Source: Alicyclobacillus sp. (GTDB lineage Bacteria > Bacillota > Bacilli > Alicyclobacillales > Alicyclobacillaceae). From it: DNA of 52,548 bases. The translations under genes and the position numbers were made by a program. The stretch is from assembly GCA_023511725.1 (NCBI GenBank), contig JAIMAY010000021.1:1-52548 (forward strand), read 5' to 3'. Below are positions 1 to 52,548 of the stretch, one piece after another (positions within the stretch are counted from its first letter, which is position 1; each line of letters opens with the position of its first letter). The notes under the pieces were generated by a model. That model did not search any database. It was given only the letters and a program-made list of their open reading frames with translations, and was not told the origin of the DNA.

Positions 1-75
1 GGTCATTAGCTCAATTGGTAGAGCATCCGACTCTTAATCGGCAGGTTGAAGGTTCGAGTCCTTCATGACCCACCA
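1..75 (+). tRNA. tRNA-Lys (anticodon CTT), lacking its first base
   Basis: The window opens one base inside a tRNA. The acceptor arm GGTCAT pairs with ATGACC near the 3' end, and the unpaired C before discriminator A implies a G just before the window. A D arm (CTC/GAG), an anticodon loop CTCTTAA reading CTT (lysine AAG codons), and a T loop TTCGAGT are visible. The CCA end is encoded at 73-75. The anticodon stem shows four clear pairs (CCGA/TCGG); the outermost pair looks like a T-C mismatch. Confidence 0.93.
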
Positions 76-208
76 TACGGGACGCGACAAAGAACGGCTT
101 CTGGAAGCAGAGGCCGTTTTTCTGTTTTCGGCGAGGGTGTCGGCAACCGTCGTTGGAACGTGTACACTGAGAGCAAAGGTATTCGTTCGTGGAACAGGGG
201 GATCCCGC

Positions 209-1735
209 ATGGAGCCGGTCTATGATCGGGTGCAGAACCTGGAGTCGGTGTGGGACGTCTACGGCCCGGGTCTGTGGGAGATCTTGTCGTCCACCTTTAC
301 GCCCGAGGCGGCGCGGGACCTCTGGCTGGCTTTGGTCCTCGATGCTTGTAGGTTGCCATCCTATGCGTTATCTCCGCAGCGGGCCAAGCGCACCCTGGTG
401 AGGCTGCTCATTCGCCGGACGCGAGACGCGCTGCGGAGGATGGGTTGGAATTATTCAATGCGGCGTGCATGGCGCCAAAGCCTTACGGCTCGTCTCAGCG
501 CACGCCATGAGGCGTCGTCGGTGCCTGGGGCGCTGCGGGCTGAGGCGCGACGCCTGATCCCCGCCGGCGTTGTGGCGGCGGACGCACAGCGCCACTACCG
601 TGGTCCACGGTGGCTGACCGCGGCCGCAGCAGCCACGCTGGTGCTCGGCGTCGTCTGCGTGGGTGGGGTGGAGATCCCCCGCCTGCATGCGGCCACACCC
701 GCGTCGTCCCCAACCTCCACGGGCGCCAATTTGCCGGCGCCGCTCGGTAACCTGCCCGTGCAGACGGTGGCTCAGTTTCGCCTTAGTGAGCCGCTGTCGC
801 TCTCGGACGTGTACGCGGGGGCTGGGGCGGTGTATTGGGTGCAGCATGAGGCGACCGATCACGGGGTACACGTGGTGGTCCACGACTGCCCCGAGGTCAA
901 AGGAGGTACGGACCTCGTGTGGCGAGACCTGGTGGAGGTGACGTGGACCCCGCCCACATCGACCACGGCGGCCCCAGGGGCCAAGCCGGCGTGGAGCGCA
1001 GACGTCTCGTTCATCGGTATCTCCGGTGCGTGGCTGATTGCGGTGGTCGACTGGTCCAGCAGCGCACCCGCGCAGGATGCGCGCACGGCCGTGTACGGTA
1101 TCCATCTTCCGACGGGACGCGCGGGATTGCTCGCGATGTGGCGGGTTGAGCCCGGTCAGGCCGATGCTTATCACGTGGCCGTGGGCGACGGGCGGATTGC
1201 CGTCCAGCCCGAAATTCGGGATGCCTCCGGCAAGCAGGCACCGGTGGGTTTGCCAGTGCAGGTGTACGCGTTGCAGGGCTCGGATCCGACGACGGCACTA
1301 CATCCGCAGACCACCATCCCCGCTCCGTTCGGGGTGATGCTCGATCCCGTGATCACGTCCACGGGTGTGGTGTTCCAAGGCATGGAGGGTCACGAGGCTT
1401 CGGGAGACGGCACGAATGCCACATGGTACATCGCACCCTACAGCGGTTCGCCAGCAGAACTCACCGGCCCACCCTTGGATGGGCAGCCGCACTGGGCCGT
1501 GGAGGCGCCTGGCGGGAAGCTGTGGTGGGCCGAGACGACCCCTGCGCCTCGTGGCGGCTATCAGGTGTTGATGGGACCTCTTAACCCCGCCGGCGAAGGT
1601 CCGAGTGGGCCCGCTTACACGCTGGATGGGACGGTGTCGGCGTTTCGCGTTGAGGATGGCAAGCTGCTCTGGTGTCAGACCACGAACGGCGTGTCGCAAC
1701 TCGTGGTGTCGACGGTGCAAGGGGGAGGAACGTGA
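209..1735 (+). CDS. Unrecognised membrane-anchored protein with large exported domain
   Basis: I do not recognise this 508-residue protein. Residues 1-130 are Arg-rich and look cytoplasmic and helical. One transmembrane segment lies at about 134-156 (Ala/Val/Leu-rich), followed by a Pro/Thr/Ser linker. The rest, about 340 residues, is rich in Gly, Val, Trp and Thr and alternates short strand-like stretches with turns, as beta-propellers do. This single-pass layout resembles regulators that join an intracellular domain to an extracellular sensor, but no motif proves that. The open frame extends back into the tRNA. The ATG chosen here has an AGGGGG ribosome site at a good distance. Its stop overlaps the uvrC GTG start (GTGA), so the two are probably co-translated; in Bacillus subtilis trxA, not a gene like this, precedes uvrC. 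Confidence 0.75.
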   Translation: MEPVYDRVQNLESVWDVYGPGLWEILSSTFTPEAARDLWLALVLDACRLPSYALSPQRAKRTLVRLLIRRTRDALRRMGWNYSMRRAWRQSLTARLSARHEASSVPGALRAEARRLIPAGVVAADAQRHYRGPRWLTAAAAATLVLGVVCVGGVEIPRLHAATPASSPTSTGANLPAPLGNLPVQTVAQFRLSEPLSLSDVYAGAGAVYWVQHEATDHGVHVVVHDCPEVKGGTDLVWRDLVEVTWTPPTSTTAAPGAKPAWSADVSFIGISGAWLIAVVDWSSSAPAQDARTAVYGIHLPTGRAGLLAMWRVEPGQADAYHVAVGDGRIAVQPEIRDASGKQAPVGLPVQVYALQGSDPTTALHPQTTIPAPFGVMLDPVITSTGVVFQGMEGHEASGDGTNATWYIAPYSGSPAELTGPPLDGQPHWAVEAPGGKLWWAETTPAPRGGYQVLMGPLNPAGEGPSGPAYTLDGTVSAFRVEDGKLLWCQTTNGVSQLVVSTVQGGGT

Positions 1736-3510
1736 ATCCGACAATCCGCGACAAACTGTCGCTTTTACCTGATAAACCCGGCGTGTACCTGATGAAGGAC
1801 GCCAACGGCAAGATCATATACATCGGCAAGGCCAAGGTCTTGAAGAACCGGGTGAAGTCGTACTTCACCGGATCGCATGATCGAAAGACGCAGACCATGG
1901 TGTCCAATGTCGCCGACTTTGAGTACATCGTCACCGACACGGTCGTGGAAGCGCTGCTCCTTGAGTGCAACCTGATCAAGCAGCACACGCCGCCGTACAA
2001 CATCATGCTGCGGGACGACAAGTCGTACCCGTACATCAAGATTACGAACGAGACACACCCTCGCCTCGAGATTGTGCGCAGGGTGCTGCCGGACAAAGCC
2101 AAGTACTTCGGGCCGTTTCCCAACGCCACCGCGGCGCAGGACACCAAACGGTTGCTCGACAGGCTGTATCCTCTGCGCAAGTGCCACAACCTGAAAAAGC
2201 AGGTCTGCCTCTATTACCACATTGGGCAGTGTCTCGCGCCCTGTGAGTTCCCGGTGGATCCGGCCCGATACCAGGAGATCATCGATGAGATTGTGCACTT
2301 CATGAATGGGGGTCACGGCGATGTCCAGCGCCAACTGCGCGAGCGGATGGAGGCCGAGGCCGAGGCGTTGCGTTTCGAACGCGCCAAAGAGTTGCGGGAT
2401 CTCATCCGTGCCATTGACCAGGTGATGGAGTCGCAGAAGGTCACGCTGATGGATGGCGTGGATCGGGACGTATTCGGATTTTACGCGGACCGAGGTCTGC
2501 TCTGCGTACAGGTCTTTTATGTGAGGGCGGGGAAGCTCATTGAACGTTCCGTGAACATTGTCCCGCACCACGGGGATCCTGCAGAGGATTTCATGTCCTA
2601 CGTGGAGCAGTTCTACTTTCAGGAGGGCGAGTTGCCGAAGGAGATCCTGTTGCCCGAGGGGGTGCCCAGCGACGCGCTCGCCGAATGGCTGTCCGCCAAG
2701 GTTCTGCATCCGAAACGCGGTCCCAAGCGCCAGTTGGTCGATCTCGCCTGTGAGAACGCACGCCTCGCGCTTCGTGAACGTCTGGAACTGATGGACCGGC
2801 AGCTGGAACGCACCCTCGGCGCCGTCAAGGAGCTGGGCGAGCGGTTGGGGATTGCGACACCGAGGCGAATCGAGGCGTTTGACAACTCGAATTTGCAGGG
2901 GGCGGACGCGGTGGCGGCGATGGTCGTCTTCGTGGATGGCAAGCCGGCCAAGCGCGAATACCGGAAGTTCCGGATCCGAACCGTGGCGGGCCCGGATGAT
3001 TACGCGTCCATGCGCGAGGTGGTGCGGCGGCGGTATCTGCGGGTCCTGCGCGAGAAGCAGCCACTGCCGGATCTGATTGTCATAGACGGTGGGCGGGGCC
3101 AGCTCACGGCAGCCCTCGACGTCCTGCAGAACGAGCTGGACCTGGATATTCCCGTGATCGGCCTGGCCAAGGATGACAGGCATCACACGCACCAGGTGTT
3201 TTTCGGCGATGATCCAGAGCCGGTGCCCGTCCCTCGCCAAAGCGCGGCGTTTCATCTGCTGGAGCGGATTCAGGAGGAGGTGCACCGCTTCGCGATTTCG
3301 TTTCACAGATCCGTTCGTCGGCGCAGCAGCCTGCGTTCCGTATTGGACGACATCCCGGGGATTGGGCCGGAACGCAAGCGGCGGCTCCTGCAGCACTTCG
3401 GGTCCCTCGAAGCGATGGCGGCGGCAGACATCGAAACCTTCCGCGCAGCGGGGATTGGGCCCAAGCTGGCCACCGAGATCAAGCGCTACTTGCGTGAGCC
3501 CAGGGCGTAG
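1732..3510 (+). CDS. uvrC: UvrABC excinuclease subunit C
   Basis: UvrC makes the two incisions flanking a lesion in nucleotide excision repair, acting with UvrA and UvrB in the cytoplasm. The 592 residues have the family's usual length and order: an N-terminal GIY-YIG nuclease (GVY at about 17-19, IYIG at about 28-31), a Cys cluster in the middle (CHNLKKQVCLYYHIGQC type), a UVR helical hairpin near 205-235 that contacts UvrB, the RNase H-like C-terminal nuclease (FDNSN and VIDGGRGQL motifs), and a terminal helix-hairpin-helix pair (IPGIGP and AGIGPK). The GTG start follows GGGGGAGGAA and overlaps the stop of the preceding gene. A longer frame exists upstream, but it lacks conserved sequence and this start begins directly with the family's N-terminus. 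Confidence 0.97.
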   Translation: MNPTIRDKLSLLPDKPGVYLMKDANGKIIYIGKAKVLKNRVKSYFTGSHDRKTQTMVSNVADFEYIVTDTVVEALLLECNLIKQHTPPYNIMLRDDKSYPYIKITNETHPRLEIVRRVLPDKAKYFGPFPNATAAQDTKRLLDRLYPLRKCHNLKKQVCLYYHIGQCLAPCEFPVDPARYQEIIDEIVHFMNGGHGDVQRQLRERMEAEAEALRFERAKELRDLIRAIDQVMESQKVTLMDGVDRDVFGFYADRGLLCVQVFYVRAGKLIERSVNIVPHHGDPAEDFMSYVEQFYFQEGELPKEILLPEGVPSDALAEWLSAKVLHPKRGPKRQLVDLACENARLALRERLELMDRQLERTLGAVKELGERLGIATPRRIEAFDNSNLQGADAVAAMVVFVDGKPAKREYRKFRIRTVAGPDDYASMREVVRRRYLRVLREKQPLPDLIVIDGGRGQLTAALDVLQNELDLDIPVIGLAKDDRHHTHQVFFGDDPEPVPVPRQSAAFHLLERIQEEVHRFAISFHRSVRRRSSLRSVLDDIPGIGPERKRRLLQHFGSLEAMAAADIETFRAAGIGPKLATEIKRYLREPRA

Positions 3511-3518
3511 AGTACAAT
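3490..3518 (+). promoter_or_regulatory. Probable sigma-A promoter for sdhCAB
   Basis: TTGCGT, a 17-base spacer and TACAAT overlap the uvrC stop codon. The -10 matches the consensus at five of six positions; the -35 only at its first three bases. A start near 3525 would give sdhC a leader of about 110 bases containing the hairpin at 3551-3574. Confidence 0.5.
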
Positions 3519-3550
3519 GATGTTTGGCATCCGGCAGCCCTTACCGGTTT

Positions 3551-3574
3551 GGCGGCCCCGCACACGGGGCCGCC
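3551..3574 (+). terminator. Perfect hairpin between uvrC and sdhC
   Basis: GGCGGCCCCG and CGGGGCCGCC form a perfect 10-bp stem with a CACA loop. No T run follows, so a classical intrinsic terminator is doubtful. It could end uvrC transcripts or, if the promoter just upstream is real, be a stabilising stem-loop in the sdh leader. Confidence 0.5.
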
Positions 3575-3634
3575 ACTACATACGGCTCTGGTGGACAACC
3601 GCTCCGGCGGGCACAAATGAGGGGAGGCTCACGC

Positions 3635-4255
3635 GTGGCACAGGCACAAACTCATTCGGAGTACGTGTTGCGTCGGCTGCACACGCTGGCAGGTGTCGTG
3701 CCGGTCGGGTTGTTCCTGCTGGAACACCTGTTCACCAATGCGATGGCGACGTCCGGCGCGTACGCGTACAACAGCGCGGTGTACACCATTCAACACATTC
3801 CCTTTCTCCATGTGGTTGAGTTCTTCTTCATCTTTCTTCCTCTTGTGTATCACGGCGTGTATGGACTGTACGTGGCGTATACGTCGGGGTACAACGCCGG
3901 TCAGTATTCCTGGGGCCGCAACGTGATGTTCGTGCTGCAGCGCATCACGGGTATCATCACGTTCGTCTTCATCATCTTCCACCTGTGGACGACCCGCTTT
4001 TCGGGCCGTGCGCCCACATTCCAGATGGTGCATGACCTCCTGACGCAGAATCCTGCGTACTTCTGGTTCATGGTCATCGGTGTTGTGGCGGCCACGTTCC
4101 ACTTCTCGAACGGGCTGTGGTCCTTCTGCATCCACTGGGGCATCACGGTGGGTGCCCGCGCTCAGCGGATCACAGCGTATGTGACCATGGTGCTGTTCGT
4201 GGTGCTGGCAGCGGTGGGTATCTCGTCACTGGTGGCCTTCACACACACCGCTTAA
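3635..4255 (+). CDS. sdhC: Succinate dehydrogenase cytochrome b558 subunit
   Basis: SdhC is the membrane anchor of respiratory complex II. It carries the hemes and the menaquinone site and passes electrons from SdhB to quinone. The 206-residue protein matches the Bacillus single-anchor type (about 200 residues, five transmembrane helices). Histidines placed as heme ligands in helices are visible in RRLHTLAG, LLEHLF, LVYHGVYG, IIFHLW and ATFHFSNG. GTG was chosen because GAGGGGAGG lies seven bases upstream; the open frame runs further back through the leader hairpin, which is unlikely to be coding. It is the first gene of sdhCAB, 13 bases before sdhA. Confidence 0.95.
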   Translation: MAQAQTHSEYVLRRLHTLAGVVPVGLFLLEHLFTNAMATSGAYAYNSAVYTIQHIPFLHVVEFFFIFLPLVYHGVYGLYVAYTSGYNAGQYSWGRNVMFVLQRITGIITFVFIIFHLWTTRFSGRAPTFQMVHDLLTQNPAYFWFMVIGVVAATFHFSNGLWSFCIHWGITVGARAQRITAYVTMVLFVVLAAVGISSLVAFTHTA

Positions 4256-4268
4256 GGAGGGGACAGGC

Positions 4269-6029
4269 GTGAGCAATACGCGAATCATCGTGGTAGGCGG
4301 CGGCCTCGCAGGTCTGATGGCGACCATCAAGGTCGCGGAGGCCGGCGTGCCGGTGGACCTCTTTTCGCTCGTGCCCGTCAAGCGGTCCCATTCCGTCTGC
4401 GCACAGGGCGGTATCAATGGTGCGGTGAACACGAAGGGTGAAGGAGACTCTCCGTGGGAGCACTTTGATGACACCATCTACGGCGGCGACTTCCTGGCCA
4501 ACCAGACGCCTGTGCTGGGCATGTGCGAGGCGGCGCCGGGCATCATCCACCTGCTGGATCGCATGGGTGTGATGTTCAACCGCACCCCGGAAGGGCTGCT
4601 CGACTTCCGTCGGTTTGGCGGTACCAAGCACCACCGCACGGCCTATGCCGGCGCGTCCACCGGACAACAACTGTTGTACGCGCTAGACGAACAGGTGCGC
4701 CGTCACGAGGTGGCCGGTCTCGTGACCAAGTATGAGGGCTGGGAGTTCCTTGGTGCCGTGATCGACGAAGAGGGGATCTGCCGCGGCATTGTCGCGCAGG
4801 ACCTGAAGTCGATGGAGATTCACGCGTTCCGCGCGGATGCGGTGATCATGGCAACCGGCGGCTGCGGGCTGATCTTCGGCAAGAGCACCAACTCCATGAT
4901 CAACACGGGTTCTGCGGCGTCGGCGTTGTATCAGCAGGGTGTGTACTACGCGAACGGCGAGTTCATCCAGGTGCATCCGACGGCCATCCCGGGCGATGAC
5001 AAGCTGCGCCTCATGTCCGAGTCGGCACGCGGCGAAGGTGGCCGCGTCTGGACCTACAAGGACGGCAAGCCCTGGTACTTCCTCGAGGAATGGTACCCGG
5101 AGTACGGCAACCTGGTACCGCGCGATGTGGCGACGCGCGCCATTCACAAGGTATGCGTCGAGATGGGCCTTGGCATCAACGGCGAAAACATGGTCTATCT
5201 GGATGTGTCGCACATCCCTGAGGATGAGCTCAATGTCAAGCTCGGCAACATCCTAGAGATTTATGAGAAGTTTGTCGGCGAAGACCCGCGCAAGGTACCG
5301 ATGCGCGTCTTCCCCGCCGTGCACTACAGCATGGGCGGCATGTGGGTCGATTTCAACCAGATGACCAACATCCCCGGTTTGTTCGCCTGCGGCGAATGCG
5401 AGTACCAGTATCACGGTGCAAACCGACTGGGTGCCAACTCGCTGCTGTCGGGCATTTATGGCGGTATGGTGGCGGGTCCGAACGCTGTGAAATGGGCCAA
5501 CGGTCAACGCCGTGGTGCGGATTCCCTCCCGTCCTCGCTGTTTGAGCAGTATCGCAAGCAGCAGGAGGAGCGGTTTGAGCAGATCCTCAAGATGGACGGG
5601 GACGAGAACCCGTATCAGCTGCACCGCGAACTTGGTAAGTGGATGACGGATAATGTGACGGTCGTCCGGTACAATGACAAGCTTCAGGAGACGCTCGAGA
5701 AGATCAAGGAATTCAAGGAGCGCTGGCATCGTATCAAGGTGTCCGACAAGTCGCGCTGGCAGAACCAGGTCGCTCCGTTCACGCGGCAGCTCTGGAACAT
5801 GCTCGAGCTCGCGGAGGTCATCACGCTGGGTGCTCTGCTGCGGAATGAAAGCCGCGGTGCGCACTATAAGCCGGAGTTCCCCGAGCGCGATGACGAGAAC
5901 TTCCTGAAGACCACGAAGGCCAAGTGGACGCCGGATGGGCCGCAGATTGAGTATGAGGACGTGGACGTATCGCTGATCAAACCGCGGAAGCGGAACTACG
6001 CCGTGAGCAAGGAGGCGACCAAGGAATGA
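4269..6029 (+). CDS. sdhA: Succinate dehydrogenase flavoprotein subunit
   Basis: SdhA oxidises succinate to fumarate using covalently bound FAD on the cytoplasmic face. The 586 residues show the N-terminal dinucleotide fold (IIVVGGGLAGLMA), the flavinylation region RSHSVCAQGGING with His41 as likely FAD attachment residue, the substrate-loop HPTAIPGDDKLR motif and SESARGEGG, and the late GANRLGANSLL motif. The length fits the Bacillus-type enzyme. The GTG start is preceded by AAGGAGGGG. Its last codons overlap sdhB by four bases (ATGA), indicating translational coupling. Confidence 0.97.
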   Translation: MSNTRIIVVGGGLAGLMATIKVAEAGVPVDLFSLVPVKRSHSVCAQGGINGAVNTKGEGDSPWEHFDDTIYGGDFLANQTPVLGMCEAAPGIIHLLDRMGVMFNRTPEGLLDFRRFGGTKHHRTAYAGASTGQQLLYALDEQVRRHEVAGLVTKYEGWEFLGAVIDEEGICRGIVAQDLKSMEIHAFRADAVIMATGGCGLIFGKSTNSMINTGSAASALYQQGVYYANGEFIQVHPTAIPGDDKLRLMSESARGEGGRVWTYKDGKPWYFLEEWYPEYGNLVPRDVATRAIHKVCVEMGLGINGENMVYLDVSHIPEDELNVKLGNILEIYEKFVGEDPRKVPMRVFPAVHYSMGGMWVDFNQMTNIPGLFACGECEYQYHGANRLGANSLLSGIYGGMVAGPNAVKWANGQRRGADSLPSSLFEQYRKQQEERFEQILKMDGDENPYQLHRELGKWMTDNVTVVRYNDKLQETLEKIKEFKERWHRIKVSDKSRWQNQVAPFTRQLWNMLELAEVITLGALLRNESRGAHYKPEFPERDDENFLKTTKAKWTPDGPQIEYEDVDVSLIKPRKRNYAVSKEATKE

Positions 6030-6802
6030 GCGCGGAGGCGGTGAAGGAAGCCACGAGCCAGCGGACGGTCCACCTGATCATCGAGCGTCAGGACAACCCG
6101 AACTCGAAGCCGTACACGCAGGAATTCATCCTTCCGTATCGTCCAGGGATGAACGTGATCGCCTGCCTGATGGAGATTCAGCGCAATCCCGTGGACAAGG
6201 ACGGGAACCCAGTCGCACCGGTCGCGTGGGAATGCAATTGCCTGGAGGAAATCTGCGGTGCCTGCATGATGGTGATCAACGGTAAGCCTCGTCAGGCGTG
6301 CACCGCGGTGGTGGACCAGTTGGAGCAGCCCATCCGGCTCAAGCCCGCACGCACCTTCCCGGTGGTTAGGGACCTGGTGGTAGATCGGTCGCGGATGTTC
6401 GACGCGCTGAAGAAGATCAAGGCTTGGATCCCGATTGACGGTACGTACGATCTCGGCCCCGGCCCGCGCATGCCGGAGCGGGATCGGCAATGGGCGTATG
6501 AGTTGTCCCGATGCTTCACCTGCGGCGCGTGCCTGGAAGCCTGTCCGAATGTCAACGAGCGGACGTCGTTCATCGGGGCGTTCGCCATCTCCCAGGCCCG
6601 CCTGTTCAACGCGCATCCGACGGGCGCCATGCATCGCGAGGAACGCCTCGAGGCGCTCATGGGTGAGGGCGGCATTCATGAGTGTGGCAATGCGCAGAAC
6701 TGCGTGCAGGTGTGCCCGAAGGGCATTCCGCTGACCACGTCGATTGCTGCCATGAACCGGCAGGTGACGTGGTACGCCATCGGGGCATGGCTGAAAAAGT
6801 GA
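6026..6802 (+). CDS. sdhB: Succinate dehydrogenase iron-sulfur subunit
   Basis: SdhB relays electrons from FAD to quinone through three iron-sulfur clusters. In 258 residues it shows the plant-ferredoxin-type 2Fe-2S region (CNCLEEICGACMMV) and two bacterial-ferredoxin-type Cys groups (CFTCGACLEACP and NCVQVCPKGIP) for the 4Fe-4S and 3Fe-4S centres. It starts inside the sdhA stop and ends the operon; a strong intrinsic terminator follows about 60 bases downstream. The genes gerE and murI, which lie just beyond sdhB in Bacillus subtilis, are here displaced by about 8 kb of respiratory and transport genes. Confidence 0.97.
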   Translation: MSAEAVKEATSQRTVHLIIERQDNPNSKPYTQEFILPYRPGMNVIACLMEIQRNPVDKDGNPVAPVAWECNCLEEICGACMMVINGKPRQACTAVVDQLEQPIRLKPARTFPVVRDLVVDRSRMFDALKKIKAWIPIDGTYDLGPGPRMPERDRQWAYELSRCFTCGACLEACPNVNERTSFIGAFAISQARLFNAHPTGAMHREERLEALMGEGGIHECGNAQNCVQVCPKGIPLTTSIAAMNRQVTWYAIGAWLKK

Positions 6803-6863
6803 CGGCGTGTCGCTGACCGCATCTTGGCTACAGGATGTCTTGGCAATCCACGGTATCGCTCTG

Positions 6864-6889
6864 AGCGCGCCCTAGCGGCGCGCTTTTTT
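6864..6889 (+). terminator. Intrinsic terminator of sdhCAB
   Basis: AGCGCGCC and GGCGCGCT form an 8-bp perfect stem with a CTAGC loop, directly followed by six T residues. This is a textbook rho-independent terminator after sdhB. Confidence 0.9.
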
Positions 6890-6968
6890 GTGTGGGTCAC
6901 CAGGGCGATGCCCACCGGGGTTGAATCTCTGTCAACTCGCCAATACTGAAACTCGGAGGGTTGACAGT

Positions 6969-7658
6969 ATGACCAGATGGATGGAGATTCCGTGGATCAT
7001 TGCGATGGCGGGTTGCACGGTGTGGGGAACCACCGCGGCGCTGCAGCAGCTTTCCAATCCGGACAGCACCGCTTCACGCTGGTTGCAGCCCAAGTTAGAA
7101 GCGGTGTGGCACACGCTGCAGCAGGCTCAGCAGGGGACGCCGACGTCCAGCAAGGGCAGCGGCTCGCCGGCCAACGTGGCGACCTCCGCGGCTGTGTCCT
7201 CGTCATCTGCGCCGGGCAACGCGGCGGCGGGCACCGTGAGCTTGAGCGGCATGGCCGCGGGATGGTCGAGCGAGGACACCGCGGAACTGCAAGCGGTCAT
7301 CGCGGATGTGGATCAACACTGGACGCAATCGGACTGGAAACAGTTGGCTCTCAGGTTCACCGAACCCCCTGCCCAGGCTGCGCAGGACGTTCCGGCCTTT
7401 CTCCAGAGCCACCTGACCAAGGACGAATGGTCCTGGATCCGTGAACACATCCCTGACGAGGCGGCGTGGCAATCCGACCTCAGCCTCCTGCACCAAGCGG
7501 GGTGGCAGTGGCTCACGTCGCTCACCCCGGAGCAACAGGCGTGGCTCATGGACGAAGTCAACCGGTGGTTGGGTACGCAGCCCACGTCGGTGGCGGCCGC
7601 GGGGTCGGCTGAAGACACGAACAGCACCGCCGTCCAGCACGGGACGGCGGTGCCGTGA
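6969..7658 (+). CDS. Unrecognised exported or membrane-anchored protein
   Basis: I do not recognise this 229-residue protein. Residues 6-26 form a hydrophobic N-terminal segment (IPWIIAMAGCTVWGTTAAL) that could be a signal anchor. Residues 50-95 are a Ser/Gly/Ala-rich linker. Residues 98-210 are Trp- and Asp/Glu-rich and probably helical, with a repeated tryptophan pattern (DWKQLA, EWSWI, GWQWLT, QAWLMDEVNRWL). The ATG has CGGAGGG upstream. It stands alone between the sdh terminator and convergent aceA, and its last codons form one arm of a strong hairpin. Confidence 0.7.
   Translation: MTRWMEIPWIIAMAGCTVWGTTAALQQLSNPDSTASRWLQPKLEAVWHTLQQAQQGTPTSSKGSGSPANVATSAAVSSSSAPGNAAAGTVSLSGMAAGWSSEDTAELQAVIADVDQHWTQSDWKQLALRFTEPPAQAAQDVPAFLQSHLTKDEWSWIREHIPDEAAWQSDLSLLHQAGWQWLTSLTPEQQAWLMDEVNRWLGTQPTSVAAAGSAEDTNSTAVQHGTAVP
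7624..7653. terminator. Strong hairpin between convergent genes, inside the coding end
   Basis: GCACCGCCGTCC and GGACGGCGGTGC make a perfect 12-bp stem with a six-base loop. It lies within the last codons of the plus-strand gene and about 30 bases beyond the aceA stop on the other strand. Neither side has a long T run, so termination in either direction is inferred from position and stability. Confidence 0.5.
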
Positions 7659-7683
7659 CCGGTCCTCTGCTATCGGTACAGGA

Positions 7684-8964
7684 TCACACAAACTGCTCCA
7701 GCTCTGTGGACCCCGTCAAGGCGGTGGTGGAGGAGGTACCGCCCGACACCACCTGCGCGACCTCGTCGAAGTAGCCGGTCCCGACCTCGCGCTGGTGGCG
7801 GGTCGCCGTGTATCCGTACGCCTCCGCCGCGAATTCCTGCTGCTGGAGTTCGGCGTACGCCGTCATGCCCTGGTCGCGGTAGCGGCGGGCGAGATCGAAC
7901 ATGCTGTAGTTGAGCGTGTGGAAGCCGGCGAGCGTGATGAATTGGAACTTGTACCCCATATCGCCGAGTCTGTCCTGAAACTCCGCAATCTCTCGATCCG
8001 ACAGCTTGCGCTTCCAGTTGAACGACGGCGAGCAGTTGTACGCCAGCAACTTGCCTGGGAACTTTTCGTGGATGGCCTTCGCAAACCGTTCCGCTTCTTC
8101 CAAATTGGGTTCCGAGGTTTCGCACCAGATCAGATCAGCATAGGGTGCGTACGCCAAGCCGCGGGCAATCGCTGCGTCAATGCCGCCCGTCATGCGGAAG
8201 AAACCTTCCACCGTCCGTTCGCCCGTGAGGAACGCCTGATCTCTCGGATCAACGTCACTTGTAATCAGGTGGGCGCCGTTGGCGTCCGTGCGGGCGATGA
8301 GTACGGTGGGAACCCCCATCACGTCCGCAGCAAACCGGGCCGCTATCAGGTTGCGAATCGCCTGCTGGGTGGGAATCAACACCTTGCCTCCCATGTGTCC
8401 GCACTTCTTTTCAGAAGCCAACTGGTCCTCCAGGTGAACACCGGCCGCACCCGCTTCAATCATCGCCTTGACCAGTTCGAACACGTTCAGCGGTCCGCCG
8501 AACCCGGCTTCGGCGTCGGCCACGATGGGCACGAACCAGTCGATTTCTCCGCTTCCCTCCGCGGTTTGGATCTGGTCCGCGCGTTGTAGCGCCTGATTGA
8601 TGCGCTTCACCACATGGGGCACGCTGTTGGACGGGTACAGGCTCTGGTCCGGGTACATCTGGCCCGCCAGATTGGCGTCCGCCGCAACCTGCCAGCCACT
8701 CAGGTAGATGGCCTTCAGGCCCGCCTTGACCTGCTGCACGGCCTGATTGCCCGTGAGGGCTCCAAGGGCCTTGATGTGGTGTTCCGTGTGTAGAAGGCGC
8801 CACAGTTTCTCGGCGCCCAGCCTCGCCAGGGTATGCTCAATCTGCACGGAGCCCCGAAGGCGCACCACATCCTCGGCACTGTACGGCCGTACGATTCCCT
8901 TCCAACGTTCCTCCGACTCCCAGCTCTGTTTCAGTTCGGCGATCTGCTGTTCACGGGTGGTCAC
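7684..8964 (-). CDS. aceA: Isocitrate lyase
   Basis: AceA cleaves isocitrate to succinate and glyoxylate, the first step of the glyoxylate shunt, allowing growth on acetate or fatty acids. The 426 residues match the usual bacterial length. The active-site KKCGHMGGK motif is present, as are the metal-site stretch [19 protein letters not shown], and the substrate-binding SPSFNW. The GTG start is supported by GAGGAGGAA eight bases upstream; an in-frame ATG 42 codons earlier would place the N-terminus inside the promoter region. Malate synthase is not in the window. Two dyads upstream suggest regulated expression. Confidence 0.96.
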
Positions 8965-9011
8965 GGCACATTCCTCCTCGTTCGAACTGGCGGACCGTCC
9001 GTCATCGGCGG

Positions 9012-9027
9012 TCTGTTGCATAACAGA
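9012..9027. promoter_or_regulatory. Dyad upstream of aceA (inner)
   Basis: TCTGTT-GCAT-AACAGA is a perfect inverted repeat with 6-base arms, about 50 bases upstream of the aceA start and just downstream of its likely -10. An operator at this place would block early transcription. The regulator is unknown. Confidence 0.4.
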
Positions 9028-9042
9028 TGTTTTTCTTTTGCT

Positions 9043-9056
9043 TGTATTGTAATACA
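9043..9056. promoter_or_regulatory. Dyad overlapping the likely aceA -10 box
   Basis: TGTATT-GT-AATACA is a perfect inverted repeat. On the minus strand it contains TACAAT (9051-9046), a good -10 hexamer for aceA. No convincing -35 is found 16-18 bases further upstream, which would fit an activator-dependent or tightly repressed promoter. Confidence 0.45.
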
Positions 9057-9205
9057 GTCCCGGCGAACGGAAGGCTGTACTTTGTGACAATTTCGTGTCA
9101 AGAATGTAGGTCCATCATGCCTGGCCATGTCCGCGCAGCGCTGGCATTTTTCGCCTGCCAATCCATACTAAGGAGCGTCATCGACTCGAGCTGAGGGTGA
9201 AGTGC

Positions 9206-9352
9206 ATGGTGAAGGACAATCCAAACGAGGGACTGGCCAAGGTCTACTGGGTGATTGGGATCATCGTGATCGGCCTGCTGGTGCTGGCAGGCATTCTGTG
9301 GTGGTACGACGCCTACCTGCTCCATGAGGTGGCCGAGCATGGCGGCCATTGA
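9206..9352 (+). CDS. 48-residue single-pass membrane protein before the quinol oxidase operon
   Basis: This short frame encodes a polar N-terminus (MVKDNPNEGLAKVYW), one long hydrophobic helix (about residues 14-34, Ile/Val/Leu-rich, ending LWWYDAYLL) and a His-rich tail (HEVAEHGGH). The ATG has GAGGGTGAAG upstream, and the stop lies 28 bases before qoxA, so it is probably the first gene of the oxidase transcript. Position, size and topology resemble the tiny single-helix accessory subunits of some heme-copper oxidases, such as the CoxIIa type, but identity is not visible by eye. The coding potential is supported by clean hydrophobic periodicity and spacing. Confidence 0.65.
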   Translation: MVKDNPNEGLAKVYWVIGIIVIGLLVLAGILWWYDAYLLHEVAEHGGH

Positions 9353-9380
9353 TGCAGCCTGTGAGGGAGGGAGACGACGT

Positions 9381-10271
9381 ATGCCGAACAGATCTGGGCG
9401 GTGGCTGCGTTGGATCGGCTGGCTCGGTGGCTGCCTGGTCGTGACGGGCTGTTCGCCGGAACAGATTGTGGTCTTCCATCCGGCCGGGCCCGTGGCGGCG
9501 ACGGAGGAGCGGCTGATCTGGACAAGCATCGCGCTCGTGTCCGTGGTGGTCGTCCCGGTCATCGCCTTGATGTTTTACATCGTCGCGCGCTACCGGGATC
9601 GGCCAAACAACAATGCGCCATACCGGCCCAAGTGGTCAGAGAGCAAAACGCTCGAGATCATCTGGTGGGGGATTCCCATTGTCATCATCGGTATCCTGGC
9701 GACCTTCACCGTGCGCGATACGTTTGCGCTGACGCGACCGCCGGAGAAGGTGTCATCACCGCTCACCGTACAGGTGACTTCACTCGACTGGAAGTGGCTG
9801 TTTCAGTACCCGGACCACGGCGTTGCCACCGTCAACTACTGCGAAATCCCGGTGGGTCGCCCGGTGCAGTTCATTCTGACGTCCAATGCGCCGATGAACT
9901 CCTTTTGGGTGCCGCAGCTTGGGGGTCAGGAGTATACCATGCCGGGCATGGCGATGCGTCTTTGGCTGCAGGCGGACAAGCCAGGCGTGTACACCGGTCG
10001 AGGAGCCAACTTTTCCGGTCGCGGCTACGCCCACATGACGTTCCGCGTCGTGGCCGTCTCGGATGATGAGTTCAATCGGTGGGCGGCGAAAGTGAAGCAA
10101 ACGGCACCGCCCTTGACCGAAGACGGCTATCGAAAGCTCGTGGCACAGGGCATCTCGCCTGAACTCTCGTTTTCTTCCTATCCGAAGGGTTTGTTTGAGG
10201 ACACCATCATGATGGAGGGTGGCATGTATATGAAGCATGACATGTCCATTCTCGGTCATGAGAAGACGTGA
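9381..10271 (+). CDS. qoxA: Quinol oxidase subunit II
   Basis: QoxA is subunit II of a heme-copper quinol oxidase, exposing a cupredoxin-like domain outside the membrane. The 296-residue protein begins with a lipoprotein signal (VTGC, lipidated Cys24), followed by two transmembrane helices (about residues 48-70 and 90-112) and the cupredoxin domain. The CuA-binding Cys and His residues of cytochrome c oxidases are absent; instead it has NSFWVPQLGGQEYTMPGM and GRGANFSGRGYAHMTF, typical of the quinol-oxidising branch. ATG was chosen for the GAGGGAGGGA site upstream. It is 22 bases before qoxB. Confidence 0.95.
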   Translation: MPNRSGRWLRWIGWLGGCLVVTGCSPEQIVVFHPAGPVAATEERLIWTSIALVSVVVVPVIALMFYIVARYRDRPNNNAPYRPKWSESKTLEIIWWGIPIVIIGILATFTVRDTFALTRPPEKVSSPLTVQVTSLDWKWLFQYPDHGVATVNYCEIPVGRPVQFILTSNAPMNSFWVPQLGGQEYTMPGMAMRLWLQADKPGVYTGRGANFSGRGYAHMTFRVVAVSDDEFNRWAAKVKQTAPPLTEDGYRKLVAQGISPELSFSSYPKGLFEDTIMMEGGMYMKHDMSILGHEKT

Positions 10272-10293
10272 CAGTTGAAGCGGACGTAGGCGT

Positions 10294-12261
10294 ATGCCTG
10301 TCGGGGTACAGAATTACACCACGCACTTTTTCGTGACGGGCGATCCGCTCATCTACGGCGTTGACGTCTCTATCATCCTCGTCAGCCTGGCCATCGTGTA
10401 CGTGCTGACACGGTATCGCAAGTGGGGTTGGCTGTGGCGCGAGTGGCTGACGACGGTGGATCACAAGCGGATTGGCATCATGTATCTGATTGCGGCGCTC
10501 CTGATGCTGTTCCGCGGTGGTGTGGACGGCCTCCTGATGCGAACGCAACTCGCGTGGCCCAACATGCACTTCCTGGAGGCTGAGCATTACAACCAGATTT
10601 TTACGACGCACGGCACCATCATGATCCTGTTCATGGCGATGCCCTTCATCTTCGCCATGTTCAACATCGCGGTGCCGCTGCAGATTGGCGCCCGCGACGT
10701 AGCGTTCCCGTACCTGAACGCCATCAGCTTCTGGCTGTTCTTCTTTGGGGCGCTGTTGTTCAATCACTCGTTTGTGATTGGGGGCTCGCCCGACGCCGGC
10801 TGGACGAGTTACCCACCGCTCGCGGATCTGCCGTTCAACCCCGGCCCAGGCGAGAACTATTACCTGCTGGGGCTGCAGATCTCCGGTATTGGCTCGATTG
10901 CGACGGGGATCAACTTCTTTGTGACCATCTTGAAGATGCGCGCACCGGGCATGACGCTCATGCGTATGCCGCTGTTCTGCTGGTCGGTGCTGGCGGCGTG
11001 TATCATCATCATCTTCGCGTTCCCCGTACTTACGGTGGCGCTTGCGCTGCTGCTCATCGACCGGATCGCCGGCGCACACTTCTTCACGATGTTTGACGGC
11101 GGCAACCCGATGATGTTTGTCAACATGTTCTGGATCTGGGGCCACCCTGAGGTGTACATCGTGGTCCTGCCAGCCTTCGGCATTTTTTCGGAGGTGGTGG
11201 CCACCTTCTCGCGTAAGCGCATCTTTGGCTATTCGTCCATGGTGGCTTCGATGCTCGCCATCGCCGTCATCAGCTACTTTACGTGGGTGCACCATTTCTT
11301 CACGATGGGCGCCGGGCCGGGGGTGAACAGCTTCTTCGCCGTGGCGACGATGATCATCGCCATCCCCACCGGTGTGAAGGTGTTCAACTGGCTGATGACG
11401 ATGTTCCAAGGGCGTATTCGCATTACGACGCCGATGTTGTGGACGCTGGGGTTCATCCCGAACTTCGCCATCGGTGGCGCCACGGGCGTAATGCTGTCAG
11501 TCGCTCCGGCGGATTATCAGTATCACAACAGCTACTTCCTGATAGCGCACTTTCACCAGGTGTTGATTGGCGGTACGGTCTACGGCATGCTCGCGGGCAT
11601 GTACTACTGGTGGCCGAAGATGTTCGGGTTCAAACTCGATGAGCGCTTGGGTAAGTGGGCGTTCTGGTTCTTCAACATCGGTTTCTATGTCTGCTTCCTG
11701 CCGCAGTACCTGGTCGGCTTCATGGGGATGACTCGGCGCGTGTACATCTATCCGCCGGGGCTGGGCTGGGAGATTCCGAACCTCATCTCCACCATCGGGG
11801 CGTATCTGATGGGCGTCGGTTTCATCCTCATCGTGGCGGACGTGGTGTACAGCATCCGCTATGGCGAACGCGACCTCACGGGCGATCCGTGGGATGGCCG
11901 CACCCTGGAATGGTCGCTGTCCTCACCGCCCCCCCACTATAACTTCGCGCGCATTCCGCGTGTGGATAGCCGCGATGCGTGGTGGGAGATGAAGCAGCGC
12001 CGCCAGCGCGGCGAGCCCATGGAGGAACCGGAGCCGCTTCGGCCCATCCATATGCCAAAAAACTCCGGCGTCCCTTTCATCCTGTGTGTGGCCTTTTTCG
12101 TGGCCGGGTTCGGCTTCGTGTTCAACTGGTACGTGTTCTCAGTCATCGGGCTGCTGACGGTCGCCATCTGTCTCTTTCACCGGTCCTTCGACTATGACAC
12201 CGACTACTACATCCCGGTGGAAGAACTCGAGCACCACGAAGCTGCACTGGGGAGGACGTGA
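10294..12261 (+). CDS. qoxB: Quinol oxidase subunit I
   Basis: QoxB is the catalytic subunit, reducing oxygen to water at a heme-CuB centre and pumping protons. In 655 residues all metal ligands are present: His106 and His421 for the low-spin heme, His419 for the high-spin heme, and His284, His333 and His334 for CuB, with Tyr288 in HPEVY as the cross-linked tyrosine. These positions match the numbering I recall for Escherichia coli CyoB. The protein is fully membrane-embedded with an extended C-terminal part after about residue 500, also usual for this branch. The site before the ATG is modest (GGACGTAGG). Confidence 0.97.
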   Translation: MPVGVQNYTTHFFVTGDPLIYGVDVSIILVSLAIVYVLTRYRKWGWLWREWLTTVDHKRIGIMYLIAALLMLFRGGVDGLLMRTQLAWPNMHFLEAEHYNQIFTTHGTIMILFMAMPFIFAMFNIAVPLQIGARDVAFPYLNAISFWLFFFGALLFNHSFVIGGSPDAGWTSYPPLADLPFNPGPGENYYLLGLQISGIGSIATGINFFVTILKMRAPGMTLMRMPLFCWSVLAACIIIIFAFPVLTVALALLLIDRIAGAHFFTMFDGGNPMMFVNMFWIWGHPEVYIVVLPAFGIFSEVVATFSRKRIFGYSSMVASMLAIAVISYFTWVHHFFTMGAGPGVNSFFAVATMIIAIPTGVKVFNWLMTMFQGRIRITTPMLWTLGFIPNFAIGGATGVMLSVAPADYQYHNSYFLIAHFHQVLIGGTVYGMLAGMYYWWPKMFGFKLDERLGKWAFWFFNIGFYVCFLPQYLVGFMGMTRRVYIYPPGLGWEIPNLISTIGAYLMGVGFILIVADVVYSIRYGERDLTGDPWDGRTLEWSLSSPPPHYNFARIPRVDSRDAWWEMKQRRQRGEPMEEPEPLRPIHMPKNSGVPFILCVAFFVAGFGFVFNWYVFSVIGLLTVAICLFHRSFDYDTDYYIPVEELEHHEAALGRT

Positions 12262-12264
12262 GGT

Positions 12265-12540
12265 ATGGAGGCTGTCCACGGAGATCTGCACACCGCGGCC
12301 GTACGCGATGTGCCGCTGGAACACACGACGGAGGACGGTCAACTGCGAATCTTCGGATTCTGGATCTTCATCGTATCGGACCTGATCCTCTTCTCGACCC
12401 TGTTCGCGACGTTTGCCGTGCTCCGAACGCATGTGGCGGGAGGACCCGGTCCGGCACAACTGTTTGATGTGGGAGCGTTCACCGCAGAGACGCTGATCCT
12501 GTTGATTTTCACCGTGGTCTATCTGCCGGGGGTGATGTAG
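12265..12540 (+). CDS. qoxC: Quinol oxidase subunit III, internally deleted
   Basis: Subunit III normally has about 200 residues and five helices; this frame has only 91. The N-terminal part is normal: a polar leader, IFGFWIFIVSDLILFSTLFAT (helix I), VLRTHVAGGPG and FDVGAFTAETLILL (start of helix II). It then jumps straight to IFTVVYLPGVM, which corresponds to the extreme C-terminus of the family (CyoC ends VFTVVYLMGAM). About 110 residues, covering the rest of helix II to most of helix V, are missing in frame, and start, stop and operon spacing are intact. Alternatives are a reduced natural form, a strain-specific deletion, or an assembly collapse. It begins 3 bases after qoxB. Confidence 0.85.
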   Translation: MEAVHGDLHTAAVRDVPLEHTTEDGQLRIFGFWIFIVSDLILFSTLFATFAVLRTHVAGGPGPAQLFDVGAFTAETLILLIFTVVYLPGVM

Positions 12541-12542
12541 AC

Positions 12543-12872
12543 ATGGCGCACACGTCGGAAGGTGCAGCGCGTCACGCAGCGTCCGGGCCGCCCTGGATGC
12601 ACATCATCGGTTTCGTGCTGTCGATTGTTTTGACGCTCGCGGCACTGTGGTTGGTGCTTGGACACGCGATGCGACCGGCCCCGCTGTTTTTCACCATCAT
12701 GGTGCTGGCGGTGCTGCAGATTGCGGTGCAGTTGTTCTTCTTCATGCACATTACCGAGAGTTACGGGCCGGCATGGCACGTTTGGATGCTGGCGCTCGGC
12801 GTTGTGCTGGTCGTTGCCATCGTGGCCGGTTCCATCTGGATCATGACATTCGGCGGCGATGTTGCGTATTAA
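12543..12872 (+). CDS. qoxD: Quinol oxidase subunit IV
   Basis: QoxD is the small assembly and stability subunit of the quinol oxidase. The 109 residues contain three hydrophobic helices with the family pattern (MHIIGFVLSIVLTLAALWLV, FFTIMVLAVLQIAVQLFFFMH and a C-terminal helix). FFMHI after helix II is typical of subunit IV. Its ribosome site (GGGGGTGATG) lies inside the end of qoxC, so the two are coupled. It is the last gene of the operon; hairpins separate it from the convergent transporter. Confidence 0.93.
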   Translation: MAHTSEGAARHAASGPPWMHIIGFVLSIVLTLAALWLVLGHAMRPAPLFFTIMVLAVLQIAVQLFFFMHITESYGPAWHVWMLALGVVLVVAIVAGSIWIMTFGGDVAY

Positions 12873-12881
12873 TGAGCGTGA

Positions 12882-12931
12882 ACCTCGGCGTGCGAGGTCA
12901 GCCGATGACGTGGGTGGGTCGCGCGCGACCC
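12882..12931. terminator. Pair of hairpins between convergent qoxD and the MFS gene
   Basis: ACCTCG-GCGTG-CGAGGT (12882-12898) and the palindrome GGGTCGCGCGCGACCC (12916-12931) fill the 64-base convergent gap. Neither has a T run, so bidirectional termination is inferred from placement. Confidence 0.45.
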
Positions 12932-12936
12932 TCGGG

Positions 12937-14163
12937 TCACGACGGCTTCACCACGGAGGCCACCGGCCGCCGCGTCGGCCTGCCGACGCTCCGCCTGCGG
13001 ATCACGTACAAGAAACAACCCATGGCCATCACGGAACTCACGCAACACATCCAGTACATCGGCGTGGGCCCGCCCCAGTGGAACAGCCAGCCGTTGACGA
13101 GATTGCCGATGATCCCGGCAAAGCTGGTACAGACCATGTTGAAGAGGCTTTGCGCGGTCCCCTGAATCTCCCGCCGTGCGGTCTGGGCCACGTAGTCGAC
13201 AGCGGCCACATAGAAGAACCCGAACGACGCGCCGTGCAACACCTGGATGGCAATCGCGACCCACGGGATGGGCAGGCAAGCTTGCACACCCCAGCGCACG
13301 ACATAAAACAGCGCCGCCAAAAACATTGTTCGTTCTCTCCCCAGGCGCCGCATGACGGAAGCTGCGGCCAGCATGGCCGGCACGTTCATGGCGGACGCGA
13401 GGAGAAAGGCGACGCCGGTTTCCTGAGGCGTTCCACCGATGGAACGAAGCGCCAGGGCAAAATACGTGTTGAATGCAGTGAGTGTTTGGCTCACTAGCAA
13501 TCCGCCCAAGAGAAAGACGAGAAATCTCCGCGAGAACAGCAACTCCTTCACGCCTTCACCCAACTTGGCCGGAAGCGTCAGATCCATGTCGGATACGGGC
13601 AGCATCGCCGCCAGGCAGGCTGCGCCGAGGGAGCACACCGCGAAAGGAATCCATAGAGAGTGGATGGGCAGGCGTGCCACGTACCAGCCGGCGGCAAACG
13701 CCCCGAGCGCGAACCCCAGGCTCCCGAAGCAACGGATGGTCCCGTAGGATGTCCGGTGTGCATGGGCTGTGGCCACGGCGTACTGATCGGCGATGGGCGT
13801 CTGAGGAACGGAGAAGACCGTGGAAACCACATTGACGAGCACAAGCACCCCCAACCAAGGGGCATTGTACGCGGCGCTGATCACGGCCGGCACGACGGTG
13901 CTGAGGAGCAGGGTGGGGCGCGTCCAATGGAACCGGTCCACGAGCCAACCCCAGAGTGGCTGCGTGAGGATGGCTACCATCGTTCCCACCGCCATGACTT
14001 CGCCGATCTCGCCACTGGTGTACCCATCCTTCGCCAGCCACAGGGACAGGTATGGCACCCAAACGCCACCCGACAACCCGGTCATCAGGTAGAACCACCG
14101 CAGTAGCCACAACGGTTGACATCTCGCCGTGAGCAGCAACGCCGTTTCGCCGCCTTCCATCAT
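12937..14163 (-). CDS. MFS transporter, LacY-like (MFS_1_like) type
   Basis: This is a 408-residue major facilitator protein with about twelve hydrophobic helices. The N-terminal region (WLLRWFYLMTGLSGGVWVPYLSLWL), the loop WGWLVDRFHWTRP between helices II and III, and later GRERTMFLAALFYVVRWG resemble the subgroup related to sugar and nucleoside proton symporters. The substrate cannot be read from the sequence. It stands alone between convergent qoxD and divergent gerE. The first of two adjacent ATGs was chosen; neither has a strong ribosome site, and an in-frame TTG eleven codons upstream is possible. Confidence 0.85.
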   Translation of the reverse strand: MMEGGETALLLTARCQPLWLLRWFYLMTGLSGGVWVPYLSLWLAKDGYTSGEIGEVMAVGTMVAILTQPLWGWLVDRFHWTRPTLLLSTVVPAVISAAYNAPWLGVLVLVNVVSTVFSVPQTPIADQYAVATAHAHRTSYGTIRCFGSLGFALGAFAAGWYVARLPIHSLWIPFAVCSLGAACLAAMLPVSDMDLTLPAKLGEGVKELLFSRRFLVFLLGGLLVSQTLTAFNTYFALALRSIGGTPQETGVAFLLASAMNVPAMLAAASVMRRLGRERTMFLAALFYVVRWGVQACLPIPWVAIAIQVLHGASFGFFYVAAVDYVAQTARREIQGTAQSLFNMVCTSFAGIIGNLVNGWLFHWGGPTPMYWMCCVSSVMAMGCFLYVIRRRSVGRPTRRPVASVVKPS

Positions 14164-14348
14164 GTCGTTTTCGCCATGCCGTGAGCTGCGCCTCAAGGAC
14201 TGATCACACCCATCATCGTATCACGGCGCCAGGCTGCGTGGGCCGAATTTTTTCGAATGGCGAAACACCGGCGGTGCACGAGGTCGTCTCCCGCCCAATT
14301 TGTGTCCGCCGGGACGTGCGCCCATGCCCCAAGTCACCCCGTGTTCGC

Positions 14349-14376
14349 ACGCGCCTGTGCGGGGTGTCATACAATA
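14349..14376 (+). promoter_or_regulatory. Putative sigma-K promoter of gerE
   Basis: AC at 14349-14350, a 17-base spacer and CATACAATA at 14368-14376 fit the known sigma-K consensus (AC, 16-17 bases, CATANNNTA). It lies about 50 bases upstream of gerE, which is sigma-K-transcribed in Bacillus subtilis. Confidence 0.65.
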
Positions 14377-14426
14377 CCCTGACTGTATCCCATCTTGTAG
14401 TCCGGCCGACAAGGAGGGATCGGGGG

Positions 14427-14654
14427 ATGTCATCCGGCAAGGACACGCGCGCAAAGTCACTGTTGACCAACCGGGAACGGGAGGTCTTCGAACTCTTGGT
14501 CCAAGACAAGACGACCAAAGAGATCGCCGCGCACCTGTATGTGAGTGAAAAGACGGTGCGTAACCATATCTCGAATGTGATGAAGAAACTCAACGTCAAA
14601 GGCCGCTCCCAGGCGGTCGTGGAGCTCGTGCGACTGGGCGAACTCAATATCTGA
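14427..14654 (+). CDS. gerE: Late mother-cell sporulation regulator GerE
   Basis: GerE is a small DNA-binding protein of the LuxR/FixJ helix-turn-helix type that adjusts late coat-gene expression in the mother cell. The 75 residues are a stand-alone LuxR-type HTH domain (LTNREREVFELLVQDKTTKE, then EIAAHLYVSEKTVRNH) with no receiver domain, matching the usual length of 74. AAGGAGGGATC precedes the ATG. It has its own sigma-K-like promoter and its own terminator. Its neighbourhood (marR, murI, rdgB downstream) is that of gerE in Bacillus. Confidence 0.95.
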   Translation: MSSGKDTRAKSLLTNREREVFELLVQDKTTKEIAAHLYVSEKTVRNHISNVMKKLNVKGRSQAVVELVRLGELNI

Positions 14655-14662
14655 GTTCGCCA

Positions 14663-14689
14663 CCCCTACCGCTGGCGTAGGGGGTTTTT
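14663..14689 (+). terminator. Intrinsic terminator of gerE
   Basis: CCCCTAC and GTAGGGG form a 7-bp stem with a seven-base loop, followed by G and five T residues, nine bases after the gerE stop. Confidence 0.85.
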
Positions 14690-14702
14690 CCTTGCCGTGA
14701 GG

Positions 14703-14718
14703 CTGGGCGTTTGCCCAG
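14703..14718. repeat. Small dyad upstream of the MarR gene
   Basis: CTGGGC-GTTT-GCCCAG is a perfect 6-bp inverted repeat about 20 bases upstream of the MarR -35 box. It could be a second weak terminator stem for gerE or a regulator site. Confidence 0.35.
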
Positions 14719-14737
14719 GGTGGGGTCGGCCGGATGA

Positions 14738-14767
14738 TTGACGCGAGAAAATGCCCGGTGTTACAAT
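14738..14767 (+). promoter_or_regulatory. Sigma-A promoter of the marR-murI group
   Basis: TTGACG and TACAAT, each five of six to consensus, are separated by 18 bases. A start near 14774 rules out the ATG at 14734 as the MarR start codon. Confidence 0.7.
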
Positions 14768-14802
14768 GCGGACGAGTTACGTCGGGTCACGGGGTGTCGT
14801 GG

Positions 14803-15243
14803 GTGGCTGGTGCATTTCCCGATGAAGTGGTGGAGATTGAGCAACTCTTGCGCAAAGTCGCGGGTGTCGTGCGGCGGCGGGGACGGATGCTGCTCGAGAA
14901 GTACAGTGTCACGCCGCCTCAGTTCGATGCGCTCATGATCCTCAAGAATGAGGGCGAGTTGACGATTGGAGATTTGAGCAACCGATTGTACCTGGCGTAC
15001 AGCACCACCACGGACCTGGTGGACAGGCTTGAGCGCCTCGGCTATGTCGCGCGTCGGCGGGATGAGAGCGACCGGCGAGTGGTGCGGGTCGTGATGCAGC
15101 CAGCCGGATGGGATATCATCGAGCGGGTGTTGGATGCCCGGCGCGCCTATCTTGCCTCTATTCTGGAACCGCTCAGCGAAGATGAGAAACGTGAGATTCT
15201 GCGGGTGCTGGCGTTGTTGGACAGAAGAATGGACGAGGCCTGA
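14803..15243 (+). CDS. MarR-family transcriptional regulator (YsmB-like)
   Basis: This winged-helix regulator has the MarR layout: N-terminal dimer helix (EIEQLLRKVAGVVRRRGR), TPPQFDALMIL, recognition region LTIGDLSNRLYLAYSTTTDL, wing with RRDESDRRVVRV, and a C-terminal dimerisation helix. It matches Bacillus YsmB in position and in the length obtained from this start (146 residues). The start codon is uncertain: the ATG at 14734 lies in the promoter, while in-frame GTGs exist at 14794, 14803, 14827 and 14830. The one chosen has GGGGTG upstream. The ligand and targets are not evident. Confidence 0.85.
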   Translation: MAGAFPDEVVEIEQLLRKVAGVVRRRGRMLLEKYSVTPPQFDALMILKNEGELTIGDLSNRLYLAYSTTTDLVDRLERLGYVARRRDESDRRVVRVVMQPAGWDIIERVLDARRAYLASILEPLSEDEKREILRVLALLDRRMDEA

Positions 15244-15300
15244 CGCATTCAGCGCAGGCTTTCTTTATTTCTAAGATTGGCTGTGTGGGGGCATGATGGG

Positions 15301-16140
15301 ATGGATGGAATCACCATCGGCATTTTCGACTCCGGGATAGGCGGATTGACCGTGGCACGGGCCGTGCACGAGGCGATCCCGAACGCGCGCCTCATCTACT
15401 TCGGGGACACGGCGCGCTGCCCTTACGGGGACAGGAGCCCAGCGGAGGTTCGGACGTTTGCGCTCCAGATTGCGCGCTTGCTGAGCAACTTCAGCGTGGA
15501 CCTGATGGTGGTGGCGTGCAACACGGCGACCGCGGTGGCGCTCGACGACCTCCGCCAGCGCTGCAACGTGCCGGTACTCGGCGTCATTGAGCCGGGTGCA
15601 CGGGCCGCGGTTCGCTCCGGTGCCGCGCGAATTGGCGTGATCGGCACGGTGGTCACGATTGCCAGCGGCGCGTATGAGCAGGCCATTCATCGCATCGCTC
15701 CCGAGGCTCAGGTGTTCGGTCGCGCATGTCCGGCCTTCGTTCCGCTCGTGGAACAGGGCAAACTGGACGGGCCGGACGTGGAGCAGATTGTGCGCGAGTC
15801 CTTGGCTCCTTTGTTGGACGCGGGTGTGGAGGCGTTGATCCTGGGCTGCACGCACTATCCGCTCTTACAATCTGTGATTCAGCGCGTGGCGGGGCCGCAC
15901 GTTCGAGTCATCTCATCCGCTGCGGAGACAGCGGCGGAGGTGGCGGCGAGGTGTTATGAGGGTTTCGGTACATCGCGAGCAAGCCTCGCGAGACCGTGGC
16001 ATCTGTTTATGACTAGCGGTGCACCCGAGCGGATGCGGCATGCCTTGCGCGACTGGTTCCAGTGGGATGAGGCCGTGGGGGTTCGCATTGTGCACGTCTC
16101 CACGGACGCTTTGGCCGTTGTGGGTGCCCAGGATGTCTGA
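15301..16140 (+). CDS. murI: Glutamate racemase
   Basis: MurI (RacE) interconverts L- and D-glutamate, supplying D-glutamate for peptidoglycan. The 279 residues show the N-terminal IGIFDSGIGGLTV motif, YFGDTARCPYGDRS, and the two catalytic cysteines in ACNTAT (Cys73) and GCTHYPLL (Cys183). The length is normal. The ATG was chosen because GGGGG lies about ten bases upstream and the conserved domain starts four residues later; a TTG eight codons upstream is possible. rdgB follows closely. In Bacillus subtilis gerM and rph lie between these genes; here they are absent. Confidence 0.96.
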   Translation: MDGITIGIFDSGIGGLTVARAVHEAIPNARLIYFGDTARCPYGDRSPAEVRTFALQIARLLSNFSVDLMVVACNTATAVALDDLRQRCNVPVLGVIEPGARAAVRSGAARIGVIGTVVTIASGAYEQAIHRIAPEAQVFGRACPAFVPLVEQGKLDGPDVEQIVRESLAPLLDAGVEALILGCTHYPLLQSVIQRVAGPHVRVISSAAETAAEVAARCYEGFGTSRASLARPWHLFMTSGAPERMRHALRDWFQWDEAVGVRIVHVSTDALAVVGAQDV

Positions 16141-16172
16141 TAGGGATGCAGTGCACGCGGGAGGCAAAAGGC

Positions 16173-16769
16173 ATGGGGATTCCTGTTGCAAAGCTGGTGA
16201 TTGCCAGTAAGAACCCGGGCAAAGTGCGCGAATTCGAGGCTATCCTGAAGCCGCTCGGGATTGCGACGTTGGTGCTGCCGCCGCATGTACCGGATGCACC
16301 GGAGGAAGGTTCCACGTTATATGAGAATGCGCGCAGCAAAGCGCGATTCTACGCCCACTGGGTGCATGCGCCTGTGCTTGCGGATGATTCCGGGCTGGAG
16401 GTGGATGCGCTCGGCGGGCGGCCGGGAGTGTTGTCCGCTCGGTATGCTGGACGGCATGGAGATGATGCCGCCAACAACGCGAAGTTACTCGGTGAGCTGC
16501 AAGGCGTTCCCGACCATCAGCGAAGCGCGCGCTTCCGGTGCACACTCGTGCTGGCGGAACCCTCGGAGGGGCGTGAGTGGTCTGCGGAGGGGACGCTGGA
16601 GGGCCGAATTGCCCACAGACCTGCGGGGACGCATGGTTTTGGGTACGATCCGCTATTTTGGCTCCCCACTTTTGGGATGACGCTCGCGCAGTTGCCGCCC
16701 GAGGTTAAGAACGTGGTGTCGCACAGAAGGCGCGCCATCCATCAGTTGTTGCGCCAGTGGAGGGATTGA
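16173..16769 (+). CDS. rdgB: XTP/dITP pyrophosphatase (RdgB/Ham1 family)
   Basis: This enzyme hydrolyses non-canonical purine nucleotides (XTP, dITP, ITP) to monophosphates, cleaning the nucleotide pool. The 198 residues show family motifs in order: IASKNPGKVREF at the N-terminus, GSTLYENARSKARF, ADDSGLEVDALGGRPGV, SARYAG, and GFGYDPLFW with the late VSHRRRAI. GGGAGG eight bases before the ATG fixes the start. Three bases separate it from the downstream phosphodiesterase gene, as in the Bacillus ysnA-ysnB pair. Confidence 0.96.
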   Translation: MGIPVAKLVIASKNPGKVREFEAILKPLGIATLVLPPHVPDAPEEGSTLYENARSKARFYAHWVHAPVLADDSGLEVDALGGRPGVLSARYAGRHGDDAANNAKLLGELQGVPDHQRSARFRCTLVLAEPSEGREWSAEGTLEGRIAHRPAGTHGFGYDPLFWLPTFGMTLAQLPPEVKNVVSHRRRAIHQLLRQWRD

Positions 16770-16772
16770 CGG

Positions 16773-17321
16773 ATGCGCATTCTCGTCGTCAGTGACAGTC
16801 ACGGCAACATGGAAGCGCTCCGGCGCGCCGTGGCACGGGCGGGATCCGTTGTGGCCATCCTGCACGCCGGAGATGAGGTGTGCGATGCAGATGCCCTTCG
16901 ACGGGAGGTGCGCGTCCCGGTGATCTCCGTGGCGGGAAATTGGGACCGGGCCGACGCCGAGCATCCGCTGTGGTGCGTGATCGACAGCTATGGGCCGCGC
17001 GTGCTGCTTACGCACGGGCATACGCTGGGCGTCAAGCGCGACCTCACGCAATTGCTCGAGACGGCGGGCCAGCACAAGGCCGCCGTGGCGCTGTACGGGC
17101 ACACGCACCGGTATGCGGTCGGCGTGCACAACGGCGTGCTGGTGATGAACCCCGGCTCGTGTGCACAGCCGCGTGCGCAACAGGACCCCACGTTTGGTAT
17201 GCTGGAGATTCAGGAGCAAGCCGGCGCTTGGATGGTGACGGCGTCGGTGATTACGCTCCGCGGTACACTGGTCGACTGGGGCGAGCTGAGGGTGCGGCGG
17301 CACCAGGCGCACGCACCTTGA
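16773..17321 (+). CDS. YfcE/MJ0936-type metallophosphoesterase (YsnB-like)
   Basis: This 182-residue protein belongs to the calcineurin-like phosphodiesterases. Metal-binding motifs are clear: SDSHGN (residues 7-12), HAGDEVCD, AGNWDR (family GNCD-like), LTHGHT and YGHTHR. The in vivo substrate is not known for most members. It is the last gene of the murI-rdgB group; its stop codon overlaps the -35 box of the following tRNA promoter. Confidence 0.92.
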   Translation: MRILVVSDSHGNMEALRRAVARAGSVVAILHAGDEVCDADALRREVRVPVISVAGNWDRADAEHPLWCVIDSYGPRVLLTHGHTLGVKRDLTQLLETAGQHKAAVALYGHTHRYAVGVHNGVLVMNPGSCAQPRAQQDPTFGMLEIQEQAGAWMVTASVITLRGTLVDWGELRVRRHQAHAP

Positions 17322-17346
17322 TCCCGTGTGCCGCTTCCGTTAGAAT
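17318..17346 (+). promoter_or_regulatory. Promoter of the tRNA-Gly/tRNA-Arg pair
   Basis: TTGATC, a 17-base spacer and TAGAAT lie 21 bases before the tRNA-Gly gene. The -35 overlaps the stop of the phosphodiesterase gene. Confidence 0.65.
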
Positions 17347-17367
17347 GAACCGGGAACCACGATGCGT

Positions 17368-17441
17368 GCGGGTGTAGTTCAGTGGTAGAACTCCAGCCTT
17401 CCAAGCTGGTCGCGGGGGTTCGATTCCCCTCACCCGCTCCA
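17368..17441 (+). tRNA. tRNA-Gly (anticodon TCC)
   Basis: Acceptor arms GCGGGTG and CACCCGC pair perfectly. The anticodon stem CCAGC/GCTGG encloses loop CTTCCAA, giving anticodon TCC. The T loop is TTCGATT, the discriminator is T and CCA is encoded. Confidence 0.97.
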
Positions 17442-17446
17442 ACCGT

Positions 17447-17523
17447 GTCTCAGTAGCTCAGCTGGATAGAGCAACAGCCTTCTAAGCTGTGGGTCGGGGG
17501 TTCGAATCCCTCCTGAGACGCCA
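17447..17523 (+). tRNA. tRNA-Arg (anticodon TCT)
   Basis: Acceptor arms GTCTCAG and CTGAGAC pair perfectly. The anticodon stem ACAGC/GCTGT encloses loop CTTCTAA, giving anticodon TCT for AGA codons. The T loop is TTCGAAT, the discriminator is G and CCA is encoded. Five bases separate it from tRNA-Gly. Confidence 0.97.
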
Positions 17524-17529
17524 AGTGTG

Positions 17530-17563
17530 ACGCGGGTTTTCGGGTTCGCCCGAGAGCCCGCGT
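17530..17563 (+). terminator. Hairpin after the tRNA pair
   Basis: An outer stem CGCGGG/CCCGCG and an inner stem TCGGG-TTCG-CCCGA form an interrupted hairpin seven bases after the tRNA-Arg CCA. The following sequence is only mildly T-rich. Confidence 0.6.
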
Positions 17564-17574
17564 TCGAGTTTGCA

Positions 17575-17602
17575 TTGTGGGTTCCCGGAATCATGGTATA
17601 AT
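17575..17602 (+). promoter_or_regulatory. Promoter of tig with extended -10
   Basis: A perfect TATAAT preceded by TGG (extended -10) lies about 80 bases before tig. The -35 candidate TTGTGG, 16 bases upstream, is weak. Confidence 0.7.
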
Positions 17603-17682
17603 GAGTTCGCTTTGTGTGTCCGTCGGATGCGCGCGTGTGGGCCGCGTACCGGTTGGGAGATTGGTTGAGGAGGAAGTCGTGC

Positions 17683-18975
17683 ATGACGGCGAAGTGGGAG
17701 AAGACGGAACCGAACGTCGGGGTGCTTGAGGTGGAGGTCGATAGCGACCGTTTCGCGGAAGCCCTCGATTACGCATTTAAGAAGGTTGTCAAACAGGTGG
17801 TCGTCCCCGGGTTCCGCAAGGGGAAGGTACCGCGCAAGGTGTTTGAGCGGCGTTTCGGTATCGAGACGCTGTATCAGGACGCTGTGGAGTATCTGCTGCC
17901 CCGCGCCTATGACGAGGCCGTGCGCGAGACGGGTATTGACCCGGTAGACGTACCGCAGGTTGATGTGGTTCAGGTGGAGGCCGGCAAACCGTTCAAGTTT
18001 CGAGCGACGGTGACGGTCAAGCCTGAGGTTCAACTCGGAACCTATAAAGGCTTGGAGTTGCAGGACAAGCCGTTCGAGATGAATGATGAGGCGCTTGAGG
18101 AGGAACTGACGCGCATCCGCCGTGCACATGCGGAGATTCGCACCTTGGAGGATGGTGAGGTGGAGAAGGGTGACACCGTGACCATCGACTTCAAGGGCAC
18201 TGTGGACGGTGAACCGTTTGAGGGTGGCGAAGCCGACAACTTCCAATTGGAGGTTGGGTCCGGACTGCTGGTGAGCGGATTTGAGGATCAGCTCATCGGT
18301 ATGAAGCCCGGCGAAAGCCGTCAGGTGCGTGTGACGTTCCCGGAGAACTATCACGTCAAGTCGTTGGCCGGCAAGGAGGCCGTCTTCGACGTTACGCTGC
18401 ATGAAATCCGACGGCGTGTACTGCCCGAACTCACCGAGGAGTTCGTGCAGGAGATCAGCGATTTTCAGACGGTGGACGAGTTCGTTGAGGACGTGAAGAA
18501 ATCCCTGCAGGAGCGTCTCGAGGCGGAGCATCGCGCGTATCTGCAGAACCAGGCGGTCGAGAAGGCTGTGGAGAACGCGACGGTGGACATTCCTGCGGTG
18601 ATGATTGAGCACGAGATCGACCATCAGTTGCAGCACTTTGCGGCGCAACTGCAGACGCAGCAGATCAGCTTGGATGACTACCTCGAATTCACGGGCATGT
18701 CGCGCGAGGAACTCCGGTCTCAATTCCGTGCTGACGCCGAACGCTCGGTGAAGACCGCGTTGGTACTGGAGGCCATTGCTAAGGCGGAAAACCTGGAGCC
18801 GACGGAAGAGGACGTGAACGCCGAGATCAGCAAGATTGCGGAGGCGGCGCAACTCGAAGTGGATCGCGTGCGGCAGCTCTTGTCCCTGCGTGATCCTGGA
18901 CTTCAGGGCATGCGGCTGGATCTCCGTAACCGCAAGACGGTGGAGTTCCTGGTCGAACATAGCAAAGTCAGCTGA
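17683..18975 (+). CDS. tig: Trigger factor, ribosome-associated chaperone
   Basis: Trigger factor binds the ribosome exit tunnel and shields nascent chains. The 430 residues have the normal three-part layout: an N-terminal ribosome-binding domain with the signature GFRKGKVP at residues 43-50, a central FKBP-type prolyl isomerase domain at about 163-245 (GDTVTIDFKGTVDGEPFEGG), and a helical C-terminal domain rich in Glu and Gln. ATG was chosen for the GAGGAGGAAG site; longer readings run into the promoter. It heads the tig-clpP-clpX-lon cluster, and a terminator follows it. Confidence 0.97.
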   Translation: MTAKWEKTEPNVGVLEVEVDSDRFAEALDYAFKKVVKQVVVPGFRKGKVPRKVFERRFGIETLYQDAVEYLLPRAYDEAVRETGIDPVDVPQVDVVQVEAGKPFKFRATVTVKPEVQLGTYKGLELQDKPFEMNDEALEEELTRIRRAHAEIRTLEDGEVEKGDTVTIDFKGTVDGEPFEGGEADNFQLEVGSGLLVSGFEDQLIGMKPGESRQVRVTFPENYHVKSLAGKEAVFDVTLHEIRRRVLPELTEEFVQEISDFQTVDEFVEDVKKSLQERLEAEHRAYLQNQAVEKAVENATVDIPAVMIEHEIDHQLQHFAAQLQTQQISLDDYLEFTGMSREELRSQFRADAERSVKTALVLEAIAKAENLEPTEEDVNAEISKIAEAAQLEVDRVRQLLSLRDPGLQGMRLDLRNRKTVEFLVEHSKVS

Positions 18976-19027
18976 GTTGGTGTAAAATACAGCTAAGCGG
19001 TACAGGGTAAACGCAGAACGCACTTGC

Positions 19028-19056
19028 AACAAGGCACGGTTTCGTGCCTTGTTTTC
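19028..19056 (+). terminator. Intrinsic terminator between tig and clpP
   Basis: An 11-bp perfect stem (AACAAGGCACG/CGTGCCTTGTT) with a GTTT loop ends in four T residues. A possible -10 (TAAAAT at 18983-18988) lies just upstream of it, so it might also attenuate a clpP leader. Confidence 0.85.
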
Positions 19057-19137
19057 TCAAGCAGGTGAAACCGCAAAGCGAGCGCGGAGCGCTCGGCTCG
19101 CCGCCGAAGGCGGCATTCTGCCGAGGAGGGAATTCGA

Positions 19138-19725
19138 TTGAGTCTGACGCCCATCGTGATCGAGCAAACGAGCCGCGGAGAGCGCTCGTACGACATTTAC
19201 TCGCGGCTGCTGCGAGATCGCATCATCATCCTGGGCACGCCCATCGATGACTATGTGGCGAACTCCATCGTTGCGCAACTGCTGTTCCTGGCGGCCGATG
19301 ACCCGGAGAAGGACATCCAGCTGTACATCAACAGTCCCGGCGGTTCTGTGACAGCGGGTCTGGCCATTTATGACACGATGCAGCACATCAAGCCGGATGT
19401 GTCGACGATGTGCATCGGCATGGCGGCGAGCATGGGAGCGTTCCTGTTGGCTGCCGGTGCCAAGGGGAAGCGGTATGCGTTGCCCAATAGCGAGATCATG
19501 ATCCACCAGCCGCTCGGCGGCGTCCGCGGCCAGGCGTCGGACATCAAGATTCACGCCGACTGGATCTTGAAGACCAAGGACAAGTTGAATCGGATTCTGT
19601 CTGAGCTCACGGGTCAGCCGCTGGACAAGGTGGAACGGGACACGGATCGGGACAACTTCATGTCCGCCGAGGAAGCGAAGGCGTACGGTATTATTGATGA
19701 GGTGATCGTGCGCGCGGGTTCCTGA
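19138..19725 (+). CDS. clpP: ATP-dependent Clp protease proteolytic subunit
   Basis: ClpP forms the tetradecameric serine protease chamber that degrades proteins delivered by ClpX and other Clp ATPases. The 195 residues contain the catalytic triad Ser98 (GMAASMG), His123 (MIHQPLGG) and Asp172, plus the oxyanion region INSPGGSV. The TTG start is supported by GAGGAGGG eight bases upstream and by the usual N-terminus. No CtsR-type heptad repeat was seen upstream. Unlike Bacillus subtilis, clpP sits directly before clpX. Confidence 0.97.
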
Positions 19726-19757
19726 CGGACAGGTGGCCGACGTCGCATGGTCCTGTG

Positions 19758-19787
19758 CTCCATTCGGCACCGGGGTGCCGGATGGAG
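19758..19787 (+). other. Long stem-loop between clpP and clpX
   Basis: CTCCATTCGGCACC and GGTGCCGGATGGAG can pair along 14 positions with one T-G wobble, leaving only GG between the arms, so the real loop would open slightly. No T run follows. It could limit read-through, or be an mRNA processing or stabilising structure in front of clpX. Confidence 0.5.
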
Positions 19788-19849
19788 AGGAGCCGGCGAG
19801 GGCGCCCGGTGGTGCGTCACGTTGGCTCTAGAGCAAGGGGGGAACCGCA

Positions 19850-21124
<1,275 letters not shown>

Positions 21125-21136
21125 GCACGGGCGGTG

Positions 21137-21166
21137 AAGCGGCGCCGGGAACGGCGCCGCTTTTTT
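21137..21166 (+). terminator. Intrinsic terminator of clpX
   Basis: AAGCGGCGCCG and CGGCGCCGCTT form an 11-bp perfect stem with a GGAA loop, running into six T residues. Confidence 0.92.
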
Positions 21167-21250
21167 GATCTTTGTGCGCGTTGGCAGGTGAATGGATGCC
21201 CTCCGCCGTGCCCATACTGGTGATATCGCACGGGTCAGGGAGGGGTTGTC

Positions 21251-22942
21251 GTGACTGCAACCATTTTGGCGGTCATCCAAGTGTTCTTCGCGGTGGTCAT
21301 CGGCCTGTACTTCTGGAATCTGCTCAAAACCCAAAATGCCGGTCGCCACGCGATTGAGCGCGAATCCCGGAAGGAACTCGAAAAGCTTCGGCGGATGCGT
21401 GCCATCTCGCTGACCGAGCCCCTGTCTGCGAAGACACGCCCGTCATCCCTGGATGACATCGTCGGTCAACAAGATGGCTTGAAAGCGTTGCGCGCTGCCC
21501 TGTGTGGGCCCAATCCACAGCATGTGATCATCTACGGGCCACCGGGGGTGGGGAAGACGGCGGCGGCACGCGTGGTACTGGAGGAAGCCAAACGCAATCC
21601 CGCGTCTCCGTTTTTGCCCGACGCCAAGTTTGTGGAGCTCGATGCGACGACAGCCCGGTTTGATGAACGAGGCATCGCGGACCCCTTGATCGGCTCGGTC
21701 CATGACCCCATCTACCAAGGCGCGGGTGCCATGGGCATGGCCGGTATTCCTCAGCCGAAGCCGGGTGCCGTGACGAAGGCGCACGGTGGCATTTTGTTCA
21801 TTGACGAGATCGGCGAATTGCACCCCATCCAGATGAACAAGCTGCTCAAGGTGCTGGAAGACCGGCGCGTATTCTTGGAGAGCGCCTATTACAGCTCTGA
21901 GGATCCGTCCATACCGCCGCATATTCACGACATTTTCCAGAACGGCTTGCCGGCGGACTTCAGGCTTGTGGGTGCCACCACCCGTTCTCCAGAGGACATC
22001 CCGCCCGCCATCCGGTCGCGCTGTCTCGAGATCTTCTTCAAGCCCCTGAGTGAAGCGGAGATAGGGCAGATTGTCCGGCGCGCCGTGGAGAAGCTGAATA
22101 TGGAGATGCCAGAAGAGGCGGTGCGCGAGATCGAGAGGTACGCCACGAATGGCCGCGAGGCGGTGAACATTGTACAGATTGCGGGCGGGCTGGCCCTGAC
22201 CGAGCGTCGCCAACAGATCCGTCTCGAGGATGTGCAGTGGGTGATCCAATTCAGCCAGCTGACGCCGCGCCCGGTTCGCAAGGTGCCCGCCCAGCCTCAA
22301 GTCGGTGTGGTCAACGGCCTGGCCGTCTACGGCCCCAGCCTCGGCGCCTTGTTGGAGATTGAAGCGAGTGCACAGGCGGCGCCTCAGTTTTCCGTGACCG
22401 TGACCGGATTGGTGGACGAAGAGACGATTGGCGGCCGGGAAAGGTCCATCCGCAGAAAGTCGATGGCCCGCTGCTCCATTGACAATGTCCTCACCGCGCT
22501 GCGGCGCAGCTGTGGACTGGACCTCTCCAAGACGGCGCTGCACATCAACTTCCCGGGAGGCATGCCGGTGGACGGACCGAGTGCGGGCATTGCCATCGCT
22601 ACGGCCGTCTATTCGGCGGTGAAGCAGATCCCGGTCCAGAACACTGTCGCGCTCACCGGAGAGATCTCGATCCGTGGCCTCGTGCGCCCGGTCGGCGGTG
22701 TCCCGGCGAAGATTGAGGCCGCGCGCGAAGCAGGTGCGAAGATAGTCATCATACCGCGCGAAAATTGGCAGGAGTCGTTCCGGAACGATCCGGACCTGAA
22801 GATCATCCCGGTCGAGCGGTTTGAGGACGTGCTGCGCTTCGCGCTGGTGGGCGGTATGAGTGACGAAGACCGTCCATACGATGCCCCCGCCGTGTTGCCG
22901 GCCAGCCCCGCGGTCGGTACCGTCTTTCCCTCCGCGCAATGA
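21251..22942 (+). CDS. lonB: Membrane-anchored ATP-dependent protease LonB
   Basis: LonB is the second Lon-type protease of spore formers, expressed in the forespore in Bacillus subtilis. The 563 residues begin with a transmembrane segment (ATILAVIQVFFAVVIGLYFW), then an AAA+ domain with Walker [10 protein letters not shown] and Walker B GGILFIDEIGEL, and end with the Lon protease domain. Catalytic Ser444 lies in DGPSAGIAIA and Lys487 in PAKIEAA. The long substrate-binding N-terminal domain of LonA is absent, as expected. The GTG start follows GGGAGGGG. I could not find a convincing sigma-F promoter. Confidence 0.96.
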   Translation: MTATILAVIQVFFAVVIGLYFWNLLKTQNAGRHAIERESRKELEKLRRMRAISLTEPLSAKTRPSSLDDIVGQQDGLKALRAALCGPNPQHVIIYGPPGVGKTAAARVVLEEAKRNPASPFLPDAKFVELDATTARFDERGIADPLIGSVHDPIYQGAGAMGMAGIPQPKPGAVTKAHGGILFIDEIGELHPIQMNKLLKVLEDRRVFLESAYYSSEDPSIPPHIHDIFQNGLPADFRLVGATTRSPEDIPPAIRSRCLEIFFKPLSEAEIGQIVRRAVEKLNMEMPEEAVREIERYATNGREAVNIVQIAGGLALTERRQQIRLEDVQWVIQFSQLTPRPVRKVPAQPQVGVVNGLAVYGPSLGALLEIEASAQAAPQFSVTVTGLVDEETIGGRERSIRRKSMARCSIDNVLTALRRSCGLDLSKTALHINFPGGMPVDGPSAGIAIATAVYSAVKQIPVQNTVALTGEISIRGLVRPVGGVPAKIEAAREAGAKIVIIPRENWQESFRNDPDLKIIPVERFEDVLRFALVGGMSDEDRPYDAPAVLPASPAVGTVFPSAQ

Positions 22943-22949
22943 TCCCGCA

Positions 22950-22982
22950 GGCCGCCCTGGAGGGGCGGCCATTAGACTTTTT
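22950..22982 (+). terminator. Probable terminator of lonB
   Basis: GGCCGCCC and GGGCGGCC form an 8-bp perfect stem with a TGGAG loop, seven bases after the lonB stop; the T run (TTTTT) comes seven bases later, which is suboptimal. Confidence 0.65.
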
Positions 22983-22996
22983 CCGCACGGATTCGG

Positions 22997-23002
22997 TACA
23001 AT
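22997..23002 (+). promoter_or_regulatory. Probable -10 box of lonA
   Basis: TACAAT preceded by CGG lies about 75 bases before the lonA ATG. The possible -35 elements (TTAGAC, 19 bases upstream) are poor. Confidence 0.45.
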
Positions 23003-23077
23003 GAGGGCCAATTGAGAAAGCCATCCTGTCTTTGGGCGGACGCCACGCCTATCACAGACAGAGACGGGGGTGGAGAC

Positions 23078-25498
23078 ATGCCGGGCGAGCGAAGGACGCG
23101 TACAGACGTATGGCCTCTTCTGCCCTTGCGCGGATTGCTGGTGTTTCCCACGATGGTGCTGCACTTCGACGTTGGCCGGGAGAAGTCTGTCAAAGCGTTG
23201 GAGCGCGCCATGGCGGCGGATCACATGCTCCTGCTGACGTCTCAGGAGGATAGCCAGGTCGATGATCCGGAGGCGGATGATCTGTTCCGCGTGGGGACGC
23301 TGGCGGTGGTGAAGCAAATGATGAAACTCCCCAACGGCACCATCCGCGTGCTGGTGGAAGGGCTGGAGCGGTGTCGCATCGAGGAGTTCGTCAGAACGGA
23401 AGGCTGGTTCGAGGTCCGGGTGACGCGCCTGCCGGATCCAGAGTCACCGAGCATGTCCCCGGAACTGGAGGCGATGACGCGCCAGGTGCTGCATCAGTTT
23501 GAGCAGTATGTCAAGCTGTCCAAGAAGATTGATGCGGACACCTACGCCGCGCTCGTGGACATCGCGCATCCCGGTAAACTGGCGGACGCCATCGCGTCGC
23601 ACTTGCCGCTGAAAGTCAAGGACAAGCAGGAATTGTTGGAGACCATCCCCATCAGCGAGCGGTTGGAGAAGCTGCTTCAAATCCTCTCTGACGAGCGTGA
23701 GGTGCTGGAGCTCGAGCGCAAAATCAATCAGCGTGTGCGCAAGCAGATGGAGCGCACGCAGAAGGAGTACTACCTGCGTGAACAGATGAAGGCCATCCAG
23801 CGCGAACTCGGCGATAAGGAAGGCCGAGGCGCGGAGGTCGATGAACTCCGGGAACAGCTGGCGAAGAAGGTGCTGCCAGCGGAAGTGCATGAGCGGGTGG
23901 AGAAGGAGATTGACCGCTTGGAGCGCATTCCGGTGGCCTCGGCGGAAGGCACGGTGGTGCGCAATTACATCGACTGGCTGTTGGCGCTACCGTGGCTCGA
24001 GAGTGCCCCATCGCGGGTGGACCTGCGGCATGCGGAGCGGATCCTGAACGCGGACCATTTCGGCCTGGAGAAGGTGAAGGAACGCATTTTGGAATTTCTG
24101 GCCGTGCAAAAGCTCACCGAGCGCCAGACGGGGCCCATCATCTGCCTCGCGGGTCCGCCGGGCGTGGGCAAAACGTCGCTGGCCAAGTCCGTGGCTCGTG
24201 CACTGAGCCGCCCCTTCATCCGCGTCTCCCTGGGTGGCGTGCGGGATGAAGCCGAGATCCGCGGCCACCGTCGCACATACGTGGGCGCCATGCCCGGCCG
24301 GATTATCCAGGGGATGCGCCAGGCCGGGGTGCGAAATCCGGTGTTTCTGCTCGACGAGATCGACAAAATGGCCAGCGACTTTCGGGGCGATCCGGCTTCG
24401 GCCATGCTGGAGGTGCTGGATCCGGAGCAGAACCATGCGTTTTCCGACCACTACATCGAAATCCCGTATGATTTGTCGGATGTCCTGTTCATCGCTACGG
24501 CCAACAATGTGTGGGCCATCCCCGGGCCGCTTCGCGACCGGATGGAGGTGGTCCATCTCTCCGGCTACACCGAGTGGGAAAAACTGCACATCGCTCGGCA
24601 CCACCTGCTGCCCAAACAGCGCGATAAGCATGCACTCGGGGGCGACAAGGTGCGCGTCCCTGACGAGGTCCTGCTGCTGCTCATCCGGAACTACACGCGC
24701 GAGGCGGGGGTGCGTCAGTTGGACCGCTTGTTGGCAGCGGTCTGTCGCAAGGCGGCACGCGCGATTGCGTCCGGTGAACGGCGGCGCGTGCAGGTGACGC
24801 CGGCCCTGGTGGAGGAATGGCTGGGTCCGGCGCCATACCGGTATGGCCTTGTGGAGAGTGAAGATCAGGTGGGGGTGGCCACCGGTCTGGCGTGGACCGA
24901 GGCAGGCGGCGACACGCTGGTGATTGAGGTCTCGGTCGTACCGGGCAAGGGCAAGCTGCTGCTCACGGGTCACCTCGGCGACGTGATGCAGGAGAGTGCC
25001 CAGACCGCGTTGTCCTATGTCCGATCTCGCGCCAAGCAACTCGGCATTCCGGAGGACTTCGCAGAAAAGCTCGACATCCACATCCACGTGCCCGAGGGTG
25101 CCATCCCCAAAGATGGTCCGTCGGCCGGAATCACAATCGCCACGGCGATTGCTTCCGCACTCACCCAACGTCCTGTCTCCAGACTGGTGGCGATGACCGG
25201 CGAGATCACCCTGCGCGGTCGCGTGCTGCCCATCGGGGGCTTGAAGGAGAAGAGCTTAGCGGCCCACCGTGCCGGAGTGCGCACCGTCCTGTACCCAAAG
25301 GACAACGAGAAAGATCTGCGGGATATCCCGGCATCCGTGCGGGATGAGATTGAGTTCGTGCCGGTTTCCCACATGGATGAGGTGCTCCGCGCGGCGCTGC
25401 TGCCGGCGGACCCGCACACGACGCCGTTGTTCGCGCCGGATCCCGCGTCGCTAGCTTCCATGGTGCCGGAGTCCTACGAGGAGGGCGCGCACCAGTGA
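23078..25498 (+). CDS. lonA: ATP-dependent protease LonA
   Basis: LonA is the housekeeping and stress Lon protease. The 806 residues have the Lon N-terminal substrate-binding domain ([19 protein letters not shown]), a coiled-coil-rich linker, an AAA+ module with Walker A GPPGVGKT at 359-366 and Walker [12 protein letters not shown], and the protease domain with Ser682 ([10 protein letters not shown]) and Lys725 ([12 protein letters not shown]); the Ser-Lys spacing of 43 is that of classical Lon. ATG was chosen for GGGGGTGGA upstream, and the upstream frame overlaps the promoter. Its stop overlaps the engB start by four bases. Confidence 0.97.
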
Positions 25499-26091
25499 TC
25501 ATCCGGTCCGTGCAGTTCGAGAAGGGTGCCGTGTCTCCCGCAGGGTGGGTTGCCCCAAACCTACCAGAATTCGCCTTCCTAGGGCGAAGCAATGTTGGAA
25601 AATCCACCCTGCTCAACGCGCTGCTGGGACGGAAGTCAGTGGCGCACGTGTCGGGGCGGCCGGGCAAAACGCGGGAGATCAATTTCTTTCGCGTGAACGA
25701 CGCGCTCCGCTTCGTGGATCTGCCGGGATACGGCTACGCGGCGGTCAGCGAAACGCAGCGCCGGCAGTTTCGCCGCATGATTGAGACCTACGTGCAGGAG
25801 CGCGAACCACTTCTGCGCGTGTTTCATCTCATTGACGTCCGGCACGACCCCACCGAGGAGGATCAGCGTGTGCACGCATGGCTGCTCGCGTTGGGCAAGG
25901 TGGTGTGCGTGGTGGCCACGAAAGCAGACAAGTTGGGAAGGACGAAGGTGCAGGCACAGGTGGAGCGCATCCGCAAGATCCTCCAAACCCCCTGGCCGGT
26001 GATCCCTACATCGGGGGAGAAAAGGGAAGGTATGGATGCGCTCTGGCAGCTGGTGGAGGCGGACATCGAAACCCTGTGGCGCGAGGCGTGA
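25495..26091 (+). CDS. engB: Ribosome-biogenesis GTP-binding protein EngB (YsxC/YihA)
   Basis: EngB is a small GTPase needed for late assembly of the 50S ribosomal subunit. The 198 residues contain the G motifs GRSNVGKST (G1), the threonine of [11 protein letters not shown] (G2), DLPGYGYA (G3), TKADKLG (G4) and PTSG (G5). The length is usual. The start GTG lies within the lonA stop (GTGA), and lonA-ysxC adjacency is conserved in Bacillus. hemA follows with its own promoter. Confidence 0.96.
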
Positions 26092-26139
26092 CCGTGACGA
26101 AATTGTCAAGGTCTGTGTCTCCGGTCCTGCGCACTGCGG

Positions 26140-26148
26140 TGGTATAAT
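26140..26148 (+). promoter_or_regulatory. Extended -10 promoter of the hem operon
   Basis: TGGTATAAT is a perfect -10 with extended TG element about 40 bases before the hemA start. No good -35 is found 16-18 bases upstream, which an extended -10 can tolerate. Confidence 0.6.
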
Positions 26149-26186
26149 GAACCTTGGACATCCGACGGAGCGGGGAGGTGTGGAGA

Positions 26187-27596
26187 TTGGACATCGTGGT
26201 CGTTGGCTTGAATCACCGGACCGCATCCGTCGAACTGCGGGAGCAGGTGAGCGTTGATGCGCCACAGCTTGCTGCCGCTTTGGATGAGTTTGGGAAGACG
26301 AGAACCCTGCTGGAGTGCGTGATCGTCTCGACCTGCAACCGCACTGAGGTGTACTCGGTCGCAGCGTCTCCGCGCGCTGCGGCCGACTATTTGGTGCGGT
26401 GGTTTGCGCGCCGTTCGGGCATGGGCGTGGAGCAGGTACGGGTGTCGCTATATACGTATGAGGGGCCGCGGGCTGTGGAGCATCTGTTCCGCGTGGCCTG
26501 CGGCTTGGATTCGATGGTGATGGGGGAAACGCAGATCCTGGGCCAGGTGCGCGACGCGTGGTTGACGGCACAGGAAAGAGGCACTGCAGGGACGCTGCTC
26601 AACCGAGTTTTTCATCTCGCGGTGGAAACGGCCAAGCGCGCGCACACCGAGACGGATATCGGGCAGCACGCGGTGTCGGTGAGTTACGCGGCTGTGCAGT
26701 TGGCCAAGAAGGTGTTTGATGGGCTTGAGCGGCACCCGGTGCTGGTGATTGGCGCCGGCGAAACGGGTCGCCTCGCGGCACAGCACCTGGTGGCTCAGGG
26801 CGTGCGTGAGCTGTGGGTGGTCAATCGCACATGGGCGCGGGCGGAGGCGTTGGCGCAGGAACTGGGCGGCCGTGCGGTGGCGTGGGATGCGCTGAATGAG
26901 GTGCTCGAACGGGCGGACATCGTGATCAGCGCGACAGGCGCACCCGGCGTTGTCCTGACCGCGGATCGCCTGCGTGCGGCGCACGAGGCGCGTGCCGGCC
27001 GGCCACAGCTCGTGATCGACATTGCGGTGCCGCGCGATGTGGCTCCAGCGGCAAGGAATCTCCCCGGCATCTATCTCTTTGACATCGATGACCTGCAGGA
27101 CGTGGTGCAGGCCAATTTGGCGGAACGTGAGCGGGCAGCGCGAACGGTTGAGCGCTTTATCCACGAAGCCGTGCAGACCTTCGCGCGGTGGCTTGCGGAA
27201 CAACGGGTGGTGCCGTTGATTGCTGCACTGCGTCACAAGGGTATCCAGATTCAGCAGAGTGTCATGGCCAGCTTGGAACGGAAGTTGCCTGGGCTGTCGC
27301 AACGGGAGCGGGAGCTGTTGGCCAAGCATACGATGAGTATCGTCAATCAATTGCTACGCGATCCCGTTCAGTATCTGAAGGAGCACGCATCCACGGACGC
27401 GGTGGATTTGACCACCTTCGTGCGGTTGTTCGGGCTCCCGGAGGATACGCTCGAGCAGGGACTCACCGCTGCTTCCACAGTCGCCGGCCTCGGGACGTGG
27501 GAAGCGTGGCTCCGCCAGGAGGCGCCCACGGCTCCGCCGGAACGCCAGCGGGTGGCATCGAGATCGGAGCCGGAACTCGGATTCGCAGGCGGGTGA
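26187..27596 (+). CDS. hemA: Glutamyl-tRNA reductase
   Basis: HemA reduces glutamyl-tRNA(Glu) to glutamate-1-semialdehyde, the first committed step of C5 heme synthesis. The 469 residues have the catalytic domain with Cys50 in STCNRTEVY, the GLDSMVMGETQILGQVRDA signature, the NADPH-binding fold (VLVIGAGETGRLAAQHL) and a C-terminal dimerisation helix (LRDPVQYLKEH). Start: TTG, eight bases after GGGGAGG and beginning exactly at the conserved N-terminus (DIVVVGLNHRTA); an upstream frame is unlikely. It heads a hemAXCDBL operon with mostly overlapping genes. Confidence 0.97.
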   Translation: MDIVVVGLNHRTASVELREQVSVDAPQLAAALDEFGKTRTLLECVIVSTCNRTEVYSVAASPRAAADYLVRWFARRSGMGVEQVRVSLYTYEGPRAVEHLFRVACGLDSMVMGETQILGQVRDAWLTAQERGTAGTLLNRVFHLAVETAKRAHTETDIGQHAVSVSYAAVQLAKKVFDGLERHPVLVIGAGETGRLAAQHLVAQGVRELWVVNRTWARAEALAQELGGRAVAWDALNEVLERADIVISATGAPGVVLTADRLRAAHEARAGRPQLVIDIAVPRDVAPAARNLPGIYLFDIDDLQDVVQANLAERERAARTVERFIHEAVQTFARWLAEQRVVPLIAALRHKGIQIQQSVMASLERKLPGLSQRERELLAKHTMSIVNQLLRDPVQYLKEHASTDAVDLTTFVRLFGLPEDTLEQGLTAASTVAGLGTWEAWLRQEAPTAPPERQRVASRSEPELGFAGG

Positions 27597-28423
27597 TCAT
27601 CGTGCTGGCGGTTGCCTCGCGCTGGCTTGCGGATGCGTCCACGCTGTTCTACGCCGCCACGCTGGCCTTGCTCTTCATCGATGCGCTGCAACCGCGCCGT
27701 CCTCTGCACAGGGCGGCGCTTGTGCTGTTGTTCGTGGTCCTGGTGGCGCAGACGGGCCTGTTGTGGGTGCGTTTTGAGGAACTGGACAACCTGCCGGTTT
27801 ACAGCCCCGCGGATGCTCTGCGCCTGGCCGCGTGGCTGGTCGTCGCTGCGGCGCTGTCCGTCAACGCCTGGTTCCCGACGGACCTGACCCTGTTCTTCAT
27901 CAACGTGGTGGGCTTCGCCTGGGTGGTGTTCTCCAACTTCTCGGCGTCCGCCGCCGTGGACGGTGTGGGGCACGGCGGAGATCTTTTGTTTCTGCACGTG
28001 ATGCTGGCCGTGGGCAGCTACGTGGCGTTTGCCTTTGGGTTTGTGTTTTCCTTCCTGTACCTGGTGCACGATGCGATGTTGCGGGCCGGCCGCTGGGGCA
28101 GTTGGTACTTTCGCTTGCCGTCGCTGGAGCGGCTGGACACGCTGGCTTTTCGCTGCGCCGCCGTGGGCGTGCCTCTGCTGCTGGCGGCCATCGTATCGGG
28201 CATGCTGTGGGGCCACATGCGCTTCGGACGGTGGCTGTGGTGGGACCCCAAACCCATCGTCACCATGTTGATCTGGCTGGCGTACGGCGTCTATGTCCTG
28301 CTCCGGATGCGGAGTGGCTGGGGCGGTCGCAACCTTGCCTGGGTGAACGTGCTGTGCTTCGGTGGTGTCATTGTTAACTTTGTGGCCATCAGCAGTCTGT
28401 CCGGGTTTCACCGGGCAGTGTGA
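27593..28423 (+). CDS. hemX: HemX, CcsA/ResC-like membrane protein of the hem operon
   Basis: HemX is an integral membrane protein co-transcribed with hemA; in Bacillus subtilis it lowers HemA abundance. From this GTG start (overlapping the hemA stop) it is 276 residues, the same length I recall for Bacillus HemX. It has about eight hydrophobic segments and the tryptophan-rich WWDPKP motif of the cytochrome c assembly (CcsA) fold, here LWWDPKPIVTMLIWL, plus HVMLAVGSYVAFAFGFV. The ribosome site (AGGCGG) is close to the start; a second GTG nine bases downstream is possible. Confidence 0.92.
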   Translation: MIIVLAVASRWLADASTLFYAATLALLFIDALQPRRPLHRAALVLLFVVLVAQTGLLWVRFEELDNLPVYSPADALRLAAWLVVAAALSVNAWFPTDLTLFFINVVGFAWVVFSNFSASAAVDGVGHGGDLLFLHVMLAVGSYVAFAFGFVFSFLYLVHDAMLRAGRWGSWYFRLPSLERLDTLAFRCAAVGVPLLLAAIVSGMLWGHMRFGRWLWWDPKPIVTMLIWLAYGVYVLLRMRSGWGGRNLAWVNVLCFGGVIVNFVAISSLSGFHRAV

Positions 28424-28435
28424 GGAGGCGTACGC

Positions 28436-29353
28436 ATGCGGCATGTGCGTGTGGCGTCGCGCAGAAGCGCGCTCGCCATGAGGCAGACGGAGTGGGTCAT
28501 CGCCAAGCTGCGCGAGGCGTGTCCCGATTGGACCTTCGAAATCGTACCCGTGGTCACGAAGGGGGACCGCTGGCTTCAGGCGCCGCTGAGCGAGATCGGC
28601 GGGAAGGGGCTGTTCGTGAGCGAGATCGAGCAGATGCTGCAAGCAGGGCAGGCGGATCTCGCGGTGCACAGCCTTAAGGATATGCCGGCCGATCTCGGTC
28701 CCGGCTTGGTCCTTGCCGGCATACCCGCGCGCGAGGATCCGCGTGACGCGCTCATTGCGCGCGGCGCCCGCACGTTGGACGAGCTACCGAAGGGGGCCGT
28801 GATTGGCACGTCGAGCCTCCGCCGCGGCGCCCAGCTGCGCGCGTGCCGCCCGGACCTGGTGATTCAGCCGCTGCGCGGCAACATCGACACGCGGCTGCGA
28901 AAGCTGGCGGAGGACAACCTCGACGCCATCGTGCTGGCGGCCGCGGGCTTGCACAGGATGGGCTGGGCGGACCGGATCACGGCGTATCTCCCTCCGGAAA
29001 TCTGTCTGCCTGCGCCCGGCCAAGGGCTGCTGGGGCTGGAGTGCCGGGAGGATGATGCGGTGTTGCGGGAGGCGCTGAAGGGCATCTCGGATCCAGACGC
29101 CCATCGCTGTGCGCTGGCCGAGCGGGCGTTCTTGGCGGCCCTGGGTGGCGGCTGCCAGGTGCCGATGGGTGCGCTCGCGGAGGTACAGGGCAACGCGGTG
29201 CGGATGCGCGCGCTCGTCGCGTCGCGGGATGGTGAGGTGATCCTGCGCGCGGAGACATCCGGCACAGACCCGGAGGTCGTTGGCGCGGACGCCGCGCAGG
29301 CGCTGCGGGCACAGGGAGCCGAGCGGCTGCTCGCGGTGGCGTGCGAGCCGTGA
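28436..29353 (+). CDS. hemC: Hydroxymethylbilane synthase (porphobilinogen deaminase)
   Basis: HemC joins four porphobilinogens into the linear tetrapyrrole hydroxymethylbilane. The 305 residues show the N-terminal VASRRSALAMRQ motif, the DMPADLG catalytic loop (VHSLKDMPADL), GTSSLRRGAQL, LRGNIDTRLRKL and the cofactor-attachment Cys240 in GGGCQVPMG. The ATG is preceded by GAGGAGG. It lies 12 bases after hemX and 17 before hemD. Confidence 0.97.
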   Translation: MRHVRVASRRSALAMRQTEWVIAKLREACPDWTFEIVPVVTKGDRWLQAPLSEIGGKGLFVSEIEQMLQAGQADLAVHSLKDMPADLGPGLVLAGIPAREDPRDALIARGARTLDELPKGAVIGTSSLRRGAQLRACRPDLVIQPLRGNIDTRLRKLAEDNLDAIVLAAAGLHRMGWADRITAYLPPEICLPAPGQGLLGLECREDDAVLREALKGISDPDAHRCALAERAFLAALGGGCQVPMGALAEVQGNAVRMRALVASRDGEVILRAETSGTDPEVVGADAAQALRAQGAERLLAVACEP

Positions 29354-29370
29354 ATGAGGGGTGCGGTGCG

Positions 29371-30138
29371 ATGGCGGACGTGTGGTCAGGGATCACGGTT
29401 ATCGTGACGCGGCCGCGCGCCCAGGCGGATGGATTGGCTGCGCTACTGACGGCGCGCGGGGCAACTGTGCAGGTGGAACCGGTCATCGACGTGGTGCTCA
29501 TGCCGGAGCGGCTTCAGTCGCGCCTGCCCGAGATACGGACGTTTGCCGGCATCGTGCTGACGTCGGCGAACGCGGCCCGCGCCCTCCGCGCGGCCATCGC
29601 GGTGCTGGGGCTGTCCGCCAGCGATATTCCGCCCTGCGCGCCTGTGGGCCGAGCGACAGCCCGCGTGGTGCGCGCGGCCGGTTGGGCCGTCTGGCCTGGC
29701 ACGGAGGAGACGGGCTCCGGCGAAGCGCTCGCCAGGATGCTGGCGTCACTACCTCCTCGTCGATGGTGGTTTCCATGCGGGGATCAGGCACTCGACACGG
29801 TACCCGCCATATTGTCGGCCGCCGGCCATGAAGTTGTGCGGGATGTCTGCTATGAGACGCGTCCAGTGCAGCTCGACGGGGCACGGTGGAGCGCATGGTT
29901 CGCGTCTCCCGCCGTGTTTTTCACCTGGTTCAGTCCGTCCGCCGTCCACGCCTGCGCTGCTCAGTGCAAACCCTTGGGGCCGCGTGAGATGCAGGCTCGG
30001 CACGCATGTATCGGTGCCACCACCGCGCGCGCCTGTGAGGCGCAGGGCTGGCCCGTGGCCTGCGTGGCGGCGGCTCCGACAGAGGAGGCGCTGCTGGAAG
30101 CGATGGCCGGCGTTCTGAAGACGCAAGCGCAGCGATAG
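29371..30138 (+). CDS. hemD: Uroporphyrinogen-III synthase
   Basis: HemD cyclises hydroxymethylbilane with inversion of ring D to give uroporphyrinogen III. This family is poorly conserved; the call rests on operon position, length (255 residues) and weak motifs: an N-terminal VIVTRPRAQADGLAALL, VLTSANAARAL in the first half, and a late CIGATTARACEAQGW. ATG was preferred with GAGGGG about ten bases upstream; a GTG ten codons earlier, inside hemC, is an alternative. Confidence 0.9.
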   Translation: MADVWSGITVIVTRPRAQADGLAALLTARGATVQVEPVIDVVLMPERLQSRLPEIRTFAGIVLTSANAARALRAAIAVLGLSASDIPPCAPVGRATARVVRAAGWAVWPGTEETGSGEALARMLASLPPRRWWFPCGDQALDTVPAILSAAGHEVVRDVCYETRPVQLDGARWSAWFASPAVFFTWFSPSAVHACAAQCKPLGPREMQARHACIGATTARACEAQGWPVACVAAAPTEEALLEAMAGVLKTQAQR

Positions 30139-30156
30139 CAAATGGAGGCGATCACG

Positions 30157-31137
30157 TTGGATTTTCGACGCCATCGACGGTTGCGGCAATCTGCAGCCAT
30201 TCGCAATCTGGTTCGCGAGCACGACTGGGACGTGCAGCACCTGGTCTACCCGCTGTTTGTGCAGGAGGGACTGGAGGGTAGGGAGGAAATTGCCTCCATG
30301 CCGAACGCCTATCACCACGGATTGGACAGCTTTCGCCGGGAGGTGAACGAGCTGTCCGAGCTGGGCGTGCCGGCCATCATCCTGTTTGGCATCCCGGCAC
30401 ACAAGGACGAGCGGAGCAGCAGCGCGTATGCGGAGGACGGGATTGTGCAGCAGGCCGTCCGAGCCGCCAAACAGGAAAACCCGGACCTGGTGGTGATGAC
30501 GGACGTCTGTCTCTGCCAGTACAATCCCTCCGGGCACTGCGGCGTGGTGCGGGACGGCAAGATCGTCAACGACGAGAGCCTCGAGTACATCGCGCAGACG
30601 GCGCTCTCCCACGCGGCGGCCGGGGCCGACATGGTCGCGCCGTCGGATATGATGGACGGGCGCGTTCAGGCCATCCGCCGCACCTTGGACGCGCATGGCT
30701 ACACCGACGTCGCCATTCTCTCCTATGCTGTGAAGTACGCTTCCGCGTTCTATGGCCCCTTCCGCGAGGCTGCCCATTCGGCACCGGCGTTCGGTGACCG
30801 GCGCACCTACCAGATGGATCCGGCCAATGTGCGCGAAGCGCTGCGCGAAGCGACTTCCGATCTGGAGGAAGGGGCCGACGTCCTCATGGTGAAACCGGGT
30901 CTCGCCTATCTGGATGTCACGCGCGCGCTGCGGGAGGCGTTTCCGACGCCCATCGCGACGTACAACGTCAGCGCCGAATACGCCATGGTGAAGGCGGCGG
31001 CGGAACGCGGGTGGATTGACGAGCGCGCTGTCGTCGACGAGATCCTGACAGCCTTCCGCCGCGCCGGCGCCGACTTCATCCTCACGTATCACGCCAAGGA
31101 CGCGGCGCGCTGGCGCCGGGAGGAGGCAGGGCGATGA
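30157..31137 (+). CDS. hemB: Delta-aminolevulinic acid dehydratase (porphobilinogen synthase)
   Basis: HemB condenses two 5-aminolevulinates to porphobilinogen. It shows a zinc-type Cys cluster ([14 protein letters not shown]), the two active-site lysines in [17 protein letters not shown] (Lys193) and [10 protein letters not shown] (Lys246), and the PSDMMDGRV motif. I chose TTG because GGAGG lies eight bases upstream and the protein then begins at the conserved [14 protein letters not shown], giving 326 residues. The ATG fifteen bases earlier has no ribosome site and contains the TTG's ribosome site. The stop overlaps the hemL start. Confidence 0.95.
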
Positions 31138-32432
31138 ATTTGGAGAAGTCGGCAGCTGCGTTTGCAGCCGCCCAGAAGGTCCTCGTGGGCGGCGTCAACA
31201 GCCCGGTGCGCGCGTTTCGGGCGGTGGGGGGTACGCCTTTCTTTGCCCATCACGGCCAGGGCCCGCACCTGTACGACATCGACGGCAATCGGTACATTGA
31301 TTACCTGCTCTCGTGGGGTCCGCTGATTTGGGGCCATGCGCACCCGGCCATCGTGGAAGCGGTGTGTGAGGCGGCCGCGCGCGGCACCAGCTTTGGCGTG
31401 CCGACCGAACTCGAGACGCGCATGGCGGAGTTGGTCACGGCCATCGTGCCCTCGGTGGAGAAGGTGCGGATGGTCAACAGCGGCACGGAGGCGACGATGA
31501 GTGCCCTGCGCTTGGCGCGTGCGTACACGGGCCGACCCTGCATCGTCAAATTCGAAGGAAGCTACCACGGGCATGCGGACAGCCTGCTGGTCAAGGCAGG
31601 ATCCGGCGTGGCGACGCTGGGGCTGCCGGACAGCCCTGGCGTGCCCGCGGCCACGGCGCAATTCACGCTCACCGTTCCCTACAACGACGCTGAGGCCGTC
31701 CGCCGGCTGTTCGAGCAAAGGGGCGAGGAGATTGCGGCCGTGATTGTGGAGCCGGTCGCGGGTAACATGGGTTGCATCCTTCCCAAGCCAGGGTTTCTCG
31801 AGACGCTGCGCGAGGTGACCCGGCAGCACGGTGCCCTGCTCATCTTTGATGAGGTGATGACGGGCTTCCGCGTCGCGCTGGGCGGTGCGCAGGCAAGGTT
31901 CGACATTGATCCGGACCTCACCACCCTCGGCAAGGTCATTGGCGCGGGGCTTCCTGTCGGTGCGTACGGTGGCCGGCGCGAGATCATGGCGATGGTGGCC
32001 CCCGAAGGGCCGATGTATCAAGCGGGTACACTGTCCGGCAACCCTCTTGCGATGGCGGCCGGTGTGACGTCGCTGGAGATGCTGCGCCAGGCGGCGGAGG
32101 ACGGTCTCTATGAGCGGCTCGAGCAGTACGGCCATGCGCTGGTGGCGACGTTCGAGGAATGCGGTCAGCGAGCTGGTATCCCCGTCTACGGACACGCTAT
32201 CGGCGGTATGTTCGGCCTGTTCTTCCACGATGGTCCGGTCGTCGATTATGCGTCAGCCAAGGCGTGCGATACCACGATGTACGCGCGCTTTTTCCATGAG
32301 ATGCTGGCGCGCGGCGTGGCGCTCGCACCGTCGCAGTTGGAATCGGGCTTTTTGTCCGCCGTCCATGGGCAGCGCGAACTGGACGAAACGTGCGAGGCTA
32401 TCCGCGGGGCGTTCGCGGCGCTGACGGCCTGA
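31134..32432 (+). CDS. hemL: Glutamate-1-semialdehyde 2,1-aminomutase
   Basis: HemL converts glutamate-1-semialdehyde to 5-aminolevulinate with pyridoxal phosphate, completing the C5 route begun by HemA. The 432 residues have the N-terminal [47 protein letters not shown], and the PLP lysine Lys267 in [16 protein letters not shown]. It overlaps hemB by four bases (ATGA) and ends the operon. No terminator follows; a sporulation-type promoter and the SpoVID-like gene come next, as in Bacillus. Confidence 0.97.
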
Positions 32433-32450
32433 CGCCTCGCCCCGCCCGAC

Positions 32451-32477
32451 ATAATGCACGGAGCCCGGACATAAAGT
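32451..32477 (+). promoter_or_regulatory. Possible sigma-E promoter of the SpoVID-like gene
   Basis: ATA at 32451-32453, a 16-base spacer and CATAAAGT at 32470-32477 fit a relaxed sigma-E pattern (ATA, 16-18 bases, CATANNNT). It lies about 50 bases before a gene whose Bacillus counterpart is sigma-E-transcribed. The motif is short, so chance is possible. Confidence 0.4.
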
Positions 32478-32527
32478 GGTGGTGGATCACACGGCTCGGC
32501 AAGGCCGGGCCCGGGGAGGGGGGCTCC

Positions 32528-33832
32528 GTGATCGACGACCATCGGCACGTCATTCAAATGACGCTGGATCAAGAGATCCACGTGGAGGCCGTGCGGGAAG
32601 GCGATACGATTGAGGACGCGACCGTCGCCACCGAGGTGACGTCGTTTGACCGCGTGGGCGACGCCTACGTCATGGAAGGCGGCGTGCTGTTCGCAGGCTA
32701 CCTTCGGCATCCCGGCGCCGCGGACGGCGATGTGGAACACTTCCACTGCCGCCTTCCGTTTGTGCTGCGGGTGCCGGCGAGGGCGCAGTCGCGCGGTGTG
32801 TTGAATGTCGCCAGCCGCCTGCCGTCCTGGCAGCTGGCGGCCAGCGGCGACGGTTGGCTCCATGTGAAAGCAGTCCTCCAGGTGACCGGTTTGAACGGTG
32901 CGGACGGCTATCACTTCGAGTGCGGCGCGCAGCAGGCAGGGGACCTCTGGTTCGAGGACTCCGCGCCCGGCGAATCAGCATCGGCACCAGCGGCGGAGGA
33001 CCTGGTCCTCACGCGCGGAGCGGGCGCGGAATCGCCGCCGGATGCGGGAGCCAACCTTCGGGAGGCGGTGGAACGGCTCAGTGAGGCCCGATCCGGCCAC
33101 GGCCAGGACACCTCCCTGGAGACGCTCGACCGACTGTTGGACGGGCAGAACGCGGTTGCCGATCCAACGGCGCCGGCATCGGGGGCAGGCGCGAACGGCG
33201 AGCAGGATGCCGTCGATGCGCGACAGGACGCGGCGGAGGCCGCCTCAGCGCAGGGGTCCGCCGAGGCGCAGGCCACAGGGGGTACGGGCGAGGCGTCCGG
33301 GGAGGCAGATGGTGCGCGCATGGAGGGTACAGCCGTGGTGGAGGATGCCCCTGCCGATCCGGAAGCATCTGCACCCGCCAGCGGCAGCGTGGCCGAGTTC
33401 GAATTCAGCTACCAAACTGACGCCGCATCCGGGTCTGCGCCGGGGCCTGGGGACGGTGCCTTCGTGGCGTCCCGCACCTTCACGGAGAGCGGCTTTCATG
33501 CGACGGCGGGCTTCGTGCCCGAGGTTCGGGTGCAGGCCGCATCCGAGGATGGGGTCGCGGCACGGACCGATGCCACGGCGGCGGATGGAGAACCGCAGGA
33601 TGTGCGAAGGCCGGCGGAACGGTTGTGGTCGTTCGTGGACTTCCACGCTCCAGAAGCCGCGTACACGCTGCGGTTCGTGGTTGTGATGGAGGAGGAAACG
33701 CTCGAGACGGTGGCTGAGCGAGTGGGTTGCAGCAAGACGGAGTTGCTTCGGGTCAACAGGCTGACGTCCGATGTGCTGCGTCCCGGACAAACGCTGCTGG
33801 TGCCGGAGACGCGTGTGCTGACTCGGACCTGA
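32528..33832 (+). CDS. spoVID: SpoVID-like spore coat assembly protein with LysM domain
   Basis: SpoVID encases the developing spore with coat proteins, anchored through its LysM domain. This 434-residue protein has three parts: a beta-rich N-terminal domain (about 1-150) resembling the SpoVID N-terminus, an Ala/Glu/Gly/Asp-rich low-complexity middle (about 155-370), and a C-terminal LysM module (YTLRFVVVMEEETLETVAER, then NRLTSDVLRPGQTLLVP). Position directly after hemL supports the name; similarity outside LysM is modest and the low-complexity middle is not alignable by eye. The GTG start follows GGGGAGGGGGG. The codon-rich Ala/Glu stretch is compositionally unlike the neighbours. Confidence 0.82.
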   Translation: MIDDHRHVIQMTLDQEIHVEAVREGDTIEDATVATEVTSFDRVGDAYVMEGGVLFAGYLRHPGAADGDVEHFHCRLPFVLRVPARAQSRGVLNVASRLPSWQLAASGDGWLHVKAVLQVTGLNGADGYHFECGAQQAGDLWFEDSAPGESASAPAAEDLVLTRGAGAESPPDAGANLREAVERLSEARSGHGQDTSLETLDRLLDGQNAVADPTAPASGAGANGEQDAVDARQDAAEAASAQGSAEAQATGGTGEASGEADGARMEGTAVVEDAPADPEASAPASGSVAEFEFSYQTDAASGSAPGPGDGAFVASRTFTESGFHATAGFVPEVRVQAASEDGVAARTDATAADGEPQDVRRPAERLWSFVDFHAPEAAYTLRFVVVMEEETLETVAERVGCSKTELLRVNRLTSDVLRPGQTLLVPETRVLTRT

Positions 33833-33885
33833 CGCTCAAACAGGGGCCCAGCACGCCGTCGCGCGTACGGTTCAGGTCGATGCGG

Positions 33886-33917
33886 GGACACACCCGGTGC
33901 GGGTGTGTCCTTTCTTT
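33886..33917 (+). terminator. Intrinsic terminator of the SpoVID-like gene
   Basis: GGACACACCCG and CGGGTGTGTCC form an 11-bp perfect stem with a GTG loop, followed by TTTCTTT. Confidence 0.92.
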
Positions 33918-33951
33918 ATCGCTCCACTCGGATCCTCGATGGTCATACTCG

Positions 33952-34113
33952 CTACGGACTACCCACGAACAGGGCTGCGAAGACGATGAACAGCAGAAAT
34001 AGGACAAGGAGATCCAGCACCGTCGGCCAGAACAGCGCTCTCAAGAAAAGCAGCAGGATGGCAATCAGCAGGAGCAGTTTCACGAATCGCGCCAGCGCGA
34101 CGAACAGGCCCAT
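33952..34113 (-). CDS. 53-residue hydrophobic membrane protein
   Basis: I do not recognise this protein. It is almost entirely hydrophobic, with two adjacent segments (RFVKLLLLIAILLLFLRALF and VLDLLVLFLLFIVFAALFV). The ATG is preceded by GGGGGA seven bases upstream, which supports translation. It is convergent with the SpoVID-like gene and divergent from the next membrane protein. Possible roles include a small sporulation or stress membrane peptide, but nothing in the sequence decides. Confidence 0.6.
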   Translation of the reverse strand: MGLFVALARFVKLLLLIAILLLFLRALFWPTVLDLLVLFLLFIVFAALFVGSP

Positions 34114-34246
34114 GTTTTGTCCCCCTTCGGGCACCCGCCGCGGATGCCTCGTCTTATCTATATGCGCCGAGGTGTGGCTTGGCGGCAACGCTTCGCGTCT
34201 GATAACATGGGACACAGATCTGCAATCGACAGGAGGAGACGGGCGT

Positions 34247-34726
34247 TTGTCGCAGGAGACTCGGGAACCCGGTGTGTGGAACGGTTGGTATTGGCGTTAC
34301 GGCCTACTGTCTGTGGCCGGTATTGCGGTGCTCGAACTGGTGTTGTGGTATGGGCTGCACTGGTCCATCTATGGGAACACGCTGCTCGGTCTGTTGATCC
34401 TGGTGTATTTGGTGGCGGTTCGCGCGAAGGAGCGTACGCTGGCGAATACGCTGGTCAGCGTTGTGGTGCTGTTCGTGATCGACATCCTGCTGCAGCTGTT
34501 CGTGGAACATACGCCGACGGAGAAAGGCTTCACCTGGAAGGACTATGTCGGCTACAATGCCCTATCGTTGGCGATAGCCGTCATCTGGAGCTATCTCTAC
34601 CTACGTTTTCTCGCGTGGTCGGAGCGCAAACGCCAAGAGGTGGAGGCTCGCCGGCGTGCGGAAGCTGCACCGGAGAGGCCGCGTGTACGCCACCACCGGA
34701 AGAAAAAGAAAAAGCGCCGCCGCTGA
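34247..34726 (+). CDS. Unrecognised multi-pass membrane protein with basic tail
   Basis: This 159-residue protein has about four hydrophobic helices (near 18-36, 41-57, 66-86 and 103-121) and ends in a strikingly basic tail (WSERKRQEVEARRRAE through RVRHHRKKKKKRRR) likely to lie in the cytoplasm. The TTG start follows AGGAGGAGAC at good distance; the open frame upstream runs through the intergenic region. It lies directly before the valS T-box, whose promoter starts 17 bases after its stop. Function unknown; the basic tail could bind nucleic acid or anionic lipid. Confidence 0.7.
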   Translation: MSQETREPGVWNGWYWRYGLLSVAGIAVLELVLWYGLHWSIYGNTLLGLLILVYLVAVRAKERTLANTLVSVVVLFVIDILLQLFVEHTPTEKGFTWKDYVGYNALSLAIAVIWSYLYLRFLAWSERKRQEVEARRRAEAAPERPRVRHHRKKKKKRRR

Positions 34727-34742
34727 CGTCCGGGCGGGCGCC

Positions 34743-34770
34743 TTGACAGGGCGCTTGTGCGATGGATAAT
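34743..34770 (+). promoter_or_regulatory. Promoter of the valS leader
   Basis: A perfect TTGACA, a 16-base spacer and GATAAT precede the T-box. The -35 lies in the loop of a small stem GCGCC/GGCGC that may belong to the end of the upstream gene. Confidence 0.75.
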
Positions 34771-34776
34771 ATGTAC

Positions 34777-35054
34777 GGCAGATGCACGGGCTTCCGCGCC
34801 GGAAGGCGGGCGGAGGACCTGCCCATATCGCGGATACGAACGCGCGATGAACGGGAGGAGTAGGATGATGCGCCTCCGCCCAGAGAGGTGGCGCCATGGC
34901 TGGAAGCGCCCCCGGAAGGCCCATCCGAACGTCGCCCGGGAGTGGATCGGATAGTGCCCCGTTATCGGTACGAGAGCGTCTGCAGCCGCTCGCACGCGGT
35001 TGCGGAAAGTCAGGTGGTACCGCGGAACCCCCGTCCTGATGGACGGGGGTTCCT
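34777..35054 (+). promoter_or_regulatory. T-box leader sensing tRNA-Val, upstream of valS
   Basis: This is the only gene-free stretch over 300 bases (34727-35109). It holds the conserved T-box sequence GGTGGTACCGCGG (35013-35025), whose end overlaps the left arm of a 13-bp terminator stem (35024-35036 with 35041-35053, loop TGAT). Upstream are Stem I landmarks: GGAGTAGG, AGAGAGG and GGCTGGAA of the apical region, and GAAC-GTC-GCCC, where GTC at 34931-34933 reads as the valine specifier codon. Uncharged tRNA-Val would favour the antiterminator and switch valS on. The 5' boundary is inferred from the promoter. Confidence 0.9.
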
Positions 35055-35109
35055 GTGTTTCAGCCGCGGTGGGCGAAGCGCACAAAGGACAGGACAAGGA
35101 GAGGTGTGT

Positions 35110-37770
35110 ATGACCGAAACAACCACAGCACGCCAGATGCCCAGCGCATACCATCCGGAGCAGATAGAGCAGGACGTGTACGCCCTGTGGCAAAGCGGTG
35201 GCTATTTCCGCGCGGGCCGCGATACTTCCAAGCCGCCTTTTTCCATCGTGTTGCCGCCGCCGAATGTGACTGGGTCGCTGCATCTCGGCCACGCATGGAA
35301 CAACACGCTGCAGGACATCATCATCCGTTTCAAGCGGATGAGCGGGTATGACGTGCTGTGGCTGCCTGGTACGGACCATGCCGGGATCGCCACCCAGACG
35401 CGTGTGGAGAAGACGCTGCGCGAAGAGGAGGGGATCACGCGGCACCAACTCGGGCGCGAGAAGTTCGTCGAACGGGTGTGGGCGTGGAAGCAGCGCTACG
35501 GCGGCGTGATCACGGACCAGATCCGGCGTCTGGGCGCGTCGTGCGACTGGTCGCGCGAGCGGTTCACCATGGACGAGGGGCTGTCGCGGACGGTGCGCGA
35601 GGTGTTCGTGCGCCTTTACGAGAAGGGTCTCATCTACCGTGGGAATCGCATCATCAACTGGTGCCCTCGCTGCGAAACGGCGCTGTCAGACATTGAGGTG
35701 GAGCATCGCGAGGTGGCGGGAACCCTGTACCGCGTGCGCTATCCGCGCACCGACGGCCAGGGCGATGTGGTGGTGGCCACAACGCGGCCTGAGACCATGT
35801 TCGGCGATGTGGCGGTGGCGGTCCACCCCGCGGATGCGCGCTATCAGGCGCTCGTGGGCAAGACGGTGCGCTTGCCGCTAACGGATCGGGAGATTCCTGT
35901 CATCGCCGATGAGTATGTGGATCCGGAGTTCGGTACCGGCTGTGTGAAGATCACACCGGCGCATGACCCGAACGATTTCGAAGTGGGCATGCGCCACCAG
36001 CTGGACATGCCGCAGTGCATCGACAGCGAGGGCCGGATGACGGCGCTCGCCGGCGCGTACCAGGGGCTGACGCGGGAGGAGGCGCGCCATCGCGTGGTCG
36101 AGGACCTGGAGCGGCAGGGTTACCTCGTCCAGCGCGAGGAGATCACGCACGCCGTGGGGCACTGCAGCCGTTGCGATACCGTGGTCGAGCCGCTGTTGTC
36201 GCTGCAGTGGTTTGTGCGCATGCAGCCGCTGGCCGAGCCGGCACTGGCGGCGGCTCGCGACGGGCGGCTGCGGTTTGTGCCGGAACGGTTCACCAAGGTG
36301 TTCGAGCACTGGCTGGAGAATGTCAAGGACTGGTGCATCTCCAGACAGCTGTGGTGGGGCCATCGCATCCCGGCCTGGTACTGTGACGCATGCGGTGAGA
36401 TCACCGTGGCGCGGACGGACCCGGACCGCTGCGCGCACTGCGGCAGCGACCGCATCCATCAGGAGGAGGATGTGCTCGACACCTGGTTCTCGTCGGCGCT
36501 GTGGCCGTTCTCGACGATGGGATGGCCGGAGCAAACCCCGGATCTGGCCCGCTACTATCCCACCAACACGCTGGTGACCGGATACGACATCCTGTTCTTC
36601 TGGGTGGCGCGCATGGTCTTCATGGCGCTGGAGTTCACTGGCGAGGTGCCGTTCCGCGACGTGGTGCTGCACGGCCTCGTGCGCGCGGCGGACGGGCGCA
36701 AAATGTCGAAGAGCCTGGGGAATGGTGTCGATCCGCTGGACGTGATCGACAAATACGGAGCGGACGCGCTTCGCTTCACGCTGGCGACCGGGACCACACC
36801 AGGCGGGGACCAGCGGTTCCAGTGGGAGCGGGTGGAGCACGCTCGTCACTTCATCAACAAGATCTGGAACGCGTCGCGATTCGTGCTGATGAACCTGCCG
36901 GAGGGCTTTGAGCCGCAGCCGCTGGAGACACTCCCGCTCGATCTCGCGGATCAATGGATCCTCCAGCGTTTCGCCGAGACGGTTGCGCGCGTCACGGAAC
37001 ACCTGGAGCGTTACGACTTCGGCGAGGCGGGGCGCGCACTGTACGATTTCGCGTGGGACGAATTCTGCGATTGGTACATTGAGTTTGCGAAACACCCGCT
37101 CTACCATGGAGACGATCAGGCGAAGATCCGCGCCAGGACGGTGTTGCTCACCGTGCTCGACGGTCTGCTGAGGCTCTTGCATCCGTTCATTCCGTTTGTG
37201 ACGGAGCGCCTGTGGCAGTACCTGCCGGTGGCTCGGGAGGTTCTGGCTGTCCAAGCGTGGCCGAAGCCGACCTATCCCGCAAACGGGGAGGCTGCCGTGA
37301 CGCGGATGCGCGTCGTCATGGAGGCGGTACAGCGGGTGCGCAACATCCGCGCGGAATACGGCGTGGCACCGGGCAAGGCCATCACCTGCACACTGCGCTG
37401 CGACGATGAGACTTCACTTGCGCTGTTCCGCGAGACGCAGGATTACATCCGGCGATTGATTGGCGCAGAGCGGATAGATCTCAAGCTGGGCGGTGAGGCC
37501 CCAGCCAAAGCGGTGTCGGCAGTGGTGAGCGGCGCCACGCTCGATGTGCCGCTCGCGGACCTTGTGGACCTGGCGGCGGAGGTGGAGCGCCTGCGCAAGG
37601 AAGAGCAGCGTCTCGTACAGGAGGTCGAGCGTTGCCAGAAGAAGCTGGCGAACGAGCAGTTCGTGAGCAAGGCGCCCGCACACATCGTCGAGGCCGAGCG
37701 CGCCAAACTCACGGACTACGAGCAGCGGTTGGCGGCCGTGCAGGAACGGATCCGGGCACTGGAGGCATGA
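35110..37770 (+). CDS. valS: Valyl-tRNA synthetase
   Basis: ValS charges tRNA-Val and edits mischarged threonine. The 886 residues show the class I HIGH motif (HLGH at 58-61 in PPPNVTGSLHLGHAWNN), the editing domain (TTRPETMFGD, THPAD-like VAVHPADARY), the KMSKS loop at 531-535, the anticodon-binding domain and a C-terminal coiled coil (LAAEVERLRKEEQRLVQEVE). The ATG is preceded by AAGGAGAGG. It is controlled by the T-box and followed by overlapping folC. Confidence 0.98.
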   Translation: MTETTTARQMPSAYHPEQIEQDVYALWQSGGYFRAGRDTSKPPFSIVLPPPNVTGSLHLGHAWNNTLQDIIIRFKRMSGYDVLWLPGTDHAGIATQTRVEKTLREEEGITRHQLGREKFVERVWAWKQRYGGVITDQIRRLGASCDWSRERFTMDEGLSRTVREVFVRLYEKGLIYRGNRIINWCPRCETALSDIEVEHREVAGTLYRVRYPRTDGQGDVVVATTRPETMFGDVAVAVHPADARYQALVGKTVRLPLTDREIPVIADEYVDPEFGTGCVKITPAHDPNDFEVGMRHQLDMPQCIDSEGRMTALAGAYQGLTREEARHRVVEDLERQGYLVQREEITHAVGHCSRCDTVVEPLLSLQWFVRMQPLAEPALAAARDGRLRFVPERFTKVFEHWLENVKDWCISRQLWWGHRIPAWYCDACGEITVARTDPDRCAHCGSDRIHQEEDVLDTWFSSALWPFSTMGWPEQTPDLARYYPTNTLVTGYDILFFWVARMVFMALEFTGEVPFRDVVLHGLVRAADGRKMSKSLGNGVDPLDVIDKYGADALRFTLATGTTPGGDQRFQWERVEHARHFINKIWNASRFVLMNLPEGFEPQPLETLPLDLADQWILQRFAETVARVTEHLERYDFGEAGRALYDFAWDEFCDWYIEFAKHPLYHGDDQAKIRARTVLLTVLDGLLRLLHPFIPFVTERLWQYLPVAREVLAVQAWPKPTYPANGEAAVTRMRVVMEAVQRVRNIRAEYGVAPGKAITCTLRCDDETSLALFRETQDYIRRLIGAERIDLKLGGEAPAKAVSAVVSGATLDVPLADLVDLAAEVERLRKEEQRLVQEVERCQKKLANEQFVSKAPAHIVEAERAKLTDYEQRLAAVQERIRALEA

Positions 37771-37775
37771 TGCGC

Positions 37776-39092
37776 ATGTCGGCGACGATGTCCGAGTGTG
37801 ACGCGCGTGCCTGGCTGCGGTCCTTGCAGCGCTTCGGGATGCGGCCGGGCCTGGAGCGGATCAGCAAGCTTCTGGAACTTCTTGGGCAACCGCACCGCGG
37901 CCTGGCGTTCTTTCACGTGGCGGGCACCAACGGCAAAGGCTCGGTGTGCGCGTTTCTCACGGCACTGCTGGGTGAGCAGGGGCGCGTGGGCACCTTCGTG
38001 TCGCCGGCGTTTGACGGATACCGAGGGCGGTTCTCCGTGGCCGGCGAGCGGATCGACGAACCGACATTCATTCGGCTGGCGGAACGGGTCCGGGAAGCGG
38101 CGCTGGGCATGGTCGAGGCAGGTTTGGAGTCGCCGACCGAATTCGAGGCGCTGACGGCGATGGCGCTGCTATACTTCCAGGAACAGCGACCGGACTTCGT
38201 CGTGTGGGAGACGGGGCTCGGCGGTCGCTACGATTCAACGAACGTGGTGATGCCGGCGGTGTGCGCCATCACCAACGTGGGCTGGGACCATGTGGAGATC
38301 CTGGGGCCCACGTTGGCGCACATCGCCTACGACAAGGCGGGCATCATCAAGCCGGGAATTCCAGTCATCACCGGTGCCGACGATACTGCGTACAGTGTCA
38401 TAGCTGAGGTGGCAAGAGCCCAGCGGGCACCGCTTTTCCGGTTGGGCAGTCACTTTGCGGCAGTGCGTGAGAGCGAAGGTCTGTTGCCGCAGCGGATGAC
38501 CTACCGGGGGCTTGTTGGTGATGTCCACGGTCTTCACATCCCTCTGTTCGGTGCGCACCAGTGCCTGAATGCCGCGATAGCCATCGCCATGGTCGAGGCG
38601 GCGGCGCAGCGGGGCGTGTGCCGCCGGCCGGAGGCCGAGGAGATTCGACGTGGCGTCGCGAAGTGTGTATGGCCTGGCCGGTTCGAGGTGCGTAGGCAAC
38701 GCGGCCGCTGGGTGGTCCTGGACGGGGCCCACAATCCGGACGGTGCGCGAGCTTTTGCGGCGGCGCTCCGCGAATTCGGCAGAGCCCGAGGCATTGAACA
38801 GTGGACGATGGTCCTCGGCATCCTCTCCGACAAAGACGTGATTCCGATGCTGGACGCGGTCCTGCCGTTGGCGAGCCGAGTGGGCGTGGCGGCCCCCGAC
38901 ACGCCGCGCGCCATAAACCCACGGGCGCTTGCGAACCTTATTCGCGTACGCGCGCCCGGACTGCATGTGACTGTCCACCAGACCGTTGCGGACGCGGTGG
39001 CATGGGCGACGGAGCACGACGCGCCGACGGCCGTGTGGGGTTCGTTGTATACCGTGGAAGAGGCGAGACAGGCTATGGATCACAATGGGTAG
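37776..39092 (+). CDS. folC: Folylpolyglutamate synthase / dihydrofolate synthase
   Basis: FolC adds glutamates to folates. The 438 residues belong to the Mur ligase fold: P-loop GTNGKGS at 50-56, ETGLGGRYDSTN, and the C-terminal DGAHNPDGA motif. Several start codons are clustered (37767, 37770, 37776) behind GGAGG at 37761-37765; the last has the best spacing, and the first overlaps the valS stop. valS-folC-prepilin peptidase order is also found in Bacillus (valS-folC-comC), here with murC inserted. Confidence 0.95.
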   Translation: MSATMSECDARAWLRSLQRFGMRPGLERISKLLELLGQPHRGLAFFHVAGTNGKGSVCAFLTALLGEQGRVGTFVSPAFDGYRGRFSVAGERIDEPTFIRLAERVREAALGMVEAGLESPTEFEALTAMALLYFQEQRPDFVVWETGLGGRYDSTNVVMPAVCAITNVGWDHVEILGPTLAHIAYDKAGIIKPGIPVITGADDTAYSVIAEVARAQRAPLFRLGSHFAAVRESEGLLPQRMTYRGLVGDVHGLHIPLFGAHQCLNAAIAIAMVEAAAQRGVCRRPEAEEIRRGVAKCVWPGRFEVRRQRGRWVVLDGAHNPDGARAFAAALREFGRARGIEQWTMVLGILSDKDVIPMLDAVLPLASRVGVAAPDTPRAINPRALANLIRVRAPGLHVTVHQTVADAVAWATEHDAPTAVWGSLYTVEEARQAMDHNG

Positions 39093-39116
39093 AATGTCAG
39101 CGGGGCGGTGGTAGGT

Positions 39117-40517
39117 GTGGAGAATGTACGGCATGTTCACTTCGTCGGCATCGGCGGTTATGGGATGAGCGCCATCGCGAGGGTGATGCTGGATCTCGGC
39201 TATGAGGTGACCGGATCCGACGTGGCCACACAGGAGTTGACCCAGGCACTGGAGCGGCGCGGCGCGAGGGTGTACCTGGGGCACCGACGCGAGCAGGTGG
39301 AAGGTGCAGATCTGGTCGTGTACAGCACCGCGCTGCCGAAGGATAATGTGGAACTGGCGGCCGCCCGGGAGCATGGGGTGCCGGTGCTCCACCGCTCGGA
39401 GATGTTGGCGCGCCTGATGGATGAGCGCATCGGCGTCGCGGTGACTGGTGCGCACGGCAAGACGACGACGAGTTCCATGATTGCATATGTGTTTGACCGG
39501 CTCGGGCTGGATCCGACGTTCGTGATTGGCGGTGTGGTGAAGGACCTGGGCGATAACGCGAAGGCGGGTCACGGACCGTACTTGGTGGCGGAGGCCGATG
39601 AGAGCGACGGGTCGTTTCTGCACTACCGGCCGCGCATCGCTGTGGTCACCAATATTGAACCGGACCACCTGGAGCACTACGGCGGCGAGTTTGAGAACCT
39701 CAAGCGCGCCTACGGCCAGTTCATCGAGCAGGTGCAGCCCGAGGGGCTCTTGGTGGCGTGCGCGGATGACCCTGTGCTACGCAGTTTGGCGGCGCGCGCG
39801 CGCTGTCCGGTGGCATGGTACGGTTGGTCAGAAGCGGCGCGCTACCGCGCGGAGGCCGTGGAATTGCTGGACAGGGGCAGCCGCTGCGTGGTGTTGGATG
39901 ACGGCCGACCGCTCGGCACGCTGGAGCTTGCTCTGCCTGGGCGCCATAACATCCTGAATGCCCTGGCCGCGATTGCTGTAGCTCGCCATGTGGGTATGGA
40001 CTTCCCGGACGTCGCGCGAGCTTTGGCCACTTTCCACGGTGCCAAGCGGCGGTTTCAGGTGGTCGCTGAGCGCAATGGTGTCCTCGTGATTGATGATTAC
40101 GCCCATCATCCCACGGAGATAGCGGCGACATTGGCCGCGGCGAGGTCGACAGGTCGGCGGATCATCGCCGTCTTCCAACCGCAGCGCTACACCCGGACAT
40201 ATTTCCTGTTTGACCAATTCGCGGAAGCCTTTCGGGATGCCGATGAGGTGATTATCGCCGACATCTACTCGCCCGCGGGGGAGCGACGGATTGACAACGT
40301 CAGCGCCGAGCGCTTGGCGGAGGCTGTGCGCTCGAGAAGCAACCCGAACGTCCGATTCCTGCGGACCAAGGATGAGGTGTTCGCCTATCTGCTGGACCAC
40401 GTGCGGCCGGGCGATCTCGTCCTCACCATGGGCGCCGGCGACATCTATCAGGTGGCCTATCGCTTGGCCGATGCCCTCGGCGACCAGGAACGAACCGCCA
40501 TGGCACAGGGGCGGTAA
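39117..40517 (+). CDS. murC: UDP-N-acetylmuramate--L-alanine ligase
   Basis: MurC adds L-alanine to UDP-MurNAc, the first step of peptide-stem synthesis. The 466 residues show the N-terminal HFVGIGGYGMSAIA fold, ATP-binding GAHGKTTT at 111-118, EADESDGSFL, NIEPDHLEHY, and the C-terminal DDYAHHPTEI and FQPQRYTRT motifs. A GTG was chosen with GGGGCGG eight bases upstream; another GTG three codons earlier has poorer spacing. It is away from the usual division and cell-wall cluster. A perfect hairpin follows. Confidence 0.96.
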   Translation: MENVRHVHFVGIGGYGMSAIARVMLDLGYEVTGSDVATQELTQALERRGARVYLGHRREQVEGADLVVYSTALPKDNVELAAAREHGVPVLHRSEMLARLMDERIGVAVTGAHGKTTTSSMIAYVFDRLGLDPTFVIGGVVKDLGDNAKAGHGPYLVAEADESDGSFLHYRPRIAVVTNIEPDHLEHYGGEFENLKRAYGQFIEQVQPEGLLVACADDPVLRSLAARARCPVAWYGWSEAARYRAEAVELLDRGSRCVVLDDGRPLGTLELALPGRHNILNALAAIAVARHVGMDFPDVARALATFHGAKRRFQVVAERNGVLVIDDYAHHPTEIAATLAAARSTGRRIIAVFQPQRYTRTYFLFDQFAEAFRDADEVIIADIYSPAGERRIDNVSAERLAEAVRSRSNPNVRFLRTKDEVFAYLLDHVRPGDLVLTMGAGDIYQVAYRLADALGDQERTAMAQGR

Positions 40518-40527
40518 GATGCGAACA

Positions 40528-40552
40528 CGGGCCGGGGCAACGCCCCGGCCCG
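40528..40552. terminator. Perfect hairpin between convergent murC and a small membrane gene
   Basis: CGGGCCGGGGC and GCCCCGGCCCG form an 11-bp perfect stem with an AAC loop. It has no T run on either strand but is the only structure between the convergent stops. Confidence 0.6.
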
Positions 40553-40589
40553 CTCAGTCATCACGCTCGTTGGACTTCGTTGCGTAATC

Positions 40590-40766
40590 CTACCGCCAGT
40601 GTCGCCTGCGCCGCATATCGAGTGCGCGCTGGTACCAGTAGTATGCCAGGGCCAGCAGTGCGGCTGCGACAAACAGTTTGATCAAAAAGCCAATGAACAG
40701 GGACAGGATCAGCAGTCCCACCACCAAACCCAAGATCCACACCAAGCTGCGCCATGCGGAGTGCAT
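40590..40766 (-). CDS. 58-residue small membrane protein
   Basis: I do not recognise this protein. It has a short polar start (MHSAWRSL), two closely packed hydrophobic segments (VWILGLVVGLLILSLFIGFL and LFVAAALLALAYYWY) and a basic end (QRALDMRRRRHWR). Translation is well supported by GAGGAGGAGGAA just upstream of the ATG. It is convergent with murC and divergent from the pilus locus, with its own promoter-like -10 and a dyad upstream. Function unknown. Confidence 0.7.
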   Translation of the reverse strand: MHSAWRSLVWILGLVVGLLILSLFIGFLIKLFVAAALLALAYYWYQRALDMRRRRHWR

Positions 40767-40809
40767 GGTTCCTCCTCCTCTTCGCAGCGCCCGCGTGGGC
40801 GCTGTCCCC

Positions 40810-40845
40810 AGTATACCATACGCGTGGCCAAGCCATGCTTGGCCA
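40810..40845 (-). promoter_or_regulatory. Promoter and overlapping dyad of the small membrane gene
   Basis: On the minus strand TGG-TATACT forms an extended -10 (hexamer at 40815-40810). Just upstream, covering the -35 place, lies a perfect inverted repeat TGGCCAAGC-CAT-GCTTGGCCA (40825-40845) with 9-base arms. The arrangement suggests a regulator-controlled promoter. Confidence 0.5.
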
Positions 40846-40961
40846 AGGAAAAGAAACCTGAATCTGTCATGCCGAGGCCGCACCGACCAACAGGGAAAGA
40901 CACGGTTCGCGTCGAATCCATCTCGACGCGGGGTTTGCGCGTGGACTCGGGAGGTGGCGAT

Positions 40962-41738
40962 GTGACCGCAGCGGACTGGCAGTCCTACTGGATGGTCGTG
41001 GCCTTTGTGATGGGTGCGCTCATCGGCTCATTCCTCAACGTTGTGGCGTATCGGGTGCCGAGGGGCGAATCCGTGGTGAGGCCGAGATCGCACTGCCCGC
41101 ATTGTGGCCGCATGCTGCGGGCATGGGAACTCGTCCCCTGTCTGTCATGGCTGTGGCTGGGCGGCCGCTGCCGTGGCTGCGGGCAGCCGGTAGCCATCCG
41201 CTACCCCATCCTGGAGTTGGTCACCGCTGCGCTGTTCGCCATTACCGTGTTGGTCGTGCCGGATTGGCCGGCCCGTGTGGCATGGATGGTGTTCTGGTCC
41301 CTGCTCGTTGCCGTTACAGGCACGGATTGGGTGGACATGCGGGTGCCGGATGTTCTGTCCCTGCCGGGCGCGGTCATCGTCGCCACCCTGTCGTGGCTGA
41401 CTCACTGGCAGCAGTTGGGATCCGAGCTGGAAGGTGCTGTACTCTGCGCCGGGCTGCTGTGGGTGATTCATCGCGTATCCGGCGGGCGTATGGGTCTCGG
41501 CGATGTCAAGCTGTACCTGGCCATCGGGGCTTTCCTGGGCCCGGTCTACGGCCTCGAATCCCTCATTTTTGCCTCGCTCTGCGGTGTCCTGGTGGGCGCA
41601 TCGATGCGCTGGGCGAAGTGGCTGGAGCCCCGTGAGCCGATGGCCTTCGTGCCTCACATCGCGGTGGGTGTGGTGGTGGCCGCCTTGTGGGGGCCACAGA
41701 TCACGGCATGGTATAGCGGCCTTGCGTGGGGTGGCTGA
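40962..41738 (+). CDS. pilD: Type IV prepilin peptidase / N-methyltransferase
   Basis: This membrane aspartyl protease cleaves prepilin leaders at the glycine and N-methylates the new terminus. The 258 residues show the N-terminal GSFLNVVAYRVPRGESVV, the zinc-type CPHCG and CRGCG pair of bifunctional enzymes, and the two catalytic aspartates in TGTDWVDMRVPD and GLGDVKL, with about seven further helices. GTG was chosen for GGGAGGTGG upstream; the longer frame covers the divergent promoter. The Bacillus counterpart next to folC is comC. Its targets are presumably the four prepilin-like proteins encoded downstream. Confidence 0.95.
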   Translation: MTAADWQSYWMVVAFVMGALIGSFLNVVAYRVPRGESVVRPRSHCPHCGRMLRAWELVPCLSWLWLGGRCRGCGQPVAIRYPILELVTAALFAITVLVVPDWPARVAWMVFWSLLVAVTGTDWVDMRVPDVLSLPGAVIVATLSWLTHWQQLGSELEGAVLCAGLLWVIHRVSGGRMGLGDVKLYLAIGAFLGPVYGLESLIFASLCGVLVGASMRWAKWLEPREPMAFVPHIAVGVVVAALWGPQITAWYSGLAWGG

Positions 41739-41925
41739 GGGCTTCGTCTTACAAGCGTGAAACAGTTCACAGACGGCGTATGTCGTGGCAGGAGATTGAC
41801 GGATGACGTCGAATTCGTGCCTGTAAATGTGGCGGTCTTGGCAAACTGGAACAGCCGTGGTTGTCGTTGCACGTGCGGGTGAACAGAGACAACAGACGGG
41901 TGCGCCGCTGGGGTGGGGATGAGCG

Positions 41926-43584
41926 ATGGCCCGCAAGCGTCTGGGTGATTTTCTGCTGGATGCCGGATTGATCACCGCGCAACAACTCCAAGAAGCGATG
42001 GAGACGCAGCGCGAGACCCGCCAGCGACTGGGTGAAGTACTGGTACAGAAGGGTTACGTGACTGAGCAGCAGCTCATTGAGGTCTTGGAGTTTCAGCTCG
42101 GCATTCCTCATGTCAACCTCTTTCAGTATCAGATAGATCCATCCATCGTCCGGCTCATCCCGGAGGACCTCGCGCGCCGCTACCTGGTGCTGGCGCTGCG
42201 CCGGGACAAGGCGAAGCTCATGGTCGCCATGGCGGATCCCCTGGACTTCTACGCCATCGACGACCTCAAGATGAGCACAGGCTTCCAGATTGAGCCGGTC
42301 ATTGCCTCCAAAGAGGAACTGCGCATTTACATCGAGCGTTACTACGGTATCCAGGAATCCGTGGAAGAGCTGTCGATGCAGGTGGAACAGGAGGAAGAGC
42401 TGGAGAGCCAGGTGACCGACGAGGACTCGCCGGTGGTCCGGCTCGTCAACCAGATCATCCTCCAGGCGCTGCAACAGCGGGCGAGTGATATTCACTTCGA
42501 TCCGGGGCCGAGTGAATTGCTTGTGCGCTTCCGCGTGGATGGTCTGCTGCGCACGGAGCAGCGCTTGCCGAGGTCGATGCTGGGCGTGATTGTGGCGCGC
42601 ATCAAGATCATGGCCAATCTCAACATCGCGGAACGCCGTCTGCCCCAGGACGGTCGGATGCAGTACCAGGCCGAATTCCGCACGGTGGACATTCGCGTCT
42701 CCACGCTCCCCACGGTTCATGGAGAAAAGTGTGTCTTGCGGCTCCTGGATCCCCAGAATGCGGTGGTGGACATCGAGCGGCTTGGTTTCACCGAAGCGAA
42801 CCTTGCGCTCTTCCGTGAAATGCTGCATGGGGCGCACGGGATTGTGCTGATCACGGGGCCGACGGGTTCTGGAAAGACATCCACGCTGTATGCGGCCCTG
42901 TCCACGATGGCCACGGAGGAGAGAAACATCATCACGGTCGAGGACCCGGTGGAGTACCAGCTCGCCGGTGTGAATCAGGTTCAGGTCAACGAGGTGACGG
43001 GACTCACGTTTGCTCGCGGGCTGCGCTCCATCCTTCGGCAGGACCCGGATGTCATCATGGTCGGTGAGATCCGCGACTACGAAACCGCCGAGATTGCGGT
43101 GCGGGCTGCGCTCACAGGACATTTTGTGTTGAGCACGCTGCACACCAACGACGCCGTGAGCTCACTGACGCGCCTCACGGACATGGGCGTGGAGCCTTAC
43201 CTGGTGGCGTCGGCGGTGCGTGGTGTGGTCGCGCAGCGGTTGGTTCGGCGGGTTTGCCCCGAATGCAGCGAAGCCTATGAGCCCTCTGCTGTGGAGCGGT
43301 ATCTGCTCGAGAGTCGCGGACTCTCTGCGGAGCACCTCGTGAAAGGCCGCGGTTGCGCCTATTGTGCCCGCACCGGTTATCGCGGACGTATGGCGATTCA
43401 CGAGCTTGTCCGTCTCGACGATGAAATTCGGCGCATGGTCCTCGATAAGCGGCCGGATTCCGAGTATCGATCGCACTTGGCTGAACTTGGCATGAAGACC
43501 ATGCTGGACGACGGCTTGATGAAGGCCGCAGCAGGCATGACGACGCTGGATGAAGTCCTGCGTGTCACGATTCGCGAGGCGTGA
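41926..43584 (+). CDS. pilB: Type IV pilus extension ATPase PilB
   Basis: PilB powers pilus assembly at the cytoplasmic side. The 552 residues contain the N-terminal MshEN/GSPII_E domain (RLGDFLLDAGLITAQQLQEA), then the secretion ATPase with Walker A GPTGSGKT at 311-318, the Asp box ITVEDPVEYQL, Walker B ILRQDPDVIMVGEIRD, the His box TGHFVLSTLHTNDA, and a tetracysteine zinc site (VCPECS and GCAYCART). GGGGTGGGG precedes the ATG. A 187-base gap separates it from pilD without a convincing promoter. pilT follows after 15 bases. Confidence 0.97.
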   Translation: MARKRLGDFLLDAGLITAQQLQEAMETQRETRQRLGEVLVQKGYVTEQQLIEVLEFQLGIPHVNLFQYQIDPSIVRLIPEDLARRYLVLALRRDKAKLMVAMADPLDFYAIDDLKMSTGFQIEPVIASKEELRIYIERYYGIQESVEELSMQVEQEEELESQVTDEDSPVVRLVNQIILQALQQRASDIHFDPGPSELLVRFRVDGLLRTEQRLPRSMLGVIVARIKIMANLNIAERRLPQDGRMQYQAEFRTVDIRVSTLPTVHGEKCVLRLLDPQNAVVDIERLGFTEANLALFREMLHGAHGIVLITGPTGSGKTSTLYAALSTMATEERNIITVEDPVEYQLAGVNQVQVNEVTGLTFARGLRSILRQDPDVIMVGEIRDYETAEIAVRAALTGHFVLSTLHTNDAVSSLTRLTDMGVEPYLVASAVRGVVAQRLVRRVCPECSEAYEPSAVERYLLESRGLSAEHLVKGRGCAYCARTGYRGRMAIHELVRLDDEIRRMVLDKRPDSEYRSHLAELGMKTMLDDGLMKAAAGMTTLDEVLRVTIREA

Positions 43585-43599
43585 GGGGGACCGGAGCAG

Positions 43600-44643
43600 A
43601 TGATGCAGATCATTGAGATCCTGACGCATGCGCATGAACGCGGTGCCTCGGACGTTCACATCAGCGTGAACTCGGCGCCCATCCTGCGCATTCACGGCGA
43701 CCTTGTCCCGTCTGGCGATCCGCTCACCCCCAACCAAACGGAGCAGATGGCGCGGTTCCTGATGACGGAGGAGCAGTGGCGGGCGTTTCTCGAGCAGGGC
43801 GAGATCGACTTCTCCTATAGCATCCCCGGCGTGTCCCGGTATCGGGTGAATGTATACCGGCAGCGGGGTTGCTGCAGTATTGCCGCACGCCTGGTTCCGA
43901 ACCGGGTACCGTCGCTGGATGAGCTCGGGCTGCCCGAGGTGGTGCGGACGTTTGCGGAGCGTCCACACGGCCTGGTGCTGGTCACAGGTCCGACCGGTTC
44001 GGGAAAGTCGACCACGTTGGCCGCCATCATCGATTACATTAATCGCACGCAGCGGAAACACGTGATCACGCTGGAGGATCCGATTGAGTACTTGCATCGC
44101 CATCAGCGGTCCATCATCGACCAGCGTGAAATAGGCCTGGATTCCCGCAGTTTCGCCAACGCGTTGCGGGCCGCTCTGCGGCAGGACCCGGATGTGATTC
44201 TTGTGGGCGAGATGCGCGACCTGGAGACGGTCAGCACGGCGCTGTCCGCCGCCGAGACCGGTCACCTGGTCTTGGCGACGCTGCACACCACCGATGCGGT
44301 GCAGACCATCGACCGGATCATCGACGTGTTTCCGCCATCCCAACAGGGGCAGGTGCGCCTGCAACTGTCGATGGTCTTGCAGGGTGTGATTGCCCAAAGG
44401 TTGTACCGAACGCTCGATGGCAACGGAAGGGTTGCGGCGGTCGAGGTGTTGGTCAACACGCCGGCGATTGCCAATCTGATTCGCACGGAAAAGACCCATC
44501 AGATTCGATCCGCCATGCAGACCGGCCGCATGCACGGCATGCAGACGATGGAGGGGCATCTGCGGGAACTGGTTGCGGCTCGGAAGCTTCCCGAGACGGT
44601 GCTTCGCCAGTGGCAGCAGACGATGTCGGTGGGAGCGGGGTGA
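43600..44643 (+). CDS. pilT: Type IV pilus retraction ATPase PilT
   Basis: PilT depolymerises the pilus, driving twitching and DNA uptake. The 347 residues match the usual length and show the PAS-like N-terminus (GASDVHISVNSAPILRIHG), Walker A GPTGSGKS at 130-137, the Asp box (ITLEDPIEYLH), Walker B (LRQDPDVILVGEMRD), the His box (TGHLVLATLHTTDA) and an AIRNLIRE-like retraction motif written AIANLIRTEKTHQI. Dedicated PilT next to PilB separates this locus from simple competence pseudopili, which lack it. Start: first of two adjacent ATGs. Confidence 0.96.
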   Translation: MMQIIEILTHAHERGASDVHISVNSAPILRIHGDLVPSGDPLTPNQTEQMARFLMTEEQWRAFLEQGEIDFSYSIPGVSRYRVNVYRQRGCCSIAARLVPNRVPSLDELGLPEVVRTFAERPHGLVLVTGPTGSGKSTTLAAIIDYINRTQRKHVITLEDPIEYLHRHQRSIIDQREIGLDSRSFANALRAALRQDPDVILVGEMRDLETVSTALSAAETGHLVLATLHTTDAVQTIDRIIDVFPPSQQGQVRLQLSMVLQGVIAQRLYRTLDGNGRVAAVEVLVNTPAIANLIRTEKTHQIRSAMQTGRMHGMQTMEGHLRELVAARKLPETVLRQWQQTMSVGAG

Positions 44644-44649
44644 TGAGCG

Positions 44650-45900
44650 TTGCGCTTTGCGTATCGCGGCATGACAGTCGAGGGGCGTACACGCCGCGGC
44701 ACCATCGACGCGGAGGATCGGCGCGTCGCAATTGAGATGCTGCGTGGTCAGGGCGTGTACGTGATCGAACTGGCGGAGACACAGCGCTGGCGGCGTGTGT
44801 TGCAGCCGTCGGAAGGCAGCGTTCTGGCACGTGAGATCTACATCGGGAACCCGGTGAAACCGCGGGACTTTGCCGTGATGGTGAGGCAACTGGCGACACT
44901 GCTGAAAGCCGGCGTGGTGATCACGGATGCCCTCCAGATCCTGTCGAAGCAGTCCGAGAGCAAGGCCCTTCGCAACGCGCTGGCGACGATGGTGAGCCGA
45001 GTGCAGTCCGGTGCGCAGCTGTCCCAGGCCGCCGCAGAGCACCCGAAGATCTTTCCGCCCGTGTTCATCAACATGCTGAGGGCGGGCGAGGTGTCCGGCA
45101 ATCTGGAGGACATCCTGGAGCGACTGGCCCAGTTTCACGAGCGCGAGTATTACACGCGACAGAAGGTCAGATCTGCCCTGACCTATCCTGTGGTGGTTGG
45201 CATTATCGCCATCACGGTGACCGTCTTTCTGCTGGTTCGAGTAATACCGACCTTCGTCACGTTATTCGAGGGTTACCATGTGGAGCTGCCGTTGCCGACG
45301 CGCATCGTCATAGGCGTGTCGAACGCGCTGGTCCACGGCTGGTATGCGTGGCTGGCGCTGCTGGTCCTCCTGATTGGAGGCTACCAGTGGGCGGTGCGGC
45401 AACCGCGCGGGCGCTATCTGCGGGATTGGCTCTGGATGAAGGTGCCAGTGTTTGGGTCTCTCACGCAAAAATCGGTCATTGCGCGGATGAGCCGTACCCT
45501 GGCCACCCTGTTCTCGAGCGGCGTGCCGATTCTCCAAGCACTTCGGCTGGTGGCCGACGTGGTCGACAATGCGGTGGTCCGTCGCGTGCTCCAGGAGTGC
45601 GCGGAACGCTTGACGGGGGGCCAGTCGCTCGCCGAGCCGTTCTCGGACCATCGGGTGTTTCCGCCGCTGGTCGGCCACATGATCCGGGTGGGGGAAGACA
45701 CGGGCCAACTCGACGGTATGCTCTCGAAGTTGGCGGACTTTTACGAGGCGGAAACGGATGTGATGGCGGATCAACTGAAGAGCCTGCTGGAGCCGCTCAT
45801 GGTGCTGTTTCTGGCATGTATCGTCGGTACCATTGTGGCGTCCGTCATTCTTCCGATGTTCACACTCTATCAATCACTGGGCAGTGGTAGCATCGGTTGA
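44650..45900 (+). CDS. pilC: Type IV pilus inner-membrane platform protein PilC
   Basis: PilC (GspF fold) is the integral-membrane platform linking the ATPases to pilin insertion. The 416 residues have two homologous GspF domains (about 70-195 and 270-400), each with cytoplasmic helices (MVRQLATLLKAGVVITDALQ and MSRTLATLFSSGVPILQALR), and three transmembrane segments near 167-190, 218-240 and 380-402. The start TTG follows GGGGTGATG and matches the FAYRGMTVEGRTRRGTIDAE N-terminus of the family. It overlaps nothing but lies 6 bases from pilT. Confidence 0.95.
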   Translation: MRFAYRGMTVEGRTRRGTIDAEDRRVAIEMLRGQGVYVIELAETQRWRRVLQPSEGSVLAREIYIGNPVKPRDFAVMVRQLATLLKAGVVITDALQILSKQSESKALRNALATMVSRVQSGAQLSQAAAEHPKIFPPVFINMLRAGEVSGNLEDILERLAQFHEREYYTRQKVRSALTYPVVVGIIAITVTVFLLVRVIPTFVTLFEGYHVELPLPTRIVIGVSNALVHGWYAWLALLVLLIGGYQWAVRQPRGRYLRDWLWMKVPVFGSLTQKSVIARMSRTLATLFSSGVPILQALRLVADVVDNAVVRRVLQECAERLTGGQSLAEPFSDHRVFPPLVGHMIRVGEDTGQLDGMLSKLADFYEAETDVMADQLKSLLEPLMVLFLACIVGTIVASVILPMFTLYQSLGSGSIG

Positions 45901-46086
45901 AGTGAGCATCGACGTCGGCGGCGTAACCTCGCGCTGGCAGGCAGGCCGTTCACGTGAAGGGAGGGATGCCCGCTCCGGCACAGTGCTGGGGTGAGACGAA
46001 TATGTGGATGGAGCATATGGGCGGCCTCCACCGCTGGTAAAAAAGCTGTATTCGCTGATGTGGTTAGCGTTGAAGGAGGAGACGAC

Positions 46087-46482
46087 ATGAAGGAACGTGT
46101 GGCAAGATGGCTCCGAGCCAAAGGGCGCAGCGCAGACGAGGGCATGACCCTGATTGAGTTGCTCGCGGTGATTGTGATTCTGGGCATCATCGTCGCCGTA
46201 GCGGTCCCGGTGGTGCTGAATTCCATCAACAATTCACGAATCAACACGACCAAGCAGAGCATGTCGGTCTTGGTGGAGGCGCTGAATCGGTACGCGGCGG
46301 AGAATAACGGGAATTATCCGTCGAGCCTCAACGACCTGGTTGGAAATTACATCCAGGCCGTTCCGAACGATGCCTGGGGCCAATCCTTCAATTATACCGT
46401 CAGTGGAAACTCGTTCAACTTGACAGATCCCGGACATAACATCACCTGGAACAGCAGCATGACCGCACCGTCCGGCCCGTGA
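46087..46482 (+). CDS. pilA: Major type IV prepilin
   Basis: The 131-residue precursor has a 19-residue basic leader ending in Gly19, then MTLIELLAVIVILGIIVAVAVP, with the conserved Glu at mature position 5. PilD would cleave after Gly19, leaving 112 residues. The mature protein has the N-terminal helix, then a short globular part with Asn- and Ser-rich loops (NNGNYPSSLNDLVGNYIQAV, WGQSFNY) as in Gram-positive pilins and ComGC/GspG proteins. No Cys pair is present. A strong GAAGGAGGAG site and a 186-base upstream gap suggest high, possibly separate expression. Confidence 0.93.
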   Translation: MKERVARWLRAKGRSADEGMTLIELLAVIVILGIIVAVAVPVVLNSINNSRINTTKQSMSVLVEALNRYAAENNGNYPSSLNDLVGNYIQAVPNDAWGQSFNYTVSGNSFNLTDPGHNITWNSSMTAPSGP

Positions 46483-46525
46483 TGGACGGTTTGGCTCCAT
46501 ATGTGAGGGTCTAGGAGGTGACCTG

Positions 46526-47467
46526 ATGCGCCCGCTGGGCAACGCAAAACGCGCCGTCGGCTTAGAATGGACGGGCCGCCACCTGCGCTGGGCGGCGGTA
46601 GAGGGCAGACCTGGAGACTGGCGGGTGACGGGGGTGGGGGCGTGTCCCCTGACCGTCGAAGACTGGGAGCGCGGCGTGCAGCGGGCCGAGGTCACCGCCT
46701 GGCTGACCGGCGTGGTGCGGGAGCATCGCCTGCGCGGAGCGCGCACGGTGCTGGGCGTGCCGCCAGAGCGCGTGCTCGTGCGCTATATGACGGTGCCGCG
46801 CTTGCCCGCGCAAGCGTTGAAGCAGGCGATGGAGCTTGAGATTGGCAACACGCTGCATGTGCCGTTCGAACACCCGGCGCTCGACGTGGTGCCTGTGGAG
46901 CCGCTGGGAATCGAGCAGGAGCGTGAAGACTCGCAGACGGCCTGCCTGGTGGTGACGGACCGCACACTGGTGGAAGGACTGGCCGGCATCGCCCATGCAG
47001 CCGGATTGCGGCCCATCGCTGCCGAGGTGGCGCCGCTGCCTCTATGGAGGCTGAGTGCGCCGGAGACGTCACAGCAAGATCTGGTGCTGTGGCTGTCGGT
47101 CGATGAGGGGGTCATCACGTCGAGTGTCTGTCTGGGCGAAGCCCTCTATTTCTTGCGTACCATCGCGGATGCGGAGAGGGTGCAGCTGACGGAAGCGGGA
47201 GCGGAATTTCTCGTCCATGATCTCGCGTATGAGGCGGAGCGCGTGGTGAATTTTTTCAATTTCACGCTGGCAGGGCGTGAGTACAGCTTGGGTCAGGTGT
47301 GGCTGCACGCTGTGCGCGGATCCGAGGCGTTTGCGGAGCAGATGGCGCAGAGGCTTCAGCGTCCCGTGCGGCTGGTGGAACCGGCGGGGCTGCGCTCCGG
47401 TTCGAAGCTGGAGCGGGCATGGTACAGTGCTGCAGGTCTGGCGTTACGGGGGCTTAGCACATCATGA
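46526..47467 (+). CDS. pilM: Pilus assembly protein PilM, actin-like
   Basis: PilM is an actin-like cytoplasmic protein that binds the N-terminal tail of PilN. The 313 residues show the beginning of an actin/FtsA fold (AVGLEWTGRHLRWAAVEG), VLGVPPERVLVRYMTVPRL, and a C-terminal region. It is diverged and the ATP-binding motifs are weak, so the call leans on position before pilN and length. GGAGGTGACC precedes the ATG. Its stop overlaps the pilN start by four bases. Confidence 0.87.
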   Translation: MRPLGNAKRAVGLEWTGRHLRWAAVEGRPGDWRVTGVGACPLTVEDWERGVQRAEVTAWLTGVVREHRLRGARTVLGVPPERVLVRYMTVPRLPAQALKQAMELEIGNTLHVPFEHPALDVVPVEPLGIEQEREDSQTACLVVTDRTLVEGLAGIAHAAGLRPIAAEVAPLPLWRLSAPETSQQDLVLWLSVDEGVITSSVCLGEALYFLRTIADAERVQLTEAGAEFLVHDLAYEAERVVNFFNFTLAGREYSLGQVWLHAVRGSEAFAEQMAQRLQRPVRLVEPAGLRSGSKLERAWYSAAGLALRGLSTS

Positions 47468-47958
47468 TGGAGATCAACCTGCTGCCTTCGACGAGTTACT
47501 GGAACCGGCCTGTCCGATCCGGCGCTTGGGTGTGGGCGCTGGCCCTCGCTGTCGTGGTTGCCGCCGCGCTGGTCGTGGGTTGGACGCAGCGCCAGAGCGC
47601 GGCTGCCGCGAGAGCGATGAGCCAAACGCTGGATGCGCAGGTTGGCAGCCTGCGCCTGGAGATTGCGCGTGTACAGGCTACGCCTTCGCAACCGGTGACC
47701 GCGGTGACCGATGTGGCGGATCTGGTGACGGATGTGCATGAGGTGCTGCCGGAGGGTGTCACCTTGTCCTCCATCGCTTGGTCGAACGGCCAGGTCACGC
47801 TGGCGGGCCAGGCGGATTCGCTGGCCCATCTGACAGCGTACCAGCGCGCACTCGGGAAGCTGCCGGAATGCACGTCGGTATGGGTGGACAGCGCCGCGCG
47901 CGGGCAATCCGGGTATCAATTTTCCATCCATATCCAGTGGAAGGCGGGGGTGTCCTGA
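47464..47958 (+). CDS. pilN: Pilus assembly protein PilN
   Basis: PilN is a single-pass membrane protein whose cytoplasmic N-terminus binds PilM. The family motif INLLP is at residues 4-8. One transmembrane segment (about 22-40, WVWALALAVVVAAALVVGW) precedes a coiled coil and a ferredoxin-like periplasm-equivalent domain. The 164 residues are slightly shorter than diderm PilN. The ATG overlaps the pilM stop, and the pilN stop overlaps pilO. Confidence 0.9.
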   Translation: MMEINLLPSTSYWNRPVRSGAWVWALALAVVVAAALVVGWTQRQSAAAARAMSQTLDAQVGSLRLEIARVQATPSQPVTAVTDVADLVTDVHEVLPEGVTLSSIAWSNGQVTLAGQADSLAHLTAYQRALGKLPECTSVWVDSAARGQSGYQFSIHIQWKAGVS

Positions 47959-48461
47959 TGGCGCGCGAAACCGGACGGCGCTGGCTTTGGACCGGTGCGG
48001 GGCTTGTGGTGTGCGCAATCGCCGTCATTTGGGCGGTTGAGAACTACGCGGCAGCTCGCGCTGCGGCGGCCGACGTGCGTGCGAAACAGATGCAGCTGTC
48101 GGCTCTCGAGGCACAACTGGCGGCTGCAAAGGCGCGCGCGTCACACGCGTCGGCTTCGACAGGCCCGGTGCGGGCCCCCGCGCCGAAGACGCCGGACGAA
48201 CCCGGGTTGTTGGACTTTCTGTCGAGTGTGGCGGCGACCTCTCACACCACCCTGGTTCAGGTGATGCTGTCGGAGAATGACGAGGCTCACAGTGTACATG
48301 TGACCATGCAGACCAGCTCGAGCTCCGAAGCCGACGTGCAGGGCTTTTTGCACGGCCTCGAGTACGGGTCGCGGCTCTTGAATCCGGCAGCACTGCAGGT
48401 CAGTGTCCAAAACCGCACGTGGAGTCTGAGCACCGAGTGGGATGCTCCATTTGGCCCGTGA
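47958..48461 (+). CDS. pilO: Pilus assembly protein PilO-like
   Basis: PilO pairs with PilN in the membrane alignment complex. The 167 residues have a short basic N-terminus, one transmembrane helix (about 9-28, WLWTGAGLVVCAIAVIWAVE), a coiled coil rich in Ala and Gln (about 30-60), a Pro/Thr linker and a small alpha-beta domain (SLSTEW end). Sequence conservation is low; position after pilN and topology support the name. GGCGGGGGTG precedes the ATG, which overlaps the pilN stop. Confidence 0.85.
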   Translation: MARETGRRWLWTGAGLVVCAIAVIWAVENYAAARAAAADVRAKQMQLSALEAQLAAAKARASHASASTGPVRAPAPKTPDEPGLLDFLSSVAATSHTTLVQVMLSENDEAHSVHVTMQTSSSSEADVQGFLHGLEYGSRLLNPAALQVSVQNRTWSLSTEWDAPFGP

Positions 48462-48476
48462 GGGGGCGGTGTTGTC

Positions 48477-48899
48477 ATGGGTCGATGGCCATCTCGGGCG
48501 ACACAGCACGCATCACGGGCGGCGGGGCTCACGCTGGTAGAGGTTCTCGCTGCGGTGGTGATCTTGGCGGCTGTGATGCTTCCCCTGTTGAGCTTCGTGA
48601 GACAGGTGGAAGTTCAGTGGCGTAGGAACATGCAAACGGAAACGGCGATTGAATTGGCGCGTGAAACCATGGCCAACGCCATCAGTTCCGGTGCGACCAA
48701 CGTTCCGCAATCGCAGGTCGTGACGACATCCACAGATGGTCGCACCAACACCACGTACACGATTCAGGTCAATACCACACCCCAGTGGAATCAGACCAAC
48801 CTGACGCTGATGAGCGTCACAGTGTCGTGGAATTCGGTTGCGGTGCGCGGCGGACCGAGCCGCCAAATCGTTTCGTTGAATCAGTTGGTGGGACCATGA
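48477..48899 (+). CDS. Minor type IV prepilin 1 (PilV/PilI-like)
   Basis: This 140-residue protein has a basic 17-residue leader ending in Gly17, then LTLVEVLAAVVILAAVMLPL with Glu at mature position 5, a proper PilD substrate. The globular part is small and Thr/Asn/Ser-rich (NTTPQWNQTNLTLMSVTVSW). By analogy with other loci it would join the tip complex. GAGGGGGCGG precedes the ATG. It overlaps the next gene by four bases (ATGA). Confidence 0.88.
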   Translation: MGRWPSRATQHASRAAGLTLVEVLAAVVILAAVMLPLLSFVRQVEVQWRRNMQTETAIELARETMANAISSGATNVPQSQVVTTSTDGRTNTTYTIQVNTTPQWNQTNLTLMSVTVSWNSVAVRGGPSRQIVSLNQLVGP

Positions 48900-49393
48900 A
48901 GCGCAACTATTCGGATGACGGGCTCACGTTGGTCGAGGTGCTGGCGGCGCTCATGATAGCTTTGTTAGTGTGTGTACCTATGATAGCGATGTTTCAGGAA
49001 CTGGGGCGCTCTTGGAAGGCGGTGACGGTCAGCGAGTCGCTCAACGCGGCGGCGGAGATGGCCGACGAAGCGCTGCAGCGGGAGTTTCAAAATCTGCAGG
49101 ACGTCAGCTACGACTCTTCGGCACCTCCGAACCAGGCCGTCATCGGTCATGACATCTCCGGCGACACCATTTGGATTGGCGTCCAATCATCGGGATCTCA
49201 GTCGGTGCTGGTCATTAAGGACACAACGAGCGGCCAGACCGTCACGCTGCGCCCGGCGCAGGCGTCGTATACCGGTACCACGTTTAGCATCAACGGTCGG
49301 GTGGTCACCTGTTGGCTCGTTGTCACGTCGACTGTGGACAGTTCACGGCGGTTACAGAAGAACGCCACGTTTGTCATTCAGGGAGGCGTGTGA
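48896..49393 (+). CDS. Minor type IV prepilin 2 (PilW/PilJ-like)
   Basis: A second minor prepilin of 165 residues. Its leader has only nine residues (MKRNYSDDG), followed by LTLVEVLAALMIALLVCVPM with Glu at mature position 5. The body is a mixed alpha-beta domain with Ser/Thr-rich strands. It starts inside the stop codon of the preceding minor prepilin and ends three bases before the large PilX-like gene, suggesting coordinated synthesis of tip components. Confidence 0.88.
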   Translation: MKRNYSDDGLTLVEVLAALMIALLVCVPMIAMFQELGRSWKAVTVSESLNAAAEMADEALQREFQNLQDVSYDSSAPPNQAVIGHDISGDTIWIGVQSSGSQSVLVIKDTTSGQTVTLRPAQASYTGTTFSINGRVVTCWLVVTSTVDSSRRLQKNATFVIQGGV

Positions 49394-49396
49394 CTC

Positions 49397-51178
49397 ATGA
49401 CGCCCAAACGGGAGCAAGGTGCTGCACTCGTCAGCGTCTTGCTATTCACCCTCGTGGCTGCGGTGATGTTCGCCGGTCTCATGACCGTCTCGATTTCCTC
49501 CACGCGGGCAGCGGCGGCCGAGGTTGCACAGACCCAGGCGATGGCGGATGCGAGGAGCGCGTTGATGGCCGCCTATCAACACCTCCTCCAGACCTGGCAA
49601 AGCGATGGGGGCAATCGGACGTTCACGACGACGGCCGATCTGCAGTCCGCCCTCAACCGGCTGAAAAGTGACATGGGTGTCGCATACACCGGTTATCCTG
49701 GAGTCTCCGTGAGCATCCAGTGGACCGACATCCAGGGCTCGGATAGTAGCGGTGGGCCTGTCGGAGAACAGATCACCTTCGTTGCCACAGCGCGCAGAGG
49801 AACCGTGACAGAGTCCATGCAGAGCACGACGGCGATTACCAGTACACCTGAAGCGTTTAACTACGCGCTCTACAGCACCGGAAACATGACGATTGATGGA
49901 CCGGTGAAGATTGTGGGAAATGGTGCGGTCCAATCCAATCTCTATGTGAATGCCCAGCCGTGGGTGACGAACTACGACGCGAATTACGATGGGCGGCCGG
50001 GTTCGAGTTACCTCAAGGCAACGCTGCTTTGGGACGGCCTGTTGGACACTGTCCAATCGACCATGGGCGTGATCAATGTTGCTGAGTCTGCACTCGACGA
50101 ACCTTCTGCGCGTCCGACCGTCAGTGGCGGAACCCTTTACGTAGGCCACTCCGTATACCAGTGGAGCAATTTCAGTGACGCGGGCACGCATTCTGGAAAA
50201 TACACGACGCAAATGGGCAATACCGGAGCCTATTCCGGGCTTGCAACGGTAGGAACCTCTCAGCTGCCGTCGATGGTCGCAGGTGGGGTACAACTGTCGA
50301 CCCAGCCCCCTGCCTTTTCAACGGATGTGATTGCCCTTGTCGAAACGATGAATCCCACCATGCTATCCGCAGCTAAGCAAGTAGCAGTGCACCAAGCCGG
50401 TTGGTCGGACAACTTGCCGAATACAGTTGGAGGGTACTATGCACCGACCGCTACCGGCGAATATGATGTCGCCCCTGGCACCACAACCACCGTAAGCAAG
50501 TCGACGTATATTGACGGAGATTTAAACGTTCCAGAGAGCTCTATCCTTAAGGTGAATGCTCCTCTGTTCGTAAACGGTGATCTCGTTGTGTCTGGAACGT
50601 TGGAAGCAAATGCAGCCATCTACGTCCGTCAGCGCACGTACTATGAACCCGTTGACGCGTTTCAGGACGGAGGAATCTGGTCGTGGTTCAATCCGGGCAA
50701 GGGCATGGCACCGCGGTTGCTCATATTCTCGGAAGGGTCGCTTTTTCTGTCCATGCATCCCGACCCTGTCGGTGATTTCTTTACGTTTTTGACGAGCGGG
50801 CAGGTATCTGCACCACAAAAGCCTCTGGTGATGCATGCATTTTTGATGAGCGGGGACACGGTGTATGTTGATGGGACACAGGCATGTTACGATATCAAAG
50901 GCGGCATCGCAGGAAAGAATGTCGTCCTGCTAACGATTCCTGGCGCCAAACAGCACTTGCAGATCGTTGGTACGGACGACTACGGAACGTCGATTGCTGG
51001 ACTGCCCTTGGGTTGGCCTGTGTACAAGTGGGTAAGCGACGATTTCGGCGACACCACACCTCGCCTGACCATTGAGTACGATGGTAGCTACGCGACTCAG
51101 CCCTTGGCGGGAATGCCGCAGGTGCTCACGGTGACGGTTCAGCCGCTGTCTTCGCCTCAATGGATAGGCGGTACATGA
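49397..51178 (+). CDS. Large PilX-like prepilin domain protein, candidate pilus tip
   Basis: This 593-residue protein starts like PilX/GspK proteins: an eight-residue leader MTPKREQG, then AALVSVLLFTLVAAVMFAGL and a further helix. Mature position 5 is Ser, not Glu, as in some tip-located pseudopilins that cap the fibre. The remaining 500 residues are a Thr/Ser/Gly/Asn-rich, strand-rich ectodomain; a stretch near residues 365-430 (YIDGDLNVPESSILKVNAPL, FVNGDLVVSGTLEANAAIYV) resembles repeated beta-solenoid turns. No adhesion family is recognised. The base composition in about 50140-50960 is more AT-rich than the neighbours. GGGAGG precedes the ATG. It is the last pilus gene. Confidence 0.82.
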   Translation: MTPKREQGAALVSVLLFTLVAAVMFAGLMTVSISSTRAAAAEVAQTQAMADARSALMAAYQHLLQTWQSDGGNRTFTTTADLQSALNRLKSDMGVAYTGYPGVSVSIQWTDIQGSDSSGGPVGEQITFVATARRGTVTESMQSTTAITSTPEAFNYALYSTGNMTIDGPVKIVGNGAVQSNLYVNAQPWVTNYDANYDGRPGSSYLKATLLWDGLLDTVQSTMGVINVAESALDEPSARPTVSGGTLYVGHSVYQWSNFSDAGTHSGKYTTQMGNTGAYSGLATVGTSQLPSMVAGGVQLSTQPPAFSTDVIALVETMNPTMLSAAKQVAVHQAGWSDNLPNTVGGYYAPTATGEYDVAPGTTTTVSKSTYIDGDLNVPESSILKVNAPLFVNGDLVVSGTLEANAAIYVRQRTYYEPVDAFQDGGIWSWFNPGKGMAPRLLIFSEGSLFLSMHPDPVGDFFTFLTSGQVSAPQKPLVMHAFLMSGDTVYVDGTQACYDIKGGIAGKNVVLLTIPGAKQHLQIVGTDDYGTSIAGLPLGWPVYKWVSDDFGDTTPRLTIEYDGSYATQPLAGMPQVLTVTVQPLSSPQWIGGT

Positions 51179-51211
51179 GGTGGTTCGCACCCAAGGGATC
51201 TGGTGTCGAAT

Positions 51212-51240
51212 TTGCGGGCCGGGACGCTTTCCGCTATACT
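51212..51240 (+). promoter_or_regulatory. Promoter of the YabE-like gene
   Basis: TTGCGG, a 17-base spacer and TATACT lie about 55 bases before the GTG start. This shows the pilus operon and the cell-wall gene need not share a transcript and excludes the ATG at 51203 as a start. Confidence 0.6.
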
Positions 51241-51295
51241 GGTCACGAGCTTGGACTGGGTCGCACCTACCTTCTCTACGAAACGAGGTGGTGGA

Positions 51296-52267
51296 GTGCG
51301 TAGACCTGGTAAGGCGTTGTATGCATCAGCTGCGGCGGCTGTACTCCTGGCCGCGGGCCTGGCCGGTTTCCGCACCGGTTATAAAACGGTCACCGTGCAG
51401 GACGGCGCACAGCGCCGTGTGATGCGCGGCTGGTCGTGGGGGAATGTGCGGAGTTTCCTCGAGGCCGAGGGTGTTCGATGGGATGAACACGATAGGGTTC
51501 ACCCGGACCCGAACACGCCGGTAGAGAGCGGGATGGTCATCGTGATCGAGCATCCTGCCGAGGTCACGCTGGTGGACGGGCCCAACGCGCAGCACGTGTA
51601 TACGTTCGCCAAGACCTGGGGCGATGTGCTCCGAGAAAACCAAATCAAGCTGGGTCCGTACGATGCGGTACGCGGCGAGTTATCGCAACCCGTGCGAACG
51701 GGCGACGTCATCACCATCCTTCGCGCTCAGGTGAAGACCTCGACGCGCACTCAGGATATACCGTTTCAGACCCTACGTCGGCCAACATCCAACTTGTATG
51801 TAGGCCAGCAGCGCGTGCTGACGTACGGTGTGAAAGGGTCGCTGCAGATTCGAAGCATCGAGGTATGGCGTGGGGGTAAAGTGATTGCCCGCAAGGAAGA
51901 GCGCCATGTTGTCAAGCAGCCGGTGACACAGGTCGTGCTGTACGGCACCAAGCCGCGGCCGATGACCATCACCGCGCGTGACGGCTCCACCATGTTGGTG
52001 GCGCGCCGGCTAACCGTGGTGGCGACCGCCTACGCGGCTGGCGGGCGGACGGCCACGGGCGATCCGGCCCGGCCCGGCATCATCGCGGTGGATCCGCGCA
52101 TCATACCGCTTGGCTCCCGCGTCTACATCCCGGGCCTGGGCGTGATGCGGGCCGACGATACCGGGAGGGCCATCGTGGGGAATCGGATCGACATCTGTAT
52201 GCCCAATGAGGCCGCCGCAGAGCGGTGGGGCGTGCGGACCATCACCATTTACATCCTTGCGTCCTAG
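51296..52267 (+). CDS. yabE: YabE-like cell-wall protein with DUF348, G5 and 3D domains
   Basis: The 323-residue protein has an N-terminal membrane anchor (about 8-24), two DUF348-like repeats (about 28-75 and 80-130), a G5 domain (about 135-205, RQDIP-like TQDIPFQTL and KVIARKEERHVVKQP) and a C-terminal 3D domain (about 225-322) with the three aspartates in ATGDPARPGIIAVDPRIIP and MRADDTGRAIVGNRIDIC. 3D proteins of this type (YabE/Rpf2/YuiC) are autolysin-like and act on peptidoglycan. GTG is preceded by GAGGTGG. The Bacillus protein is longer (about 437 residues). In Bacillus yabE lies before rnmV and ksgA. Confidence 0.92.
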   Translation: MRRPGKALYASAAAAVLLAAGLAGFRTGYKTVTVQDGAQRRVMRGWSWGNVRSFLEAEGVRWDEHDRVHPDPNTPVESGMVIVIEHPAEVTLVDGPNAQHVYTFAKTWGDVLRENQIKLGPYDAVRGELSQPVRTGDVITILRAQVKTSTRTQDIPFQTLRRPTSNLYVGQQRVLTYGVKGSLQIRSIEVWRGGKVIARKEERHVVKQPVTQVVLYGTKPRPMTITARDGSTMLVARRLTVVATAYAAGGRTATGDPARPGIIAVDPRIIPLGSRVYIPGLGVMRADDTGRAIVGNRIDICMPNEAAAERWGVRTITIYILAS

Positions 52268-52319
52268 TCAGATTGGCGGCAACAGATCCAGCCGAATCGA
52301 TGCGACGCGGTCCAAGCCA

Positions 52320-52352
52320 AGCCGGCAGGGTATCCTGCCGGCTCGCGTTTTT
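52320..52352 (+). terminator. Intrinsic terminator of the YabE-like gene
   Basis: AGCCGGCAGG and CCTGCCGGCT form a 10-bp perfect stem with a GTAT loop, followed by CGCG and five T residues. Confidence 0.88.
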
Positions 52353-52499
52353 GTGTATCCCAGGCACCAAGCACGGAGTCGCCAGGCCCATCCCGGTCTA
52401 CGCTTGTCCCTCGCGGCATAAGGATGGGGTAGAGAAGAAAATGCAACCGCGCCCTGGCGTGGGAGGCGCGTGGACAAGCGGATGACCGGGGGTGAGACG

Positions 52500-52548
52500 A
52501 TGAGCGCACCGAAGCCATCCACAATTCGCAGAACCGCTGGCGAGGCGC
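52500..52548 (+). CDS. Start of an unidentified gene, cut by the window edge
   Basis: An ATG preceded by GGGGGTGAGACG opens a frame that reaches the window end (MSAPKPSTIRRTAGEA). In-frame alternatives are ATG at 52482 and GTG at 52470, the latter close behind GGGAGG. Only 16 residues are visible. By Bacillus order rnmV or ksgA could follow, and TIRRTAGEA faintly resembles the run-in to the KsgA core, but this is not enough to name it. Confidence 0.45.
   Translation, partial: MSAPKPSTIRRTAGEA

Follow-up and report, generated by a model that had tools for sequence, protein, structure and literature searches.

The qoxC gene of an aa3-type quinol oxidase operon in Alicyclobacillus sp., as assembled, lacks 348 nt of internal sequence, and the oxidase genes on either side of it are intact. 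The probability that this is a real, frame-preserving deletion, which left a loss-of-function QoxC in one of four redundant quinol oxidase gene sets, can be put at roughly three in four. In the mechanism proposed here, joining at short or no homology would have removed the codons for helices III and IV together with one half each of helices II and V, leaving a two-helix peptide that would most likely be unable to do the job of subunit III. QoxD would still be translatable, since the frame, the stop codon and the short gap to qoxD survive, and the loss would be tolerated through three other full-length qoxC genes. The operon would then yield at best a subunit III-depleted oxidase. Most likely, the operon is redundant and lost this gene recently; the case looks like a single deletion event in a dispensable copy and not like a new kind of protein.

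The qoxC Remnant

The frame at positions 12265–12540 on the forward strand of the window (the whole 52,548-nt stretch of DNA analyzed here) opens with ATG, closes with TAG and encodes 91 amino acids. Residues 1–80 align with the N-terminus, helix I and the first half of helix II of subunit III proteins of the QoxC/CyoC type, and the last 11 residues (IFTVVYLPGVM) align with the extreme end of helix V. Exactly 116 residues carried by all 13 comparators, comprising 10 relatives and three paralogues from the same genome, are absent from the window protein; the product of the undeleted gene would have been about 207 residues long. The original prediction had correctly taken this frame for a QoxC that lost an internal segment without a frame shift; its estimate of about 110 residues is close to the figure measured. 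It had also proposed that alignment with the QoxC of relatives would locate the breakpoints. Such an alignment places them between 12504 and 12505, where the sequence reads CTG TTG to the left and ATT TTC to the right.

A QoxC protein is expected to be ~200 aa in length and to contain five membrane helices. The remnant falls short on both counts, with 91 residues and two membrane-length helices, which an AlphaFold model of low confidence (mean pLDDT 65.8, pTM 0.43) placed at residues 21–56 and 70–90. Hydropathy also gave two membrane stretches, in agreement with the 91-residue, two-helix product that had been foreseen. In position the remnant does conform to QoxC, as it sits between qoxB and qoxD of a qoxABCD operon. 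The TIGR02897 profile covers it only N-terminally (model positions 2–65 of 190), scoring 50.9 bits against a cut-off of 239.9, a threshold that is exceeded in only 31 of the 59 genomes sampled from the order and that the full-length copies of the same genome also fail to reach. NF007944 matched at model positions 15–83 of 204 with 65.2 bits, and Pfam COX3 gave no match to the 91-aa remnant.

The best PDB match, which involved query residues 15–83, was QoxC of the cytochrome aa3-600 quinol oxidase (6kob chain C, presumably from B. subtilis), matched at its residues 10–78, with a second segment at 188–200 that remained below threshold. The aa3-600 QoxC occupies the same place in the qoxABCD operon, but the window QoxC is without 116 internal residues, namely helices III–IV and halves of helices II and V. 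CyoC, subunit III of the cytochrome bo3 ubiquinol oxidase (1fft chain C), aligned over helix I and into the first part of helix II, and the end of its helix V aligned as a second, sub-threshold segment; unlike the remnant, it is a full-length protein of 204 aa.

Operon Context

The features of the operon are compiled in Table 1. The stop codon of qoxB (12259–12261) precedes the qoxC start at 12265, and the qoxC stop codon (12538–12540) is followed after 2 nt by the qoxD start at 12543, which bears out the claim that start, stop and operon spacing are intact. The listed start codon of qoxA is the analysts' choice, the ORF listing giving 9324. QoxB scored 1036 bits against TIGR02882 (cut-off, 1015.5), and motif strings that we take to be the heme and copper ligands and the channel were located in it. 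QoxD scored 75 bits against TIGR02901, below the cut-off of 85.6. Where columns are conserved at ≥95%, the window proteins departed at 1 of 269 positions in QoxB, at none of 15 in QoxD and at none of 12 in the remnant of QoxC. The operon is predicted to specify quinol oxidation with heme A.

Table 1. Coordinates of the quinol oxidase operon, the qoxC deletion and the adjoining small ORF in the window.
Feature	Position	Strand	Basis or remark
Conserved small single-helix ORF, 48 aa from ATG (GTG at 9197 possible)	9206..9352	+	Directly upstream of qoxA
qoxA (subunit II)	9381..10271	+	No departure at any of the 66 columns conserved at ≥95%
qoxB (subunit I), 655 aa	10294..12261	+	Above TIGR02882 cut-off; putative motif strings for cofactors and channel
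Retained 5' part of qoxC (residues 1–80)	12265..12504	+	Profile, PDB and relative alignments
Deletion junction, 348 nt (116 codons) absent relative to 13 of 13 comparators	12504..12505	+	Alignment and sequence
Retained 3' end of qoxC, encoding IFTVVYLPGVM (second half of helix V), with the stop codon	12505..12540	+	Alignment
qoxD (subunit IV), 109 aa	12543..12872	+	Above Pfam COX4_pro cut-off

General damage to the window was considered as well and found unsupported: a scan of 20 window proteins gave 11 that aligned with a curated enzyme family in one stretch, at full or near-full length. For isocitrate lyase this held with NF011645, whereas TIGR01346 matched it in two stretches. An MFS protein matched transporter models over nearly its full length, below cut-off; three proteins gave partial matches below cut-off (to PilM, GspK and wall-binding models) and five gave none.

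Deletion or Assembly Artefact

The organism might possess a full-length qoxC from which the assembler skipped 348 bases, an explanation that draws on the draft state of the assembly, with its 76 contigs, and on the presence of four paralogous gene sets that could confuse an assembler. Assemblers join distant points that share a word of k-mer length, usually at least 21 bases. The longest exact word common to the junction arms and the three paralogue regions measured 14 bases, and the longest between the two arms 8 bases, the dividing point for this count lying 3 nt rightward of the actual junction. The 120-base junction region found its only full-length match in the genome in itself; the next-best match, in the paralogue on contig C11, extended over 39 bases at 85% identity, and exact matches elsewhere in the genome did not exceed 15 bases. 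At the breakpoints predicted from relatives, exact homology amounts to ~1 nt, inside an imperfect TGTTGA/TGTTCA pair. The complete or near-complete matches of 11 other window genes also speak against an error of this kind. With no long word shared around the junction, an assembly collapse is unlikely, and the collapse at a short repeat that the original prediction had offered as one possibility is disfavored. Recombination with a paralogue is likewise unsupported by any long shared word. A deletion within the cell at short homology fits these sequence features better than a collapse. No exact match to the junction was found among viral contigs, a set from which records of this genome may be excluded.

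Distribution of Short QoxC Forms

The sample of the order comprised 59 genomes, 56 of which had QoxC matches, 124 in total, and 119 of these were full length, with open frames of 192–319 aa. The remaining five consisted of the window's own (frame of 92 aa), a pair located at contig starts (G045:C60 and G008:C93) and two weak matches, one in a frame of 207 aa and the other in a frame of 211 aa that is interrupted by one stop. In the class sample of 121 genomes, 94 had matches, and 145 of the 148 matches were full length (frames of 199–386 aa); two were weak, in frames of 199 and 208 aa, with one stop inside. Both totals are hand sums of per-genome counts, and the two samples overlap by nine genomes. 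Among the 124 order and 148 class matches, the window QoxC is the sole short one away from a contig end. A separate, natural family of short QoxC proteins, which the original prediction had named as a finding that would overturn it, is therefore unsupported: the only short form off contig ends in the order sample is the window's, and the class sample agrees. No natural QoxC truncation was reported in the titles and abstract beginnings of the literature searched.

The named relative with the QoxB closest to that of the window (83%) is Alicyclobacillus cellulosilyticus, whose operon includes a full-length QoxC; in a genome of the order sample judged to be that of this relative (G011), all three QoxC matches are full length. 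Among 80 named loci with QoxB, a full-length QoxC lies downstream in 77, two loci (L043 and L081) end at a contig edge, and at one (L058) the QoxC match stopped at query residue 137. In the last of these, from Paenibacillus sp. P25 (about 7954–8630), qoxC seems to be frame-broken: of a full-length query, just residues 21–137 found a match in one frame, and the only listed downstream frame of at least 60 aa is 140 aa long; the break may be a sequencing indel.

Paralogous Gene Sets and Redundancy

Four aa3-type quinol oxidase gene sets are present in one 2.66-Mb genome (G000), represented by the qoxB gene of the window and by contigs C46, C11 and C49, and a more distant subunit I is encoded on C55. 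Each of the three sets outside the window has qoxB, a full-length QoxC frame of 210–214 aa and qoxD, the contig of one (C49) starting inside qoxB. QoxC matches per genome in the order range from 0 to 6, so such redundancy is common in the group. Relocation of the missing piece was rejected, the only QoxC matches in the genome being the three paralogues and the remnant itself. Because three other full-length copies exist, the loss of this one would be tolerable, and the redundancy favors, as far as sequences can indicate, a lost function over a residual one; the original prediction had allowed both a relic and a form that still functions.

The same three full-length proteins raise the prospect that QoxA, QoxB and QoxD of the window operon recruit QoxC from a paralogous set, and the conserved neighbors of the remnant suggest an operon in use, now or until recently. 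The retained part of the window QoxC is just 51–56% identical to the paralogues, and exchange of subunits between the sets is hypothetical, which makes such complementation in trans highly doubtful.

Constraint and Residual Function

All 12 columns conserved at 95% or more that fall within the remnant are kept, as are 15 of 16 conserved at more than 90%. Because these columns are kept, the remnant is probably not an old pseudogene; it may reflect a recent deletion, or may still be under constraint. They also leave room for residual function. In a comparison of terminal branches, loci were taken that had a complete operon and a QoxC match reaching residue 80 (82 loci plus the window), and of these the 67 with a QoxB branch above 0.03 were retained. 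The QoxC remnant had a ratio of 1.54 to QoxB, ranking 64 of 67 against a median of 0.74, as calculated from 55 columns, which are few; QoxA of the window operon was also fast (rank 60 of 67). The long remnant branch hints at relaxed constraint, on the basis of these 55 columns and with QoxA fast as well. The QoxB tree pairs the window with locus L082 in a clade with a support of 18.7, a weak placement.

The remnant could conceivably bind QoxB and support the enzyme as a minimal subunit III. Helix I is retained with its invariant Gly-Phe-Trp and Asp39, the frame is open with a third-position GC of 0.73 (0.83 in qoxB and 0.76 in qoxD), and the AlphaFold model has two helices. Against this stand the low confidence of that model, the lack of any such form in another sampled genome of the order or class, and the loss of nearly invariant parts of helices III–V, including the GTHG.HV and YWHFLD segments. 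Moreover, because helices II and V are antiparallel in the five-helix protein, a composite second helix built from the start of II and the end of V would put the tail on the opposite side of the membrane. A supporting role for the remnant is thus quite improbable, and we would be very surprised by a quinol oxidase that works with a subunit III reduced to two helices, helix I plus a composite II/V helix. Were such an enzyme to exist, little beyond helix I and its acidic residue would be needed.

The subunit III-depleted enzyme used here for comparison oxidizes cytochrome c instead of quinol. One source gives subunits I and II as the smallest unit of a heme-copper oxidase that functions and states that many cytochrome c oxidases are inactivated in turnover once subunit III is removed (PMC8361435), and Cox3 is described in another as helping to prevent turnover inactivation (PMC7762129). 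Nothing usable on QoxC removal in a quinol oxidase was found in the literature searched. By analogy with cytochrome c oxidases, many of which lose activity in turnover without subunit III, a working subunit III is not expected in the window operon, and its product would be expected to be depleted, unstable or unused. In this it would resemble the depleted oxidase (PMC8361435), as its core would be without a working subunit III; that preparation was made in the laboratory, whereas the window case is a genomic deletion that leaves a remnant. If real, the deletion represents a genomic loss of subunit III in an otherwise intact quinol oxidase operon, with three full-length paralogues alongside, and offers a ready-made comparison for the role of this subunit in quinol oxidases.

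A Small ORF Upstream of qoxA

The small ORF ahead of qoxA belongs to a family of products of ~40–48 aa with one hydrophobic stretch and the consensus MKxxANxGLxKVYW...LGAVLWWYDxY. Fifteen members gave no Pfam match at an E-value below 0.02, and the family has no convincing PDB match. A class sample of 151 genomes contained three members, plus two weak matches in frames of 547 and 530 aa. In the order, 28 of 59 genomes have one member each, and it lies beside qox genes in all 28, with 26 members within 2 kb of a qoxB and the other two adjoining QoxA. The product may be an uncharacterized small subunit or assembly factor of the quinol oxidase.
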